Of a DNA stretch of 64,000 bases, positions 1 through 64,000 are shown piece by piece. The position numbers were made by a program, and so were the translations under genes. Below the pieces are notes generated by a model. It did no database searches and was not told the DNA's origin. It saw nothing but the letters and a program-made list of their open reading frames with translations. This stretch comes from Oceanospirillaceae bacterium (GTDB taxonomy: Bacteria > Pseudomonadota > Gammaproteobacteria > Pseudomonadales > Litoribrevibacteraceae), in the NCBI GenBank assembly GCA_015665455.1, contig JADFAD010000005.1, forward strand, positions 62,001 to 126,000. Direction: 5' to 3'. The first letter of the stretch is position 1, and every line of letters starts with the position of its first letter.

Positions 1-56
1 CTTCTGTGGCAGTCACGAGTATTCTTGGTGGCATAAAAGCGTACTTCAGCTTGTAA
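1..56 (+). CDS. possible C-terminal tail of an upstream protein, cut by the window edge
   Basis: One frame is open from the window edge and encodes about 17 residues (SVAVTSILGGIKAYFSL) before TAA at 54-56. The tail is hydrophobic and would suit the end of a membrane protein. A hairpin that could terminate it starts 25 bases later. Too little is present to name a family, and the open frame could be chance. Confidence 0.3.
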   Translation, partial: SVAVTSILGGIKAYFSL

Positions 57-81
57 ATGGCACCAACTTAAAACCCCGTTT

Positions 82-109
82 GCAGAGCCTTCGTTTCCTA
101 AGGCTCTGC
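82..109 (+). terminator. hairpin, possible terminator of the upstream off-window gene
   Basis: A perfect 10-bp stem (gcagagcctt / aaggctctgc) closes an 8-nt loop. It is followed by a pyrimidine-rich stretch rather than a clean T run. It lies between the cut-off upstream frame and the chemoreceptor gene. Confidence 0.5.
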
Positions 110-211
110 GCCTTCTATTTCTATCTGCTCCGTCTATTCCCACCTGCACATAAAGTAATCAGCCAACCGGTCGATGTATATATCAAATAAGAAAATATAC
201 GAGGGTTCGGT

Positions 212-2158
212 GTGAACATACGCAGTAAATTTATTACCTCTTTGATGGCGGGTGTAATTATCCCTGTCGTCGTAATTACCTTCATTGCGGTATTGAAATT
301 CGAAGAAAATGCAGTTTCTTCCTTTGAACAACAAAGTATCAATGAAATACGCCAAATTGATAATGCCTTCACTCTGTACCTAAACGGCTTAGCTGAAGAC
401 GCTCTTTTCTTCTCAAAAACCAAAGAAATCCGAAGTTTAGACAGCTCCGTCACCAAGTATATGAATTCACCTGCTGAGGAAATGACACCGCTCTCAAACA
501 GTAAGGTAGAGTCAGACGCTTATGAGTTAATGAAAGAGTTTGGCGAAGCACACCCTGATTTAGCCTATGTTTATCTGGGTACCAGCGATGGTGGTTACAT
601 CCAATGGCCAACGGGGAAAAATGCTGCGAATTACGACCCTCGCAAACGACCTTGGTATTCGGCCGCCACGAAAACCCCAAACCAAGCCGTTCGAGCGCCG
701 GCTTACGCAGAAGTAACAACAGGAACACCTCTCCTTGATTATCTCAAAGTATTTGAAGGACAAGGGATTTCTGGGGTGGTGGGTGTCGATGTTACCTTGG
801 CAAAATTAACCGAAATGGTTCAACAAGTTAAATTTGGTCAAGCTGGCTATTTAATGCTAGTTGAAGACACAGGGGTCGTTTTGGCTGACCCGTCCAATAG
901 CGAAAACAACTTCAAAGCATTAAGCGAATTAGGCGAAAGTTATTCAGCACTAACGAACCAAACCGGTTTGATTGAAATAACACTGAACGAAGAAACTTGG
1001 TTTGCCAGTGTCTATGTTTCACCTGCTCTTGGCTGGAAATTCATTGGCTTAATGCCTACCGAAGAGGTATTCGCACTCTCCTCCGAATTAGAAAATACCA
1101 TTCTATTCGTTAGCCTACTTCTCATTCTTGTTTTTGCGGTGCTGGGTTTTTGGTTATCAGGTTTAATAACCCATCCAATGAAAGTAATGACCCATGGCCT
1201 GCAAGAAATCGCCAGTGGCGAAGGCGATTTAACACGACGATTAACCGTAAAATCAAACGATGAATCAGGCATTATGGCCAATGGTTTTAATACCTTTGTC
1301 GACGTTATCCACAGATTAATTGATGAGATCAAAGAAAATGCGTCTCAGGTTGGCGATGAGGCTGAAAGTGCTAAACGAGTCTCTGAGCAAGTCAGAGAAA
1401 TTTCTGATCAACAAACGATGGCTATTGAGCAAGTGTCTACCGCGTTTAATGAGATGGTCTCTACTTCAAACGAAGTAGCCCAAAACTGCAATGAAACTGC
1501 ATCTGCTGCAGATAACAGTCAACAACAAGTACAGCAAGGCCGACAGTACATTCAAGAAACTTCAGAATCAGTAAACCTTCTTGAAGATATCATTGTGGGT
1601 TCAAATGATGCGATGAAAGAGCTTGCCGAGGAATCTGCGAACATCACTTCCATTTTGGATACCATTCGAGGCATTGCAGAACAAACCAATTTATTGGCAC
1701 TGAACGCCGCAATTGAAGCCGCTCGAGCGGGAGAACAAGGCAGAGGCTTTGCCGTAGTCGCGGATGAAGTACGAACACTCGCTCAGAAAACCGCCGAATC
1801 AACGGAAGAAATCGATACATTGATATCCTCTTTAACGAAACGAACGGGCATTGTCTCCGAAAAACTTTCGAGCAGTTTAGAACACTCAATGCAAACGGTT
1901 GAAACCACTGAAAAGACCAAAGCCGTGTTTGAAGCGATTCAGCAATCCGTTACAACCATTCGAGACATGGCAACTCAGATTGCCGCAGCCGCCGAAGAAC
2001 AGCATTCAGTAGCAGAAGACATCAATTTAAACATCACCAATGTTCACGATGAAGCATTGAAAGCAAATGAGACGTCCGTTCAGTCTGAAACGAATTCTCA
2101 AACACTTAATCATTTGTCCGATGAGTTAACCTCCCTTGTGTCTCGATTTAATACCTAA
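212..2158 (+). CDS. methyl-accepting chemotaxis protein (dCache_1 sensor, HAMP, MCP signalling domain)
   Basis: Transmembrane chemoreceptor that would pass ligand binding in the periplasm to CheA/CheW. The 648 residues show TM1 (about 7-29), a periplasmic double-Cache-type sensor (about 35-290), TM2 (about 293-318), a HAMP segment, and a long coiled coil. The conserved hairpin tip ([19 protein letters not shown]) is near residues 488-506. The sensor carries Y141, R146, W148, Y165 and D193, spaced almost as in the amino-acid-binding dCache motif; the position usually Asp two residues after Y165 is Glu. The GTG start at 212 is supported by a GAGGG Shine-Dalgarno at 201-205. The gene is monocistronic and ends at a strong terminator. 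No che genes are nearby, so this is an orphan receptor. Amino acid sensing is inference; the MCP call is firm. Confidence 0.95.
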
Positions 2159-2197
2159 AGAGAGATGACAGAGAGCCACCTTATTTGAATGAAGCAC

Positions 2198-2230
2198 AAA
2201 AAAGCCACGGGTTTAACTCGTGGCTTTTTT
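2198..2230. terminator. bidirectional rho-independent terminator
   Basis: A 12-bp stem (aaaaaagccacg / cgtggctttttt) with a 9-nt loop lies between the convergent chemoreceptor and acyltransferase genes. Both strands end in a T run, so it can serve both. Confidence 0.9.
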
Positions 2231-2253
2231 CGTTCTAAACTAATATATCTAAA

Positions 2254-3720
2254 CTAAGCTGCGCTTGTTAACTTTTTATCTTTCTGAGCTTTTTTACCTT
2301 TCTGAGCGTTATTACCTTCCTGAACTTGCGGTTTCTTCAACTCCAGTGCCTCTTCTAACTCACTCAGAGATTCGTGCAAATATTGAATAAACTCAGGGGC
2401 ATGACCGGCAGTGGCCTCGGTACTGGTTACGGCTACCGTTAAGGTTCCCGTGTAGCTCGTCACCACCAAAGTTAAGCCCATACCATCAGCAATGGGGGCC
2501 ATCCCTTCCATGGATTTAAGCTTAGCGCCATCGAAGTACAAAGGAGAGGCTGGCCCCGGCACATTCGTAATGACTAAATTGAATACCGGCTTCATTCGCT
2601 TCGCAATGCGTAGTCGCGTGTAGGCTTTCATAACCCAAGAAGAAGACCAAGAAGGCAAATGAGCAATGACCTGCTCCATAGCCACTTCATTATTATATTC
2701 TTTTGCTTTTTGAGCGTTTAAATGAATTTTTTCTAATCGAGAAACAGGAGAATCTAAGTCTGTAGCCAAAGAGACCAACATAGGTGAAATCAAATTGCCT
2801 TGATCCTCTTCTTCGCCTGCCCTTTTTGAAACCGGCACCATAGCAACCATCGGCGATTTAGGTAATTGATCATGGTTCATTAAATACTTACGTAAGGCGC
2901 CTGCGCAGACCGTCAATACCACATCATTCAATGTACAACCCGGATACGCCTTCCTAACTGCCTTAATATTCGCCATCGATAAGTGAGCACTCGTAATCAC
3001 TCTCGTTGGTTCCACTTGCCCATTAAAAAAAGAAGGTGGCGATTTAAAAAAATGTGGCGGCTGTTGCTCTTGATCACGACGTCGTAGAGAACGCGAACGG
3101 TTTACAGCGTTGCTAAAGGAATTGGACAGCACCATTAACCCCTTAGGGGCATGATACAAAGACTTGATGCGATTCTTTGCCATTTTGGACATGGACGCTT
3201 GCTCTGGCTCCCAAGTATCGTTTAATTCATCTATCCCTTCAGGGTCTGAACTTAGCAATCCGGCTAATATTTTTTCTGCAGATTTGCCATCAACTGCTGC
3301 ATGATGAAACTTAAGAAGTACCGAAAACTCACCGTCTTTTGAATTTGAGTTTTCAATGAATAACATCTCCCATAATGGACGCGACGTATCTAAAATTTCA
3401 CTGAAAAAGTTATTGATGAAGTTTGAGCGCTGACTGCCTGAATTTTCACCGTACAGGTAAACATGTTTTAGATGGTTTTTGAGATCAAACTGACTGTCTT
3501 CTATCCAGTATGGGCGATCGATGTCCAAAATAAATGAGGACAACCTACGTCTAAAAACAGGCGAAATGGGTAAACGGGATTCTATGTGTTGTCTAAATCG
3601 ATGAAATGTCATGTCACCCGACTTAGGGGCTTCAAATGTCCATATACAGCCAATGTGCATTGGAGTTCGATAAGATTCAAGCGACAAGAATGTCGAGTCT
3701 AGATTAGAAAGTTGTTGCAT
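2254..3720 (-). CDS. wax ester synthase/acyl-CoA:diacylglycerol acyltransferase (WS/DGAT)
   Basis: Bifunctional O-acyltransferase that esterifies fatty alcohols or diacylglycerol with acyl-CoA, making wax esters or triacylglycerol at the inner face of the membrane. The catalytic motif HHAAVDG (HHxxxDG) is at about residues 139-145. A PLW motif (about 112-117) and a conserved LNDVVL segment (about 265) are also visible. The 488-residue length is normal for the family. I chose the ATG at 3720 because AGGTG lies six bases upstream; the GTG at 3729 would sit inside that Shine-Dalgarno. The C-terminus is Lys-rich with repeated KxQKxKK-like units. The gene stands alone, with a 9-bp palindrome 76 bp upstream of the start. 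Whether it prefers wax or TAG cannot be read from sequence. Confidence 0.95.
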   Translation of the reverse strand: MQQLSNLDSTFLSLESYRTPMHIGCIWTFEAPKSGDMTFHRFRQHIESRLPISPVFRRRLSSFILDIDRPYWIEDSQFDLKNHLKHVYLYGENSGSQRSNFINNFFSEILDTSRPLWEMLFIENSNSKDGEFSVLLKFHHAAVDGKSAEKILAGLLSSDPEGIDELNDTWEPEQASMSKMAKNRIKSLYHAPKGLMVLSNSFSNAVNRSRSLRRRDQEQQPPHFFKSPPSFFNGQVEPTRVITSAHLSMANIKAVRKAYPGCTLNDVVLTVCAGALRKYLMNHDQLPKSPMVAMVPVSKRAGEEEDQGNLISPMLVSLATDLDSPVSRLEKIHLNAQKAKEYNNEVAMEQVIAHLPSWSSSWVMKAYTRLRIAKRMKPVFNLVITNVPGPASPLYFDGAKLKSMEGMAPIADGMGLTLVVTSYTGTLTVAVTSTEATAGHAPEFIQYLHESLSELEEALELKKPQVQEGNNAQKGKKAQKDKKLTSAA

Positions 3721-4069
3721 GGTAAGCACCTATCAATGAGTTAAACCACCGATAATTCGAGCACTTAGCTACGGTGATAGAATAAATATGTAAATTAAGA
3801 GTACAACCGTACTCTTAGACATAAAACTCATTATTTTTGTGTCAACCCAATTTCCTGTAATCATCAGGAAACTAAGAACAAATACCACCCCAGCTAGTAC
3901 TTTATTCGGTGAGTAAAACCTTGCCGTTGTATTTTCCACGCGATACAGAAAAATTAATAAAGTGTATGTGACGTTAAAAACTAGATGTTAAACTCAAATT
4001 AGCTTTTATTACGCCATGCTCTATCTTCATTATTTCTATTGTTATCTTTAAATTTCATCAAGAGTCTCT
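3721..4069. other. intergenic region between divergent WS/DGAT and greB
   Basis: No credible gene. It holds the palindrome at 3796-3817 and a second inverted repeat (tttcctg, 7-nt gap, caggaaa) at 3851-3871. It must contain both divergent promoters, but no strong -35/-10 pair could be fixed by eye. Confidence 0.6.
3796..3817. promoter_or_regulatory. operator-like perfect palindrome upstream of the WS/DGAT gene
   Basis: The sequence taagagtac-aacc-gtactctta is a perfect 9-bp inverted repeat around a 4-nt spacer. It lies 76-97 bp upstream of the WS/DGAT start. Its size and symmetry suit a dimeric HTH repressor such as a TetR-type lipid regulator. It has no T run, so a terminator is unlikely. 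The binding protein is unknown. Confidence 0.45.
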
Positions 4070-4546
4070 ATGCGAACACCGATCATTACCCGTGAAGGAT
4101 ATAAACAATTAAAAAAAGAATTGGATCATTTATGGCGAGTTGAAAGGCCGGAAATCACTGAAAAAGTCACTTGGGCTGCCAGCTTAGGAGATCGCTCTGA
4201 AAATGCCGATTACAAAGAAAATAAACGAAAGCTTCGCGAGATCGATCGCAGGGTTCGGTACTTAACCAAGCAAATCGAAAAAGTTCAGGTGGTTGATTAT
4301 TCTCCACAACAGGAAGGAAAGGTTTTCTTCGGTGCTTGGGTATCGATAGAAGATGAAGACGGAGAAAAAAAGGAGCTTAGAATTGTCGGGTACGATGAAA
4401 TTTTCTTCGGCGTAAAAGAATACATCTCAATTGACTCACCGATGGCTCGCTCTTTATTAAAAAAAGAAGTGGACGATGAAGTTCTAGTGAAAGCACCAGA
4501 AGGCGATCATGTATGGTTCATTAATGAAATACGTTATCAAAAATAA
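4070..4546 (+). CDS. greB: transcription elongation factor GreB
   Basis: GreB enters the RNA polymerase secondary channel and stimulates cleavage of backtracked transcripts. The 158-residue protein has an N-terminal coiled coil (about 1-75) whose tip holds the acidic residues D41 and E44 in LGDRSENADY. A C-terminal FKBP-like domain carries the GreB signature VDYSPQQEGKVFFGAW. Length and sequence match E. coli GreB closely, and the motif distinguishes it from GreA. The ATG at 4070 is preceded by AAGAG. It is convergent with the next gene, with only 11 bp between the stop codons and no obvious terminator. Confidence 0.97.
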   Translation: MRTPIITREGYKQLKKELDHLWRVERPEITEKVTWAASLGDRSENADYKENKRKLREIDRRVRYLTKQIEKVQVVDYSPQQEGKVFFGAWVSIEDEDGEKKELRIVGYDEIFFGVKEYISIDSPMARSLLKKEVDDEVLVKAPEGDHVWFINEIRYQK

Positions 4547-4557
4547 ATGGATTTTGT

Positions 4558-5310
4558 CTAAAATTGACGAGCATCTAGAGCCCGACGTTTCTTTTCAAAA
4601 AACTCCGGCTCCCAATGTCGTAATGCCACCAGCATACTTGAGCCAAATCGGTCTTCTAGAGGCAACTCTTCATCAATGGCGTGACGTTCGTTGAATTCAT
4701 CCACTAACCGTAGAATCTTCTCTTGCAGTAATTGGTTGGATTGACGGGACAACATGCCATTGACAAACACCCGCTTTTCTCCAGGCTGGTTAAATCGGCT
4801 TCTTAAAAACTCAGCCTGCATTTTCTGTTCAAAAAATCGTTGAATAGGGCCGTATTTAATCCAATTGAAGTTTCTATCCACAATGAGTTTAATTCGATTA
4901 TTAGGCAATAACTCTATGAGCTTTAAGCGATCCAGCTGGGCAAGGTGTTGAATCAGTTCGTGCTCAGAGAACTCGTACATGGATTGGATCATCTCAAAAT
5001 CCCACCGATTCAAAACACTGTTGGCCACAATGAACAAACCTTCATTGGCGACCAATTGCTTTTCCTGATCCTCGGTTAATTGATAAATGCGATGTTGTTG
5101 CTTTTTAACTTCTGAAAATAAGTCACTCAACTCTAAATCAATCAAGCCACAAATGGCTTCTAAACGGTCCAGCGAAAAGCTTCCCTCGGAAAAAATACGT
5201 TTCACACTGGCCTCACTTAGAGCAAGCGCTTCAGCCACCTCTTTATAATTTTTCCCGTGTTGTTTTAGCAACCGTTTTAATGTCTTAACGACCAACTGTA
5301 CTTGAGCCAT
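4558..5310 (-). CDS. XRE/Cro-CI-type helix-turn-helix regulator
   Basis: A DNA-binding regulator of about 250 residues. The N-terminal 65 residues form a Cro/CI-like HTH (KEVAEALALSEASVKRIFSE, then FSLDRLEAICGLIDLELSDL). The remaining about 180 residues are a mainly helical domain I do not recognise, probably for ligand sensing or dimerisation. The ATG at 5310 has an ideal GGAAGG Shine-Dalgarno; a TTG at 5328 is less likely. It faces greB tail to tail and is transcribed away from the GH114 gene. Nothing in the neighbourhood points to its target. Confidence 0.75.
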   Translation of the reverse strand: MAQVQLVVKTLKRLLKQHGKNYKEVAEALALSEASVKRIFSEGSFSLDRLEAICGLIDLELSDLFSEVKKQQHRIYQLTEDQEKQLVANEGLFIVANSVLNRWDFEMIQSMYEFSEHELIQHLAQLDRLKLIELLPNNRIKLIVDRNFNWIKYGPIQRFFEQKMQAEFLRSRFNQPGEKRVFVNGMLSRQSNQLLQEKILRLVDEFNERHAIDEELPLEDRFGSSMLVALRHWEPEFFEKKRRALDARQF

Positions 5311-5408
5311 GCTTTCCTTCCCTAGCAAGTATTAAATTACGCTACTTTGAATCCAGACAAATCCATTTCAAGACCAAAAGATTACATTATTTATGCTGCA
5401 CTCTAAAA

Positions 5409-5440
5409 CAAAAAAAGCTAACCATCCTCGATGATTAGCT
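5409..5440 (-). terminator. rho-independent terminator of the GH114 gene
   Basis: An 11-bp stem (agctaaccatc / gatgattagct) with a 3-nt loop. The only imperfect position is a G-U pair when read on the minus strand. A run of seven A on the plus strand gives the U tract on the minus strand. It lies 56 bp after the GH114 stop codon. Confidence 0.8.
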
Positions 5441-5495
5441 TCCGTTAAACCAATTAAAACCACAAACTATCTAAGAAAAAAGACATTCAACTGGA

Positions 5496-7439
5496 TTAAC
5501 GAGTCGCCCAAACACAACCATTATCATCATTAGGAAAGCTTTCATCCAAGTACGTTAGAACTGATTCATCACTTTCAACACCTTGATCAAACGCGATGCG
5601 GTCAATGTAGGTGTCCGTTGTTTCTAGGGAGATAACAAGTTCATTTGCTACAGGGTTAATGACTTTCACCCATTGCCACAAAGTACTGTAACTGAAGTCA
5701 TGTATGACGCCATCCATTGAGAAACGATTTTGATACTGGGGGTTATCCGTACATATTCTTAACCAAGCAGAGGTCATGTTGGCAGGTATTTGAGCGGTTA
5801 AGTTATAATCTTTTCTGCTTCTTCTTTCGTCCAGATTTCTCCAAGTAACAACAACGCCTTCTCCATCTTGCTCATCGTTTCCGTCGAGACCATTTCCTAC
5901 GTCTTGATATTCTGCTTCCACAATGATCGGATCTGTAGTTGGAAGATACCCTCCGTTTTCATCCTTCGATGCCCAAGCACAATAACTGGCGGGGTATAAA
6001 TCATTTAAATCCGTTGCTGACGTTCCACCATCGGTAAACGCTATTCGATCTAGGTATGTATTCGTGGTATCAAAAGTCACTGTCAGTAAGCTTGAAACAG
6101 CAGGTACTTCTACCCATTGCCAATGGTCACTGTATGAGAAAGAGAACTCCACATTGTTCACAGTGTATTTATTATGACTGCGATTCGGATTGTCCGTGCA
6201 CACTCTTAACCAAACACGATCCAGACCATCAGACATTACTGCTGTTAAAGTGTAGGCCTCCACTCCCGCTGTTCGTTCTGTTTCGTCGTCCCAGGAAACC
6301 ACCACAACTTCATCGTATTGCACATCCGTATTATCCAGTGAACTTCCAACCGATTGCGCTTCTGCCTGTACAATCAAAGGGCTTTCTGGAGGCGTCGTAC
6401 CGCCATTATTACCACCAGTGCTCGCGCCGCCATCCGGTGTCCCTTCGCCCAAACCATGTTCATTATAATGTCGATAGGAAGTTGGTTCGTTATTACCACT
6501 CAAGTATTCAGACTCACAGATTAACGAAATAAAATCGGATTTCTCACCGTATTGATAAATCACTTCTTTACTGTATAAGCCAGAACAATCATCTTCATGA
6601 TAATGATTCATCAATACCAACTTGTCTTCATTAAGAAAACTGATCAGATCCTGCTTTGGCCACCAGTGGTTGCCAATTACTCCGTTATCATCTCGCTCAT
6701 TGCCATAACTTTCGAAGGTCACACCATCCATGTATTGGCCATACACCCCTCGGGTATTTTTGGACATACATAACATGTCTTGATTACGCGTATGCTCACA
6801 CAACGCTTGCATGTAGTAGTAACCCAGCTCAGGATCAGCAATATAACCATACGTATCGCCATAATCACTGTCTTCCATCCAATCCATATTGTCATACTCG
6901 ACCCAATCACAACCAATTTGAGACAAGTAATCAATGCGCTGCTTCATGATGGGTAAAGCACCATGAATGTCTTTGATAAAATACTCGCCCTGCCATTCAC
7001 CCCATTGCTTGGTCACACTGAAGGGTTGCAGTTGAGAAAAGTCATCTCTCCAGTCTTCTGCTGTTCCGACACTGATATAACAACCGACCTCATTTCGAAC
7101 GTCTTTGGTGTCTTGTTTTGCCTTAATTTCGGTAATTTTATTGGTTACTTCTGTTTGATTGCCAGTTAATTCAAAAGGGTCAATAAGGACGTAGCATCCT
7201 GCCGCATTATCAAGAATGTATTGATAACTGTCGTTGTTCCAATTTTCTTGATAGGCATGGTTATAGACGCATCGAGATTGATTGATATTGCTTCCATCCA
7301 TAGGAGACATAATGGTGTTTGCATATCCACCTTCTGACTCCAAACTAACCAACAGCAAAAACAGAAACACGGCGAATGATTGAAACCGAAGATGGGAACC
7401 CTGCATTACTGAGCACGGATTAATCGAAACTCTTTTCAT
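5496..7439 (-). CDS. secreted GH114-type glycosidase with two C-terminal beta-sandwich-like repeats
   Basis: Predicted exported hydrolase related to endo-alpha-1,4-polygalactosaminidase (GH114), a TIM barrel that cuts galactosamine-containing exopolysaccharide. A long basic n-region precedes a hydrophobic segment (about 20-35), consistent with an uncleaved or late-cleaved signal. The barrel (about 45-325) carries GCYISVGTAEDW (about 119-130) and the acidic strand DWVEYDNMDW (about 178-187), typical of the family. A Gly/Thr/Pro linker follows, then two homologous modules of about 120 residues, each starting (I/L)IVxAE and containing WLRxCTDNP and a WQWV strand. They look like carbohydrate-binding modules but I cannot assign a CBM family. 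The ATG at 7439 is used because AAGGAG lies eight bases upstream; the GTG at 7448 overlaps that site. The gene is alone, with its own terminator. Confidence 0.85.
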   Translation of the reverse strand: MKRVSINPCSVMQGSHLRFQSFAVFLFLLLVSLESEGGYANTIMSPMDGSNINQSRCVYNHAYQENWNNDSYQYILDNAAGCYVLIDPFELTGNQTEVTNKITEIKAKQDTKDVRNEVGCYISVGTAEDWRDDFSQLQPFSVTKQWGEWQGEYFIKDIHGALPIMKQRIDYLSQIGCDWVEYDNMDWMEDSDYGDTYGYIADPELGYYYMQALCEHTRNQDMLCMSKNTRGVYGQYMDGVTFESYGNERDDNGVIGNHWWPKQDLISFLNEDKLVLMNHYHEDDCSGLYSKEVIYQYGEKSDFISLICESEYLSGNNEPTSYRHYNEHGLGEGTPDGGASTGGNNGGTTPPESPLIVQAEAQSVGSSLDNTDVQYDEVVVVSWDDETERTAGVEAYTLTAVMSDGLDRVWLRVCTDNPNRSHNKYTVNNVEFSFSYSDHWQWVEVPAVSSLLTVTFDTTNTYLDRIAFTDGGTSATDLNDLYPASYCAWASKDENGGYLPTTDPIIVEAEYQDVGNGLDGNDEQDGEGVVVTWRNLDERRSRKDYNLTAQIPANMTSAWLRICTDNPQYQNRFSMDGVIHDFSYSTLWQWVKVINPVANELVISLETTDTYIDRIAFDQGVESDESVLTYLDESFPNDDNGCVWATR

Positions 7440-7868
7440 GAACGTCACTCCTTTTGACTGTGTCTTGAGCAGACCAATTGATGGATTTTCTAAAACTAGA
7501 AAAACCGATCATCTATTTTCAGACTAGATGACATCCTTCGTCGAACACATCTACCTAAAACACGACACCAATGATAGAAAAGACTTGAGGCCTTATAAAA
7601 CAAGAAATATTTAGATCATCTGACAAAAAGACAGGACGCAATAGTACGAATTAAAGCCTGAATGTATTTAGTAAAAGAGACTAGAAACACAACGCACATT
7701 ATCCCTTCTATTCAACCCGTTCGTATTAATAGTCACCTTGAATGGAACACTATTTTTTAGCCATCGCCTCCATCCATAAAACCGTACTTACACGATAGAA
7801 CAGCCGTCGTAAAATCGTTAAACTTCCATTTAATACGGTTCTGCTCAAGAAACTAGTTAAGGAAAGCC
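7440..7868. other. intergenic region between divergent GH114 and rhomboid genes
   Basis: About 430 bp with no credible coding sequence. A short inverted repeat (ttttcta-aaac-tagaaaa, 7486-7503) sits just upstream of the GH114 start. A good Shine-Dalgarno (AAGGAAAGCC) at the right end belongs to the rhomboid gene. No promoter could be assigned with confidence. Confidence 0.5.
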
Positions 7869-9314
7869 ATGATTGTTTTGCCCACAGAGAAGCGTTTTGA
7901 TTGGAAGCATGCACCGGTCATGCTATTCAGCATTGCAATCATCAATATACTGGTATTTTTTCTTTATCAATCCGCAGATCAAAGTAAATACATCAACGCT
8001 TTAGAAAGTTATGAACATAATAATCTGCTCAGAACAGAGTGACCTGCATACCAAAACTTTTTAGACAGTCTCGACGAAAGAGAGCTTCTCAACGAGTTAA
8101 ACCAACAATTCAACAATGAGCGCTACTCAAGCATAGTGGAGTACATTGTCGGTGATGAAGCGTTCTACCAATATATCTTGAACAATGAAGAGCTACTGTA
8201 CTTCGACCCATATAAAACCAACGACGACTTTCAAAACTGGCGACGTAAAAGAAACGAAGTCGATGACTATTTCTATTCAATCAGTACATTTCAGGGAGGG
8301 CTAATTCCCGAACAACTCAGTGCTTCGACACTCATCAGTTACCAGTTTCTGCATGGTGATTTTTATCATTTATTGGGTAACCTGTTCTTTCTTATTTTCT
8401 GTGGATTTGCAGTGGAAGCCGCTCTGGGGGCATGGTTATTCTTAGGCCTTTATTTGGCTTCAGGAATCACCGGAGGACTGCTCTATACCCTGCTGGATCT
8501 GGACAGTAACATCCCTTTGGTTGGTGCATCAGGTGCGATTTCTGGTGTTATGGCCATGTATTTGGGAATTTTCAGACTACGCAAGATTGAGTTCTTTTAT
8601 TGGGTTTTCGTTTTTGCTGGCTACTTCCGCGCGCCCGCTTTGCTGGTGCTTCCTTTCTACATAGGAAAAGAGCTGTTGGATTATTTCCTTAACCCAAATT
8701 CAGGCGTTGCCTTTATGTGCCACACAGGAGGCTTTATAGGTGGCGGAGCATTAATGGCCATCTGTTATAAACTAAAACCAGAATTAATTAACAATGAATA
8801 CGTTGAAGAAAACCAAGAAGCGCCTCCTGAACGTCAATCTCTCGCCAAAATTTATACACATATTGATCAGTTTCGTTTTGAACAAGCCTTTAATGCAATA
8901 CACAAACATGAGCGCGAATACGGCAAAGAGTTTGACTTAACACTACTTCGTTTCCAACTTACTCACGCGCTGAATGAAGAAGCCCGAATAGAAAGCCTAA
9001 TTGATCTCATAAATACCCAGCCATTTACCCATCAACAGACATCCAAACTCGCTAACGCTTGGCAAGAGAGCAAAGCAATTCACAATGAACTTGATACGAA
9101 AGACACAGTTCAACTGGCAATGAATTTAATATCACCAGAACACCTTCCCCTTGTGGAAGAGATTTTTAATCGTCTCTACAGCAATAAACCAGAAGATCCA
9201 CGTTTAGTAGGCTTAGCTCAAAAGCTGGCGTTCATCTTCGAAAAACAGAAAGACAAAGGAAAAGCCAAGCAATATCAAACCATTGCAGACCACCATTCAC
9301 AGGGGAATATTTAA
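7869..9314 (+). pseudogene. rhomboid-family protease locus interrupted by an in-frame TGA
   Basis: Reading from the ATG at 7869, which has a strong AAGGA Shine-Dalgarno, gives 57 codons with a first transmembrane segment (MLFSIAIINILVFFLY). The frame then meets TGA at 8040-8042. The same frame continues without further stops to 9314 and encodes the whole catalytic rhomboid core. A TGG-to-TGA change would explain it. The base after the stop is C, a context known to be leaky for UGA, so low readthrough is possible. Alternatives are a sequencing error or a recent nonsense mutation. The downstream reading frame looks undamaged, so any loss is recent. Confidence 0.7.
8136..9314 (+). CDS. rhomboid-family intramembrane serine protease (downstream open part)
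   Basis: Multi-pass membrane protease of the rhomboid family, which cuts transmembrane segments of substrates. This open part has the H-x(4)-H-x(3)-N signature region (HGDFYHLLGNLFF), the catalytic serine S132 in VGASGAISG and the catalytic histidine H196 in CHTGGF. After the last TM (about 205) comes a soluble region of about 180 residues with helical, TPR-like character. The GTG at 8136 has no Shine-Dalgarno, so the natural start was almost certainly the ATG at 7869, upstream of the TGA. The stop codon overlaps the next gene's ATG (TAATG), so the two are translationally coupled. Loss of the first TM may impair function. Confidence 0.8.
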   Translation: MEYIVGDEAFYQYILNNEELLYFDPYKTNDDFQNWRRKRNEVDDYFYSISTFQGGLIPEQLSASTLISYQFLHGDFYHLLGNLFFLIFCGFAVEAALGAWLFLGLYLASGITGGLLYTLLDLDSNIPLVGASGAISGVMAMYLGIFRLRKIEFFYWVFVFAGYFRAPALLVLPFYIGKELLDYFLNPNSGVAFMCHTGGFIGGGALMAICYKLKPELINNEYVEENQEAPPERQSLAKIYTHIDQFRFEQAFNAIHKHEREYGKEFDLTLLRFQLTHALNEEARIESLIDLINTQPFTHQQTSKLANAWQESKAIHNELDTKDTVQLAMNLISPEHLPLVEEIFNRLYSNKPEDPRLVGLAQKLAFIFEKQKDKGKAKQYQTIADHHSQGNI

Positions 9315-10810
9315 TGTCTTACTGTAAATATCATCCTTTAAACACGGCTCAATTTAGCTGCCATGAATGTGATTGTAACCTCTGTAAACGTTGCATAAAT
9401 GAAGGTAGGAACGCATCCAAGCATCGCTGCTTCTCGTGTGAAAACGAAGTCACTTCTTTAGGCGCTGCGATCAATGTTGCTCCCTTCTGGCGACGTATCG
9501 ATCAAGCCTTTAAATACCCTTTAGCGACGGAAGTGTTGGTGATGATCGGTCTACTCTCGCTAATGACGACGCTGGCTTCATTTTTAGCACTGCCTTTAAT
9601 GGCCGCACTCAACCTCATCGGCGGCGCCATTATTATTAAATACTGCTTTAATTGTCTTTCTGCCACTGCAAAAGGAAGAATGTCACCACCCGATTTTAAA
9701 GATTCCTACGAAGGCAGTATTCTGCTCATCTTTAAATTAACTTTTATCGTAGTTGTTCTCAGCGCCATTGCGATAGCAGCTTACGCCTTTTTAAATCCCG
9801 CTTTTGGCAGTCTACTTGGCTTTTTATTGATTACGGCTTTCCCTGCAATCATCATTTTATACGCCATTACAGAGAATATATTTGAAGCCGTTAATCCGTT
9901 AAAAATTATAAGTCTCATTTTAAGGATCGGACTCCCCTATGGCCTGATTCTAGGTATTCTCTTAATCATGATTACGTCGGTTGGGATTCTTAGTGATCTT
10001 ATTATTTATAAACAAACAGCAATCACCCTAGTATTTCAGTCCGCTGTGGCTAACTATTATTTAATCGTCATGTTCCACATCATGGGATATATGATCTTTC
10101 AATATCAAAATGACTTGGGCTATTCCGCTGAAGCTGACGACCAAAACAAAGACCCTATACGCTCTGAACCGGAAAAGATTTGTGCAAAAATACATATCAT
10201 GATCAAAGAAGGTCATTGGCACCTCGTCGATGAAACATTCAAAAACGCCCTTACTCGATTTAAAGAACATCCCCAACTGAACTCCGAGTATTTTCTATAT
10301 ACATTGTCTTTACTGCCTTCTCATCCTTCTGATGCAGAAAAGCAGCAGGAAGCATGCGTGATTTTTGGCCGCTATTTCATGTTTCTAATTAAAAACCATC
10401 AGGAACACAGGTTATATGTCGATTACTCAAAAGTACTGTTAGTTATGACGCATTACCAACCTGAAGAAGCCAGATTACGCTTCGAGCTCGCAAAAACTAG
10501 CTCGGAAAATGGAAACACCAAACAAGCAGTAAAACTCCTGTATGGTTTGCATAAATCCCATCCAAGTTTTATGCATCTCATTCCTGCTTATGAGCTGCTC
10601 GCAGATGAACTTGAAACACTTCCCAATATGGAGAAACAAGTAACTCAATGTCGAAAATTAGTCTCTGCGCTTAAGGAGCGAAACCCCACAGACTTGATCC
10701 CAAATGAAGCCGTCGAAGAAACGTCAAATGGAAAAGAAACAGACAATAGTTTGGATGACTATCAGAAAACTGAAAATAAAGGCTTGGCTCCCATCGAGTA
10801 CAAACCTTAG
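9314..10810 (+). CDS. zinc-finger (B-box-like) multi-pass membrane protein with TPR-like tail
   Basis: Unnamed 498-residue protein. The first about 45 residues hold Cys/His pairs in a B-box or RING-like pattern (CKYHP, CHECDCNLCKRC, HRCFSC) that probably bind two zinc ions. Then come about five or six transmembrane segments between residues 70 and 275. A cytoplasmic helical tail of about 200 residues resembles TPR repeats (for example ARLRFELAKTSSENGNTKQAVKLLYGL). It overlaps the rhomboid stop by one base, so both are made from one transcript and probably work together, for example with this protein as substrate, adaptor or partner. That role is inference. A hairpin terminator follows within 10 bp. 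Confidence 0.8.
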   Translation: MSYCKYHPLNTAQFSCHECDCNLCKRCINEGRNASKHRCFSCENEVTSLGAAINVAPFWRRIDQAFKYPLATEVLVMIGLLSLMTTLASFLALPLMAALNLIGGAIIIKYCFNCLSATAKGRMSPPDFKDSYEGSILLIFKLTFIVVVLSAIAIAAYAFLNPAFGSLLGFLLITAFPAIIILYAITENIFEAVNPLKIISLILRIGLPYGLILGILLIMITSVGILSDLIIYKQTAITLVFQSAVANYYLIVMFHIMGYMIFQYQNDLGYSAEADDQNKDPIRSEPEKICAKIHIMIKEGHWHLVDETFKNALTRFKEHPQLNSEYFLYTLSLLPSHPSDAEKQQEACVIFGRYFMFLIKNHQEHRLYVDYSKVLLVMTHYQPEEARLRFELAKTSSENGNTKQAVKLLYGLHKSHPSFMHLIPAYELLADELETLPNMEKQVTQCRKLVSALKERNPTDLIPNEAVEETSNGKETDNSLDDYQKTENKGLAPIEYKP

Positions 10811-10818
10811 ACGCAATG

Positions 10819-10838
10819 AAAGCCCGAAAGGGCTTTTC
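10819..10838. terminator. rho-independent terminator between convergent genes
   Basis: aaagccc-gaaa-gggcttt followed by TTCTT. It ends the rhomboid/zinc-finger operon and abuts the alkC stop codon from the other side, so it may serve both. Confidence 0.8.
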
Positions 10839-11978
10839 TTAAGAACCGGATAAGCAAGCTTGTTCGATCGGCTCTAATTCAAACTGCCCAAGCTCATGCA
10901 TCACGCCATTTAACATCACATCCACTTTATGAACACCGGGGTAATGCTTTCTTGTGCTCATTTCGGCCAAAGAAACTTTTTTACCCAATGATATTATCTC
11001 ATTAGGTTTTAACGTCACCGACTTCATTTTGAAGACTTTTGGGCTAGGCTTTCCATTCGCTTTCATAAAATGAATTCTAAAGTCGACCATCACAGACTGG
11101 GTGATTTGATCTTGGTTATGTAAATCAAAACTGATATGAACTGAGTTCCCCATTTTAGGTTTGGGTGGTGACATATTTTCCGCTTGTATCACCAGTTTCG
11201 AATTTGGCTGAAAGCCAAGAATGGCCAACGCTTTCGGGTCTGCTCGCTTTACAGCAGATCTTAACGCATGACGAACAACCCATTGTCGATCTTCAGATGC
11301 GTCAACCATCCAACGCTCAGCTACATCCACAAGTATTTGAGGGTGATCTTTGCCGATGTCATTCAAATTATTCGCCACTGAACGGCGAACAAAAAGTTCT
11401 GGATCATCTTTAAGTATTTCCAGTATCTCTAGCACTGGCGCAGGATCTTTTTGAAAGCTTGGCAAACGTTGAGCCCAAGGCAATCGAGGTCGAGTGCCTT
11501 CGGAAGCCAAACGACGAATGTGTACATCAGAATCTAATGCCCATATTCCCAGACGCTTCATGGTTTTTTCTGGGTACTTTTCAATGAACGCACGAATACT
11601 GAACTCAGCAGAAAAACGCTGTGTTAGTTCATATTGGGCATTCATTGATTCTTCAAAATGATCTAACCCAAACTCAGAAACAAAGAGAACATGAGGGAAA
11701 TACAAAAATGGACTCATGCCAAAATAATCAGTCCGTTCTAATTTAGCGCCAAGAGAATCTACAAGAACGTTAATCGCTTCAGAGTATTTAGATGGCAAAT
11801 AATCACGGAGTACATGAGCGATATGAAGCGCTCGGCCTTTTAATTCAAGACCCTCATAATCCACCAATACCTGTTCAATAAAACCTTCAGCATCAAATTC
11901 AGAGTAAACATCTACGAGCATAGCAGCTATGTTCTTTGGGATTTCTGGGCCAAACTGATGCTTTAAAGACTCTGCCAT
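10839..11978 (-). CDS. alkC: AlkC-type DNA glycosylase (HEAT-like repeats plus C-terminal Ig-like domain)
   Basis: Base-excision repair glycosylase of the AlkC/AlkD superfamily; AlkC removes small N3-alkylated bases such as 3-methyladenine and 3-methylcytosine. Residues about 1-265 form helical HEAT-like repeats with the family segment ASEGTRPRLPWAQRLP (about 159-174) and RRSVANNLNDI. Residues about 275-372 are beta-rich and match the Ig-like domain described for the AlkC-alpha subgroup. The 379-residue length fits that two-domain form. The ATG at 11978 follows AGGA by seven bases. The gene is monocistronic. Assignment to AlkC rather than another COG4335 member rests on recalled family features. 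Confidence 0.85.
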   Translation of the reverse strand: MAESLKHQFGPEIPKNIAAMLVDVYSEFDAEGFIEQVLVDYEGLELKGRALHIAHVLRDYLPSKYSEAINVLVDSLGAKLERTDYFGMSPFLYFPHVLFVSEFGLDHFEESMNAQYELTQRFSAEFSIRAFIEKYPEKTMKRLGIWALDSDVHIRRLASEGTRPRLPWAQRLPSFQKDPAPVLEILEILKDDPELFVRRSVANNLNDIGKDHPQILVDVAERWMVDASEDRQWVVRHALRSAVKRADPKALAILGFQPNSKLVIQAENMSPPKPKMGNSVHISFDLHNQDQITQSVMVDFRIHFMKANGKPSPKVFKMKSVTLKPNEIISLGKKVSLAEMSTRKHYPGVHKVDVMLNGVMHELGQFELEPIEQACLSGS

Positions 11979-12035
11979 GGTGAGTTCCTAATAATGGATT
12001 TACGATTTTAATGGTTATCTGGCAGGTATGCTCTC

Positions 12036-12064
12036 AAAACCTACTGACAGGTTTTGTCAGTAGG
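12036..12064 (-). terminator. rho-independent terminator of the small secreted protein gene
   Basis: Perfect 10-bp stem (cctactgaca / tgtcagtagg), 5-nt loop. On the minus strand it is followed by TTTTG, downstream of the gene at 12096-12509. Confidence 0.75.
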
Positions 12065-12095
12065 CTTTCAAGAATGTTCTTTTATCGCAGGAAAC

Positions 12096-12509
12096 TCATT
12101 CTGTGGATAAGTTACACCGCCCTTTTATTGAGTATAGAATCCGCCAACTTAAATCAGCACCATAGGCTTTTTGAATAACGTACGTAAAAACGTGTTCTTT
12201 GGTCATATAAAACACACCAAAGAAACCCTCTTTTTGAATGCACCGATACTGACTTTCACAATTTTCAAAAATAGGGCTGGAATCATTATTTTCTATCAAA
12301 CGCCAACGATCATGTTGGTGTACCGTATCATCGTCATGATGATGCTCATCAGTCAGTCGTAAACGAAACTTTGAAACATCATAAATTAAAGCTTGGATGC
12401 CAACATTCCCACCGTTTTCAACACCGGCGCCCGCCTCTCCTACACATAAGTATGATTGAGAAAACGTGAACTGAGAAACGAAACACAACACTAAGCTCAA
12501 GTACTTCAT
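12096..12509 (-). CDS. small secreted protein of unknown function with a His/Asp-rich loop
   Basis: A 137-residue protein with a clear N-terminal signal peptide (MKYLSLVLCFVSQFTFSQS). I do not recognise the mature part. It contains a His/Asp-rich stretch (DEHHHDDDTVHQHD, about 55-68) that could bind divalent metals, and four cysteines in the mature chain that could form disulfides in the periplasm. It has its own terminator and lies between alkC and the GlxA-type gene, both transcribed separately. Metal binding is a guess from composition. Confidence 0.7.
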   Translation of the reverse strand: MKYLSLVLCFVSQFTFSQSYLCVGEAGAGVENGGNVGIQALIYDVSKFRLRLTDEHHHDDDTVHQHDRWRLIENNDSSPIFENCESQYRCIQKEGFFGVFYMTKEHVFTYVIQKAYGADLSWRILYSIKGRCNLSTE

Positions 12510-12843
12510 GATCTTGACGCCTTATGTTCAGTGAGGTCGCCTTTCCTGCGCATAGATCTCGACATCCAGTACACATTCAGATTTGAGATACACAGCCAAA
12601 AGACCTTTGTTCATAGCAAGCGCTTCAAATCCAAGTTAGAACAACACTGGTTGATTTTTAAACAGAACATTTAGATTTTAGCAAACTTTATAGAACTCTG
12701 TTGATCCAGTATTTAAAAGCAAAAAGCTTATTCCTGATGTTTTTCTTATCCATGTCTAATTAAAGGTATTTAATAAATTACCACAACAAGGGTACACTGC
12801 CGCACCAAAACCAAACCTACAAGACAGCTTTTCAGGAATAATC
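12510..12843. other. intergenic region between divergent genes
   Basis: About 330 bp, A+T rich, no credible ORF or strong hairpin. The right end provides AGGAA for the regulator gene. Confidence 0.5.
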
Positions 12844-13641
12844 ATGGATGATTTCCCCAAACCTAAAACCGTTTGCTTCGTATTATTTGATGGGGTTCAA
12901 ATCTTGGACGTCTCAGGCCCAGCGGAAGTTTTAAGCCAGGCCAACACGATTACAGGAAAAAAGATCTACGACATCATATATGTCAGTAGTAGCCCTACAG
13001 GCCAAGTCATGACATCTTCTGGCATTCGCTTCGTTACCGATCCTCTACCTCAATTAGAACAATTGGATGTGATTGTTTTACCGGGTGGCTACGATGTATT
13101 AATCAACGAAGACACCGAAGATAAGAAGCTCATGGATTGGTTACAAACCACCGTAAAAAAGACGGACTTGAAAATTTCGATATGTTTAGGTGCCTTTATT
13201 CTTGGCGAGCTAGGCCTCCTATCCAATAAAAAAGTAACCACCCACTGGCAGGGTATCTCAACTCTTAAAGAGCGATTTTCCGATGCTAACGTAATGAACG
13301 ACATTCTTCATATTAAAGATAAAGACGTGTGGTCTTCAGCCGCCATATTAACTGGTATCGACATGATGCTTGCAATGGTAAAAAAAGATATTAACAACGC
13401 CGTTGCGTTAGAAATCGCCCGAATTTTAGGCATATATCTGTTCCGAGAAGGCAACCAACCTCAAATTTCGGCCGCTATTAATTTCCAATCCAAAATACAA
13501 GACGCCTCCTTACTTACCCTTATATCGTGGTTAGAAAATCGCTTAGATGCCCAAATTACGATTGAAGAAATGGCAAATTTCTCTGCAATGTCTGTTCGTA
13601 GCTTGCACCGAAAGTGCCAAACCACATTCCAACGACAGTGA
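12844..13641 (+). CDS. GlxA-type regulator (DJ-1/PfpI domain plus AraC HTH), C-terminally truncated
   Basis: Family members combine an N-terminal DJ-1/PfpI-like sensor with a C-terminal AraC DNA-binding domain and usually run to about 320 residues. Here the DJ-1/PfpI part is complete (about 8-185), including the nucleophile-elbow cysteine in SICLGAF and the following GLLSNKKVTTHW. The AraC domain starts near residue 218 and its first helix-turn-helix (IEEMANFSAMSVRSLHRKC) is present. The reading frame then stops at residue 265, so the second HTH is missing. None of the three frames downstream resembles the lost part, so this is a deletion rather than a simple frameshift. The ATG has a good AGGAA site. 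It may be a decaying regulator or a DJ-1 domain protein with a vestigial tail. Confidence 0.75.
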   Translation: MDDFPKPKTVCFVLFDGVQILDVSGPAEVLSQANTITGKKIYDIIYVSSSPTGQVMTSSGIRFVTDPLPQLEQLDVIVLPGGYDVLINEDTEDKKLMDWLQTTVKKTDLKISICLGAFILGELGLLSNKKVTTHWQGISTLKERFSDANVMNDILHIKDKDVWSSAAILTGIDMMLAMVKKDINNAVALEIARILGIYLFREGNQPQISAAINFQSKIQDASLLTLISWLENRLDAQITIEEMANFSAMSVRSLHRKCQTTFQRQ

Positions 13642-13814
13642 GTGCCAATTCAGTAAATTATTGACCAGATAACTAAGTAGACGTGATTAAAAAATGTAAG
13701 GTGTGGTCTCTTCACAAGGCCGAGCTATGAATCCCGTTTTAAGAAGCGGACGGTTTAAGCTCAACTGAATATTTGACGGCTCCTACAAAAAGTCGAAAAC
13801 AGGACGTTTTAATC

Positions 13815-14330
13815 ATGCAACAACTAAGAAAACCTCTTTCCCTTTTCGTTCTCAGTGCATTAATTTCAGCTTGTAGCGGAGGCAGTAGCTCCAGCTCAAC
13901 CCCTTCACCTGAAACACCAGATACAGACCCAGATGCAGTGACACTTTCCGGGAAAGTACTCGCACCTGATAATGACACGCCTCTCTCAGGCGCAACAGTT
14001 TATATTCCTGCAGCGCCTCAAGCGTCAAAGAACTCAATCACAACGACTAAATCGTTAGCCGGGGCGTCTATCTCCAACCCTGAAACTCAAAGCCAAGGCG
14101 TATTCTTTGCCTCCGAAGCGTTAACGCAATGCAACGCGCCCACTCAAGACTACTTAATTTACACATGTACCAATCCCGATGGCACGTTCAGTTTATCCTT
14201 AACCACCGAGTCAGAATCAATTGACTTATCCATAGAGAAAGGCGTTTTCAATTTTACAAGCAACACGGATGTTGATGCTGACACCAAAGAAGTTGACTTC
14301 GGTGATCTACCTATCCCGAAAGTAATATAG
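13815..14330 (+). CDS. lipoprotein with carboxypeptidase-regulatory-like domain (N-terminal part of split gene)
   Basis: The chain starts with a lipoprotein signal ending LSALISAC, giving a lipid-modified cysteine, followed by a Ser/Thr/Pro-rich tether (SGGSSSSSTPSPETPDTDP). The next part (about 45 to 165) resembles a carboxypeptidase regulatory-like Ig fold (VTLSGKVLAPDNDTPLSGAT, then NPDGTFSLSL). The ATG at 13815 is preferred over a TTG at 13773 because only the ATG gives a normal signal peptide. Probably exported and membrane anchored. Confidence 0.6.
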   Translation: MQQLRKPLSLFVLSALISACSGGSSSSSTPSPETPDTDPDAVTLSGKVLAPDNDTPLSGATVYIPAAPQASKNSITTTKSLAGASISNPETQSQGVFFASEALTQCNAPTQDYLIYTCTNPDGTFSLSLTTESESIDLSIEKGVFNFTSNTDVDADTKEVDFGDLPIPKVI

Positions 14331-14362
14331 AAATCGCCGTCATCGCTGGCGCATATGACCGG

Positions 14363-15151
14363 ATGGAAGACATTCTTGCTAAATTAGGTTTCGGAGAAGT
14401 GGATCCAACCACTCACCAGCTTATAGCAGGTACTGAGAAATTCGATATATATGATCCAACGGATCTGGATGAAAACTATCCGAGCCTAGAAACTCTGTTC
14501 GAAGATGACCCTGCTACCCAAAAACCTAGATTATTTAACTACGACATCATCTTCATCAACTGTGATGATTCCCCAAACAGTTACTTGCTGCCTCAAGATC
14601 CAGAAACTACGACTCTGATCCGAGACTATGTAAACCAAGGTGGTCGGTTATACGTGACGGACTTATCTTACGATTACATTGAACACGCTTTCCCCGAATA
14701 TATTGACTTCTTACACAGCGATGACTCAGAGGAAAATGAACCTGAATTAATCAATATCGCAGAGTACGGCTTTTGGGGGATAACGCCGGATGCTCAAATC
14801 CACAACGATCAATTAACCGCCTGGCTAGCTAACGTCACTTGCGAAGGAGGTTCATGCTTAAACGACGATGACACGGTGACAATTAAAGGGTTCCTACGGT
14901 ATTGGGCATTAATGAATGGAGCTGAACCGTCCATGACTGACGAGGTCACCACTTGGGTCAGTGGACCTGTAGTCTGGGCTGATATCTTTGCCGACACCTT
15001 CGAACAAGAAGGCATAAAACCTTTGACAGTGACGTTTGATTTTGGGCAAGGACGGGTTTTATACACCTCTTACCACACAGAAGATGAAGACCCTGTTGCT
15101 GGTTTTTGGCCACAAGAACGAATTCTTCAATACTTAATCTTTGAGATGTAA
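14363..15151 (+). CDS. ThuA/amidotransferase-like domain (C-terminal part of split lipoprotein)
   Basis: About 262 residues with the look of a flavodoxin-like, ThuA or class I amidotransferase-like fold: a strand plus FINCDD, then LIRDYVNQGGRLYVTDLSYDY, and near the end GRVLYTSYHTEDE. Such domains occur in surface lipoproteins but the activity is unknown. The ATG at 14363 has no Shine-Dalgarno and the frame is open and protein-like for at least 15 codons upstream, so this is unlikely to be an independent gene. It is followed by a strong terminator. Confidence 0.55.
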   Translation: MEDILAKLGFGEVDPTTHQLIAGTEKFDIYDPTDLDENYPSLETLFEDDPATQKPRLFNYDIIFINCDDSPNSYLLPQDPETTTLIRDYVNQGGRLYVTDLSYDYIEHAFPEYIDFLHSDDSEENEPELINIAEYGFWGITPDAQIHNDQLTAWLANVTCEGGSCLNDDDTVTIKGFLRYWALMNGAEPSMTDEVTTWVSGPVVWADIFADTFEQEGIKPLTVTFDFGQGRVLYTSYHTEDEDPVAGFWPQERILQYLIFEM

Positions 15152-15181
15152 GTCTGTTTGAGAGTAGGAAGCTAGGAGTAA

Positions 15182-15214
15182 GGAATGGAGAGTCACGATT
15201 CTCCATTCCATTTT
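15182..15214 (+). terminator. rho-independent terminator after the split lipoprotein gene
   Basis: Perfect 10-bp stem (ggaatggaga / tctccattcc) around an 8-nt loop, followed by ATTTTCTTCC. Confidence 0.75.
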
Positions 15215-15420
15215 CTTCCTTATATACATTCTCAGTGATTGTTTAAGTCAATACGTTAGCTAGTGACTGATAATTCAAAGACCTATAGACGATTCTTAGG
15301 TTGAATTCTGAATTATTTCATCTATCTTATTTAAATCACTACTAAACTGTTTCAGTTATGCTGCCGATAAATCAAGTTAAGTATTTTTATAAGCATTAAT
15401 AGAAACTACGAGAGAAGAGA

Positions 15421-15978
15421 ATGGCTGAAGACGATAAAGAACAGGAAGAACTCTCCGAAGAACAGAAAATCCAGATATTAGAGAAAAAGAATACCTCTCT
15501 AAAAATGCTGACCACCGTTTTAGGAGGTATCAGCTTTGTGCTTTTATTAGGTATCGGGACTTTAGGTTATCTTTTGGCCGATAAACCTGCGGTTGAATTT
15601 ACGACCACCACTGAAACAAGCGAACTGAAAAACAAAGTCGAAGTTCAGCAAGCCAATTTAGAAAAGCTCACAGCGCAATTTGAGCTATTGGCTCAACAAC
15701 GCAGCAGTGCTGCTGGCATACCTCGTGAAGCCGCTATTGAAGCACAAAGAGATGTCATTCGTTTAATCAAACTCATGCAAAGCAGTATGCGTGATGAGTC
15801 AAGAATGATTAAAGGTGCACGCTCATGGTACGAACATTACAATCAACTTCTTGAAGCGCTACGCCAAAAAGCTAAAGACAGAATAATTAAACTCGGTTCG
15901 CAACCACCTCCGGATGCAGACCCAGTTAAAAAGAAAAAGAGCACAAAGAGTGATGATTTCTCAGAAGCACTCTTCTAG
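15421..15978 (+). CDS. single-pass membrane protein with coiled coil, unknown function
   Basis: A 185-residue protein with no recognised family. Residues 1-28 are acidic and predicted cytoplasmic. One transmembrane helix follows (about 30-52, MLTTVLGGISFVLLLGIGTL). Then comes a periplasmic helical region with coiled-coil character (about 62-95) and a second helix rich in basic residues. The tail is PPPDADPVKKKKSTKSDD. The ATG at 15421 has GAGAAGAG just upstream. It is a single-gene unit closed by a strong terminator. The layout recalls small envelope scaffold proteins, but no role can be assigned. Confidence 0.75.
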   Translation: MAEDDKEQEELSEEQKIQILEKKNTSLKMLTTVLGGISFVLLLGIGTLGYLLADKPAVEFTTTTETSELKNKVEVQQANLEKLTAQFELLAQQRSSAAGIPREAAIEAQRDVIRLIKLMQSSMRDESRMIKGARSWYEHYNQLLEALRQKAKDRIIKLGSQPPPDADPVKKKKSTKSDDFSEALF

Positions 15979-15980
15979 AC

Positions 15981-16004
15981 AAAGGGCCTAAAGGCCCTTT
16001 TTTT
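15981..16004 (+). terminator. rho-independent terminator
   Basis: aaagggcc-taaa-ggcccttt followed by four more T. It starts two bases after the stop of the preceding membrane protein. Confidence 0.92.
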
Positions 16005-16381
16005 GTATCCACTAACTGTACTCACAAAGAAAACATCATCAGTAATTCCCTATAGCCGATGTAATCTTGTTCTTACATGCTGTAAATTGCCAACTTCAAA
16101 CATTTCTCTATAATGTGATAAGTGCCACATAAAAATCGGACATTAATCACCGACCTTCTATTCTTCGTACAAAAACCCTCTTAAAAGCCAAACTTTAGCA
16201 TTAAACCACTACAGAAAAACTTCTTATTTTTGAAGGATATATCTCACAAAAATCACATAAAGAGCCGTTTCATTTCTCGACTTTGGTGTCTCATGAATTG
16301 AACTTATGCAAGCCGTTTTGATTGCTATATTTACCTCCAGAAGGAAGAACACAGTAAGCACTTATGCTTTGGGGGAATAAG
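16005..16381. other. intergenic region
   Basis: About 375 bp, A+T rich, no credible ORF. It ends with a GGGGGA Shine-Dalgarno for the next gene. Confidence 0.5.
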
Positions 16382-17182
16382 ATGGAAAAGATCATTCAAC
16401 TATCACTTGATGCGATACACCACGCAGAAGTAAAGAATCCATCAGTAATACAAGGATTAGGATTTAAGTCTCATATCAAACGCGTTATGACAACCTTAGT
16501 AGCAACGGTATGCTTCGCGTACGGCAGCACAAGTGTTGCTCAGGAAAGTGCATATTGGCCACCAGCGACTGAAACGCTGACAGAAAATGGCTTATCTGTT
16601 CAGCACATCGGTAGCGCAATGCGTCATAACAACAACAAGCCGGTGTATATAGCCAGTTTATATAGCCAAGATGAGTTTCCAAATACAGCGGTACTCTATT
16701 CCAATGATGGGGCAAAAGAACTTCAACTGATCGTCATGGATGAATCAATGAGTTATCGCCGATTTAAGCGCATTTTAAGAAATGATTTTCTTATCACTCT
16801 TAAAGAAGATGAGTTCACTGAGCTTCAACCGAAAATCAATGAATTATTGCTCTCATTGAAATCCGATTATCGCGTCGGTTCTCTCGTCACTATTGCCTAT
16901 GATCCATTACGTGATGCAACAGTCTTACGGTTAGACAGTAAACGTAAAGCGACCATAGACGGTAAAACGCTATTTAATGCCACACTGAAAGCCATGGTAG
17001 GAGATCGAGCACCAAGTCGTTTCTTTAAGGAATCATTACTGGGCAAACGTATGCCAATAATTGATATTTCAATGGAACAAGAAACATTACTTACCCAATA
17101 TATGGATAAGCGTTTAGACAAACAAACACCTTCAGGGTATGAAAAACATGAATGGGTTGTGAATACAGAAGTTGAGCTCTAA
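16382..17182 (+). CDS. exported chalcone-isomerase-like domain protein
   Basis: A 266-residue protein. An unusually long basic N-terminal region precedes a hydrophobic signal segment ending near STSVAQES (about 34-55). An ATG at 16487 would give a standard signal peptide but lacks a ribosome site, while the ATG at 16382 follows GGGGGA. The mature part (about 60-235) resembles the bacterial chalcone isomerase-like fold, with LSVQHIGSAMRHNNNKPVYIASLY near its start and a late SLLGKRMP segment. Bacterial members are usually periplasmic and not true chalcone isomerases; they may bind fatty acids. The gene is isolated. Family call is moderate; function unknown. Confidence 0.65.
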   Translation: MEKIIQLSLDAIHHAEVKNPSVIQGLGFKSHIKRVMTTLVATVCFAYGSTSVAQESAYWPPATETLTENGLSVQHIGSAMRHNNNKPVYIASLYSQDEFPNTAVLYSNDGAKELQLIVMDESMSYRRFKRILRNDFLITLKEDEFTELQPKINELLLSLKSDYRVGSLVTIAYDPLRDATVLRLDSKRKATIDGKTLFNATLKAMVGDRAPSRFFKESLLGKRMPIIDISMEQETLLTQYMDKRLDKQTPSGYEKHEWVVNTEVEL

Positions 17183-17651
17183 ACGGTAACCCTCTTCTTT
17201 AAATAAAGGGTAGGCAGAAAGCCTGACGAAACGCTTCATTTCTGAGGCTTTCACATGGGTTTTCGTTGTCTATTCTTTTTCTTTTCTTACAGCCTCTCCA
17301 ACTCAGCGACTTCTTACAATAGAGCCATTTAGAACAAGGCAAAGCCAATCCTTTCCCTTACTTACCCTTCCACCTCAGCAAGGTAAGTTTCGTGAACTAG
17401 AGGCTTAAGAAATGCCTTCCACGTCGAAGCCTATACACCCATCCATAAGACTTCCCCCGCTATCCCCTTTGATCAATAAGAAATAACTGACAGCGAGCCG
17501 ATTCTACCCAGCCCTACGAGGAAGTGTTCGTATGCGCCGAGCCCTTCTTTAGTTTTAAAAAAGAAAATAATAACCGATAACAAATAACATGAAGCGTCAG
17601 GCATGGACATGAGGCGTCAGGCATGGATCAGACTAAGCCCATGTTCAATCA
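17183..17651. other. intergenic region before the oad operon terminator
   Basis: About 470 bp with no credible ORF longer than 25 codons. It contains weak inverted repeats just after 17182 that might terminate the preceding gene and a 20-bp tandem repeat at 17588-17627. Confidence 0.5.
17588..17627. repeat. 20-bp tandem direct repeat, two copies
   Basis: Two adjacent 20-mers, catgaagcgtcaggcatgga and catgaggcgtcaggcatgga, differing at one base. Non-coding, between the chalcone-isomerase-like gene and the oadB terminator. Confidence 0.8.
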
Positions 17652-17652
17652 G

Positions 17653-17699
17653 ACAAAAAAAAGCCACGTACTACCTAATAAAAGATAGCCGTGGCTTTT
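17653..17699 (-). terminator. rho-independent terminator of the oadGAB operon
   Basis: A 10-bp stem (aaaagccacg / cgtggctttt) with a 21-nt loop. A run of eight A on the plus strand gives a strong U tract for minus-strand transcripts ending 26 bp after the oadB stop. Confidence 0.85.
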
Positions 17700-17725
17700 C
17701 AATCAAGTGTCTACTGACTAAGGCA

Positions 17726-19027
17726 TTAGCCTAGATAGTTCAGCATTACACCTGCTGCTACCGCAGAACCGATTACACCAGCAACGTTTGGTCCCATTGC
17801 GTGCATAAGCAAAAAGTTTTGCTTATTCGCTTCAAGACCTACTTTGTTGGATACACGGGCAGCCATAGGAACCGCTGATACACCTGCTGAACCAATCAAT
17901 GGATTCACAGGCGTCTTAACAAACTTATTCATGATCTTAGCCATGATAACACCAGCAGCAGTACCGATACCGAATGCAACGATACCCAGCGCCATAATGC
18001 CTAATGTTTCTGTTGCCAAGAACTTATCAGCTACAAGCTTAGAGCCAACCGATAGACCAAGGAAGATAGTAACAACGTTAATTAATGCGTTTTGAGCTGT
18101 ATCACTCAGACGATCAACCACGCCACATTCTTTCATCAGGTTACCGAAACAGAACATACCAAGTAGTGGTGCTGCATCAGGAAGCAATAGAGCCACAAGA
18201 ACTAGAACGATGATCGGGAATACGATCTTCTCAGTCTTAGTTACATGGCGAGCCTGAGTCATCTGAATCGCACGTTCTTTCTCAGTTGTTAATGCTCTCA
18301 TAATTGGCGGCTGAATCATTGGAACCAATGCCATATATGAGTATGCAGCTACTGCAATCGCACCAAGGAACTCAGGCGCTAGCTTAGACGCTACGAAGAT
18401 AGATGTTGGGCCATCAGCACCACCAATAATACCAATCGCTGCCGCCTGTTCTACAGTGAACTCCATGATACCCAGCTCAGTCATACCTACCGCACCAAAT
18501 ACAGTTGCGAAGATACCAAACTGTGCTGCTGCACCTAGAAGAAGCGTCTTAGGGTTTGACAACAACGGACCGAAGTCAGTCATTGCACCAACACCCATGA
18601 AGATCAACAGCGGAGCAATGGTTGAACCAATCGCTACATTGTAGAACTGATACAACATACCATGGCCATAGCCCGCATCCTGAGCGATGTTCATCGCTAC
18701 CGTCTGAGTCGCCGCTGGCGCTTCATCGTAAGCAACAAGAATAGCCTTGTAACCCGCATCACCCGCAACACCTAAAACTTGCCCAATCTGATTAGCAAGC
18801 TCTGGCGTGCCCACGTGCAACGCTTGTTCAAGCGCATGATAAGCCAAACCAGCTTCAGGAATATTCGCGAGAATACCGCCCATACCGATTGGTACCAGCA
18901 ACAAAGGCTCGAAGCCTTTTACGATTGCAAGGTACAACAAGCCCAAGCAGACCACGATCATAGAGAACTGGCCGATATCGATGTTGTACATCCCGGAGGA
19001 GTACCAAAGATTTAATACGTTTTCCAT
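17726..19027 (-). CDS. oadB: oxaloacetate decarboxylase beta subunit (Na+ pump)
   Basis: Integral membrane subunit that couples decarboxylation of carboxybiotin to Na+ export. The 433 residues begin with the family pattern ([12 protein letters not shown], later [24 protein letters not shown]) and contain about nine to eleven hydrophobic segments. The conserved Asp of [18 protein letters not shown], required for Na+ transport in characterised homologues, is present. It is the last gene of oadG-oadA-oadB, 14 bp after oadA, and is followed by a strong terminator. Together with gltS this points to a Na+-based membrane economy. Confidence 0.97.
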
Positions 19028-19041
19028 TAAGTCAGCCCCTA

Positions 19042-20820
19042 TTAACCGAGAGTTAGAAGAGTATCGCCAACTTTAACAGCGTCGCCTTCTTTCACAGAGA
19101 TAGCACCAACTACGCCTGCTTTCGCAGCACTTACTTCGGTTTCCATCTTCATTGCTTCAAGAATCATCAGCGTTTGGCCTTCTTCAACCTGCTGACCTGG
19201 AGTAACAAGTACTTTCCAGATGTTACCAGCAAGAGGCGCCGCAACTGGATCACCGCCACCTACTGGAGCTGCTGCTGGAGCACCGCCTGCTGCTGGAGCT
19301 GAACCGCCGAATGATAATGGAGCACCATTAACTGGAGCCAAATCAGTAACGTCACCGCCTTCGTCAACTTTAACAACGTATTCATTGCCATCGACGCTTA
19401 CAGTATACGTATCTTCATCTAAGCCTTTTGGTGCTGGCTCAAATGCGTCTGGGTTACCACGATTTTCCAAGAACTTTGGAGCAATCTGTGGGAACAAGGC
19501 ATAAGTCAAAGCATCATCAATCTTGTCTTCAGACAATTTGATGCCCTTCTCAGCAGCCAACTTATCTACGTCAGCGACAATCTTATCCATTTCATTTTCG
19601 ATAAGATCAGCTGGACGACAAGTTATTACGTCTGCACCGTCAAGAACGCGTGCTTGAAGTTCAGCATTGTAAGGCGCAGGCGCTGCACCGTATTCGCCTT
19701 TCAAGATGCCTTGAGTTTCTTTTGAAATTGACTTGTAACGTTCGCCCGTCAATACGTTAAGTACAGCCTGTGTACCTACGATTTGAGACGTTGGAGTTAC
19801 TAGAGGAATATGACCAAGATCTTCACGTACACGTGGGATCTCTTTTAATACTTCATCGAACTTGTCTGCTGCACCTTGCTCTTTCAACTGGCCTTCCATG
19901 TTCGTTAACATGCCACCAGGAACTTGAGCAACTAGGATACGAGAGTCCGTACCACGTAGAGCACCTTCAAACTTCGCATACTTCTTACGAACATTACGGA
20001 AATACGCCGCAATTTCTTCAAGAAGCTGAAGATTAAGACCTGTATCACGATCAGTCCCCTGTAGGGCTGCTACAACCGTTTCCGTTGCAGAGTGACCGTA
20101 GGTCATAGACATTGAAGAGATCGCCGTGTCAACACGGTCAACGCCCGCTTCAATTGCCTTAAGAATAGACATATCAGACAAACCAGCCGTTGCATGGCAG
20201 TGAAGTTGAACTTCAAGGTCTGTTTCTGTTTTAAGACGAGTAACAAGATCGAACACTTCGTATGGGTTAATGATACCAGCCATATCTTTAATGGCGATGG
20301 AATCAGCACCTAAGTCTTCAATTTGTTTAGCCAAAGACAACCAAGCGTCCATGTTATGAACAGGACTTGTTGTGTATGACAAAGTACCTTGTGCGTGCTT
20401 TCCGTTAGCCTTAACTGCTTTAATTGCAGTTTCAAGGTTGCGAGGATCATTCATCGCATCAAATACACGGAAAACATCAACACCGTTTGTAGCTGCACGC
20501 TCAACAAACTTCTCAACTACATCGTCTGCGTAGTGACGGTAACCTAGCAAGTTCTGGCCACGTAAAAGCATCTGATGCTTTGTATTTGGCATTGCTTTCT
20601 TAAATTCACGGATACGATCCCAAGGGTCTTCACCTAAGAAACGAATGCATGAATCAAATGTTGCTCCACCCCAAGATTCTAGAGACCAGTAACCAACTTG
20701 GTCCAGCTTCTCAGCGATTGGTAGCATATCGTCGATACGCATACGCGTTGCAAATAATGATTGGTGCGCATCTCTTAGTACTACGTCAGTAATGCCTAGA
20801 GGTTTTTTATTCTCGGTCAT
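19042..20820 (-). CDS. oadA: oxaloacetate decarboxylase alpha subunit (biotin carboxyltransferase)
   Basis: Cytoplasmic subunit that moves the carboxyl group of oxaloacetate onto biotin, releasing pyruvate. The N-terminal carboxyltransferase TIM barrel (about 5-300) shows [14 protein letters not shown], the catalytic-lysine segment AIKDMAG and the metal ligands in QLHCHAT. A conserved middle domain follows. A Pro/Ala/Gly-rich hinge (about 505-525) leads to the biotinyl domain with the modified lysine K558 in EAMKMETE. The 592-residue length is normal. It lies 55 bp after oadG and 14 bp before oadB. The pathway could run from citrate or malate, but no lyase gene is in the window. Confidence 0.97.
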
Positions 20821-20875
20821 GGGTATATGGCCTTTCCTAAAACGTTCGATTAAACGTGCTTAACAAATTCATTCA

Positions 20876-21121
20876 CTACTTTTGGCGTGAACGATGTTCC
20901 TGAACAGCAGCTTTGAGCACTGCCAACAATTTTGGATCCACTCCATTTCCTGTTTGTGCAGGAGCTACAGGAGCAGGTGTAACTGGCTCTGGTTCAGGGA
21001 AAAATTTAACAACTACTTTGGACATCGCAGTTGTAGCAAAAATGAGAACCACTAGAAATGAGAAAACAAATCCCATACCTAGCATCATTAGCGTTACGCC
21101 TTCACTCATTAATTCGGACAT
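20876..21121 (-). CDS. oadG: oxaloacetate decarboxylase gamma subunit
   Basis: Small membrane anchor that holds the alpha subunit to the beta subunit and carries a zinc site in homologues. The 81 residues have one transmembrane helix (about 8-35) and a Pro/Ala-rich linker (EPEPVTPAPVAPAQ). The basic tail differs from the classic His-containing tail, with a single H in VQEHRSRQK. It is the first gene of the operon, immediately upstream of oadA, which supports the call despite its small size. Confidence 0.9.
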   Translation of the reverse strand: MSELMSEGVTLMMLGMGFVFSFLVVLIFATTAMSKVVVKFFPEPEPVTPAPVAPAQTGNGVDPKLLAVLKAAVQEHRSRQK

Positions 21122-21426
21122 GCGGTCTCCTTATTGGTAACCGTAGTTCAGTCCCATAAATCGGTTAGATTCAGGGCTCCCTCTGTATGACTTTGTGAAT
21201 CATACGTTTCATGTATTGCTAGTAACTACTTACCATTTATCTGAGATAACTGAATTAATCTGCATGAATAATAGGCAACACAGGTAGCAAACCGGCAATA
21301 CTTTACCCAGTAAAGTTTTTTTACGCAATATTGACAAGATAAATAGATAGCTACAAAAGACAAAAAACACGTGAGAATTGCACTATTTTCGCTAAAATGT
21401 GCACTTTTTTGAACCAACGAGTAAAT
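21122..21426. other. intergenic region between divergent oadG and dusC
   Basis: About 305 bp, no credible gene. A TTGACA-like hexamer lies near 21331 on the dusC strand but no matching -10 at standard spacing is evident. Confidence 0.45.
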
Positions 21427-22380
21427 ATGAGAATATCACTTGCCCCAATGGAAGGCGTTTTAGACGCACCATTAAGAGAAATACTGACTCGTTTAGGTCA
21501 TTATGATCTCTGTGTATCAGAGTTCATTCGAATCAGCGATCAAGGCCTTCCAAGTAAGGTATTTTATCGACTTTGTCCTGAACTTCGCCGTAACGGACAA
21601 ACCTCTTCTGGCACACCGGTGAGAGTCCAATTATTGGGAAATAATCCTGAAACACTTTCAATCAGTGCAAAAAAAGCGGTGGCGCTAGGCTCACCTGGCA
21701 TCGATTTGAATTTTGGGTGCCCTGCGAAAACAGTTAACAAAAATAAAGGCGGCGCTATTCTCCTAAAAGAACCTAACAGCATTTACAGCATCATTAATAC
21801 TGTGCGTAAAGCAGTACCCGAAGAATTTCCTGTCACTGCAAAAATGCGATTGGGATTCGATACCGATGAAAACGCCCTTGAAATAGCCAAAGGCATTCAA
21901 AGCGCTGGGGCAGATGAATTGGTCATTCACGCGAGAACCAAAGTCCAAGGCTATAAACCTCCCGCTCACTGGCATTTACTGGCTGAAATAAAAGAAACCT
22001 TATCCATACCTGTAATTGCAAATGGCGAGGTTTGGACACTTAAAGATTATAATGCCTGTCGTGAAGCCAGCCAGTGCAGCGACATTATGATTGGACGCGG
22101 GGCCATTGCAGCACCATTCCTTATCGAAGAAATCAGATCTTCACTTCAAGGAACAGTCCCCCCTATACGAACATGGGAAAAAGACACCAAACCATTACTG
22201 GCCGAATATTACGATGCTTGTATGCCTGATGGCACCCCTAAACAGGAAGCGTATTTGGTTGGGCGAGTAAAACAATGGCTGAATATGATGAGCTGGCAAA
22301 ACCCAGAAGCAAAAATAGAATTTGCAGAAGTTAAACGCTTAAGAAAAAAATCTGAAATATTTAACGCGTTGCAGTTATAG
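21427..22380 (+). CDS. dusC: tRNA-dihydrouridine(16) synthase DusC
   Basis: FMN-dependent enzyme that reduces uridine to dihydrouridine at position 16 in the tRNA D-loop. The 317-residue TIM-barrel protein starts MRISLAPMEGVLDAPLRE. It has the catalytic cysteine C98 in DLNFGCPAKTVNKNKGGA and FMN-binding segments VIHARTK and IANGEVW. The short N-terminus, without the longer leader of DusA/DusB, and the overall pattern favour the DusC subgroup. The ATG at 21427 is chosen because the conserved N-terminus begins there; an ATG at 21397 would add ten unconserved residues. Single-gene unit, followed by the convergent tRNA cluster. Confidence 0.93.
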   Translation: MRISLAPMEGVLDAPLREILTRLGHYDLCVSEFIRISDQGLPSKVFYRLCPELRRNGQTSSGTPVRVQLLGNNPETLSISAKKAVALGSPGIDLNFGCPAKTVNKNKGGAILLKEPNSIYSIINTVRKAVPEEFPVTAKMRLGFDTDENALEIAKGIQSAGADELVIHARTKVQGYKPPAHWHLLAEIKETLSIPVIANGEVWTLKDYNACREASQCSDIMIGRGAIAAPFLIEEIRSSLQGTVPPIRTWEKDTKPLLAEYYDACMPDGTPKQEAYLVGRVKQWLNMMSWQNPEAKIEFAEVKRLRKKSEIFNALQL

Positions 22381-22464
22381 CGCGCGTTAGGTAATTACTA
22401 ACTTCATCACAAAGAAATATAAAGAATAGATAGTTAAAAAAGAAGAGATAATACTAAAGAGAAA

Positions 22465-22541
22465 TGGTACACCCGAGAGGAGTCGAACCTCTAACCGCTC
22501 GGTTCGTAGCCGAGTACTCTATCCAATTGAGCTACGGGTGC
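22465..22541 (-). tRNA. tRNA-Arg (ACG)
   Basis: A 77-nt cloverleaf on the minus strand: acceptor GCACCCG/CGGGTGT, anticodon loop CTACGAA (anticodon ACG, wobble A normally edited to inosine), T-loop TTCGACT, encoded CCA. Identical to the next two copies. Confidence 0.97.
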
Positions 22542-22584
22542 ATCTAAAGGCAAAAGCCTAAGTTCAAAACTATGAAGGTATAAA

Positions 22585-22661
22585 TGGTACACCCGAGAGG
22601 AGTCGAACCTCTAACCGCTCGGTTCGTAGCCGAGTACTCTATCCAATTGAGCTACGGGTGC
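22585..22661 (-). tRNA. tRNA-Arg (ACG), second copy
   Basis: Same 77-nt sequence as the copy at 22465-22541, with anticodon ACG and encoded CCA. It is separated from its neighbours by 43 and 81 nt. Confidence 0.97.
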
Positions 22662-22742
22662 AAATTCGGAATCCTTCCGAGACACTACATTTTAATCTAA
22701 CCCTATAGGTTATTCGTTAACATTTCACAGTAGAAGATGAAA

Positions 22743-22819
22743 TGGTACACCCGAGAGGAGTCGAACCTCTAACCGCTCGGTTCGTAGCCGAGTACTCTAT
22801 CCAATTGAGCTACGGGTGC
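22743..22819 (-). tRNA. tRNA-Arg (ACG), third copy
   Basis: Same 77-nt sequence again. It is the first tRNA-Arg after tRNA-Ser in the direction of transcription. Confidence 0.97.
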
Positions 22820-22882
22820 ATAACGCGGCCGGTATGTCTCTGAAATAAATCCAAAAAGTATTTATTTCGTTCCGGCATAAAA

Positions 22883-22972
22883 TGGCGGAGAGAGAGGGAT
22901 TCGAACCCTCGATAGGGGTAAACCTATACGCCCTTAGCAGGGGCGCGCCTTCAGCCACTCGGCCATCTCTCC
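22883..22972 (-). tRNA. tRNA-Ser (GCT)
   Basis: A 90-nt type II tRNA with a long variable arm on the minus strand: acceptor GGAGAGA, anticodon loop CTGCTAA (anticodon GCT, reads AGC/AGU), T-loop TTCGAAT, encoded CCA. The csrA-tRNA-Ser-tRNA-Arg order is the same as csrA-serV-argVYZQ in E. coli. Confidence 0.97.
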
Positions 22973-23042
22973 AAAACACGGGCTGCATATTACCATGAAA
23001 AAAATAAAAGAAAAGGCCAAATATTAAAAAAATGTAAGTTTT

Positions 23043-23228
23043 TTAAGAATTTGCGTCTTGTTCTTTTTCTTTTTGGATACGCTGATAGATTTCTTCACGG
23101 TGAACAGCTACTTCTTTGGGTGCATTTACACCAATTCTCACTTGATTACCTTTTACACCAAGCACGGTAACAGTGACATCATCCCCAATCATTAGAGTTT
23201 CACCTACGCGGCGAGTCAAAATAAGCAT
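23043..23228 (-). CDS. csrA: carbon storage regulator CsrA
   Basis: RNA-binding post-transcriptional regulator that dimerises and binds GGA motifs in mRNA leaders, controlling carbon flux, motility and biofilm. The 61 residues begin [18 protein letters not shown]. They include the RNA-contact residue R44 in the conserved VAVHREEIY segment. The ATG at 23228 has a strong AAGGAG site; a longer frame upstream is not conserved. It lies between lysC and the tRNA genes. The leader carries two ACAAGGA motifs that suggest autorepression. Confidence 0.97.
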
Positions 23229-23235
23229 ATATTTC

Positions 23236-23255
23236 TCCTTGTTATAATTCCTTGT
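23236..23255 (-). promoter_or_regulatory. two CsrA-type ACAAGGA motifs in the csrA leader
   Basis: Read on the minus strand the leader contains ACAAGGA twice (23249-23255 and 23236-23242), the second overlapping the Shine-Dalgarno. The CsrA consensus core is ACANGGA. Two sites with one on the ribosome site is the arrangement expected for translational autorepression. Motifs are seen; function is inferred. Confidence 0.6.
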
Positions 23256-23325
23256 CCACTGACATGACATTAGGTCACGTCTAGCAGCGTCTGTAACGAA
23301 CCAACTTGAGCATTTGGCACAAACA

Positions 23326-23428
23326 GTATCTTCCGTCTATGAACTTCCCCTGTGGGTTATCACTTACTTTCAGTAAGCTAACTTCTTACCCACTAGTAAG
23401 CAAGTATTGACCATAGACAGAAGAATAC
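23326..23428 (-). ncRNA. structured RNA element between lysC and csrA (candidate)
   Basis: A long outer stem pairs 23326-23341 with 23412-23428 (16 bp, one bulge). Its only imperfect pair becomes G-U on the minus strand. Inside are two small hairpins, each with cttac/gtaag arms (23363-23377 and 23385-23400), giving a possible three-way junction. It follows the lysC stop codon by 50 nt and precedes csrA. It could be a 3'UTR/terminator element, a processed sRNA or part of a csrA leader. No U tract is present. Confidence 0.4.
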
Positions 23429-23478
23429 AAAATTAAATTGTTTCTGAAACCAATTTATAGAGTTTCATGAGGAACAAC

Positions 23479-24708
23479 TTAATCTTCTGAAGCTAAATCA
23501 AAAGCGCTATGCAAGCTACGAACAGCCAGCTCTAGATACTTCTCATCAATAACAACGGACACTTTAATTTCTGACGTAGAGATCATCTGTATATTGATAT
23601 TTTCTTTCGCCAATACACGGAACATTGTACTTGCAACACCTGCGTGAGAACGCATGCCTACACCAACAATAGAAACCTTAGCAATTTTGTTATCACCAAC
23701 AACTTCACGTGCTTTCAAGTCAGTACAAATCTGATTTAAGATTTCTTCTGCCTTATCGTATTCATTTCGATGCACAGTAAAGGTAAAGTCAGTTGTACCG
23801 TCTTGACCTATATTCTGAACAATCATGTCAACTTCAACATTTTGATCGCCTACCGGCCCCAAAATCTTAGAAGCAACACCAGGGATGTCTGGCACGCCCA
23901 CTAAAGTCAGCTTTGCCTCATCACGGTTAAACGCAATACCGGAGATCAGTGGTTGTTCCATTGAATCATCTTCCTCATTATCAATCGTTATAAGAGTACC
24001 AGGGCCTTCTTTAAAGCTTGAAAGTACTCGTAATGGCACCTTATATTTCCCAGCAAACTCAACAGAACGAATCTGAAGAATTTTGGAACCAAGACTGGCC
24101 ATTTCTAACATTTCTTCGAATGTAATTTTTTCCAAGCGGCGAGCATCCTCAACCACTCGAGGGTCTGTTGTGTAAACACCATCAACATCGGTATAAATTT
24201 GACACTCATCAGCATCAAGTGCTGCGGCAAGTGCAACACCCGTTGTGTCTGAACCACCACGGCCCAACGTTGTAATGTTGCCATCAGAGTCCACACCTTG
24301 AAAGCCAGCAACAACCACAACACGACCTGCATCCAGATCACGTTTCATGTTGCAGCCATCAATGCTTTGTATTCTTGCTTTACCGTGCGAGTCATCCGTT
24401 AATATTTTAACCTGACCGCCCGTATAAGAACGAGCATCGCAACCGCGTGTTTTCAACGCCATGGATAGCAAAGCAATGGTTACTTGCTCACCCGTTGAAA
24501 CTAATACATCAAGTTCGCGCGCGTCAGGACGCTCCATAACATCGGATGCTAAACCCAACAAACGGTTGGTTTCACCGCTCATTGCCGATACAACAACAAC
24601 GATATCATGGCCATCTTCACGAAACTTCATGACCTTTTCCGCAACAGCTTCGATTCTTTCAACAGTACCTACGGATGTACCGCCATATTTCTGAACTATT
24701 AATGCCAT
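23479..24708 (-). CDS. lysC: aspartate kinase
   Basis: First enzyme of the aspartate pathway, phosphorylating aspartate towards lysine, threonine, methionine and isoleucine. The 409 residues start MALIVQKYGGTSVG (kinase signature K-x-G-G-T-S). An amino acid kinase domain (about 1-245) is followed by two ACT regulatory domains (about 265-405) containing VPDIPGVASKI and VGVGMRSHAGVAS. The single-domain form without homoserine dehydrogenase is as in pseudomonads. ATG 24708 gives the conserved N-terminus; the frame extends to a GTG at 24756 without support. It lies between alaS and csrA. Confidence 0.96.
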   Translation of the reverse strand: MALIVQKYGGTSVGTVERIEAVAEKVMKFREDGHDIVVVVSAMSGETNRLLGLASDVMERPDARELDVLVSTGEQVTIALLSMALKTRGCDARSYTGGQVKILTDDSHGKARIQSIDGCNMKRDLDAGRVVVVAGFQGVDSDGNITTLGRGGSDTTGVALAAALDADECQIYTDVDGVYTTDPRVVEDARRLEKITFEEMLEMASLGSKILQIRSVEFAGKYKVPLRVLSSFKEGPGTLITIDNEEDDSMEQPLISGIAFNRDEAKLTLVGVPDIPGVASKILGPVGDQNVEVDMIVQNIGQDGTTDFTFTVHRNEYDKAEEILNQICTDLKAREVVGDNKIAKVSIVGVGMRSHAGVASTMFRVLAKENINIQMISTSEIKVSVVIDEKYLELAVRSLHSAFDLASED

Positions 24709-24733
24709 ATCTGATGATCTGTCTTGACAAAGA

Positions 24734-24766
24734 AACGGGCGCCCATTAAACACCAAGACGCCCGAA
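24734..24766 (-). terminator. weak terminator-like hairpin between alaS and lysC
   Basis: Arms cgggcg (24736-24741) and cgcccg (24759-24764) with a 17-nt loop. The minus strand continues TTTCTTTG. It may reduce readthrough from alaS into lysC. Confidence 0.4.
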
Positions 24767-24817
24767 AATTAAATAACAAGATAAAAGGGGTTATTCCAAC
24801 GCCTTTACCGCCCTAAA

Positions 24818-27442
24818 TTAAGCAAATTTTTCTGCAACCCAATCTTTCGCTAACGCCAGTGCAGCATCCACACCCGCTGGGTTACTACCACCAGCTTGAG
24901 CCATATCAGGTCGACCACCGCCTTTACCGCCCACTTTCTCTGCAGCCAACTTAATCAAATCGCCTGCTTTTGCTGTACCGGTAAGATCTTTGGTCACCCC
25001 TGCAATCAAACTAACCTTATCGCCATTTACAGCGGCTAACACGACAATACCCGATTGCAGTTTATTCTTAAGTTGATCGACTAAATCACGAAGGCCTTTC
25101 GGATCAGCTCCTTCTAGCTTCGTAGCTAACAATTTAACACCCGCCACGTCGATCGCTTGGCCTGCTAAATCATTACCCGCTGAACTTGCTAATTTCGCTT
25201 TAGCTAACTCAAGGTCTTTTTCTAACTGTCGAGATTTAGCAATTAACTGTTGAACCTTATCAAGTGCGCTGTCGCGATTACCCTTCAGCTGGCCTGCAAT
25301 GTCCGAAATAATCGAGTCAGATTCTTGAGTTCTCTTATACGCTGCTAAACCAGTAACTGCTTCAATACGACGAACACCAGCAGCAATGCCTGATTCAGCA
25401 GTGATCTTTATGATACCAATATCACCTGTACGTTTGGCATGCGTACCACCACAAAGTTCAATGGAAAAATTATTGGCCATCGACAACACTCGAACCGTGT
25501 CATCGTATTTTTCACCAAACAGAGCCATTGCCCCTTTCGTTTTAGCGGACTCAATGTCCATAACATCGGTTGCAATGTCAGTATTTTCCGCAATCAAGGC
25601 ATTTACTCTGGATTCAATCTCAGCCACCTGTTCAGAAGTAACCCCCTCAAAGTGAGAGAAATCAAAACGAAGCTTTTCAGAATCAACCAGAGAACCTTTC
25701 TGTGTTACATGATCACCTAGAACATCACGTAAGACGGCGTGTAACAAGTGCGTAGCCGAGTGATTCAGTTCTGTTGCTGCACGAGCCTGCTTATCCACCT
25801 TAGCACCTAGCTCATCACCAACGCGGATACTGCCTGATTCCAAGACACCAATATGCAGATGATTCGCACCGTCTTTCTGAGTATCACTTACCGTAAAGGC
25901 AGACGAATCAGAAACTAATGAACCGCTGTCTCCAACCTGACCACCTGATTCACCATAAAAAGGCGTAGCAGCCAGCACAACAACGCCTGAATCACCGGAG
26001 TTAAGCTCAGGCACTTGTGCGCCATCTTTCAGTAAAGCAACCACCTTAGAGCGGCCATCTAAATCACTGTAACCGGTGAACTCTGTTGCTTCTTCAAGAT
26101 CAACTTTGGCCGTCAAGTCCACAGAGAACTTACTCGCAGCGCGAGCACGTTCGCGCTGCTCATTCATTGATTTTTCAAAACCAGCTTCATCAATGGTTAA
26201 GTTTCGATCACGAGCAACCATTGCGGTTAGATCGAGAGGAAAGCCATAAGTGTCGTACAATTTAAATACGGTTTCCCCTGGGATTTCTGTTCCCTTCATT
26301 TCCTCAACTGCTTGATCAAAGATTTTTACACCTTGATCCAGAGTCTTAGCAAATTGCTCTTCCTCTTTAAGTAATGCGCGCTCTATCAATGTCTGCCCTT
26401 TCACTAAATCAGGGTAAGCCTCGCCCATCACATCTACGAGTGCAGAAACCAACTGATTAAAGAATGGTTCGCGAGCACCCAGCTTGTGACCATGCAAAAC
26501 AGCTCTACGAATGATTCTACGAAGCACATACCCGCGACCTTCATTCGATGGAGTGATGCCATCAGCAATCATAAATGAGCATGAACGAATGTGGTCAGCA
26601 ATAACACGCAACGAAGCTTGAGTTGTATCGTTAACACCAAGTAACTTTGCAGCTTCATTTAGAATGTGTTGAAACAAATCAATTTCGTAATTTGAGTGCA
26701 CGCCTTGAAGACAAGCAGAAATACGTTCCAAGCCCATGCCCGTATCCACAGAAGGCTTAGGTAACGGCTCCATAACGCCATCAGCAGTACGGTTATACTG
26801 CATGAACACCAAATTCCAAATTTCTACAAAACGATCACCATCTTCCTCTGGTGAACCAGGAGGGCCGCCCCAAATTTCAGGGCCGTGATCATAAAAAATC
26901 TCAGTACAAGGACCACATGGGCCTGTATCACCCATCGCCCAGAAGTTATCTGAGTTATAGCGTTCGCCTTTATCGCCAATTTTAATAATACGCTCTGCTG
27001 GCACACCCATTTCTTCATTCCACAAGGTATAAGCCTCGGTGTCATCGGCGTACACAGTGACAATAAGCTTCTCTTTCGGGATGTTCATCCACTCAGCTGA
27101 AGTTAAAAACTCCCAAGCAAACTGAATAGCATTTTCTTTGAAATAGTCACCAAAGCTGAAGTTACCTAACATTTCAAAAAAGGTATGGTGACGAGCAGTA
27201 AAGCCCACGTTTTCCAAATCATTATGCTTACCACCCGCACGAACACATTTTTGCGAGCTTGTTGCGCGTGTATAGCTACGTTTTTCTTTTCCAAGAAAAC
27301 AATCTTTAAACTGAACCATACCAGCAACTGTAAACATTACCGTCGGATCATTACCTGGTATCAAAGAGCTACTTGGTACAATTTCGTGTTCCTGACGATT
27401 AAAATAATTCAGGAATGCTTGGCGGATTTCTGAGCTTTTCAT
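24818..27442 (-). CDS. alaS: alanyl-tRNA synthetase
   Basis: Class II aminoacyl-tRNA synthetase that charges tRNA-Ala and edits Ser/Gly mischarging. The 874 residues start [14 protein letters not shown]. The catalytic domain (about 1-450) contains [15 protein letters not shown]. The editing domain has the zinc-binding HSATHLLH (about 560) and [10 protein letters not shown] (about 662). The C-terminal DHHA1/C-Ala domain ends with the usual [12 protein letters not shown] segment. The ATG at 27442 follows GGAAG. The leader contains a cgctg-tgtt-cagcg hairpin at 27461-27474. Normal length, no anomalies. Confidence 0.98.
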
Positions 27443-27671
27443 ATAACTTCCATTGGAGGACGCTGTGTTCAGCGATCTTATTCTAAAATTCTACAGTCGG
27501 CAGTGAACCAAGCAGTATATAAGTTTTATGGGCACTTGCACACAGAACAAGCAGGGCTATTTGGCGTTTATTTTCATCATTTATGCCTTTCAATAACGGA
27601 TAACTTCTTTTTGACTGAGACCGCCTTTTACTACATCCTTGCATCAAAAATTACGATGAGGACCATAAAAA

Positions 27672-28127
27672 ATGAAATTAAGTGTGTATTTATCCGGTGA
27701 AATCCATTCCAACTGGCGCGAAACCATTGAGCAAGGCGTCGCAAAAGCAGGCCTTGAAGTTACTCTAACGGCACCAAATACTTGCCACGCGGACAGCGAC
27801 GATTGCGGTGACCGTATTTTAGGTTCAGAAGAGTCTAATTTCTGGAAAGACCACAAGGCATCAAAAATCAACGGCCTTCGTACTCGTAAGCTAATTTCAG
27901 ATGCTGACATTGTTGTTGTTCGTTTTGGCGATAAATATAAGCAATGGAATGCAGCATTCGACGCAGGTTATGCAGCGGCACTGGGTAAGTCCCTGATTGT
28001 GATGCACAGCCCTGATATAACTCACCCTCTGAAAGAAGTTGATTCTGCGGCTCAAGCCGTGTGTGAAACACCAGAGCAAGTAGTGGAAATACTCCAATAC
28101 ATTATGAAAAATGAACTGCCTTCATAA
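27672..28127 (+). CDS. ytoQ: YtoQ family protein (nucleoside deoxyribosyltransferase-like fold)
   Basis: A 151-residue protein matching the YtoQ family: MKLSVYLSGEIHSNWRE at the start, the mid-segment CGDRILG(x)EESNFWKDHKASKIN, and VVRFGDKYKQWNAAFDAGYA. The fold is thought to be related to nucleoside 2-deoxyribosyltransferases, but the activity is not established. The gene is transcribed alone, divergent from alaS. Downstream, 28187-28216 holds an 8-bp inverted repeat without a T run. Confidence 0.88.
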   Translation: MKLSVYLSGEIHSNWRETIEQGVAKAGLEVTLTAPNTCHADSDDCGDRILGSEESNFWKDHKASKINGLRTRKLISDADIVVVRFGDKYKQWNAAFDAGYAAALGKSLIVMHSPDITHPLKEVDSAAQAVCETPEQVVEILQYIMKNELPS

Positions 28128-28242
28128 CTTGGCCATCACTCAGCCATAACCGAAGAAAAGTTCCAGAATAGTGCCACCGACAGAGAGTCTCAGACGCAAA
28201 CGTTTACATCTGAGACCCTCATCAAATCCATTCACTGAAGCG

Positions 28243-29256
28243 TCAGCCTCTTAATGAGTTTATTTCAGGGCCATCTTCAACTACAGATTTCCTCTTCGAC
28301 CATTTACTCCGTAGAATCCCCGATTGATCAACACCTGAAAATCGAACCACCCTATCGCCCCAATTAAAAAGTACCAGTGAACACAAGATGATTCCTGTGC
28401 CTAGCATGGTTTCACCACTCACAACCTCATCATTCACTAGATTGCCTAATAACAAGGCAAGCACAGGAGTAATTAACGTTACAAGAGCGACCTTACTGGG
28501 CGACATTTTAGACAACACATAGAAATAACACATAAACCCAACCAACGAGCCCATCGTAGCTAGGTAAAGTACAGCGCCTATTGACTTCGTTGACATGTCT
28601 GAAATTGCATTATCAACAGCCGCTTTTGTAATTTCATTGGCTTCAAATGCCCATGAGTAAGCTAGCTCGCCCCCCCATGCAAACGCGTAGAAAGGCACAG
28701 AACAGATCAATGACCCCACAGCTTGCTCCATGAAGTTATTCTGATGTTGGCTTTTTTTAACCAGCGCAGCACTTAAACTGAATAAAAATGCAGCGACGAT
28801 TAACCAAGACGCTCCGACGATCATCTCACCACTTAACGACACACCATTGCCAAAAATAATCAGCAACCCTAAAACAGCAAGTCCGCATGCGACCCACTGA
28901 AAAAGAGGCAAACGTCTCTCGTTTAACAACCAAACACCTAACAGTGCAGAAAATATCGGTGACAGGCCATAAATCACAGAAATTAATCCACTAGGAACCA
29001 TACCTGCACCTTGATAGGTTGCATACATTGCACAAAAAATACCGATATCCGCAGAAAGGTATTTTTTCACAGCCGCTCGTTTCCATGATATGCGACCACC
29101 CAACAGTCTAATAAGTAACCAGCCTAATATGGCTGCCATTGTCATTCGGCTGAATCCAGCCAACGTAGGAGAAATGCTCTCACTGCTCCAAGTAACACCT
29201 AATGGGGTGGTCGTCCAAACAAAGATGACCGTAATATAGGCCATAGCGACTGACAT
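28243..29256 (-). CDS. EamA/DMT-superfamily permease
   Basis: Inner-membrane transporter with ten predicted helices arranged as two EamA repeats (about 5-135 and 150-295), the usual metabolite or drug exporter layout. The N-terminal helix reads MAYITVIFVWTTTPLGV and the second repeat ends in GTGIILCSLVLFNWG. A hydrophilic C-terminal tail of about 35 residues is cytoplasmic. The ATG at 29256 has an ideal GGAGG site. No neighbour indicates the substrate; families like this export amino acids, nucleosides or other small metabolites. Confidence 0.88.
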   Translation of the reverse strand: MSVAMAYITVIFVWTTTPLGVTWSSESISPTLAGFSRMTMAAILGWLLIRLLGGRISWKRAAVKKYLSADIGIFCAMYATYQGAGMVPSGLISVIYGLSPIFSALLGVWLLNERRLPLFQWVACGLAVLGLLIIFGNGVSLSGEMIVGASWLIVAAFLFSLSAALVKKSQHQNNFMEQAVGSLICSVPFYAFAWGGELAYSWAFEANEITKAAVDNAISDMSTKSIGAVLYLATMGSLVGFMCYFYVLSKMSPSKVALVTLITPVLALLLGNLVNDEVVSGETMLGTGIILCSLVLFNWGDRVVRFSGVDQSGILRSKWSKRKSVVEDGPEINSLRG

Positions 29257-29323
29257 GATTTGCCTCCGTTAATTGTCAAAATAAACAACTCGGAAAGCAA
29301 CAGAACATGAATTGCGGAGATAG

Positions 29324-29356
29324 AAAAAAGCCGCAGTTTAAATCTGCGGCTTTCAG
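29324..29356 (-). terminator. strong minus-strand terminator with no annotated gene upstream
   Basis: A perfect 10-bp G+C-rich stem (aaagccgcag / ctgcggcttt), 7-nt loop. A six-U tract follows only when read on the minus strand. The nearest minus-strand gene in the transcription direction would lie in 29357-29689, where only a 33-codon ORF is seen. Confidence 0.85.
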
Positions 29357-29380
29357 AGAATTTTTTAGTTAATCATTCGT

Positions 29381-29482
29381 CTAAAACACCGCATATTTAG
29401 CTTTGGCCCAGCGAATGGCCACACACATGACTGCCGCTAGTCGGCATACAAGGTGTTTAAGGATATTCGCTGAATTAAACAT
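29381..29482 (-). CDS. tiny ORF or sRNA region ending at an intrinsic terminator
   Basis: A 33-codon frame from ATG at 29482 to TAG at 29381 encodes a short basic-hydrophobic peptide (starts MFNSANILKHLVCRLAAV, ends WAKAKYAVF). It stops 25 nt before the strong terminator at 29324-29356. It lacks a convincing Shine-Dalgarno. It may be a small membrane-associated protein, or the transcript may act as a small RNA. I do not recognise the peptide. Confidence 0.35.
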   Translation of the reverse strand: MFNSANILKHLVCRLAAVMCVAIRWAKAKYAVF

Positions 29483-29689
29483 AAATTATTACGGATAAAT
29501 AGTGAAGAATGAACTACCGAGTCTCACAAACTATTGCTCATAAAGCAATCAATTTCTTGCAATTAATTTGACACCAAGATTTTTCGAAAAATTTGGCTAA
29601 ACTTAGTTAAAACAAACACGGAACGTCTGCTGTATTCCTGCTATTGATCCTGATAGTCTCATTGATGAGCGCGGCAGAACGACACAGTT

Positions 29690-30802
<1,113 letters not shown>

Positions 30803-30874
30803 TTATAAAGTAGCTATTAGCTAAGCTAAATTGCCCGCCTACATAAGACCTAAACATGACAACAGATAACTATT

Positions 30875-30902
30875 CAGAGTCCGAATAAGCATTCAGACTC
30901 TG
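30875..30902. terminator. hairpin between the convergent TonB-like and HTH genes
   Basis: cagagtc / gactctg (7 bp), one mismatch, then gaat-aagc-attc continue the same stem. No T run on either strand, so termination is uncertain. Confidence 0.4.
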
Positions 30903-30946
30903 TAAATCCGATCTAATTTGATGGGCACTTCGAAAGGCAAAATCTA

Positions 30947-31123
30947 TTACTTAAGCTGATTCGTAATTTCCATATACTTATCAACATCTTCCTGTTTAAA
31001 CATAAACTTACCACCTTCTTGTACTGAGGCAATCAGGTTTTCCTTGGCATAACGTTTAACCGTAAACTCCGATACACCCAACTTTTCGGCCACATCTTTG
31101 GCACTCAACAAACTTTCAGACAT
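30947..31123 (-). CDS. small excisionase/MerR-like HTH protein
   Basis: A DNA-binding protein of 58 residues: LLSAKDVAEKLGVSEFTVKRYAKENLIASV, then GGKFMFKQEDVDKYM. This is the winged-helix HTH_17 pattern found in excisionases and small MerR-like regulators. The ATG at 31123 has a good GGAGAAGGA region. A GTG at 31225 would extend it by 34 residues and overlap the end of the MCE gene, but lacks a ribosome site. It follows the pqi-like cluster on the same strand and may be co-transcribed. No integrase is nearby, so a role in regulation is likelier than excision. Confidence 0.65.
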   Translation of the reverse strand: MSESLLSAKDVAEKLGVSEFTVKRYAKENLIASVQEGGKFMFKQEDVDKYMEITNQLK

Positions 31124-31185
31124 CAGTTCCTTCTCCATGATCGTATTGATGATTTGATCAGTATAGTCCGAGTTAATGCATTTGC

Positions 31186-33504
31186 TTACTTTTTCAAAAG
31201 GATTTGAGGCTTCCAATGTAGCCACTTTTCGTTTAATTCAGAGTTTAACGTGTATCGGAAACCATTCTTTACTCGATTTCCCATTTTACTTACAGGCGGG
31301 GTTGCAAACGCGATGCCTCCTTCAAGAATGGATTCTAAAGAGGACGTTTTGAGTTTCGCGCCACCAAACAAGCTAAAATCAAGGCCGATACCGCTGGTAT
31401 TCCAAAATACAGAGTGTTGCCTAACCAAAGGGGCATACTGCTCTTCAATATTAAGATAAACCTCAACGTCACTCGCGTTCTCTGATAACGCGTAAGACGT
31501 CACCTCACCAACAGGAACCCCTCGATATAATACTTTCACTCCCGGTTTGATTGACCCAAGACGATCTGCGACGACAACAACATTAAGACCTTTATCCTTT
31601 TCTTCTTTAAGAGGCTTAGACTCAAGGCCGGTAAAGGTTGACTGTCGTTTTCCTTTCCCTGGTAATACATTAATGTATTTGCCTGTAACCAAGGTGTCCA
31701 AGTTCGTTGTTTTAACCAAACTTAATGCGGGCTTTACTAACCAAAACTGACTGCCTTCTCTCGCTAGCTTCTCTGCAGAGGAATGCAGATCAATCCCCGC
31801 AATAACACCATCCATAGAATGGTTTAAAGATACGTTTTGCACCTCCCCTACGCTAATACCTAAATATTTAAGTTGAGTCCCCGTCTTAAGGCCTTCACCA
31901 GAATTAAATGCGATATCAATCGTAACGCCTTCAGAATGAGCACTTTCGAAGTCATCGTGCAAAACAAATTTTTGACCTGATTTAGCCTTAATCATTTTAC
32001 CTTTCGAAGGCGTATACAACTCAATCCCCCCGGATAAAATCGTTTTAACAGACGGTGAATTAATCTTCAGCCCTTGAAAACCTCCACGAATTTGAATGCC
32101 TCCTGCATTCCAGAACCGACTGCTTTTTTTAACAAGATGTTGATATTTCGGTTCAATAAAAACGTCCACCATCACTGCCGAATGGTCTTTGGAAAAATCA
32201 AACCCTTGGACAGAACCGATGGGGATGTTTCGATAAAGAATTTCGGTGCCTCGCTCAACCGATTTAATGTCATCCGCCACTAAAAAAATATGAAGGCCAG
32301 GATCATTCCGGTTCATCCTTGGTGGTTCACTGAGCGCAACAAACTCTCTCTTTGGCTTCCCTTCAAGCTCTGAGTCGATCTCTATAACTCCAGGACCGAT
32401 GATATTTTCCAACCCCGACACCTCAGTCAAGCTTAGCTTCGGTTTTGGCAACCAAAACCGGAGGTTTTCATTCAATGCGGGTTCTGATCTTGGGTCCATC
32501 GAGATGGTCGCAATCATGCCATCTAAATCTGGAGTAGGATTAACATCAATCACTCGGCCTACCGTCACACCTTTGTATTGAACTTCTGTTTTTCCTACTT
32601 TCAAACCTTTCGCCGACTTAAACTTAACGTACAGTAAAATCCCTGTATGAGCCTTCTCGTAATTCTCAAATAAAGTGTACCTATGACCATCAACCACCTG
32701 AGTGTCGTCATCTGATTTCTCGGGCGTGTCGAAGGAAATCCCCCCTGTAATGAGAGAAGCCAGAGAATCCACCTGGACTTTAAAGCCTGAAAAGTCTCCG
32801 GTGAAAGAGACGCCACTGCTTTCCCAAAAACGGGTTGAAGGTTTTATGACATTCACAAACTCTGGTTTGATATAAATCTTGATAGCCACTTTTTTATAGT
32901 TCTCATCAAAGTGGTAATCTATGACCTCCCCGACTTCAATACGGCGATGAGATACAGGCGCCCCTCGTACTACTGAGCCAAGGCGATCACTTACTAACGT
33001 TAACTCCAATCCGTTGTCGTTTTTTGGGATGACGGGCGGTTCAGTCAATGCGACAAAATCCTTCGTCAATTTACCTTCCTCATAGAGCAGTTCAATGTAG
33101 TTTCCAGACAAGAGAGTTTCTAGTCCTGTTACACCACTGAAGTTCACCTCAGGTTTCACCAACCAAAAACGACTGTTTTCAGTTAACAACGGTTTGGCTA
33201 AGGGCTTTAAGCGTAGCGTTGCAATGACGCCCTTCATATCCGTTGGGTTCAACTCGTAGTAATCCAAAACACCTAGAGTCATGCCTTGGTACTTAAGCTC
33301 TGTCTTACCCTCAACTAAGCCATTTGCAGATTCAAACAACACCCTTACTTCAATATCCCCTTCCACTACGTTCTTATAAACAAGCCACCCCGCTATCAAC
33401 ACGGCGATAAGAGGAAGAAACCAATAGATCGAAACGCTCTCTTTCTGGTGAACGATCGCTTCAGGTATTTCGTTATTTTCTTCCATGCCATTACCTATCC
33501 TCAT
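31186..33504 (-). CDS. PqiB/LetB-like MCE protein with six MCE domains
   Basis: Periplasm-spanning lipid transport protein anchored in the inner membrane. One transmembrane helix (about 27-45, IYWFLPLIAVLIAGWLVYK) is followed by six MCE units, recognisable by repeats such as GKTELKYQGMTLG, GAPVSHRRIEVG, GKTEVQYKGVTVG, GTEILYRNIPIG, GTQLKYLGISVG and GVKVLYRGVPVG. PqiB of E. coli has three units and LetB (YebT) seven, so this 772-residue protein lies between them. Stacked MCE rings form a tunnel for phospholipids between the membranes. It overlaps the second PqiA gene by four bases (ATGA). No lipoprotein PqiC gene follows. Confidence 0.9.
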   Translation of the reverse strand: MRIGNGMEENNEIPEAIVHQKESVSIYWFLPLIAVLIAGWLVYKNVVEGDIEVRVLFESANGLVEGKTELKYQGMTLGVLDYYELNPTDMKGVIATLRLKPLAKPLLTENSRFWLVKPEVNFSGVTGLETLLSGNYIELLYEEGKLTKDFVALTEPPVIPKNDNGLELTLVSDRLGSVVRGAPVSHRRIEVGEVIDYHFDENYKKVAIKIYIKPEFVNVIKPSTRFWESSGVSFTGDFSGFKVQVDSLASLITGGISFDTPEKSDDDTQVVDGHRYTLFENYEKAHTGILLYVKFKSAKGLKVGKTEVQYKGVTVGRVIDVNPTPDLDGMIATISMDPRSEPALNENLRFWLPKPKLSLTEVSGLENIIGPGVIEIDSELEGKPKREFVALSEPPRMNRNDPGLHIFLVADDIKSVERGTEILYRNIPIGSVQGFDFSKDHSAVMVDVFIEPKYQHLVKKSSRFWNAGGIQIRGGFQGLKINSPSVKTILSGGIELYTPSKGKMIKAKSGQKFVLHDDFESAHSEGVTIDIAFNSGEGLKTGTQLKYLGISVGEVQNVSLNHSMDGVIAGIDLHSSAEKLAREGSQFWLVKPALSLVKTTNLDTLVTGKYINVLPGKGKRQSTFTGLESKPLKEEKDKGLNVVVVADRLGSIKPGVKVLYRGVPVGEVTSYALSENASDVEVYLNIEEQYAPLVRQHSVFWNTSGIGLDFSLFGGAKLKTSSLESILEGGIAFATPPVSKMGNRVKNGFRYTLNSELNEKWLHWKPQILLKK

Positions 33505-34160
33505 GAAGACTTCTTATCAGAAAGTGTCGACTCTAAATCCCAAATGAGCCTTGGATCAAAGGTATGTACCGCAATGATAGTGACAACAACCACAGCTGAA
33601 AAAGCAGTTGCCCCAATGCCTGCGGTAATTGTTGCTATGGCATCAAGATTAACCAAAGTCACCAAAATTGAAACCACAAATAAATCAAGCATCGACCACT
33701 TTCCTATGATCTCAATAACTCGGTAAGCTTGCGCACTTTGTTTTTTATCCAAAGGAATTTTAAGTTTTACGATCATCACCATAAATAGGAGGCCTAATAA
33801 CTTCAGAACAGGAACAGCAATACTGGCGATGAAAACGATGATCGCAATACCATACATCCCATAATCAATTAAAGACATTACGCCCGATAAAATGGTGTCA
33901 TTCGATTCAGAGCCTAAATAAAGAACCGTCATCACAGGGTAGACATTCGCCGGAATTAATAAGATAAACCCTGTAATTACCAACGCCAGTGTTTGAGAGA
34001 TACTATTAGGTCTTCTAAAAAACACACGCGAACCACATAAAGTGCAATCAGCCTGTTCATTGTTCACAGGCATTCGCATGACTTTTTGACAAACGGAGCA
34101 CCCCACAAGACGAGCGCTTTTAGCGATGGAATAAGACTTATCTTTCTCTATTGACGCCAT
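33501..34160 (-). CDS. PqiA-family membrane protein (second of two)
   Basis: Inner-membrane partner of MCE proteins. The 219 residues start with a zinc-ribbon-like Cys set (CSVCQKVMRM, then CTLCGSRVFF). Four hydrophobic segments then follow between about 55 and 205, including the PqiA signature GFILLIPANVYPVMTV. It overlaps the first PqiA gene by 13 bp and the MCE gene by four, so the three are co-translated. In E. coli LetA and PqiA two such domains are fused in one chain of about 420 residues; here they are separate proteins. Confidence 0.9.
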   Translation of the reverse strand: MASIEKDKSYSIAKSARLVGCSVCQKVMRMPVNNEQADCTLCGSRVFFRRPNSISQTLALVITGFILLIPANVYPVMTVLYLGSESNDTILSGVMSLIDYGMYGIAIIVFIASIAVPVLKLLGLLFMVMIVKLKIPLDKKQSAQAYRVIEIIGKWSMLDLFVVSILVTLVNLDAIATITAGIGATAFSAVVVVTIIAVHTFDPRLIWDLESTLSDKKSS

Positions 34161-34807
34161 CCTCGCCCCTCTTCATCCATTTGTCGCCATATTGCCCTTG
34201 GCTCAAACCGAGTGCTCACTAATACATCCAGCAATAAAAACACAATAAAACAGAAAAGCCCGACATCAACGATCAAATCCCCCATATCGGACATTTTTAT
34301 GTAAGACAAAAGAATTGCGATTAAATACACATCTAACATACCCCAAACTTCAATCTTTTGGTAAAACTTCAAGGCATGCATTAACGCTCTGCTCCAAGTA
34401 CTTAAATAAGCGTTGAGCGTAATAAAAAAAATCAAACAAAACTTCAATAGAGGCACTAACACACTGCAAAAAAGAACAAGACTGGCCATCCACCAATAGC
34501 CTTCCATTGCTAACTGATAAACGCCTTTAACCATCGTATTCTGGCCTGAATTCCCCAATACAGAGAGACTCATGACAGGTAAAAAGTTAGCCGGATAAAA
34601 AAGGACTAATCCACTCAGCGCGATTAACATGGAAGGCATGAGCCGATTTCTGTAATGCTTAATTAAATGGCCATCGCAGCGGGGGCAGCTGACGCTGTTT
34701 CCTTCCCGTAACTGCGCCAAGTGAACCGTTATTAACGCATCACATTCTTGGCAAACAATTAATTCATTCTTAATCGAATCTTGGGAATTACGGCAACTCG
34801 TTGTCAT
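34148..34807 (-). CDS. PqiA-family membrane protein (first of two)
   Basis: A 219-residue partner with its own Cys pairs (CQECDALI, then CPRCDGHL) and four transmembrane segments, including LVLFYPANFLPVMSLSV. It would correspond to the N-terminal half of fused PqiA/LetA proteins. It starts four bases after the gltS stop codon on the same strand, so gltS and the lipid transport cluster may share a transcript. The ATG at 34807 has a close AGGT site. Confidence 0.88.
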   Translation of the reverse strand: MTTSCRNSQDSIKNELIVCQECDALITVHLAQLREGNSVSCPRCDGHLIKHYRNRLMPSMLIALSGLVLFYPANFLPVMSLSVLGNSGQNTMVKGVYQLAMEGYWWMASLVLFCSVLVPLLKFCLIFFITLNAYLSTWSRALMHALKFYQKIEVWGMLDVYLIAILLSYIKMSDMGDLIVDVGLFCFIVFLLLDVLVSTRFEPRAIWRQMDEEGRGWRQ

Positions 34808-34811
34808 TAAC

Positions 34812-36047
34812 CTACCCGAGAATGGCTTCCATACGAGGAAGCGATAAATAGAATTTTAAAATCAAGGCATTTGCTATATCAATAAAGAACGCCCCAACTA
34901 AGGGAACAACTAAAAATGCTTTTGGTGAAGGCCCGTACTTTTGTGTAATGGCGTTCATATTACCGATTGCTACGGGCGTTGCACCTAACCCTAAACCTGC
35001 AAAACCTGATGCCATCACGGCTGAATCATAGTTCCGGCCCATGACCCGATATACGATCCACATCGTAAACAACGTCATGACCGTCACTTGGCAAGCCAAC
35101 AGTATGATTAATTTCAGAAACGCACCTTGAATGGCCATAAACTGAATGGCCATCAAACTCATGGCTAAAAACACCTGTAGACTGACATCGCCAACAATCG
35201 AAACGGTTCTCTGATTAATAGTGAATTTAGTGTATTCAGAACCATTCGTAATAATAATCGCTACAAGCATTGCGGTTAAAAAGCCAGGCAGTAATACACC
35301 TGAATCAAACAAAAAGCGATTAATCCAATCCCCTACCGCAATACTGATCGCAATGACTAAGAGTGTAGACAAGATTTCATTGACACTGACAGGTTTGATC
35401 AAATTTGGAGTATTTGCAGAAGCTGTGTCTTTCAATGAAGCCACTGACGACTTTAATTTATTCTTCTCAATTAACCGCGAAGCAATGGGCCCACCAATTA
35501 AGCCTCCCATGATTAATCCAAAGGTTGCGAATGTTAGTCCTAAAACCTGAGCGCCTTCTAAGCCTGCTTTTTCAGCTTCAGCGCCCCAAGCGATTGCTGT
35601 CCCGTGCCCTCCAGCCAATGAAATGCTACCAACAAACAAACCGTATGCAGGATGAGCCCCCATCAACTCAGCGAGTAAAATACCCACAAAATCTTGGAGT
35701 ATTAAAAATACAATTGCGATGCCTAACAAAATCGCTAACGCCCTGCCACCTTCTAACAATGCTTTAAATTTGGCAGACAAACCAATTGTCGAGAAGAAAA
35801 CCAATAACAAGAGATCCCTTCCTCTCATATCAAACTCGAGTTGAAGGTCATAACGCTTGGTGACTATGGACAGAACGATAGACATAAGTATCCCGCCAGT
35901 AACGGCATCAGGAATACTGTTTCGACTTAGAACAGGAATCTTCCGGTTAATGAACGCACCGATAAAAACAACCAAGATGGCCATAATAAAAACATCAAGG
36001 CCACCGACCAAAATTGCAGATTGAGCATCCATTAATAATCCATCCAT
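34812..36047 (-). CDS. gltS: Na+/glutamate symporter GltS
   Basis: Inner-membrane secondary transporter importing glutamate with Na+. The 411 residues form two inverted bundles of about five helices. Family segments are visible: SIPDAVTGGIL, the reentrant-loop pattern GHGTAIAWG in the first half, and GFAGLGLGATPVAIGNM in the second. The ATG at 36047 is used; a second in-frame ATG at 36032 has an equally weak ribosome site. It is 34 bp after recX and directly upstream of the first PqiA gene. Confidence 0.94.
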   Translation of the reverse strand: MDGLLMDAQSAILVGGLDVFIMAILVVFIGAFINRKIPVLSRNSIPDAVTGGILMSIVLSIVTKRYDLQLEFDMRGRDLLLLVFFSTIGLSAKFKALLEGGRALAILLGIAIVFLILQDFVGILLAELMGAHPAYGLFVGSISLAGGHGTAIAWGAEAEKAGLEGAQVLGLTFATFGLIMGGLIGGPIASRLIEKNKLKSSVASLKDTASANTPNLIKPVSVNEILSTLLVIAISIAVGDWINRFLFDSGVLLPGFLTAMLVAIIITNGSEYTKFTINQRTVSIVGDVSLQVFLAMSLMAIQFMAIQGAFLKLIILLACQVTVMTLFTMWIVYRVMGRNYDSAVMASGFAGLGLGATPVAIGNMNAITQKYGPSPKAFLVVPLVGAFFIDIANALILKFYLSLPRMEAILG

Positions 36048-36081
36048 GTGGTTATATGTTTACTTAAAAGCGAACAACGCC

Positions 36082-36555
36082 CTAAGAATCACCGCTTAAC
36101 AATTTCAACTGATCTTTTGCGTATTGGATTTGATCTGAGGAGAACCCTCGATTAGCCATAAAACGATAACTCTTTTGGGCCTGTTTATAATCGGCAACCC
36201 ACGCCTGACTATATTTCCTTGAAAAGAGCTCAGAAGCAAGCTCATAAAAATCCACATCTTCTTTTTCTAATACATCCGAAAACATCTCTTTATCAATGCC
36301 TTTCGCGTACAGCTCTCTGGATATCCGCAACGGTCCATAACCACTTCCAGCTCGATATCGAATATAGACTTCAGTAAAGCGCTCATCACTTTGATAGCCT
36401 AGTTCTATAACGTAATCTAACACTTGATCAATAATTTCTTCTGGTACGGCACCGTTTTTACTTAATTTTACTTTCAGCTCCGAACGGCTGTGCTCTCTCC
36501 GAGCCAATATTCCAATCGCCTTTACTTTCGTCGCTTTGTAGAGATCGTCATTCAT
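36082..36555 (-). CDS. recX: regulatory protein RecX
   Basis: Small three-helix-repeat protein that binds RecA filaments and limits recombinase and coprotease activity. The 157 residues contain the repeats LARREHSRSELKVKLSKNG and YGPLRISRELYAKGI. Its ATG overlaps the stop of the upstream S1C protease (TAATG), so it is translated with that gene. RecX usually lies directly after recA; here it is about 4 kb away with pirin, TSUP and LysR genes between. SOS control through recA readthrough is therefore not possible, and no LexA-like box was seen in front of the protease. Confidence 0.9.
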   Translation of the reverse strand: MNDDLYKATKVKAIGILARREHSRSELKVKLSKNGAVPEEIIDQVLDYVIELGYQSDERFTEVYIRYRAGSGYGPLRISRELYAKGIDKEMFSDVLEKEDVDFYELASELFSRKYSQAWVADYKQAQKSYRFMANRGFSSDQIQYAKDQLKLLSGDS

Positions 36556-37589
36556 TACTCATCTACACCATATAACGTCACCCATTCCCCCCCACGCCAT
36601 ACAGTAAGCTGTAAAGGCTCTGTTCGAGTTGAAAGGTACTGACGAACATTCAAAAAACCATCTTTAGACACATGGATAGGGTACGGTCCAACTTGAACAA
36701 TCACATCACCGCCAATAAAGATGTCTGCCGCCCCTGGGATTTTCACCGGTAAAATCCCAGCTTGTAAGCCCAGTTTTTCCGCTGGGGAACCTTTTGCAAC
36801 CCGTTGAACCAACAAGCCCTGACGGTGAGGTACATTCAAGGCTCGGGCTAATTCACCTTTAATAGGTATGATATCAGCACCAATCCAAGAGTTAGGCTGA
36901 TCTAGAATAAGATCCTGAATCATATCCATGCTTGCGACAAACCCCAAGCCTTCATTTCCCCCTGAGCGGGATCGAATGTGACTCACAATACCGACGAGTC
37001 CCCCTGATGTATTAAACATAGGTCCACCAGAATTCCCCGAATTAATCGCAGCATCGGTTTGTATAAATTCCATGGATATCAGATCATCATAGACTCGCCG
37101 ACCACTTACATTACCCACGGATAATGTATAACCAAGACCATACGGTGCCCCCACAACAAATATCTCTTGGCCAACTCTTAGCTTATTTGAATCCCCCATT
37201 TTGGCAACAATTGCAGACGCTGGCACAGACGCCAATTGAATTAAAGCAACATCCGCAAGATAGGAACTGCTGATTACTCGCGCAGACGTTTTTTCGCCTG
37301 ATGAAAATTCCACTTCAATTTTATCTGCAATATTCACCACATGAGATGCGGTAAGCACTAAACCTTTTTTATCAATAAGAACACCTGAACCGAGCTCGTT
37401 CATTTTCTTTTCCACAATGCCCAGCTTTGAAAACTGCTTTTTATGTTCTTCAGTTTTAATTACCACAACACTGCCCACCACATTGCTGTAGGCGTCACTC
37501 ACATCGGTTGCGAACAGATTGAAACTGACTAACCACCCAAATAGCACACTTCCCAGTAATAAGAATTTTCTTATTTGTTGAACGATCAT
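36555..37589 (-). CDS. exported S1C (DegP/HtrA-like) serine protease with one PDZ domain
   Basis: Predicted periplasmic protease of 344 residues with an N-terminal signal or anchor (about 7-27). The trypsin-like triad is complete: H83 in TASHVV, D113 in LADVAL and S187 in NSGNSGGPM. A PDZ domain (about 245-340) includes GLLVQRVAKGSPAEKLGLQAGILPVKIPG. A single PDZ resembles DegS, but there is no clear preference between DegS and other HtrA-type proteins. The ATG at 37589 follows GGAG. It is translationally coupled to recX, an unusual partner. Confidence 0.9.
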   Translation of the reverse strand: MIVQQIRKFLLLGSVLFGWLVSFNLFATDVSDAYSNVVGSVVVIKTEEHKKQFSKLGIVEKKMNELGSGVLIDKKGLVLTASHVVNIADKIEVEFSSGEKTSARVISSSYLADVALIQLASVPASAIVAKMGDSNKLRVGQEIFVVGAPYGLGYTLSVGNVSGRRVYDDLISMEFIQTDAAINSGNSGGPMFNTSGGLVGIVSHIRSRSGGNEGLGFVASMDMIQDLILDQPNSWIGADIIPIKGELARALNVPHRQGLLVQRVAKGSPAEKLGLQAGILPVKIPGAADIFIGGDVIVQVGPYPIHVSKDGFLNVRQYLSTRTEPLQLTVWRGGEWVTLYGVDE

Positions 37590-37955
37590 GTCTTCTCCAA
37601 ATAGTTATCTCAGTGTCGTAGCATATTCATACATCATAAACAGACACGATAAAGATGATCAAAGTACTCTCCTTTACGTTCAAGAGGCCCAGTACTTGAT
37701 AATGCAACTCAGTTTATACAATCCTCAGCAATCCACGAACAAGACTGCTCATATTTATTTCTTCGTATCCATCGGACTGAACTGAACTTAATGCCTAAAA
37801 TCAAAATAAATAGTAAAGAATCTTTGCAGAACTTATTCATTCACCCGCCCTTTCATTCTCTTAAATAGAATAATAAACACTAAATAAACCAATATTCATT
37901 CGCCAGCCGCGTAATTAACATACTCCTTAACGAATACAAACATTAGGAATCTCTC
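37590..37955. other. intergenic region between divergent protease and pirin genes
   Basis: About 365 bp, A+T rich. A 65-codon plus-strand frame is present but has no family-like features and lies in the protease leader, so I do not call it. No strong repeat or hairpin. Confidence 0.5.
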
Positions 37956-38651
37956 ATGTATTATTTTAGGCTTTCAGAAGAACGTGGCAGTGCAAACTTT
38001 GGCTGGTTAAACAGTAAACATTCCTTTTCCTTCGGCAGTTATTATGACCCGAATCACATGGGCCTTTCCGTTCTGCGCGTGATTAATGATGACATCGTTA
38101 AGCCAAGAGCAGGCTTTGATACACACGGTCATCGAGACATGGAAATTATTTCCTATGTCTTAGAGGGTTCCATTGAACACAAAGACAGCATGAATAATCA
38201 TTTCGTTATACCTGCAGGTGAAGTTCAAAGAATGACTGCCGGCACCGGAATCACGCATTCAGAGTTCAACGCCTCTCAACAAGAAGATCTAAGGTTTCTG
38301 CAAATTTGGGTGCAACCAAACCGTAACGGTTTAAAACCCGATTATGAGCAGAAAAAAATCAAACAGAACGGTAAACTGACCCCTTTAGTAACCTCTGACG
38401 GCAAAGAAAATTCACTGATTGTTCATCAGGATATCGGTTTATACAGGTTAATTCTGAGTAAAGGTGAAACCTTTTCCTTTGATATCTCGAAACGACGAGG
38501 TTATCTCCATATCATTGAAGGTAATGTGGTTTTAAATGAACATAACGCATTATCAGATGGCGATGCAGTCGGAGCCTTTCAGGAGGAGTTCAACTTAATC
38601 GCAGGCAAGAACGGGGTAACCGCCCTGTGGTTCGACCTCCCAAATAGCTAA
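37956..38651 (+). CDS. pirin family protein
   Basis: Bicupin of 231 residues resembling the YhhW/quercetinase-like pirins. The N-terminal cupin carries the metal ligands H57 and H59 in FDTHGHRDME, a third His and Glu in GITHSEFN, and the motif GEVQRMTAGTGI. The C-terminal cupin (about 145-230) is less conserved. Such proteins may oxidise quercetin-like molecules or act as redox sensors; the substrate here is unknown. It is followed after 21 bp by a TSUP permease in the same direction, so the two probably form an operon. Confidence 0.9.
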   Translation: MYYFRLSEERGSANFGWLNSKHSFSFGSYYDPNHMGLSVLRVINDDIVKPRAGFDTHGHRDMEIISYVLEGSIEHKDSMNNHFVIPAGEVQRMTAGTGITHSEFNASQQEDLRFLQIWVQPNRNGLKPDYEQKKIKQNGKLTPLVTSDGKENSLIVHQDIGLYRLILSKGETFSFDISKRRGYLHIIEGNVVLNEHNALSDGDAVGAFQEEFNLIAGKNGVTALWFDLPNS

Positions 38652-38672
38652 CCAAATGGCGCTTTCATTGTT

Positions 38673-39410
38673 ATGACTCTTTTATCCACTGATCCATTGT
38701 TTTGGTTGCTTGCAATTGCAGGCGTCATCATGACGGGGATTTCAAAATCAGGATTCGCAGGAGGCGCAGGTGTACTGGCTGTTCCACTGCTGTCTCTGGT
38801 ATTACCAGTGCCAACTGCAGCTGCGCTTATGCTGCCATTACTTCTAGTAATGGACATAAAAACGGTTCGTTTGTATCGAAACGCCATAGAGCCCAAAAAG
38901 ATTGCAAAAATCACCTTCGCTGCAGTATTCGGAATCGCACTGGCCGGTTCAGCGATGTCACAACTATCACCCGTATTACTTCAATTAGCGTTAGGAATAT
39001 TCTCCATACTGTTTGCAAGCTGGGATAAGTTAATCCCATTATTAGGCAGGCTGCCTGGAGCCGCCTTTTTGTGGGGAGGTATCTCGGGAATTACCAGTAC
39101 CTTACTGCATGCAGGAGGTCCACCCATCGCAATCTACTTCCTGTCAAAAAAAATAGATAAACAGCAATGGCTGGCTCAAGCAGCGATGTTCTTTGCCGTT
39201 ATGAATTTCATTAAACTGATTCCATATTCTCTAAACAACCTCTGGAGTTTTGAGCTCTTATTACACGGACTTATTTTAGTGCCCGTTGCACTGTTGGGCG
39301 TCAAACTCGGGAATGTCCTACAACAAAATATATCGCAGCAAACTTTCATAAAGCTTTGCAGAGTATTACTCGCTCTTTCAGGATTAATATTACTGATTAA
39401 ACTCATTTAG
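38673..39410 (+). CDS. TauE/SafE (TSUP) family permease
   Basis: Membrane transporter of 245 residues with seven or eight hydrophobic segments. Family motifs are GISKSGFAGGAGVLAVPLLSL near the N-terminus and a repeat of it in the second half (GGISGITSTLLHAGGPPIAIY). TSUP members export sulfite, sulfonates or other organic anions. The gene is 21 bp after the pirin gene and converges on a LysR regulator that ends 26 bp downstream. The substrate cannot be read from sequence. Confidence 0.9.
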   Translation: MTLLSTDPLFWLLAIAGVIMTGISKSGFAGGAGVLAVPLLSLVLPVPTAAALMLPLLLVMDIKTVRLYRNAIEPKKIAKITFAAVFGIALAGSAMSQLSPVLLQLALGIFSILFASWDKLIPLLGRLPGAAFLWGGISGITSTLLHAGGPPIAIYFLSKKIDKQQWLAQAAMFFAVMNFIKLIPYSLNNLWSFELLLHGLILVPVALLGVKLGNVLQQNISQQTFIKLCRVLLALSGLILLIKLI

Positions 39411-39436
39411 GCCCAAATCATTTGCTTAGTGACAAC

Positions 39437-40330
39437 CTAAGCGTCGGACAATCCAAGGCACTGATAACGCAGCTCGCCGAGAAAGCACCTCGCCGCAGGG
39501 CCAAGTGCATCCGCATCACCAAACAAAAGATAAAGAGAGGTCTTACGACCTCCGTTCACATCAAGAGCTAACGGTTTTAGCAGACCTTCCTCAAGCTCAC
39601 TAGCGATTAGATACTTAGGCAACCAGGCAAATCCAAAGCCTTTCTTTATCATATCAACGGAGGTTTTCATATGACTGACAGTCCAACGTTGATTGGCTTC
39701 TAACCACCCCTCGTCTTTCTGCTGTGATAGTGCTGAATCACGAACAACAATTTGTCGGTGAGACTTCAAATCTTCCAACGTCAGCTTACGATCATAAGAA
39801 TGCAGAGAGTGATAAGGGTTCGCTACAGCAATAAAGTCTATTTGGCACAGCTCTTCGTTAAACAGATCTTTCACAACCACAGGAGACACTGCGATATCTA
39901 CATCCGTTTTCTCCAACAATTCAGTTGCGCCTCTGAGCACGGATTCCATCAACTCAACTCTTAACAATGGGAACTGTTCAGAGACACGATCTAACACCTG
40001 ATAGAGGATTTCCTGTGGAAATATCTCATCAACAGCGATCTTAAGTTTTGTCTCAACACCGTCTGCCAATGTTAATCCAATGGCTTCTACTCTTTCTGCT
40101 TCTTGCAACAAAAAATCAGCTCGCCTTAACATCAACTCTCCGGTTTCAGTTAGGCGTGTTTTTCGTCCCTCGACGCGGAATAACTTTACCCCTAACGCGG
40201 TTTCAATCTTTCCTACCGAGTTATGAATGCTAGACTGGCTTTTAAAAATAACAGCGGATGCTTGATTAAAGCCCCCATGATCTACCACGGCTTTAAACAT
40301 TCGCCATTGTTCTAGCGTTATCTTTAACAT
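39437..40330 (-). CDS. LysR-type transcriptional regulator
   Basis: A 297-residue regulator with an N-terminal winged HTH (about 1-65, QWRMFKAVVDHGGFNQASAVIFKSQSSIHNSVGKIE, quoted by key positions 7-42) and a C-terminal substrate-binding domain (about 90-290). It converges on the pirin-TSUP pair rather than being divergent from it, so it may control them or another locus. It ends well before the recA terminator. The ATG at 40330 agrees with the usual LysR start. Confidence 0.92.
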   Translation of the reverse strand: MLKITLEQWRMFKAVVDHGGFNQASAVIFKSQSSIHNSVGKIETALGVKLFRVEGRKTRLTETGELMLRRADFLLQEAERVEAIGLTLADGVETKLKIAVDEIFPQEILYQVLDRVSEQFPLLRVELMESVLRGATELLEKTDVDIAVSPVVVKDLFNEELCQIDFIAVANPYHSLHSYDRKLTLEDLKSHRQIVVRDSALSQQKDEGWLEANQRWTVSHMKTSVDMIKKGFGFAWLPKYLIASELEEGLLKPLALDVNGGRKTSLYLLFGDADALGPAARCFLGELRYQCLGLSDA

Positions 40331-40430
40331 TAATCTTCCATCCGAATGATCTACTTACCTGCCTAGAACGAACTAGCATCAACCCACTTAAAATAATAAC
40401 TTCCCATCTTCTGTATGATACACAAACGAA

Positions 40431-40455
40431 AAAGGCGAACATAATGTTCGCCTTT
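40431..40455 (-). terminator. rho-independent terminator of recA
   Basis: Perfect 10-bp stem (aaaggcgaac / gttcgccttt), 5-nt loop, TTTTTCG on the minus strand. It lies 60 bp after the recA stop. Confidence 0.9.
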
Positions 40456-40514
40456 CTTCATTCATATTTTAAATTGACTGATACTCTCTTCAGATTATCC
40501 AGCCAAAAGAAAAT

Positions 40515-41549
40515 TTAAAGTTCTAACTCACCTTCTTCAGGTGCTTCTTCTGATCGCTTCACTGTCTCAAGTAATTGACTGCGAATCGACGTTTCAATTT
40601 CATCAGCAATATCAAGGTGCTCTTCAAGATATTTAGCTGCGTTAGCCTTACCTTGACCGATCTTATCGCCATTATAGCTGTACCAAGCACCCGCTTTATT
40701 AACCAACCCAAGCTTAACACCTAGATCAATTACTTCGCCCATGTGATAAATACCAGAACCATACATAATCTGGAATTCAGCCTGCTTAAATGGAGGTGAA
40801 ACCTTATTTTTTACAACTTTAACTCGAGTTTCATTACCTACAACTTCATCACCGTTCTTAACCGCACCTGTACGACGAATGTCCAAACGAACAGAAGCGT
40901 AGAACTTTAACGCATTACCACCCGTTGTCGTCTCAGGGTTGCCAAACATAACCCCAATCTTCATACGAATCTGGTTAATGAAAATAGCCAAACAACCGGA
41001 CTGCTTAATGTTACCCGTCAATTTACGAAGTGCTTGAGACATCAAGCGAGCTTGTAGACCAACATGGTGATCACCCATTTCGCCTTCGATTTCGGCTTTA
41101 GGTGTTAGCGCGGCAACCGAGTCCACTACCATTACATCGACTGCGTTTGAACGAACCAACATATCCGCGATTTCTAATGCCTGCTCACCTGTATCAGGCT
41201 GAGAAACCAAAAGCTCATCAACATTTACACCAAGCTTTTCAGCATAAATAGGATCTAATGCGTGCTCAGCATCAATAAAAGCACACGTCTTACCTTGCTT
41301 CTGAGCCTCAGCAATTGTACTTAGTGTCAGTGTTGTTTTACCCGAGGATTCAGGACCATAAATCTCAACAATACGACCATAAGGAAGACCGCCTATGCCG
41401 AGAGCAATATCCAACCCAAGAGAGCCGGTTGATACTGCAGGCATTTGCTCACGCGGTGCATCACCCATTTTCATTACCGCGCCTTTACCAAACTGTCGTT
41501 CAATTTGACCGAGTGCAGCATCAAGCGCCTTTTGTCTTTTATCGTCCAC
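40515..41549 (-). CDS. recA: recombinase RecA
   Basis: DNA strand-exchange protein and LexA coprotease. The 344 residues have the Walker [10 protein letters not shown] (65-73), [12 protein letters not shown] (Walker B), the [23 protein letters not shown] region and an acidic C-terminus ([11 protein letters not shown]). The start is GTG at 41549, preceded seven bases earlier by GAGGA; an upstream frame is not conserved. A LexA-like box lies 64-79 bp upstream. Unlike most relatives it is followed by a terminator and not by recX. Confidence 0.98.
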
Positions 41550-41612
41550 GTCTGAGTCCTCAACTAAGTACTGTATATTTATCCAAATTAAAACACATAG
41601 ACTGTACAAATA

Positions 41613-41628
41613 CTATATTTTTATACAG
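41613..41628. promoter_or_regulatory. LexA (SOS) box-like site upstream of recA
   Basis: ctat-attttttat-type 16-mer (ctatatttttatacag) matches CTGT-N8-ACAG with one mismatch (CTAT for CTGT). Position 64-79 bp before the recA GTG is normal for SOS control. Confidence 0.7.
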
Positions 41629-41646
41629 TAAAATTTAAAATAACGA

Positions 41647-42141
41647 TCAACGAGATATTATCCCCTCTAAAGCATCCATCACCGTCTGATATCGAACCTC
41701 TTCTCGATTTCCAGAATAGACATGACGCTCACTGTAAACTTGACCATTAATACCCCAGCCAATCCAAACACAACCGACCGGTTTTTCTTTTGAACCACCA
41801 CCAGGCCCAGCTACACCCGATACCGCCACGGATACATTAGCGTTACCAATTCTTACAGCACCCTGAACCATACTCTCCACAACTTGCTGACTGACTGCAC
41901 CATACAGTTCGAGTTCTGACTCAGGAACACCCAATACGGAATGCTTCATTTCGTTAGAGTAAGTCACCAAACCACCTTCAAACCAAGCAGAACTGCCAGG
42001 AACAGCCGTCACCACTTGAGCAATCCAACCACCAGTACAAGACTCTGCTGTCACTAATGACTCTCCTTTCCTTTGAAGGTAGTGCCCAACCTTCGCAGAA
42101 AGCTCATCCATTCTATTTTGTTGATCCAATGATAATGCCAT
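41647..42141 (-). CDS. pncC: nicotinamide-nucleotide amidase PncC (CinA C-terminal family)
   Basis: Enzyme that deamidates NMN to nicotinic acid mononucleotide in pyridine nucleotide salvage. The 164 residues are the stand-alone CinA C-terminal domain: AESCTGGWIA (active-site Ser/Thr), GGLVTYSNEMK and VAVSGVAGPGGGSKEKPVG. It sits directly upstream of recA in the same direction, as in E. coli and Pseudomonas. The recA promoter and LexA-like box lie in the 97-bp gap between them. Confidence 0.95.
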   Translation of the reverse strand: MALSLDQQNRMDELSAKVGHYLQRKGESLVTAESCTGGWIAQVVTAVPGSSAWFEGGLVTYSNEMKHSVLGVPESELELYGAVSQQVVESMVQGAVRIGNANVSVAVSGVAGPGGGSKEKPVGCVWIGWGINGQVYSERHVYSGNREEVRYQTVMDALEGIISR

Positions 42142-42230
42142 TACATTCCTTTAAACGAAGAAAATTCACACAATCCCAATAAAGATTCTAAACTAACAAC
42201 ATAAGAAAATAATATTTTGGTTGGAAGCCT

Positions 42231-43001
42231 GTGCTTAAACAGTATATCTCGAAAAAACTACTTTTATTAACCTGCAGTATGTTCATGTCAACCAACACCA
42301 TGGCAGATATTTCACCAGCGATAATCATGGTAGATGATTCATACTCACCCTATATGTTCGGCACAAAGCAAAGCGCTAAAGGCCTTTATTCTTCCCTTAT
42401 CAACGCAATCTCAGAAAGAGCAAATCTAAACATAACACTTCAGGCAACGCCATGGAAAAGAGCCTTGGCATTATCAGCAAGAGGCGATGTTGGTATAGGA
42501 GGCATATACAAAAATAAACAAAGGGAAGACATCTATGACTACTCTGCCCCCATTTTCACCGAAAACCTCTGGATATATGTCAAAACCGACACTGAATTTC
42601 CTTTCTCAAATTTAACGGACCTTAAAAATAAAAAAGGCGCCATAAACCTAGGTTGGAGTTATGGAAACAACTTTGATCAACTCAGAGAAGCAGGTTTCTT
42701 TAAAGTTGAAGAATACGGCGACAATCTAACCAACATTAAAAAACTGATAAGTTTACCAAGAATAGACTTCACCGTGATTGATGAAATAGCGGCGCTTAAG
42801 ATTATTCAAGATCATAATTTTCAGGATCAAGTTAAAAAGCTAGAACCTGCAGCCACCAGCAATAACGCCTATATCGCATTTTCAAAAGAAGCCAAACGGA
42901 CACATACCCTTGCAAAGTTCAATCGCATGCTGGCAATCATGCAAAAAGACGGCACATATTCTGAAATAATTGATAAATTCAAAAGTAGAGCTCAACAATA
43001 A
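42231..43001 (+). CDS. periplasmic substrate-binding protein (SBP_bac_3-like)
   Basis: Exported protein of 256 residues with a signal peptide (about 1-25, LLLLTCSMFMSTNTMA). The fold is that of family 3 solute-binding proteins, with a region near ATPWKRALALSARGDVGIGG and DFTVIDEIAALKII typical of the amino acid-binding subgroup. No permease or ATPase is adjacent, so it may be an orphan receptor or share a transporter. The GTG at 42231 has a GGA site. It is transcribed divergently from pncC. Confidence 0.82.
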   Translation: MLKQYISKKLLLLTCSMFMSTNTMADISPAIIMVDDSYSPYMFGTKQSAKGLYSSLINAISERANLNITLQATPWKRALALSARGDVGIGGIYKNKQREDIYDYSAPIFTENLWIYVKTDTEFPFSNLTDLKNKKGAINLGWSYGNNFDQLREAGFFKVEEYGDNLTNIKKLISLPRIDFTVIDEIAALKIIQDHNFQDQVKKLEPAATSNNAYIAFSKEAKRTHTLAKFNRMLAIMQKDGTYSEIIDKFKSRAQQ

Positions 43002-43092
43002 AATATCTCCTCAACAATGATCGACCTAACAGGGGTTATTGTCATAAAATGTGCGGCCAATATTAAGCGTATATGGAATATCAGGAATATAC

Positions 43093-45690
43093 ATGGCCAA
43101 GGCAAGTACGGATAAGTCATCCCAACACACACCGATGATGCAGCAATACTTTGCTCTCAAACAGCAGCACCCGAATGAGCTTCTTTTTTATCGGATGGGC
43201 GATTTTTACGAACTGTTCTACGACGATGCCAAACAAGCTTCCGAGTTACTTGATATCACGTTAACCGCCCGAGGCAAGTCCGGTGGCCAACCAATTCCTA
43301 TGTCGGGTATTCCCTACCACGCAGCAGAAGGTTATGTTGCGCGCTTAGTCAAGTTCGGACAATCTGTCGCTATCTGCGAGCAAGTAGGAGATCCCGCAAC
43401 GTCAAAAGGGCCTGTGGAACGGAAAGTAGTTCGCGTTGTTACGCCAGGAACGTTAACGGATGAGGCCTTTCTTGAAGAACGGCGAGATAACTTACTGTGC
43501 GCAATATTTGGTCAAGATCAAAAGTTTGGCATTGCCTCAATGGAACTGTCTAGTGGACGATTCAACGTATTAGAAGCACCCGACCAAGAATCCTTACTTG
43601 GTGAAATAGAACGCTTATCGCCCGCAGAGTTATTGGTGTCTGAAGATTCCGTTCTAGTGGATTTATTCTCAAGTCGCGTTGGCCTGCGAAAATTAGCGCC
43701 ATGGAATTTCGACTATGAAACGTCGGTGCGCGCCCTAACAAAACAATTCAAGACTCAGTCTTTGCAAGGCTTTGGATGCGATGACTTACCGAATGCAGTA
43801 ACGGCAGCAGGGGCTTTACTAAATTACGCCAGAGATACTCAACGCTCTGAGTTACCCCACCTTACCTCTATATCACCAGAGATAAGAGATGAATCCTTAC
43901 TCATGGATGCATCAACTCGACGGAATCTAGAAATTGATAGCAATTTAATGGGCGGCCACCAGTTTACACTTGCTTCGTTAATGGATAGATGTGGTTCAGC
44001 AATGGGCAGCCGGCTTCTGCGTCGTTGGTTAAACCGGCCTATTCGAGATCAAAAACAATTACAATCTCGTCATGAAGCAATCAGTGCTCTCTCGGATTCT
44101 TATTTATACGAAGATTTACTCTCTACCTTGAAACAAATTGGCGACATCGAGCGTATTCTAGCTCGTATTGCATTAGGCTCAGCAAGACCGAGGGATTTGG
44201 CTCGACTTCGAGATACCTTTGCATTATTACCCGAGATCCAAGCCCTGCTTTCCAACATTGAAAGCCCTCTTCTGAACCGCCTAAAGAACAACATCAATGA
44301 ATATCCGGATCTAAGTCAGCTTCTAACCAGTGCGGTAATTGAAAATCCTCCTGTTGTTATCAGAGACGGTGGCGTGATTTCAGAAGGCTACGATGAAGAA
44401 CTGGATGAACTGCGAGGATTAAGTGAAAATGCAGGTCAGTTTCTTGTCGATCTAGAAATTCGCGAAAAAGAACAAACAGGGCTTTCCACCTTAAAGGTTG
44501 GCTACAACCGTGTTCATGGTTACTTCATTGAATTGAGTAAACAACAAAGTGACCAAGCGCCAACTGAATACATACGTCGTCAGACACTGAAAAATACTGA
44601 ACGATTTATAACACCTGAGCTTAAAGAATTTGAAGACAAAGCCCTGAGCAGTAAAAGCCGTGCCTTGTCCCGAGAAAAAGCACTTTACGAAGAATTGGTA
44701 GGGCTGCTGTCTGAAAAGCTAAGCTTACTTCAAGGCTCAGCCTCGGCATTATCTGAACTGGATGTCTTAGTCAGTTTCAGCGAACGCGCTATCAGTTTAA
44801 ATTTGGTTAAACCCAACCTAGTAGAACAAACCAAGATTGAAATTTCTGCTGGGCGCCATCCCGTTGTAGAGGATTTACTCGACGATCCGTTTGTCCCAAA
44901 CAGCGCCGAATTATCCACAGACAACAGTATGATGATTATTACTGGCCCTAACATGGGCGGTAAATCCACTTATATGCGTCAAATAGCACTCATTGCTCTT
45001 CTGGCTCATACAGGCAGCTTTGTTCCAGCAGAAAACGCCACCATCGGTCAGATTGACCGAATATTCACCCGAATGGGTTCCTCCGATGACGTCGCCGGTG
45101 GCCGCTCTACCTTCATGGTAGAGATGACTGAAACAGCAAATATTTTGAACAATGCAACCAAACAAAGCTTGGTCATCATGGATGAAGTTGGGCGTGGTAC
45201 AAGCACGTTTGATGGTCTATCCCTCGCATGGGCTAGCGCAGAGCACCTAGCAAAGCTTGAAAGCTTGACCCTTTTTGCGACGCACTATTTTGAAATGACA
45301 GAACTGCCTGAGTTATTTAACAATACAAGCAATGTTCACCTAACTGCGACAGAACATGACGATCACATCATTTTCATGCACTCAGTACAAAAAGGTCCTG
45401 CAAGTAAAAGCTATGGATTACAAGTGGGTCAACTTGCAGGGGTCCCTCAGTCAGTGATTAAAAGTGCGAAAGAAAAGCTCTTTCATCTAGAATCCAATAG
45501 AAGCAATTCGCTCGCACCCAATACAGAAATAAAAGAAAAAGAACCATTAAACCCAATGCAAGCAGACATGTTCTTGTCTCCCGTCAATGACAAAATAACG
45601 GACATGTTAAATAATGCATCACCGGACGAGACAACCCCTCGTGAAGCATTAGAGCTTCTTTATGAACTTAAAAATGCACTAACAAGTTAA
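43093..45690 (+). CDS. mutS: DNA mismatch repair protein MutS
   Basis: Recognises mispaired bases and starts methyl-directed repair. The 865-residue protein has the mismatch-contact F38-Y-E40 in MGDFYELF. Connector and lever domains follow, then the ATPase with Walker [10 protein letters not shown] (618-626) and [12 protein letters not shown]. The ATG at 43093 has AGGAA upstream; the GTG at 43051 would add unconserved residues. The C-terminal tail contains a possible tetramerisation region ending [11 protein letters not shown]. Followed by fdxA as in pseudomonads. Confidence 0.98.
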
Positions 45691-45740
45691 ACTCATAAGC
45701 CTAATCGATAAAAACAACATACGGCTTATCAGTCAATTGC

Positions 45741-45769
45741 TTGCGATTAAAGAGCCCAACTCTTAGAAT
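45741..45769 (+). promoter_or_regulatory. sigma70-type promoter of fdxA
   Basis: TTGCGA (45741-45746) and TAGAAT (45764-45769) are 17 bp apart. A transcript would begin near 45777, about 50 nt before the fdxA ATG. Confidence 0.6.
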
Positions 45770-45827
45770 ACGTGAAAATTTGGGGTGACTCCGTGGTCAA
45801 CCTCAAAATGATGAGGAGAATAATTAA

Positions 45828-46151
45828 ATGACCTTTGTAGTAACCGAGAACTGCATTAACTGTAAATACACTGACTGCGTTGAAGTTTGTCCTGTTGACT
45901 GCTTTTACGAAGGCCCTAACTTCCTGGTTATTCACCCAGATGAGTGTATTGACTGTGCATTATGTGAACCAGAATGTCCTGCTGAGGCCATCTTCAGTGA
46001 AGATGATTTACCTTCAGGCCAAGAAGAATTTATTGAAATTAACGCTGAGCTAGCGGAAGAGTGGCCAAACATCACTGAGATGAAAGGCGCTATGGACGAC
46101 GCTGCTGACTGGGATGGTAAAGAAGATAAAACCAAACTTCTACAGCGATAA
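45828..46151 (+). CDS. fdxA: ferredoxin FdxA (7Fe-type, Azotobacter FdI-like)
   Basis: Electron carrier of 107 residues with one [3Fe-4S] and one [4Fe-4S] cluster. Cys ligands are visible in [17 protein letters not shown] and [12 protein letters not shown]. The acidic C-terminal half is typical of the FdI type. The ATG has GGAG nine bases upstream. It lies between mutS and rpoS and has its own promoter and terminator. The physiological partner is unknown. Confidence 0.96.
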
Positions 46152-46164
46152 GTTCCTAGACTGT

Positions 46165-46205
46165 ATTGCCCCAAGCAATAACCTAGAGGCGTCACTCCTC
46201 TAGGT
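46165..46205 (+). other. two hairpins between fdxA and the shared terminator
   Basis: attgc-cccaa-gcaat (46165-46179) and acctagagg-cgtcact-cctctaggt (46181-46205), both perfect. Neither has a T run. They may stabilise the 3' end of the fdxA mRNA. Confidence 0.5.
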
Positions 46206-46213
46206 AGAAACAT

Positions 46214-46244
46214 AAAAAAACCAGGCCAATGCCTGGTTTTTTTT
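46214..46244. terminator. bidirectional terminator between fdxA and rpoS
   Basis: aaaaaaaccaggc-caat-gcctggttttttt with T runs on both strands. It separates the convergent genes. Confidence 0.93.
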
Positions 46245-46268
46245 ATAAAAGCCTAACAAAGAAGAGCA

Positions 46269-47234
46269 TTAACTAAATAACGAACCACCGCTCAGCCCTT
46301 GGCTTTCTAAAATACTTCTAAGACGCTTTAACGCTTCAACTTGAATTTGACGAACACGTTCACGAGTTAATCCAATTTCTCTTCCTACTTCTTCAAGTGT
46401 ACTCATTTCATAGCCACGTAGGCCAAATCGACGAGCAAGTACTTCACGCTGCTTTTCACTTAACTGGTCCAGCCAGTGATCTAAACTTCCGCGAATATCG
46501 TCATCTTGAGCCATCTGAGCAGGGTCTGAAACCTTCTGATCTGCGATCGTATCAAGTAATGATTTATCACTATGAGGACCAACTGGTGTATCAACAGAGG
46601 TTACACGCTCATTTAAGCCAAACATTTTCTTAACATCACCAACCGGTTTATCCAGCAGCTCTGCAATTTCTTCCGGTGTTGGCTCGTGATCCAGTTTTTG
46701 CGTCAGCTCTCTGGCTGCACGTAAATACACATTTAATTCTTTAACAACATGAATAGGCAGTCGAATGGTGCGAGTTTGATTCATAATTGCGCGTTCGATG
46801 GTTTGTCGTATCCACCAAGTCGCGTAAGTTGAAAAACGGAAACCCCGTTCTGGATCAAATTTTTCAACAGCACGAATCAAGCCTAAATTGCCTTCTTCGA
46901 TAAGATCTAAAAGTGTTAGGCCTCTGTTGATGTAACGTCTAGCAATTTTCACCACGAGGCGTAAATTACTTTCAATCATTCGTTTTCTGCCCGCTTCAAC
47001 ACCTTTCTGAGCCAATCGAGCGTAATACACCTCTTCTTCGGGTGACAACAGCGGCGAGAAACCAATTTCATTCAGGTATAGCTGAGTTGCGTCCAAGTTC
47101 TTCGCAACAGCACTGATCGGCTTAACCGATGACTCAGCTTCTTCATTGATATCTTCAGACGTCTCAATATCTTCTGATATGACTGCTACATCGTCATCTA
47201 ACTCTGCTTGATGGACTTCTGCTTGTAGTGCCAT
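46269..47234 (-). CDS. rpoS: RNA polymerase sigma factor RpoS
   Basis: Stationary-phase and general stress sigma factor. The 321 residues have an acidic N-terminal region (about 1-50), region 1.2, 2 ([20 protein letters not shown] and [11 protein letters not shown]), region 3 and region 4 ([15 protein letters not shown], then [17 protein letters not shown]). The ATG at 47234 has an AAGGA site; an in-frame extension to 47312 lacks conservation. nlpD lies upstream in the same direction; in E. coli the main rpoS promoter is inside nlpD, and the 119-bp gap here is compatible with that. Confidence 0.97.
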
Positions 47235-47353
47235 GATGTTTATCCTTTTTATTAGTTCACCATTGTTAACTTGGCCCCTCAACCAAGCCCACACCCGAAC
47301 AGTACAAACCAAACCTGCTCAGCTACCGTAAAGGATAATCATTCTATATTTGA

Positions 47354-48160
47354 CTATCTCTTTGGTAGATATTGCAGCGGATTAACCGGTTTGCCGTTTT
47401 TCCGAATTTCAAAATGAAGCTTCGGTTTATCTGTTCCCGTTGAACCTATTTCGGCAATTTTCTGTCCGGCTTTAATTATCTGGTTTTCTTTCACAAGCAG
47501 TTTACTGTTATGTGCATAAGCACTGAGGTACTTATCATTGTGGTGAATAATCACCAGCTTTCCGTAACCTCTTAAACCACTGCCAGCAAAAACAACCTTT
47601 CCCTTCGCTGCGGAATAAACAGGCTCACCTAATTTACCGGCTATATCAATACCTTTGTTAAAACGCCCGTTTGAAGAAAAGGTGCCAACCAACTTTCCTG
47701 ATGCAGGCCATTGCCACTGTACTCGACCCGCCGTTCTTTTATCGTTTGAGCGACGAACAATTGGCGCTTTTACCGGTTTCTTAGGCTTAGCCTTTATTGC
47801 TTTGTTTTTATTAGATTTCTTGGGCTTTGAAGAAGTGCTTTTAGCGGTCGTTTTTAAGGCAATTTTCTGCCCAGGATGAATAACATAAGGAGATTTAATA
47901 CCATTAAGTCTGGCTAATTGTTTGAAGTTTTTACCATAATTCCATGAAATGGAATACAGTGTTTCACCGCGCTTAACTGTATGATATTTAGCTGATTTCT
48001 GACGAGCAGTCAGACGCTTTTCTTTGGTGTAATCAATGGAACTGACTGGTGCATAACCTGTTTTTCCGGCACAACCGGGCATCAGTACGACCACAATGGC
48101 CATACCGATTAGAAAATAGAGGTTAGATACAGTTAGAAACAATTTACTCATTAAAAACAT
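47354..48160 (-). CDS. nlpD: murein hydrolase activator NlpD (LysM plus degenerate LytM)
   Basis: Outer-membrane lipoprotein that activates the amidase AmiC at division. The 268 residues contain an export signal ending LMPGC, a LysM domain (about 57-101, YHTVKRGETLYSISW), a Lys/Pro-rich linker (about 105-150) and a LytM domain (about 150-265). The zinc ligands are missing (NKGIDIAG instead of HxGxD, KLHFEI instead of HxH), as in known NlpD, so it is an activator and not an active endopeptidase. An in-frame ATG at 48151 is an alternative start. Confidence 0.95.
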   Translation of the reverse strand: MFLMSKLFLTVSNLYFLIGMAIVVVLMPGCAGKTGYAPVSSIDYTKEKRLTARQKSAKYHTVKRGETLYSISWNYGKNFKQLARLNGIKSPYVIHPGQKIALKTTAKSTSSKPKKSNKNKAIKAKPKKPVKAPIVRRSNDKRTAGRVQWQWPASGKLVGTFSSNGRFNKGIDIAGKLGEPVYSAAKGKVVFAGSGLRGYGKLVIIHHNDKYLSAYAHNSKLLVKENQIIKAGQKIAEIGSTGTDKPKLHFEIRKNGKPVNPLQYLPKR

Positions 48161-48257
48161 TCTGGCTGTTTTTAATGGAAATGTACTTGTTTTTTAGCCA
48201 ATTAGCCAAAAAACATCACTAAAACAAAAGAATAAAGCCAAATTCATCCGAAATAGC

Positions 48258-49199
48258 TTACTGACCATGCAGTTGAGCCGTATCAGGGGCTTTTCTCCCC
48301 AATAAGTAAATCAATGCAAAGCCAAGGAAAAACATAATAGAACAGAAAAGTAACTGAGGCTCTTGCCCGGTTAAATCAAAATAACTTCCAGGCATAACAT
48401 TATCTTGTACTAACGGCATTTGAGAACCGTCTGAACCTAAGCGGTAAATAATCGTCATTTTCCAAGGCCAAACCTTATACAACGCGCCGAGTAAAAAGCC
48501 GGTTAACAAAGCCAGCGTTAAGCTTGTGTACTTATCCAATAAGTAACTTAACAACCTAGAGAATGACAATAGCCCGATGCCACAGCCAGCAACAAATACC
48601 GTTAATACAGAAAAATTAAGTCCCTGAACGGCTTCCAATATAAATGCATACATGCCTAATACAAGAAGAATAAAGCTGCCTGAAATTCCAGGAAGAATCA
48701 TTGCGCAAATCGCAAATGCACCGGATAAAAAGATCATCCACTGGCTTTTTTCAACCTCAACGGGTACTGCGGCTGAAATCAAGTAGGCGAACAAAATACC
48801 AACAATCACCAAAAGTCGTTCAATGAACCGCCATTGGTCCACCTCTTTTAGTACAAAGAGAGAAGAAGACAGGATTAGACCAGCAAAGAACGACCATAGA
48901 GGCTCTGGATAATTAGCTAAGACAAACGTCACCGCTTTAGCCAAACTAAAGATGCTAACAAGTATGCCTGATAATAAAGTAACTAAAAATGTACCATCTA
49001 CATGCTGCCACAGCTGCGAAAGTTTACCGGATTTTAATAAACCAAAAGCGGTTAAATTGAAGCTATTCAAAGCGGCTAATAAACGGCCGTATATACCTGT
49101 AATAAAAGCAATAGTCCCACCAGAAACACCAGGAACCACATCTGCAGCTCCCATTGCCATGCCTTTCAAAAATAGCTGTATACGCTGTTGCTTGTTCAT
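48258..49199 (-). CDS. DUF368 family undecaprenyl-phosphate translocase-type protein
   Basis: Polytopic membrane protein of 313 residues with eight or nine hydrophobic segments. The N-terminus (GMAMGAADVVPGVSGGTIAFITGIYGRLL, key motif PGVSGGT) and an inner repeat (MILPGISGSFILLVLGMY) mark the DUF368 (PopT-like) family, recently linked to recycling of undecaprenyl phosphate. The ATG at 49199 follows AGGG by eight bases; the ATG at 49205 is too close to it. It lies between pcm and nlpD on the same strand. Confidence 0.88.
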   Translation of the reverse strand: MNKQQRIQLFLKGMAMGAADVVPGVSGGTIAFITGIYGRLLAALNSFNLTAFGLLKSGKLSQLWQHVDGTFLVTLLSGILVSIFSLAKAVTFVLANYPEPLWSFFAGLILSSSLFVLKEVDQWRFIERLLVIVGILFAYLISAAVPVEVEKSQWMIFLSGAFAICAMILPGISGSFILLVLGMYAFILEAVQGLNFSVLTVFVAGCGIGLLSFSRLLSYLLDKYTSLTLALLTGFLLGALYKVWPWKMTIIYRLGSDGSQMPLVQDNVMPGSYFDLTGQEPQLLFCSIMFFLGFALIYLLGRKAPDTAQLHGQ

Positions 49200-49276
49200 T
49201 TTCATATCCCTATGTTCTTAACGCTTACCCTTAACACTGTGTTAACTTCCGACAATCAACGTAAACCATGAAAGAA

Positions 49277-49906
49277 TTAACGTATTCCGGCCAATAAAGG
49301 CACAAAGCGGGCAGGCTCTACACGTTCAATCTCAACACCCGCACTGGTTCTATCCACGATCGTCAAATACTGCTTATCCGCACCGACAGGTATCACCATT
49401 CGACCACCAATCGCTAACTGATCTATCAATGCCTCAGGTATCTGATCTGGCGCAGCAGTAACCATAATGGCATCAAAATCGCCTTTTTCAGGCCATCCCA
49501 TGCCACCATCGGTATGCAAAAACTTAACATTATCGAGCTCAAGCAAGTTCATTCTGGATTTAGCCTTTTCTTGCAAAGGGCCTATACGCTCAACGCTGAA
49601 CACTTTAGGAACTAATTGAGCAAGAACCGCCGTTTGATAACCGGAGCCAGAACCTACTTCCAATACTTTCTTTGGGGAACCGTTTTGCAACAGTAACTCA
49701 GTCATTCGAGCAACTGTATAAGGCTGAGATAGCGTCTGATTAAAACCAATAGGTAACGCAGTATCTTCATAAGCCCGATGAGAAAGAGCCTCATCAACAA
49801 AAATATGTCTCGGAGTTGTTCTAATTACATTAAGTACAATCTCGTCTGAAACACCATCTTCTCTTAACCTCTGAACCAATCGTTCCCGGGTTCGTAATGA
49901 GGTCAT
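49277..49906 (-). CDS. pcm: protein-L-isoaspartate O-methyltransferase
   Basis: Repairs isoaspartyl residues in aged proteins using S-adenosylmethionine. The 209 residues include the SAM-binding motif [19 protein letters not shown] and [16 protein letters not shown]. The ATG at 49906 follows GGGA; the longer frame starting inside surE is not used. The surE-pcm-nlpD-rpoS order is conserved across gammaproteobacteria, here with a DUF368 gene inserted. Confidence 0.95.
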
Positions 49907-49946
49907 ACCTATCCCATTAAGATTAATTGCCTTCACTCGGTATACC

Positions 49947-50699
49947 TTAAAATTTCTGTGTATCCAACCATTGACTAAGTTGTTCCCGAACGCTGTGTTC
50001 ACACATATCAAAGTGAACCGGCGTTACTGACACGAAGCCTTTTTTTATAGCATTAAAGTCTGTGCCGCTTGAATCGTCAGCAACACTTCCCACAGCCGAC
50101 ACCCAATAACGGGCATGACCTCTAGGATCAATTATTCTTTCCGGTTTAGCAGATCGCTGCCTATGCCCTAACTTAGTTACCTTAAAACCCGCTATTTGCT
50201 CCCAAGGTAAATCAGGGACATTAACATTAAGCACAGTAAAAGGCGGCATAGGAATATCAGCCAACCGTTCAGCAATCATTTGCGCAACACGTTGAGCACT
50301 TTTCAGATATGTTAATCGTCGATCAACATAAGAAATAGCCACCGCTGGCAGTGCAAGACTACGTCCTTCAAGGGCTGCAGCGACAGTGCCGGAATATAAT
50401 ACATCATCCCCAAGGTTTGCACCCGAATTAATACCGGAAAAAACACAGTCCGGTTCTATGCCTGCAACCCCATTCATTCCAAGATAAACCGAATCCGTTG
50501 GTGTTCCGTCAACAGAAAACCATCCTTCACGAATTTCTGTCGCCAACAAAGGTCGGGTTAGTGTAAGTGAATTACTCGCACCACTGTGATCTCGATCAGG
50601 TGCACAGACAACCACATTGGCCATCGTAGACAAGGCGCCCTGTAAACCAATAATACCAGGCGCGTTCACACCATCATCATTAGAAACTAGAATTTTCAT
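49947..50699 (-). CDS. surE: 5'/3'-nucleotidase SurE
   Basis: Metal-dependent nucleotidase/exopolyphosphatase induced in stationary phase. The 250 residues begin [16 protein letters not shown] with the DD metal-binding pair, followed by [18 protein letters not shown] and [19 protein letters not shown]. Its ATG overlaps the truD stop by four bases (ATGA). Confidence 0.97.
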
Positions 50700-51745
50700 A
50701 ATGATTTTCTTTCTTTATTTTCTTGAGAGTTCGACCCCTGATGACGTTCAGGTTCTCGTAATATACAGACTTCCTTGAGTAAACTTGTCGCGTAACTTCC
50801 CTTTGGTAGCGAGAAAGATATCTTCAAGTCCTGCTCATTAAGTCTTTCCCACGTTAGCGATTTAGGAACGATGCGGAGCGCTCGATATTCAGGTGAAAAG
50901 CGCTTCTTTCTAAACTTATCAAACCAAGACTGCTGTGAAAGTGACTCTAACGACTGAGGTAGTTGGTGATTACCATCAAACAGTGCTAATGCAGGGTGAA
51001 CCTGCCCCTCAGCACATCGATCGTCTTCAATATCCTCTACCGTAAAAACAGATTTACTCCAATCGAATTGAGCTAACTCACCTTGTTGTAACTGATCCCA
51101 AGTTTGGTTAACCACTCGCTCAGCTAAGCTGGCATTAAAGATATAAGAACGCATGGCAGAAAGGTACATCCCTTCTAAAAATCGCTGTCTAGGTCGTTTT
51201 CCTGTTTCGAGCCACGTCATTGCATTTGAAAGATTCGAGCGATCGAAACCAAAACGCTGACTACCAAAATAGTTAGGAAAACCTTTTTCTTTAACCTGTG
51301 TCAGTCGGCTTTCAATATCATCAATATCAGTAATTTCTTTTAAGGTAATAATAAATTCATTACCTTCATGAACGCCTGTTTTTAATTTCTTAGAGTGTCT
51401 CGTTTTATTTACAATATCGACATCTCTGAACACTGGCATTCCAATTACTTTTGCTTTACCCGGTAAGTGAACAGAAAACCACTGGCGTGTGACCGCATTT
51501 TTATCTTTAAGACCACTGTACGCTACGGCACTCTTTTCGATATTAAAATGTTTCGCTAAATCTCGGGCAAGGTCTTGTGTGTTTTTCCCTTTCTTTAATA
51601 CATCCAACCATAAATGTTCTCCATCACCTGACGGTTCAAACCCCATAATTTCAACCACTTGGAAATCTTCAGGCTCACTCTTAAACAAGGCTTCTTGTTT
51701 AGGCTTTTGGTTCACATCAGTAAAAGGTAAATCAAACAATGACAT
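50696..51745 (-). CDS. truD: tRNA pseudouridine(13) synthase TruD
   Basis: Makes pseudouridine at position 13 of tRNA-Glu. The 349 residues have the catalytic Asp in YSGLKDKNAVTRQW (about 76-89), a family strand pattern near FKSEPEDFQVVE and the insertion TRUD domain in the middle. The protein has a Lys/Gln-rich tail not usual for the family. The gene overlaps surE. Confidence 0.95.
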   Translation of the reverse strand: MSLFDLPFTDVNQKPKQEALFKSEPEDFQVVEIMGFEPSGDGEHLWLDVLKKGKNTQDLARDLAKHFNIEKSAVAYSGLKDKNAVTRQWFSVHLPGKAKVIGMPVFRDVDIVNKTRHSKKLKTGVHEGNEFIITLKEITDIDDIESRLTQVKEKGFPNYFGSQRFGFDRSNLSNAMTWLETGKRPRQRFLEGMYLSAMRSYIFNASLAERVVNQTWDQLQQGELAQFDWSKSVFTVEDIEDDRCAEGQVHPALALFDGNHQLPQSLESLSQQSWFDKFRKKRFSPEYRALRIVPKSLTWERLNEQDLKISFSLPKGSYATSLLKEVCILREPERHQGSNSQENKERKSL

Positions 51746-51785
51746 CTAATATCGACTCGCTTTTAAGTGATAAATAATTCTGGAA

Positions 51786-52259
51786 TTATTTACGAGAAAT
51801 TAAAACGACAGCATGGGCTTCAACCCCTTCTTTACGACCGACAAACCCAAGTTTTTCAGTTGTAGTTGCCTTAACATTCACATCACTTTGAGTAACAGAT
51901 AGGTCTTCAGCAAGAAGTACTCTCATTTGATCAATGTATGGCGCCAATTTAGGGGCTTGTGCCGCAATAGTGCAGTCGGCATTGATAACCCAATAGCCTT
52001 CTGCTTTTAATAGTTCATGGACATGACGAAGTAATATACGACTATCAATATTCTCATAAGCTTGGTCTGTATCAGGAAAATGCTTACCAATGTCGCCCAT
52101 GCCCGCCGCGCCGAGAAGTGCATCGCATAGCGCATGAATAAGAACATCGCCATCCGAATGGGCAACAAAACCATGTTTATGAGGAATTTTAACACCACCT
52201 AAGGTAATAACATCTCCACGACCAAACGCATGAACATCATAACCATGACCAATTCGCAT
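51786..52259 (-). CDS. ispF: 2-C-methyl-D-erythritol 2,4-cyclodiphosphate synthase
   Basis: Fifth enzyme of the MEP isoprenoid pathway, cyclising CDP-methylerythritol phosphate. The 157 residues start [13 protein letters not shown] with the metal ligands D8 and H10. [19 protein letters not shown] and [15 protein letters not shown] follow. An ATG six bases upstream gives the same protein with MG added. It is 52 bp after ispD. Confidence 0.96.
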
Positions 52260-52311
52260 ACCCATTAACCTTATCCTTAAACTCAGTTTCGTTTCTAGAA
52301 GGCTCGTTCAA

Positions 52312-53019
52312 CTATTGCTCGAAACACTGTTGGTCCAAGAGCCACTCTGCCAACAGCAAATCTTGTGGCTGTGTGACTTTAATGTTGTCCGTTGCACCTT
52401 CTACCATTCGAGGATTAAACCCAGCCAACTCCATCGCACTCGCGTCATCTGTCACACAAGATCCAGCGTTAATCGCATCTTCAAGAGCAGCAATTAATTG
52501 GCCAATACGAAACATTTGTGGCGTAAATGCTTGCCAGATTCTGCTTCGCTCTACTGTCAACTCAACTTCTGTGTTCGTACTGCCTCTTACCTGTTTAATT
52601 GTGTCTTTCGCTGGGACACCAAGTAAAGCACCACAAGACACCTTGGCTACAGCGATAAGCTTCTCTACATCTGAGACTCGAACGCAAGGGCGAGCTGCAT
52701 CATGAACCATCACCCAATCATCTTCTGATGCCATAGCTCTCAGGTCATACAAACCGTTCAAAACTGAATTGAACCGCTCTGCCCCGCCCAAGGAGGTAAA
52801 TACCTGTGAGTGATCGGAAGCATCTGTCTTAGGCCAATATTGATCACCTACAGACAAAACTACCATAACCCCTGATATATCAGGTACTTCAAGCAAACGA
52901 GAGACCGTTATATCGATTAAGAATCGACTTTTAATGGTTAGGTATTGTTTTGGGCAATCCGCTTTCATTCGGCTTCCGACACCACTTGCAGGGACTAAAG
53001 CCCATAGACGCTCTGCCAT
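52312..53019 (-). CDS. ispD: 2-C-methyl-D-erythritol 4-phosphate cytidylyltransferase
   Basis: Third enzyme of the MEP pathway, adding CMP to methylerythritol phosphate. The 235 residues carry the nucleotide-binding GVGSRMKADCPKQYL at the N-terminus and VMVHDAARPCV. It overlaps ftsB by one base (TAATG), so the pair is coupled as in E. coli. Confidence 0.96.
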   Translation of the reverse strand: MAERLWALVPASGVGSRMKADCPKQYLTIKSRFLIDITVSRLLEVPDISGVMVVLSVGDQYWPKTDASDHSQVFTSLGGAERFNSVLNGLYDLRAMASEDDWVMVHDAARPCVRVSDVEKLIAVAKVSCGALLGVPAKDTIKQVRGSTNTEVELTVERSRIWQAFTPQMFRIGQLIAALEDAINAGSCVTDDASAMELAGFNPRMVEGATDNIKVTQPQDLLLAEWLLDQQCFEQ

Positions 53020-53321
53020 TATTTGCTCGAATCCTCCACGAGAAGATAAAAAGTCTCACCCTCTTTAATCATGCCCAGCTCACTGCGCGCCCGCTCTTCA
53101 ATGGATTCCAGACCGCTTTTTAAATCTTGCACTTCGGCATCCAACACCTGATTACGATCGACCAAACGATCATTTTCAAAGCGTTGTTCTTCAATGGAAT
53201 CCTGTAACGACCATATATGAGAAATACTGCCATCGCCGAACCACAAGCGTACTTGCAGGGCAATAAATACAACAACTAATATTCCACACAGAAGTTGATA
53301 CATAGAAACCATCTTTGGCAT
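53019..53321 (-). CDS. ftsB: cell division protein FtsB
   Basis: Single-pass divisome protein that links FtsQ and FtsL. The 100 residues have a short cytoplasmic end, one TM helix (about 8-26) and a periplasmic coiled coil (about 38-80) ending GMIKEGETFYLLVE, the family signature. Alternative in-frame ATGs exist within the first seven codons. Position between eno and ispD is the usual one. Confidence 0.94.
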   Translation of the reverse strand: MPKMVSMYQLLCGILVVVFIALQVRLWFGDGSISHIWSLQDSIEEQRFENDRLVDRNQVLDAEVQDLKSGLESIEERARSELGMIKEGETFYLLVEDSSK

Positions 53322-53349
53322 TAAGAATTAAAATTATGTTCCAAATAAC

Positions 53350-53380
53350 AGAAAGGGGAAACCAATGGTTTCCCCTTTCT
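53350..53380 (-). terminator. terminator-like hairpin after eno
   Basis: Perfect 14-bp stem (agaaaggggaaacc / ggtttcccctttct), 3-nt loop, weak T content (GTTATTTGG) afterwards on the minus strand. It lies between eno and ftsB. Confidence 0.7.
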
Positions 53381-53406
53381 AAAAGAGTCTTAAACCAGGG
53401 ACAATA

Positions 53407-54726
<1,320 letters not shown>

Positions 54727-54772
54727 TTAAAATTGTATAAACAAAATTTGTTAGACAGTAATCAGTAACAAC

Positions 54773-57403
<2,631 letters not shown>

Positions 57404-57463
57404 CTAGTGTGCTTTAAACATTTTTTGTAACAAAGCATCATGAGTAAAAAGAAAGGCTTTGTT

Positions 57464-58804
57464 TTATGTGCATTTTCGCTGCCAAATGAACTCCCAACCA
57501 TTTTGGTTGGAAACACCCTCAATACTTTGATCAAACGTATAATCAGCTACGGCAATGAGTTTATCGTTGCAGTATAGCAGCGGGATACGAGCACGTTCCC
57601 AAGGCGGCACACCATTACTTTGGAGCCACTTTTTCAATTCACGTGTATGGTTATCTAATACGGGACGAATACGCTCACCACCTAAACGAAACCGAAGCTC
57701 TAACTGCCCGTCAGGTAAAACAAAACCGCCTAATTTTGACTTTAAATAAACGATATCTCCAGATGGTAACTCAAAACGATTAGAAACATCCGACGAGAGG
57801 TCAAATGAGAGATGCCATTCAGGATCAAACTCGATGTCTTTAGGTATACAGTACAAATGACCTTGATACCGCCTGAACTCATTGTCCTGTAATTGGAAAA
57901 CGGCACGAGCATCCTGTTTTGCTAAACAAACTTCCCGTAATAACGTTTCCAAATTCGCATTCGATAATGACGCCCCAGTCTTCGACTTACTCCAATACGA
58001 AAGTACGCCTTGCTGTTCAAAGGCAGGCAAAGCCAGTAACGCTTTGATAGACACCTTTTCTTGAGAGTTATTCCCCTTCAGCCAAGCCGCCCGATAATAG
58101 TTCAACGCCTCCGAGTCTTGACGAATCAATTGAGTCGTTCGGTTCAACGTATTCAAAAATGCAGGCCAACGACGAATTAAAGCCGGAATAACGTTATGCC
58201 GGATATAATTACGATCGTACTCAAACGATGAATTGCTTTCATCTTCAACCCAATCAAGACTATTAGCGGCAACGTAGCTCTTTAACGTATCTCTCGACTC
58301 CGACAACAGCGGTCTGAACAAATGCCCTTGAGAGAGCGGACGGCATTCAGGAATAGAAGCTAAGCCAGTCAAACCTGAACCACGGCAAACTCGTTGAAGA
58401 AAGGTCTCAGCCTGATCATTCAAATGATGAGCCATCAACAGAACTTCATTGGGTTTCAAAAAATCCTCAAAAGTCTGATAACGCGCTTTTCTAGCATTCT
58501 CTTCTAACGATCCTTTCTCTGGTATTTCTACCCGCGTTTCAAACAGCTCAACTTGATACGAAGTACATAATTCAGAACAAAATGACTGCCAATCATTCGA
58601 GTTTCGGCTGATTCCATGGTTTACATGTATGGCTCGGATAGGAAGGTTCGTACCTGAATTAACCAGAAGATGAAGTAAGGCGATGGAATCTAAACCACCG
58701 CTCAGTGCCACGCACCAGCTTGAAATGACATTTTGATCTTGAAAGCGTTCTAATTTCACCTGAAAACGATGAAGTAATTCACTGTCAGAACTAACGTTTT
58801 TCAT
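57464..58804 (-). CDS. tilS: tRNA(Ile)-lysidine synthetase TilS
   Basis: Converts C34 of tRNA-Ile(CAU) to lysidine with ATP. The 446 residues have the PP-loop SGGLDS (about 35-40), HVNHG, AHHLNDQAET, and the C-terminal substrate-binding domain with GGERIRP and LKKWLQSNGVPPWERARIPLLY. The ATG at 58804 gives the usual N-terminus. It is between accA and pyrG. Confidence 0.95.
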   Translation of the reverse strand: MKNVSSDSELLHRFQVKLERFQDQNVISSWCVALSGGLDSIALLHLLVNSGTNLPIRAIHVNHGISRNSNDWQSFCSELCTSYQVELFETRVEIPEKGSLEENARKARYQTFEDFLKPNEVLLMAHHLNDQAETFLQRVCRGSGLTGLASIPECRPLSQGHLFRPLLSESRDTLKSYVAANSLDWVEDESNSSFEYDRNYIRHNVIPALIRRWPAFLNTLNRTTQLIRQDSEALNYYRAAWLKGNNSQEKVSIKALLALPAFEQQGVLSYWSKSKTGASLSNANLETLLREVCLAKQDARAVFQLQDNEFRRYQGHLYCIPKDIEFDPEWHLSFDLSSDVSNRFELPSGDIVYLKSKLGGFVLPDGQLELRFRLGGERIRPVLDNHTRELKKWLQSNGVPPWERARIPLLYCNDKLIAVADYTFDQSIEGVSNQNGWEFIWQRKCT

Positions 58805-58846
58805 CCTTAGCCCCAACAATCAAAGATACAATCAATCGATTGGCAT

Positions 58847-59797
58847 TTAACTAACGCCATAGGACATCAATCGCTGGTAACGTCGATCTAGAATTTGATC
58901 CATTGGAAGTTGATCTAACTTTTCAAGCTGTTTAATAAGAACCTGCTTTAAATGAGACGCCATTTGCTGCGCGTCACGGTGAGCTCCTCCCAGCGGCTCG
59001 TCCAACACTTGATCAACAAGCCCCAAGCTTAACAACCTATCCGCAGTCACTCCCATTGCCTCCGCAGCATCAGGAGCTCGTTCAGCACTTTTCCATAAAA
59101 TAGAAGCGCAGCCTTCTGGTGAAATCACAGAGTAAATAGAATACTTAAGCATGATCAAATGGTCGCATACACCAATCCCCAATGCGCCACCCGATCCACC
59201 TTCACCAACAACACAAGATATAACAGGCACATTCAAGTGGGACATCACAGATAAATTATGAGCAATTGCCTGACTCTGACCTCGTTCTTCTGCATCAATG
59301 CCAGGGTAGGCACCAGGAGTATCAATGAACGTCAGCACAGGCAATTTAAAACGTTCGGCCATTTCCATGACGCGACACGCCTTTCTATAGCCCTCGGGTC
59401 TTGGCATACCAAAATTGCGTTTTACTTTTTCTTTTACATTACGTCCTTTTTGATGGCCAATAATAACCACTGGTCGACCATCTAAACGAGCAATACCCGT
59501 GACAATAGCAGGATCATCAGCAAAGGCCCGATCACCATGCAGCTCATCAAAGCCATCAAAAATGTGCTTAATATAATCCAATGTGTAGGGACGCATTGGA
59601 TGACGAGAAACCTGCGCAACTTGCCAAGGCGTCAATTCAGAAAAAATTGATTCGGTCAGAGCAGTACTTTTGTTTTGAAGACGCTGAATCTCTTCATGAA
59701 TATTTAATTCATTATCATTACCGACCAATCGAAGCTCTTCGATTTTATCCTGTAATTCAGAGATTGGTTGTTCAAAGTCCAGATACTGTGAAATCAT
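58847..59797 (-). CDS. accA: acetyl-CoA carboxylase carboxyltransferase alpha subunit
   Basis: Alpha subunit of the carboxyltransferase that makes malonyl-CoA for fatty acid synthesis. The 316 residues include [32 protein letters not shown] and [19 protein letters not shown]. The N-terminus [12 protein letters not shown] is usual. Order dnaE-accA-tilS is common in gammaproteobacteria. Confidence 0.97.
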
Positions 59798-59932
59798 TCA
59801 TTACTCTTTTAATTATTAAGTAAAAACGCCCAGACAATAAGATTTCACGTCTGAAAGCTACAAACACAATACGAATAAAGAGCGTACTTGTTACATATAA
59901 CTATATATCAGAGTATTCTAACCCAAATTCTG

Positions 59933-62900
59933 TCATATGTCAGAATTTCGATACAATATCTCTACACGTTCGTGACCAAATTCAGATCTAAGTAAACTGA
60001 CACTTTGATCATCGGGCGCGAGCTTCCAATCATCTCCCAAGCGAATCCGTCCTCGAGCATCCACGCGTTGATAGTCAACTAAAACGGGAACCCCTTCAGG
60101 ATTAAACGACAAGTCACCTTTAGTAAGCAACTTATTAAATGCATCGGAATCTTTAGACTCATTCAACTGAACACGAATATATTTTGCATATTTTGTACGA
60201 GCGCGCCCAATATCAATAAGAGATTTTACACGACACCGAATGCCTTCCGTGTAATAGTCGTAGCTGACATCCACTTCAGCTACAACCAACATATCAGTTT
60301 CTAGCCAATCTTTATTCTCAGCGTACATATCACCGAACAACCCAATTTCAACACGGGCTGTTCGATCGTCCAGAGCAAGAAACGCCAAGGTATCGCCCTT
60401 CTTACTTTGCATTGTACGAACATCCATAACTAAACCAGCAATGATGTAAGACTTACTTTTGTCAGCCTGCAATGCAGATAAACGACATGTAACAATTTCT
60501 TTAACTTCTGATTCATACTCTTCGATGGGGTGACCCGTTAAAAACAGTCCTAACGTGTCCTTCTCTTTAGATAACTTCTCTTTTGGTGACCACTCTCGAA
60601 TATGACGATATTCTTCATAAACATCACGATCAGTATCTTCAGCCTGCAGTTCGCCGAACATATCGACCATTCCAGCATCCTGATTTTTGGCAGACTGATC
60701 CGCTGATCTGACTGCATCAGGTATCGCAGCCAACAGTGAAGCCCTGTTAGGGCTGACATTATCAAAAGCACCGCAATAAATAAGAGACTCGAGTGTTCGT
60801 TTATTTACTTTCTGAGTTCCAACTCGCTCACAAAAATCAAAAAGATCTAGAAACGGCCCATCTTGACGAGCGGATAAGATGGCTTCAACAGGCCCCTCAC
60901 CCACACCTTTAACAGCACCAAGCCCATACACAACTTGATCCTGATCGTTTACGGTAAACTTGAATTCCGATTGGTTAATATCAGGCAGTACCAAACTCAA
61001 CTTCATTTCTCGACATTCTTCAATAAAGATTACGACCTTATCGGTCTTATCCATATCAGAAGAAAGTACTGCAGCCATAAAAGCTGCTGGGTAATGAGTC
61101 TTCAACCAAAGCGTTTGATAAGAAACAATGGCGTAAGCTGCTGAGTGAGATTTGTTAAAACCATAGCCCGCAAACTTTTCAACCAGATCGAAGATATTCA
61201 TGGCCAGATCAGGATCAACCCCTTGAGAAATTGCGCCTTCTCGGAATGTCCCTCTTTGTTTCGCCATTTCTTCAGGTTTTTTCTTGCCCATCGCTCGACG
61301 CAACATATCTGCACCACCCAGCGTATACCCGGCGAGCTCCTGCGCAATCTGCATTACCTGCTCTTGGTAAACAATGACACCGTAGGTAGGATCAAGAATT
61401 TCTTTTAAGCATTCATGCTGGAAGTCAACGTGGGGGTAAGCCACTTCAGCACGGCCATGCTTACGATCAATAAAGTCTTGTACCATGCCTGATTCAAGAG
61501 GTCCGGGGCGAAACAAAGCAACCAAAGCAATCAAATCTTCGATATTATCCGGTTGAAGGCGTCGAATAAGATCTTTCATTCCTCTGGATTCAAGCTGAAA
61601 TACAGCCGTCGTTTCTGCTCGTTTAAGAAGAGCAAATGAAGCAGGATCATCCAACGGAATTTGGCTGATATCTACGGGATCTAAACCTTCTTTCTGTCGC
61701 TTAGTATTTAAAGTTTTTAATGCCCAATCAACAATAGTCAGGGTTCTCAAGCCCAAGAAGTCAAACTTAACCAAGCCAGCTTCTTCAACATCCCCCTTAT
61801 CAAACTGCGTTACCACCCCTGTCCCATCAGGGTCACAGTTGACAGGCGAAAAATCCGTCAATTTAGTTGGGGCAATTACAACACCACCCGCGTGCTTACC
61901 CGTACCTCGGGTTATCCCTTCAAGTTTTAACGCCATGTCCCAGATTTCTTTGGCATCATCGTCTGTAGAAATAAACTCTTTCAGTTCTGCTACTTCTTCA
62001 ATTGCATCTTTGAGCTTCATTCCTGGCGTCGGAGGAATTAACTTGGAAAGTCGATCAGCAAGACCGTAGGATTTACTTTGAACACGAGCAACATCACGAA
62101 CCACCGCTTTAGCAGCCATGGTGCCAAACGTAACAATCTGAGAAACCGCATCTTTACCGTAGTGATCAGCCACGTATTTAATAACTTTATCTCGATTATC
62201 CATGCAAAAATCGATATCAAAATCGGGCATCGAAACACGTTCAGGATTAAGAAATCGTTCGAACAGTAAGTCGTATTCAAGCGGATCAAGGTCAGTAATT
62301 TTCTGGGCGTAAGCCACTAAAGAACCTGCACCAGAACCACGCCCAGGACCTACAGGGATATCGTTATCTTTGCCCCATTGAATAAAGTCCATTACGATCA
62401 AAAAATACCCAGGAAACCCCATTTGCAGAATAATATCGAGTTCAAAATCCAGACGATCAAAGTACTCTTTACGTCTCTCTTGATAATCTTCAGCCTCTTT
62501 ATCAAGAATAACATCAAGCCTTTCTTCAAGCCCTTCCGCTGAAAGTTCACGGAAGAACTGATCCATTGTTTTTCCTTCAGGTACAGGAAATTCAGGCAGA
62601 TAATACGTGCCAAGCTTCACTTCTAGACTGCAACGTTTTGCAATTTCGACTGAGTTTTGTAACGCGCTTGGAATGTCAGCGAACAACTCAGCCATTTCTT
62701 CTGGAGATTTAAGGTATTGCTCTTCTGTATAATTAAGAGGGCGACGAGGATCAATCAAAGCAAAACCTTGGTTAATACAAACACGAGCTTCATGTGCTTC
62801 GAAGTCAGAAGAATTGATAAACCGCACATCATTAGTGGCAACGACGGGAAGTCTAAGCTGCTCTGCGAGCTTCAATGAGCCATGAAGGTTTTCATCATCC

Positions 62901-63430
62901 CCAACCCTTCCACAACGATGGAGTTCAAGATAAAAGCGTCCGTCAAACAAGTTAGCCCAATAGGTAGCTCTGCTGTGAGCAAGCGCCTCATTCCCTTTGA
63001 CCAATGCAGCACCTATATCACCATCTTTACCGCCAGATAACAGAATCAATCCATCTTGCTTTTCTGCGATCCATTCTTTTTTAACAATCGGAACCGCATC
63101 TCTTTGACCAACAAGGTACGCATCAGAAATAAGCTCTGTAAGGTTTCTATAACCTTTCTCTGTTTGGCATAACAAACAAACTCGATAAGGTTTATCCGGC
63201 TCGTCTTCATTTTCCAGCCAAACATCAGCCCCCATAATGGGTTTAAGACCACTGCCCTGAGCGTTTTTATAAAACTTCACCAAACCAAATAAATTACCTT
63301 GATCCGTCAAAGCGACGGCAGGCACATTTTGTTCAACGCTTTTCGATAAAAGAGACTTAACCTTAACGATCCCGTCGATTAATGAAAATTCCGAGTGAAC
63401 TCTCAGGTGAACAAAAGGCGCAGATGACAT
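59933..63430 (-). CDS. dnaE: DNA polymerase III alpha subunit
   Basis: Replicative polymerase of 1165 residues. It has the PHP domain (about 1-270, FVHLRVHSEFSLIDG), the catalytic Asp pair in MPDFDIDF (about 399-405), palm and fingers segments including GPGRGSGAGSLVAY, and a tandem HhH and OB domain near the C-terminus. The internal clamp-binding region reads GMVDMFGE where E. coli has GQADMFG, so the usual Gln is Met. The ATG at 63430 follows GGAG. Followed by accA, preceded by rnhB. Confidence 0.98.
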   Translation of the reverse strand: MSSAPFVHLRVHSEFSLIDGIVKVKSLLSKSVEQNVPAVALTDQGNLFGLVKFYKNAQGSGLKPIMGADVWLENEDEPDKPYRVCLLCQTEKGYRNLTELISDAYLVGQRDAVPIVKKEWIAEKQDGLILLSGGKDGDIGAALVKGNEALAHSRATYWANLFDGRFYLELHRCGRVGDDENLHGSLKLAEQLRLPVVATNDVRFINSSDFEAHEARVCINQGFALIDPRRPLNYTEEQYLKSPEEMAELFADIPSALQNSVEIAKRCSLEVKLGTYYLPEFPVPEGKTMDQFFRELSAEGLEERLDVILDKEAEDYQERRKEYFDRLDFELDIILQMGFPGYFLIVMDFIQWGKDNDIPVGPGRGSGAGSLVAYAQKITDLDPLEYDLLFERFLNPERVSMPDFDIDFCMDNRDKVIKYVADHYGKDAVSQIVTFGTMAAKAVVRDVARVQSKSYGLADRLSKLIPPTPGMKLKDAIEEVAELKEFISTDDDAKEIWDMALKLEGITRGTGKHAGGVVIAPTKLTDFSPVNCDPDGTGVVTQFDKGDVEEAGLVKFDFLGLRTLTIVDWALKTLNTKRQKEGLDPVDISQIPLDDPASFALLKRAETTAVFQLESRGMKDLIRRLQPDNIEDLIALVALFRPGPLESGMVQDFIDRKHGRAEVAYPHVDFQHECLKEILDPTYGVIVYQEQVMQIAQELAGYTLGGADMLRRAMGKKKPEEMAKQRGTFREGAISQGVDPDLAMNIFDLVEKFAGYGFNKSHSAAYAIVSYQTLWLKTHYPAAFMAAVLSSDMDKTDKVVIFIEECREMKLSLVLPDINQSEFKFTVNDQDQVVYGLGAVKGVGEGPVEAILSARQDGPFLDLFDFCERVGTQKVNKRTLESLIYCGAFDNVSPNRASLLAAIPDAVRSADQSAKNQDAGMVDMFGELQAEDTDRDVYEEYRHIREWSPKEKLSKEKDTLGLFLTGHPIEEYESEVKEIVTCRLSALQADKSKSYIIAGLVMDVRTMQSKKGDTLAFLALDDRTARVEIGLFGDMYAENKDWLETDMLVVAEVDVSYDYYTEGIRCRVKSLIDIGRARTKYAKYIRVQLNESKDSDAFNKLLTKGDLSFNPEGVPVLVDYQRVDARGRIRLGDDWKLAPDDQSVSLLRSEFGHERVEILYRNSDI

Positions 63431-63541
63431 GAATTACTCCGGGTCTAAAGATATTTAGGCAAAGAATAGAAAAATAAAAAAGCGAACCAGAATACCATAA
63501 AGCTGATTTTCCGGAGAGACTTTAAACAAATAGTTATGATA

Positions 63542-64000
63542 TCAAAACAAAGACAAATTCTTTTTCACTGGGCCAAAACTACGGCGGTGGTATTTTGTCA
63601 CACCAAACGCATCAATTGCTTCCATATGAGCTTTCGTTGGATACCCTTTATGCTTCGCAAAACCGTAATTTGGAAATAGCTTATCCAAAGCGACCATTTC
63701 TCGATCTCTGGTCACTTTAGCCAATATAGATGCTGCTGCAATGGCAGGATGCCGAGCATCCCCTTTCACCACCGCCACAGCAGGGCATTGCAAATCACGA
63801 GGCAGTCTATTCCCATCGATTAGTGCATATTCACACTTAGGATCAAGTAGATCAATCGCACGTTTCATCGCAAGCATTGACGCATGTAAGATATTAATCT
63901 CATCTATTTCTTCAACCGAGGCTCTCGCAATGCCATAACTAAACGAGTTATTTAGTATTTCATCGAATAAAAGCTCTCGCTTTTTCTCAGACAATTTCTT
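63542..64000 (-). CDS. rnhB: ribonuclease HII, 5' part outside the window
   Basis: Removes ribonucleotides from RNA-DNA hybrids. Only the C-terminal about 150 residues lie in the window; the catalytic AGxDEVGRG segment is beyond 64000. Visible are [48 protein letters not shown] and the [10 protein letters not shown] region (H-K-GYPT). The frame is open to the window end; a TTG at 63994 is not a start. It is upstream of dnaE, the usual order. Confidence 0.95.

Follow-up and report, generated by a model that had tools for sequence, protein, structure and literature searches.

A probable recent nonsense substitution at codon 58 of a rhomboid protease gene from an Oceanospirillaceae bacterium

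We identified an in-frame TGA at codon 58 of a rhomboid protease gene in an Oceanospirillaceae bacterium (assembly GCA_015665455.1, contig JADFAD010000005.1). The gene lies in a stretch of 64,000 nucleotides that was analyzed as a whole and is referred to here as the window (contig positions 62,001 to 126,000). Apart from the stop, the sequence is that of a normal gene for a rhomboid intramembrane protease, one that carries an L1 insertion and has TPR-like repeats at its C-terminus. The stop is absent from its orthologues, being found in none of 40 distinct relatives and in none of 81 other matches that span the codon, as is expected of a pseudogene. We consider it probable that a recent nonsense substitution, likely TGG to TGA, has occurred at codon 58 and that the gene now gives little or no product; this and the other likelihoods expressed below are our own judgement.

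The features of the region are listed in Table 1. A preliminary description of the locus had the frame running from a well-placed ATG to the TGA after 57 codons and staying open beyond it, with the catalytic serine and histidine in frame, and all of this holds. The open part ends at a TAA (9312-9314) that has one base in common with the ATG of the downstream partner gene, and the chance of 423 codons without a stop is p = 7e-12 given the local base composition. The frame also contains H167 and N171 of an HxxxN motif. Judging from the N-terminal segment, which is of the same type in relatives, the ATG at 7869 is the family start. Of 28 clear genes that we selected from the window, four end in TGA, which thus functions as a stop here. 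A codon-usage scan of the window for other interrupted frames gave a single flag, at 55654, which we read as two adjacent genes sharing one frame; the scan is low in power because the rhomboid itself scores near zero. Relatives of the rhomboid gene were found neither among plasmid sequences nor among viral contigs, so there is no sign of a mobile copy. The one match to Rfam between 7000 and 11000 is snoRNA-like, falls under the cut-off, and was taken as chance.

Table 1. Features of the interrupted rhomboid gene and of the adjoining partner gene, in window coordinates
Feature	Position	Strand	Remarks
Shine-Dalgarno-like AAGGA	7859..7863	+	precedes family start ATG 7869
Rhomboid N-terminus, 57 sense codons	7869..8039	+	conserved start segment, TM1 (about residues 15-34), start of L1 insertion
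In-frame TGA, codon 58	8040..8042	+	next base C; relatives: TGG 15/40, other sense codon 25/40, stop 0/40
Post-stop open frame, 423 codons	8043..9311	+	rest of L1 insertion, TM2-TM6, C-terminal TPR-like helical repeats (about residues 320-478)
Rhomboid Ser221 codon	8529-8531	+	in GASG
Rhomboid His285 codon	8721-8723	+	in TM6
GTG, codon 90	8136..8138	+	earliest in-frame start past the TGA; product without TM1
Shine-Dalgarno-like AGGGG	9301..9305	+	precedes partner gene
Partner gene, uninterrupted	9314..10810	+	8 zinc-type ligands, about 6 TM helices (predicted), TPR-like C-terminus

The part of the frame from position 8136 onward matches the Pfam family Rhomboid (PF01694) with E = 2.4e-23 (83.4 bits compared with a cut-off of 22.6). 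The catalytic serine of the GxSG motif (S221) and the TM6 histidine (H285) are identical in all 41 aligned rows. The six-TM core is not contained in one open frame: the TGA separates TM1 from TM2-6, and the core is whole only with readthrough. The predicted structure of the read-through protein has a mean pLDDT of 82.8 and a pTM of 0.57, with residues 240-260 below 50. Residues 9-303 of this model align with E. coli GlpG (chain 91-272) over 169 residues at 2.8 A (VIA-align Z 17.3), which would put residues 15-34 at the position of TM1 given the helix limits that we assumed for GlpG. A sequence profile matches GlpG homologues at E 3e-4. With Foldseek alone, neither the read-through model nor the model of the partner protein had a match at E 0.001. 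Assignment to the rhombosortases (TIGR03902) was rejected at 33.5 bits, compared with a curated cut-off of 84.

The six-TM core with HxxxN, the GxSG serine and the TM6 histidine are shared with the GlpG-type rhomboids (PF01694). The protein described here differs from them by an L1 insertion of about 100 residues and by the C-terminal TPR-like repeats, and this copy differs further in being interrupted by a stop between TM1 and TM2. The pseudoproteases iRhom1 and iRhom2 also match the read-through model in fold (Z 14.0-16.0). In both iRhoms a large domain separates TM1 from TM2, and they are known to lack the catalytic serine that is retained, with the histidine, in every row of our alignment. 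A second rhomboid is encoded elsewhere in the same genome (L033, G000 C2:851155-851589). It has no internal stop, is 38% identical over the core, and might soften the loss of the interrupted copy.

Relatives were collected by a scan of genome contigs, which gave 31 loci, by a search of 56 genomes, which gave matches in 23, and by a search of 390 genomes of the order. The alignment was built from 45 loci with long frames, namely nine of the 31 from the contig scan, seven from the 56-genome search, and 29 from the 390-genome search. Five of these duplicate other loci exactly and were removed, so that 40 distinct proteins remained, or 41 rows with the window copy; 22 of the contig-scan loci and the loci L041-L057 of the 56-genome search (weak or core-only matches) do not enter the codon count. 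The codon aligned with the TGA is TGG in 15 of the 40 relatives, encodes alanine in 13 and other residues in 12, and when the relatives are ranked by tblastn identity, all 15 with TGG are in the top 20. Ten kinds of residue occur in this column, while the preceding residue, E57, is identical in all 41 rows. The only codons of relatives that lie one step from TGA are TGG and a single CGA (L039). On this comparison an origin of the TGA from TGG, as had been proposed, appears most likely. However, TGG is not universal at codon 58; 25 of the 40 relatives have another sense codon.

The search of 390 genomes gave 102 matches at 1e-30. The codon is spanned by 82 of these, in 81 genomes, and among all 102 an internal stop occurs in the window copy alone. 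A TGA common to all relatives, which would have spoken against a nonsense change, is thus excluded for those examined. The only other genome of the family in the set has a weak match to the core (E 1.4e-15) and nothing at 1e-30. Neither the species nor the genus is represented in the set by a second genome, and the TGA is therefore known from one assembly. An internal TAA was seen in another genome, in locus L056 (G019 C11:489579-490064). This locus is a weak match (E 1.5e-6) to a different rhomboid and is not an orthologue of the interrupted gene.

The closest relative, L001, is 50% identical to the window rhomboid and served for comparison of rates. After the stop, with five outgroups, the window copy has 27-35 unique changes and L001 has 30-40 (chi-square at most 0.56). 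For the 57 codons that precede the stop the corresponding numbers are 7 and 1 with outgroup L034 (chi-square 4.5) and 5 and 1 with L003 (chi-square 2.7), and the other three outgroups gave chi-square values of 0.1-0.8. When post-stop columns that are otherwise invariant were compared by leaving one sequence out, the window copy departed at 2/80, 1/67 and 1/33 columns in three sets, and L001 at 3/81, 1/67 and 0/32. In 4000 runs of a simple neutral simulation the median number of changes to a further stop was 19, and 95% of the runs had acquired one by 80 substitutions (6.3% of sites); the 423 codons after the TGA contain no further stop. The absence of excess change relative to L001, together with the lack of another stop, means that the TGA is young or that the frame is still in use. 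The sequence comparison suggests that the nonsense change is young, and in this respect the recency put forward in the preliminary description finds support. However, the intact catalytic residues and the open partner gene would fit a gene in use as well as a recent loss. Young age and continued use are not separable by dS because synonymous sites are saturated in seven of eight comparisons with four relatives; pN is lower than pS both before and after the stop.

In the most probable course of events, a normal rhomboid gene has undergone one nonsense substitution at codon 58, most likely TGG to TGA. Translation would then stop after a 57-residue peptide containing only TM1, and the lineage would be left with little or no active enzyme. 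If full-length protein is made at all, its source would be the usual low rate at which tRNA-Trp misreads UGA. Such misreading would insert tryptophan, which is what most of the closest relatives have at this position. The downstream partner is uninterrupted and is preceded by a ribosome-site-like sequence of its own. As a broken gene the locus would be ordinary, since in-frame stops in bacterial genes under purifying selection are reported to be frequent but short-lived (PMC7918605). The stops in that survey resemble the present one in lying within conserved frames, but the survey centred on stops whose position is shared by two or more species, whereas ours is seen in one genome. If the gene is broken, it may represent a natural near-knockout of one partner of a pair that co-occurs in 80 of the 81 genomes with a spanning rhomboid.

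A leaky UGA had also been proposed, and it is plausible that the stop leaks at the ordinary level of UGA. We think it unlikely, however, that misreading as tryptophan yields a useful enzyme and that the stop acts as a dosage valve. In E. coli reporters tryptophan is favoured at a misread TGA, and at one tested position readthrough ranged from 0.7 to 6% according to the stop (PMC11126739). In favour of this reading, tryptophan would restore the residue of most of the closest relatives, ten kinds of residue occur at position 58, and in-frame stops are argued to be frequent, if short-lived, in genes under purifying selection (PMC7918605). Against it, the TGA is found in none of the relatives (40 aligned; 82 spanning matches including the window copy), whereas programmed readthrough would lead one to expect its conservation. 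The RNA from 8030 to 8110, a single stretch of 81 bases, is no more structured than shuffled sequences (z = -0.36). The following C, which had been offered as a hint of leakiness, is a weak cue, as the reported effect of this base on UGA in bacteria is mixed (PMC11126739, PMC5289835). A pattern search, which finds tRNAs near the usual form only, gave a single tRNA-Trp, in which the anticodon is CCA and base 24 is the ordinary G, and a changed anticodon was accordingly rejected; its other match is a tRNA-Arg. Position 24 of tRNA-Trp has a role in the reading of UGA. Selenocysteine was rejected because all matches in the genome to SelB (best 173.4 bits compared with a curated cut-off of 242.25) and to tRNA-Sec (best 44.5 compared with 47) fall under the cut-offs; ARAGORN identifies the near tRNA-Sec match as tRNA-Ser(tga). 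We found no mark of programming. Three tRNA-Arg(acg) genes and one tRNA-Ser(gct) gene lie in a row at 22465-22972 on the minus strand of the window.

It is possible, if rather unlikely, that the TGA is a base-calling or assembly error and that in the strain itself codon 58 is a sense codon and the gene is intact. A single base would account for the stop, the sequence beyond it shows neither another stop nor excess change, and the open partner gene is usually accompanied by an uninterrupted rhomboid. Many annotated internal stops in public assemblies are reported to be assembly errors (PMC11017572). However, the genome is listed with 100% completeness, 0.46 contamination and 17 contigs, and at 1e-10 internal stops are found in none of 48 ABC (PF00005) and none of 104 response-regulator (PF00072) domain matches. 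Stops are thus uncommon in this assembly, although these 152 control matches together span fewer than 20,000 codons, a set too small to exclude a single error. Exceedingly improbable, in our view, is a restart at GTG 8136 or later, giving a second half that functions by itself or together with the 57-residue TM1 peptide. The frame from GTG 8136 has 392 open codons, and GTG 8412 (codon 182) and TTG 8454 (codon 196) are preceded by GGA and AGG, respectively. However, the 20 bases ahead of GTG 8136 contain no Shine-Dalgarno-like sequence, and its lack of a ribosome site had been remarked earlier; none precedes TTG 8178 or TTG 8373 either. The products of GTG 8412 and TTG 8454, which sit beyond most of TM2, would lose most of that helix as well. 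The 40 bases past the stop contain no ATG, GTG or TTG in any frame, and an out-of-frame GTG at 8039 overlaps the TGA. Furthermore, of the 83 matches in the 390 genomes that extend at least to model position 355, 82 start no later than position 14, and the exception (L100, genome G219) keeps the TM1 segment and lacks the L1 insertion. Annotation from GTG 8136 would mask the stop and call a TM1-less protein an intact protease. The exceptional locus (L100:1694-2884) encodes a rhomboid with TM1 segment and core, and a convergent partner gene adjoins it.

The partner gene forms a lead separate from the stop. Eight zinc-type ligands (C4, H7, C16, C19, C24, C27, C39 and C42) are invariant in nine aligned members, and six of the nine match zf-B_box (best 9.6e-5) and six TPR_14 (best 8.6e-9). 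The partner protein of the window itself has only matches below the cut-offs (ANCHR-like B-box 0.029; TPR_20 0.087). The structural model and hydropathy point to about six TM helices. VIA-align matched the partner model mostly to TPR proteins (Z 10.3-11.8), which we take to reflect a common repeat fold.

Within the flanks examined the partner adjoins the rhomboid in 35 of the 40 distinct loci, in the same direction in 22 and convergently in 13. The pair was seen at 7869-10810 of the window and at L001-L009, L034-L040 and L070-L099. Both genes are present in 80 of the 390 genomes, a spanning rhomboid only in one, the partner only in four, and neither in 305 (Fisher p 3e-77, without correction for shared ancestry). 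The partner lies within 4 kb of the rhomboid for 65 of the 82 matches, and in most of the other 17 it is on another contig. Two of the four partner-only genomes have a compact or divergent rhomboid adjoining (L100 and L102), and a third has no rhomboid within the 5 kb examined (L101); flanks were covered for these three, the fourth being G070. The nearest system that we found is Bacillus subtilis YqgP, in which a rhomboid core is likewise joined to a C-terminal TPR domain (PMC7231995). YqgP has an N-terminal cytosolic domain, unlike the rhomboid described here, and the part of that paper used here mentions no B-box-like partner. In open-access literature, at the level of titles and abstracts, we found no paper on such a pair, which appears otherwise little described. 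The chances seem very slim that the two genes form an undescribed two-protein membrane system whose protease half is kept at low dose by a leaky UGA restoring the tryptophan of the relatives. On the other side of the rhomboid, the upstream neighbour (5496-7448, minus strand) encodes a glycoside hydrolase family 114 protein, the C-terminal part of which, on inspection by eye, appears to contain two segments that resemble each other.
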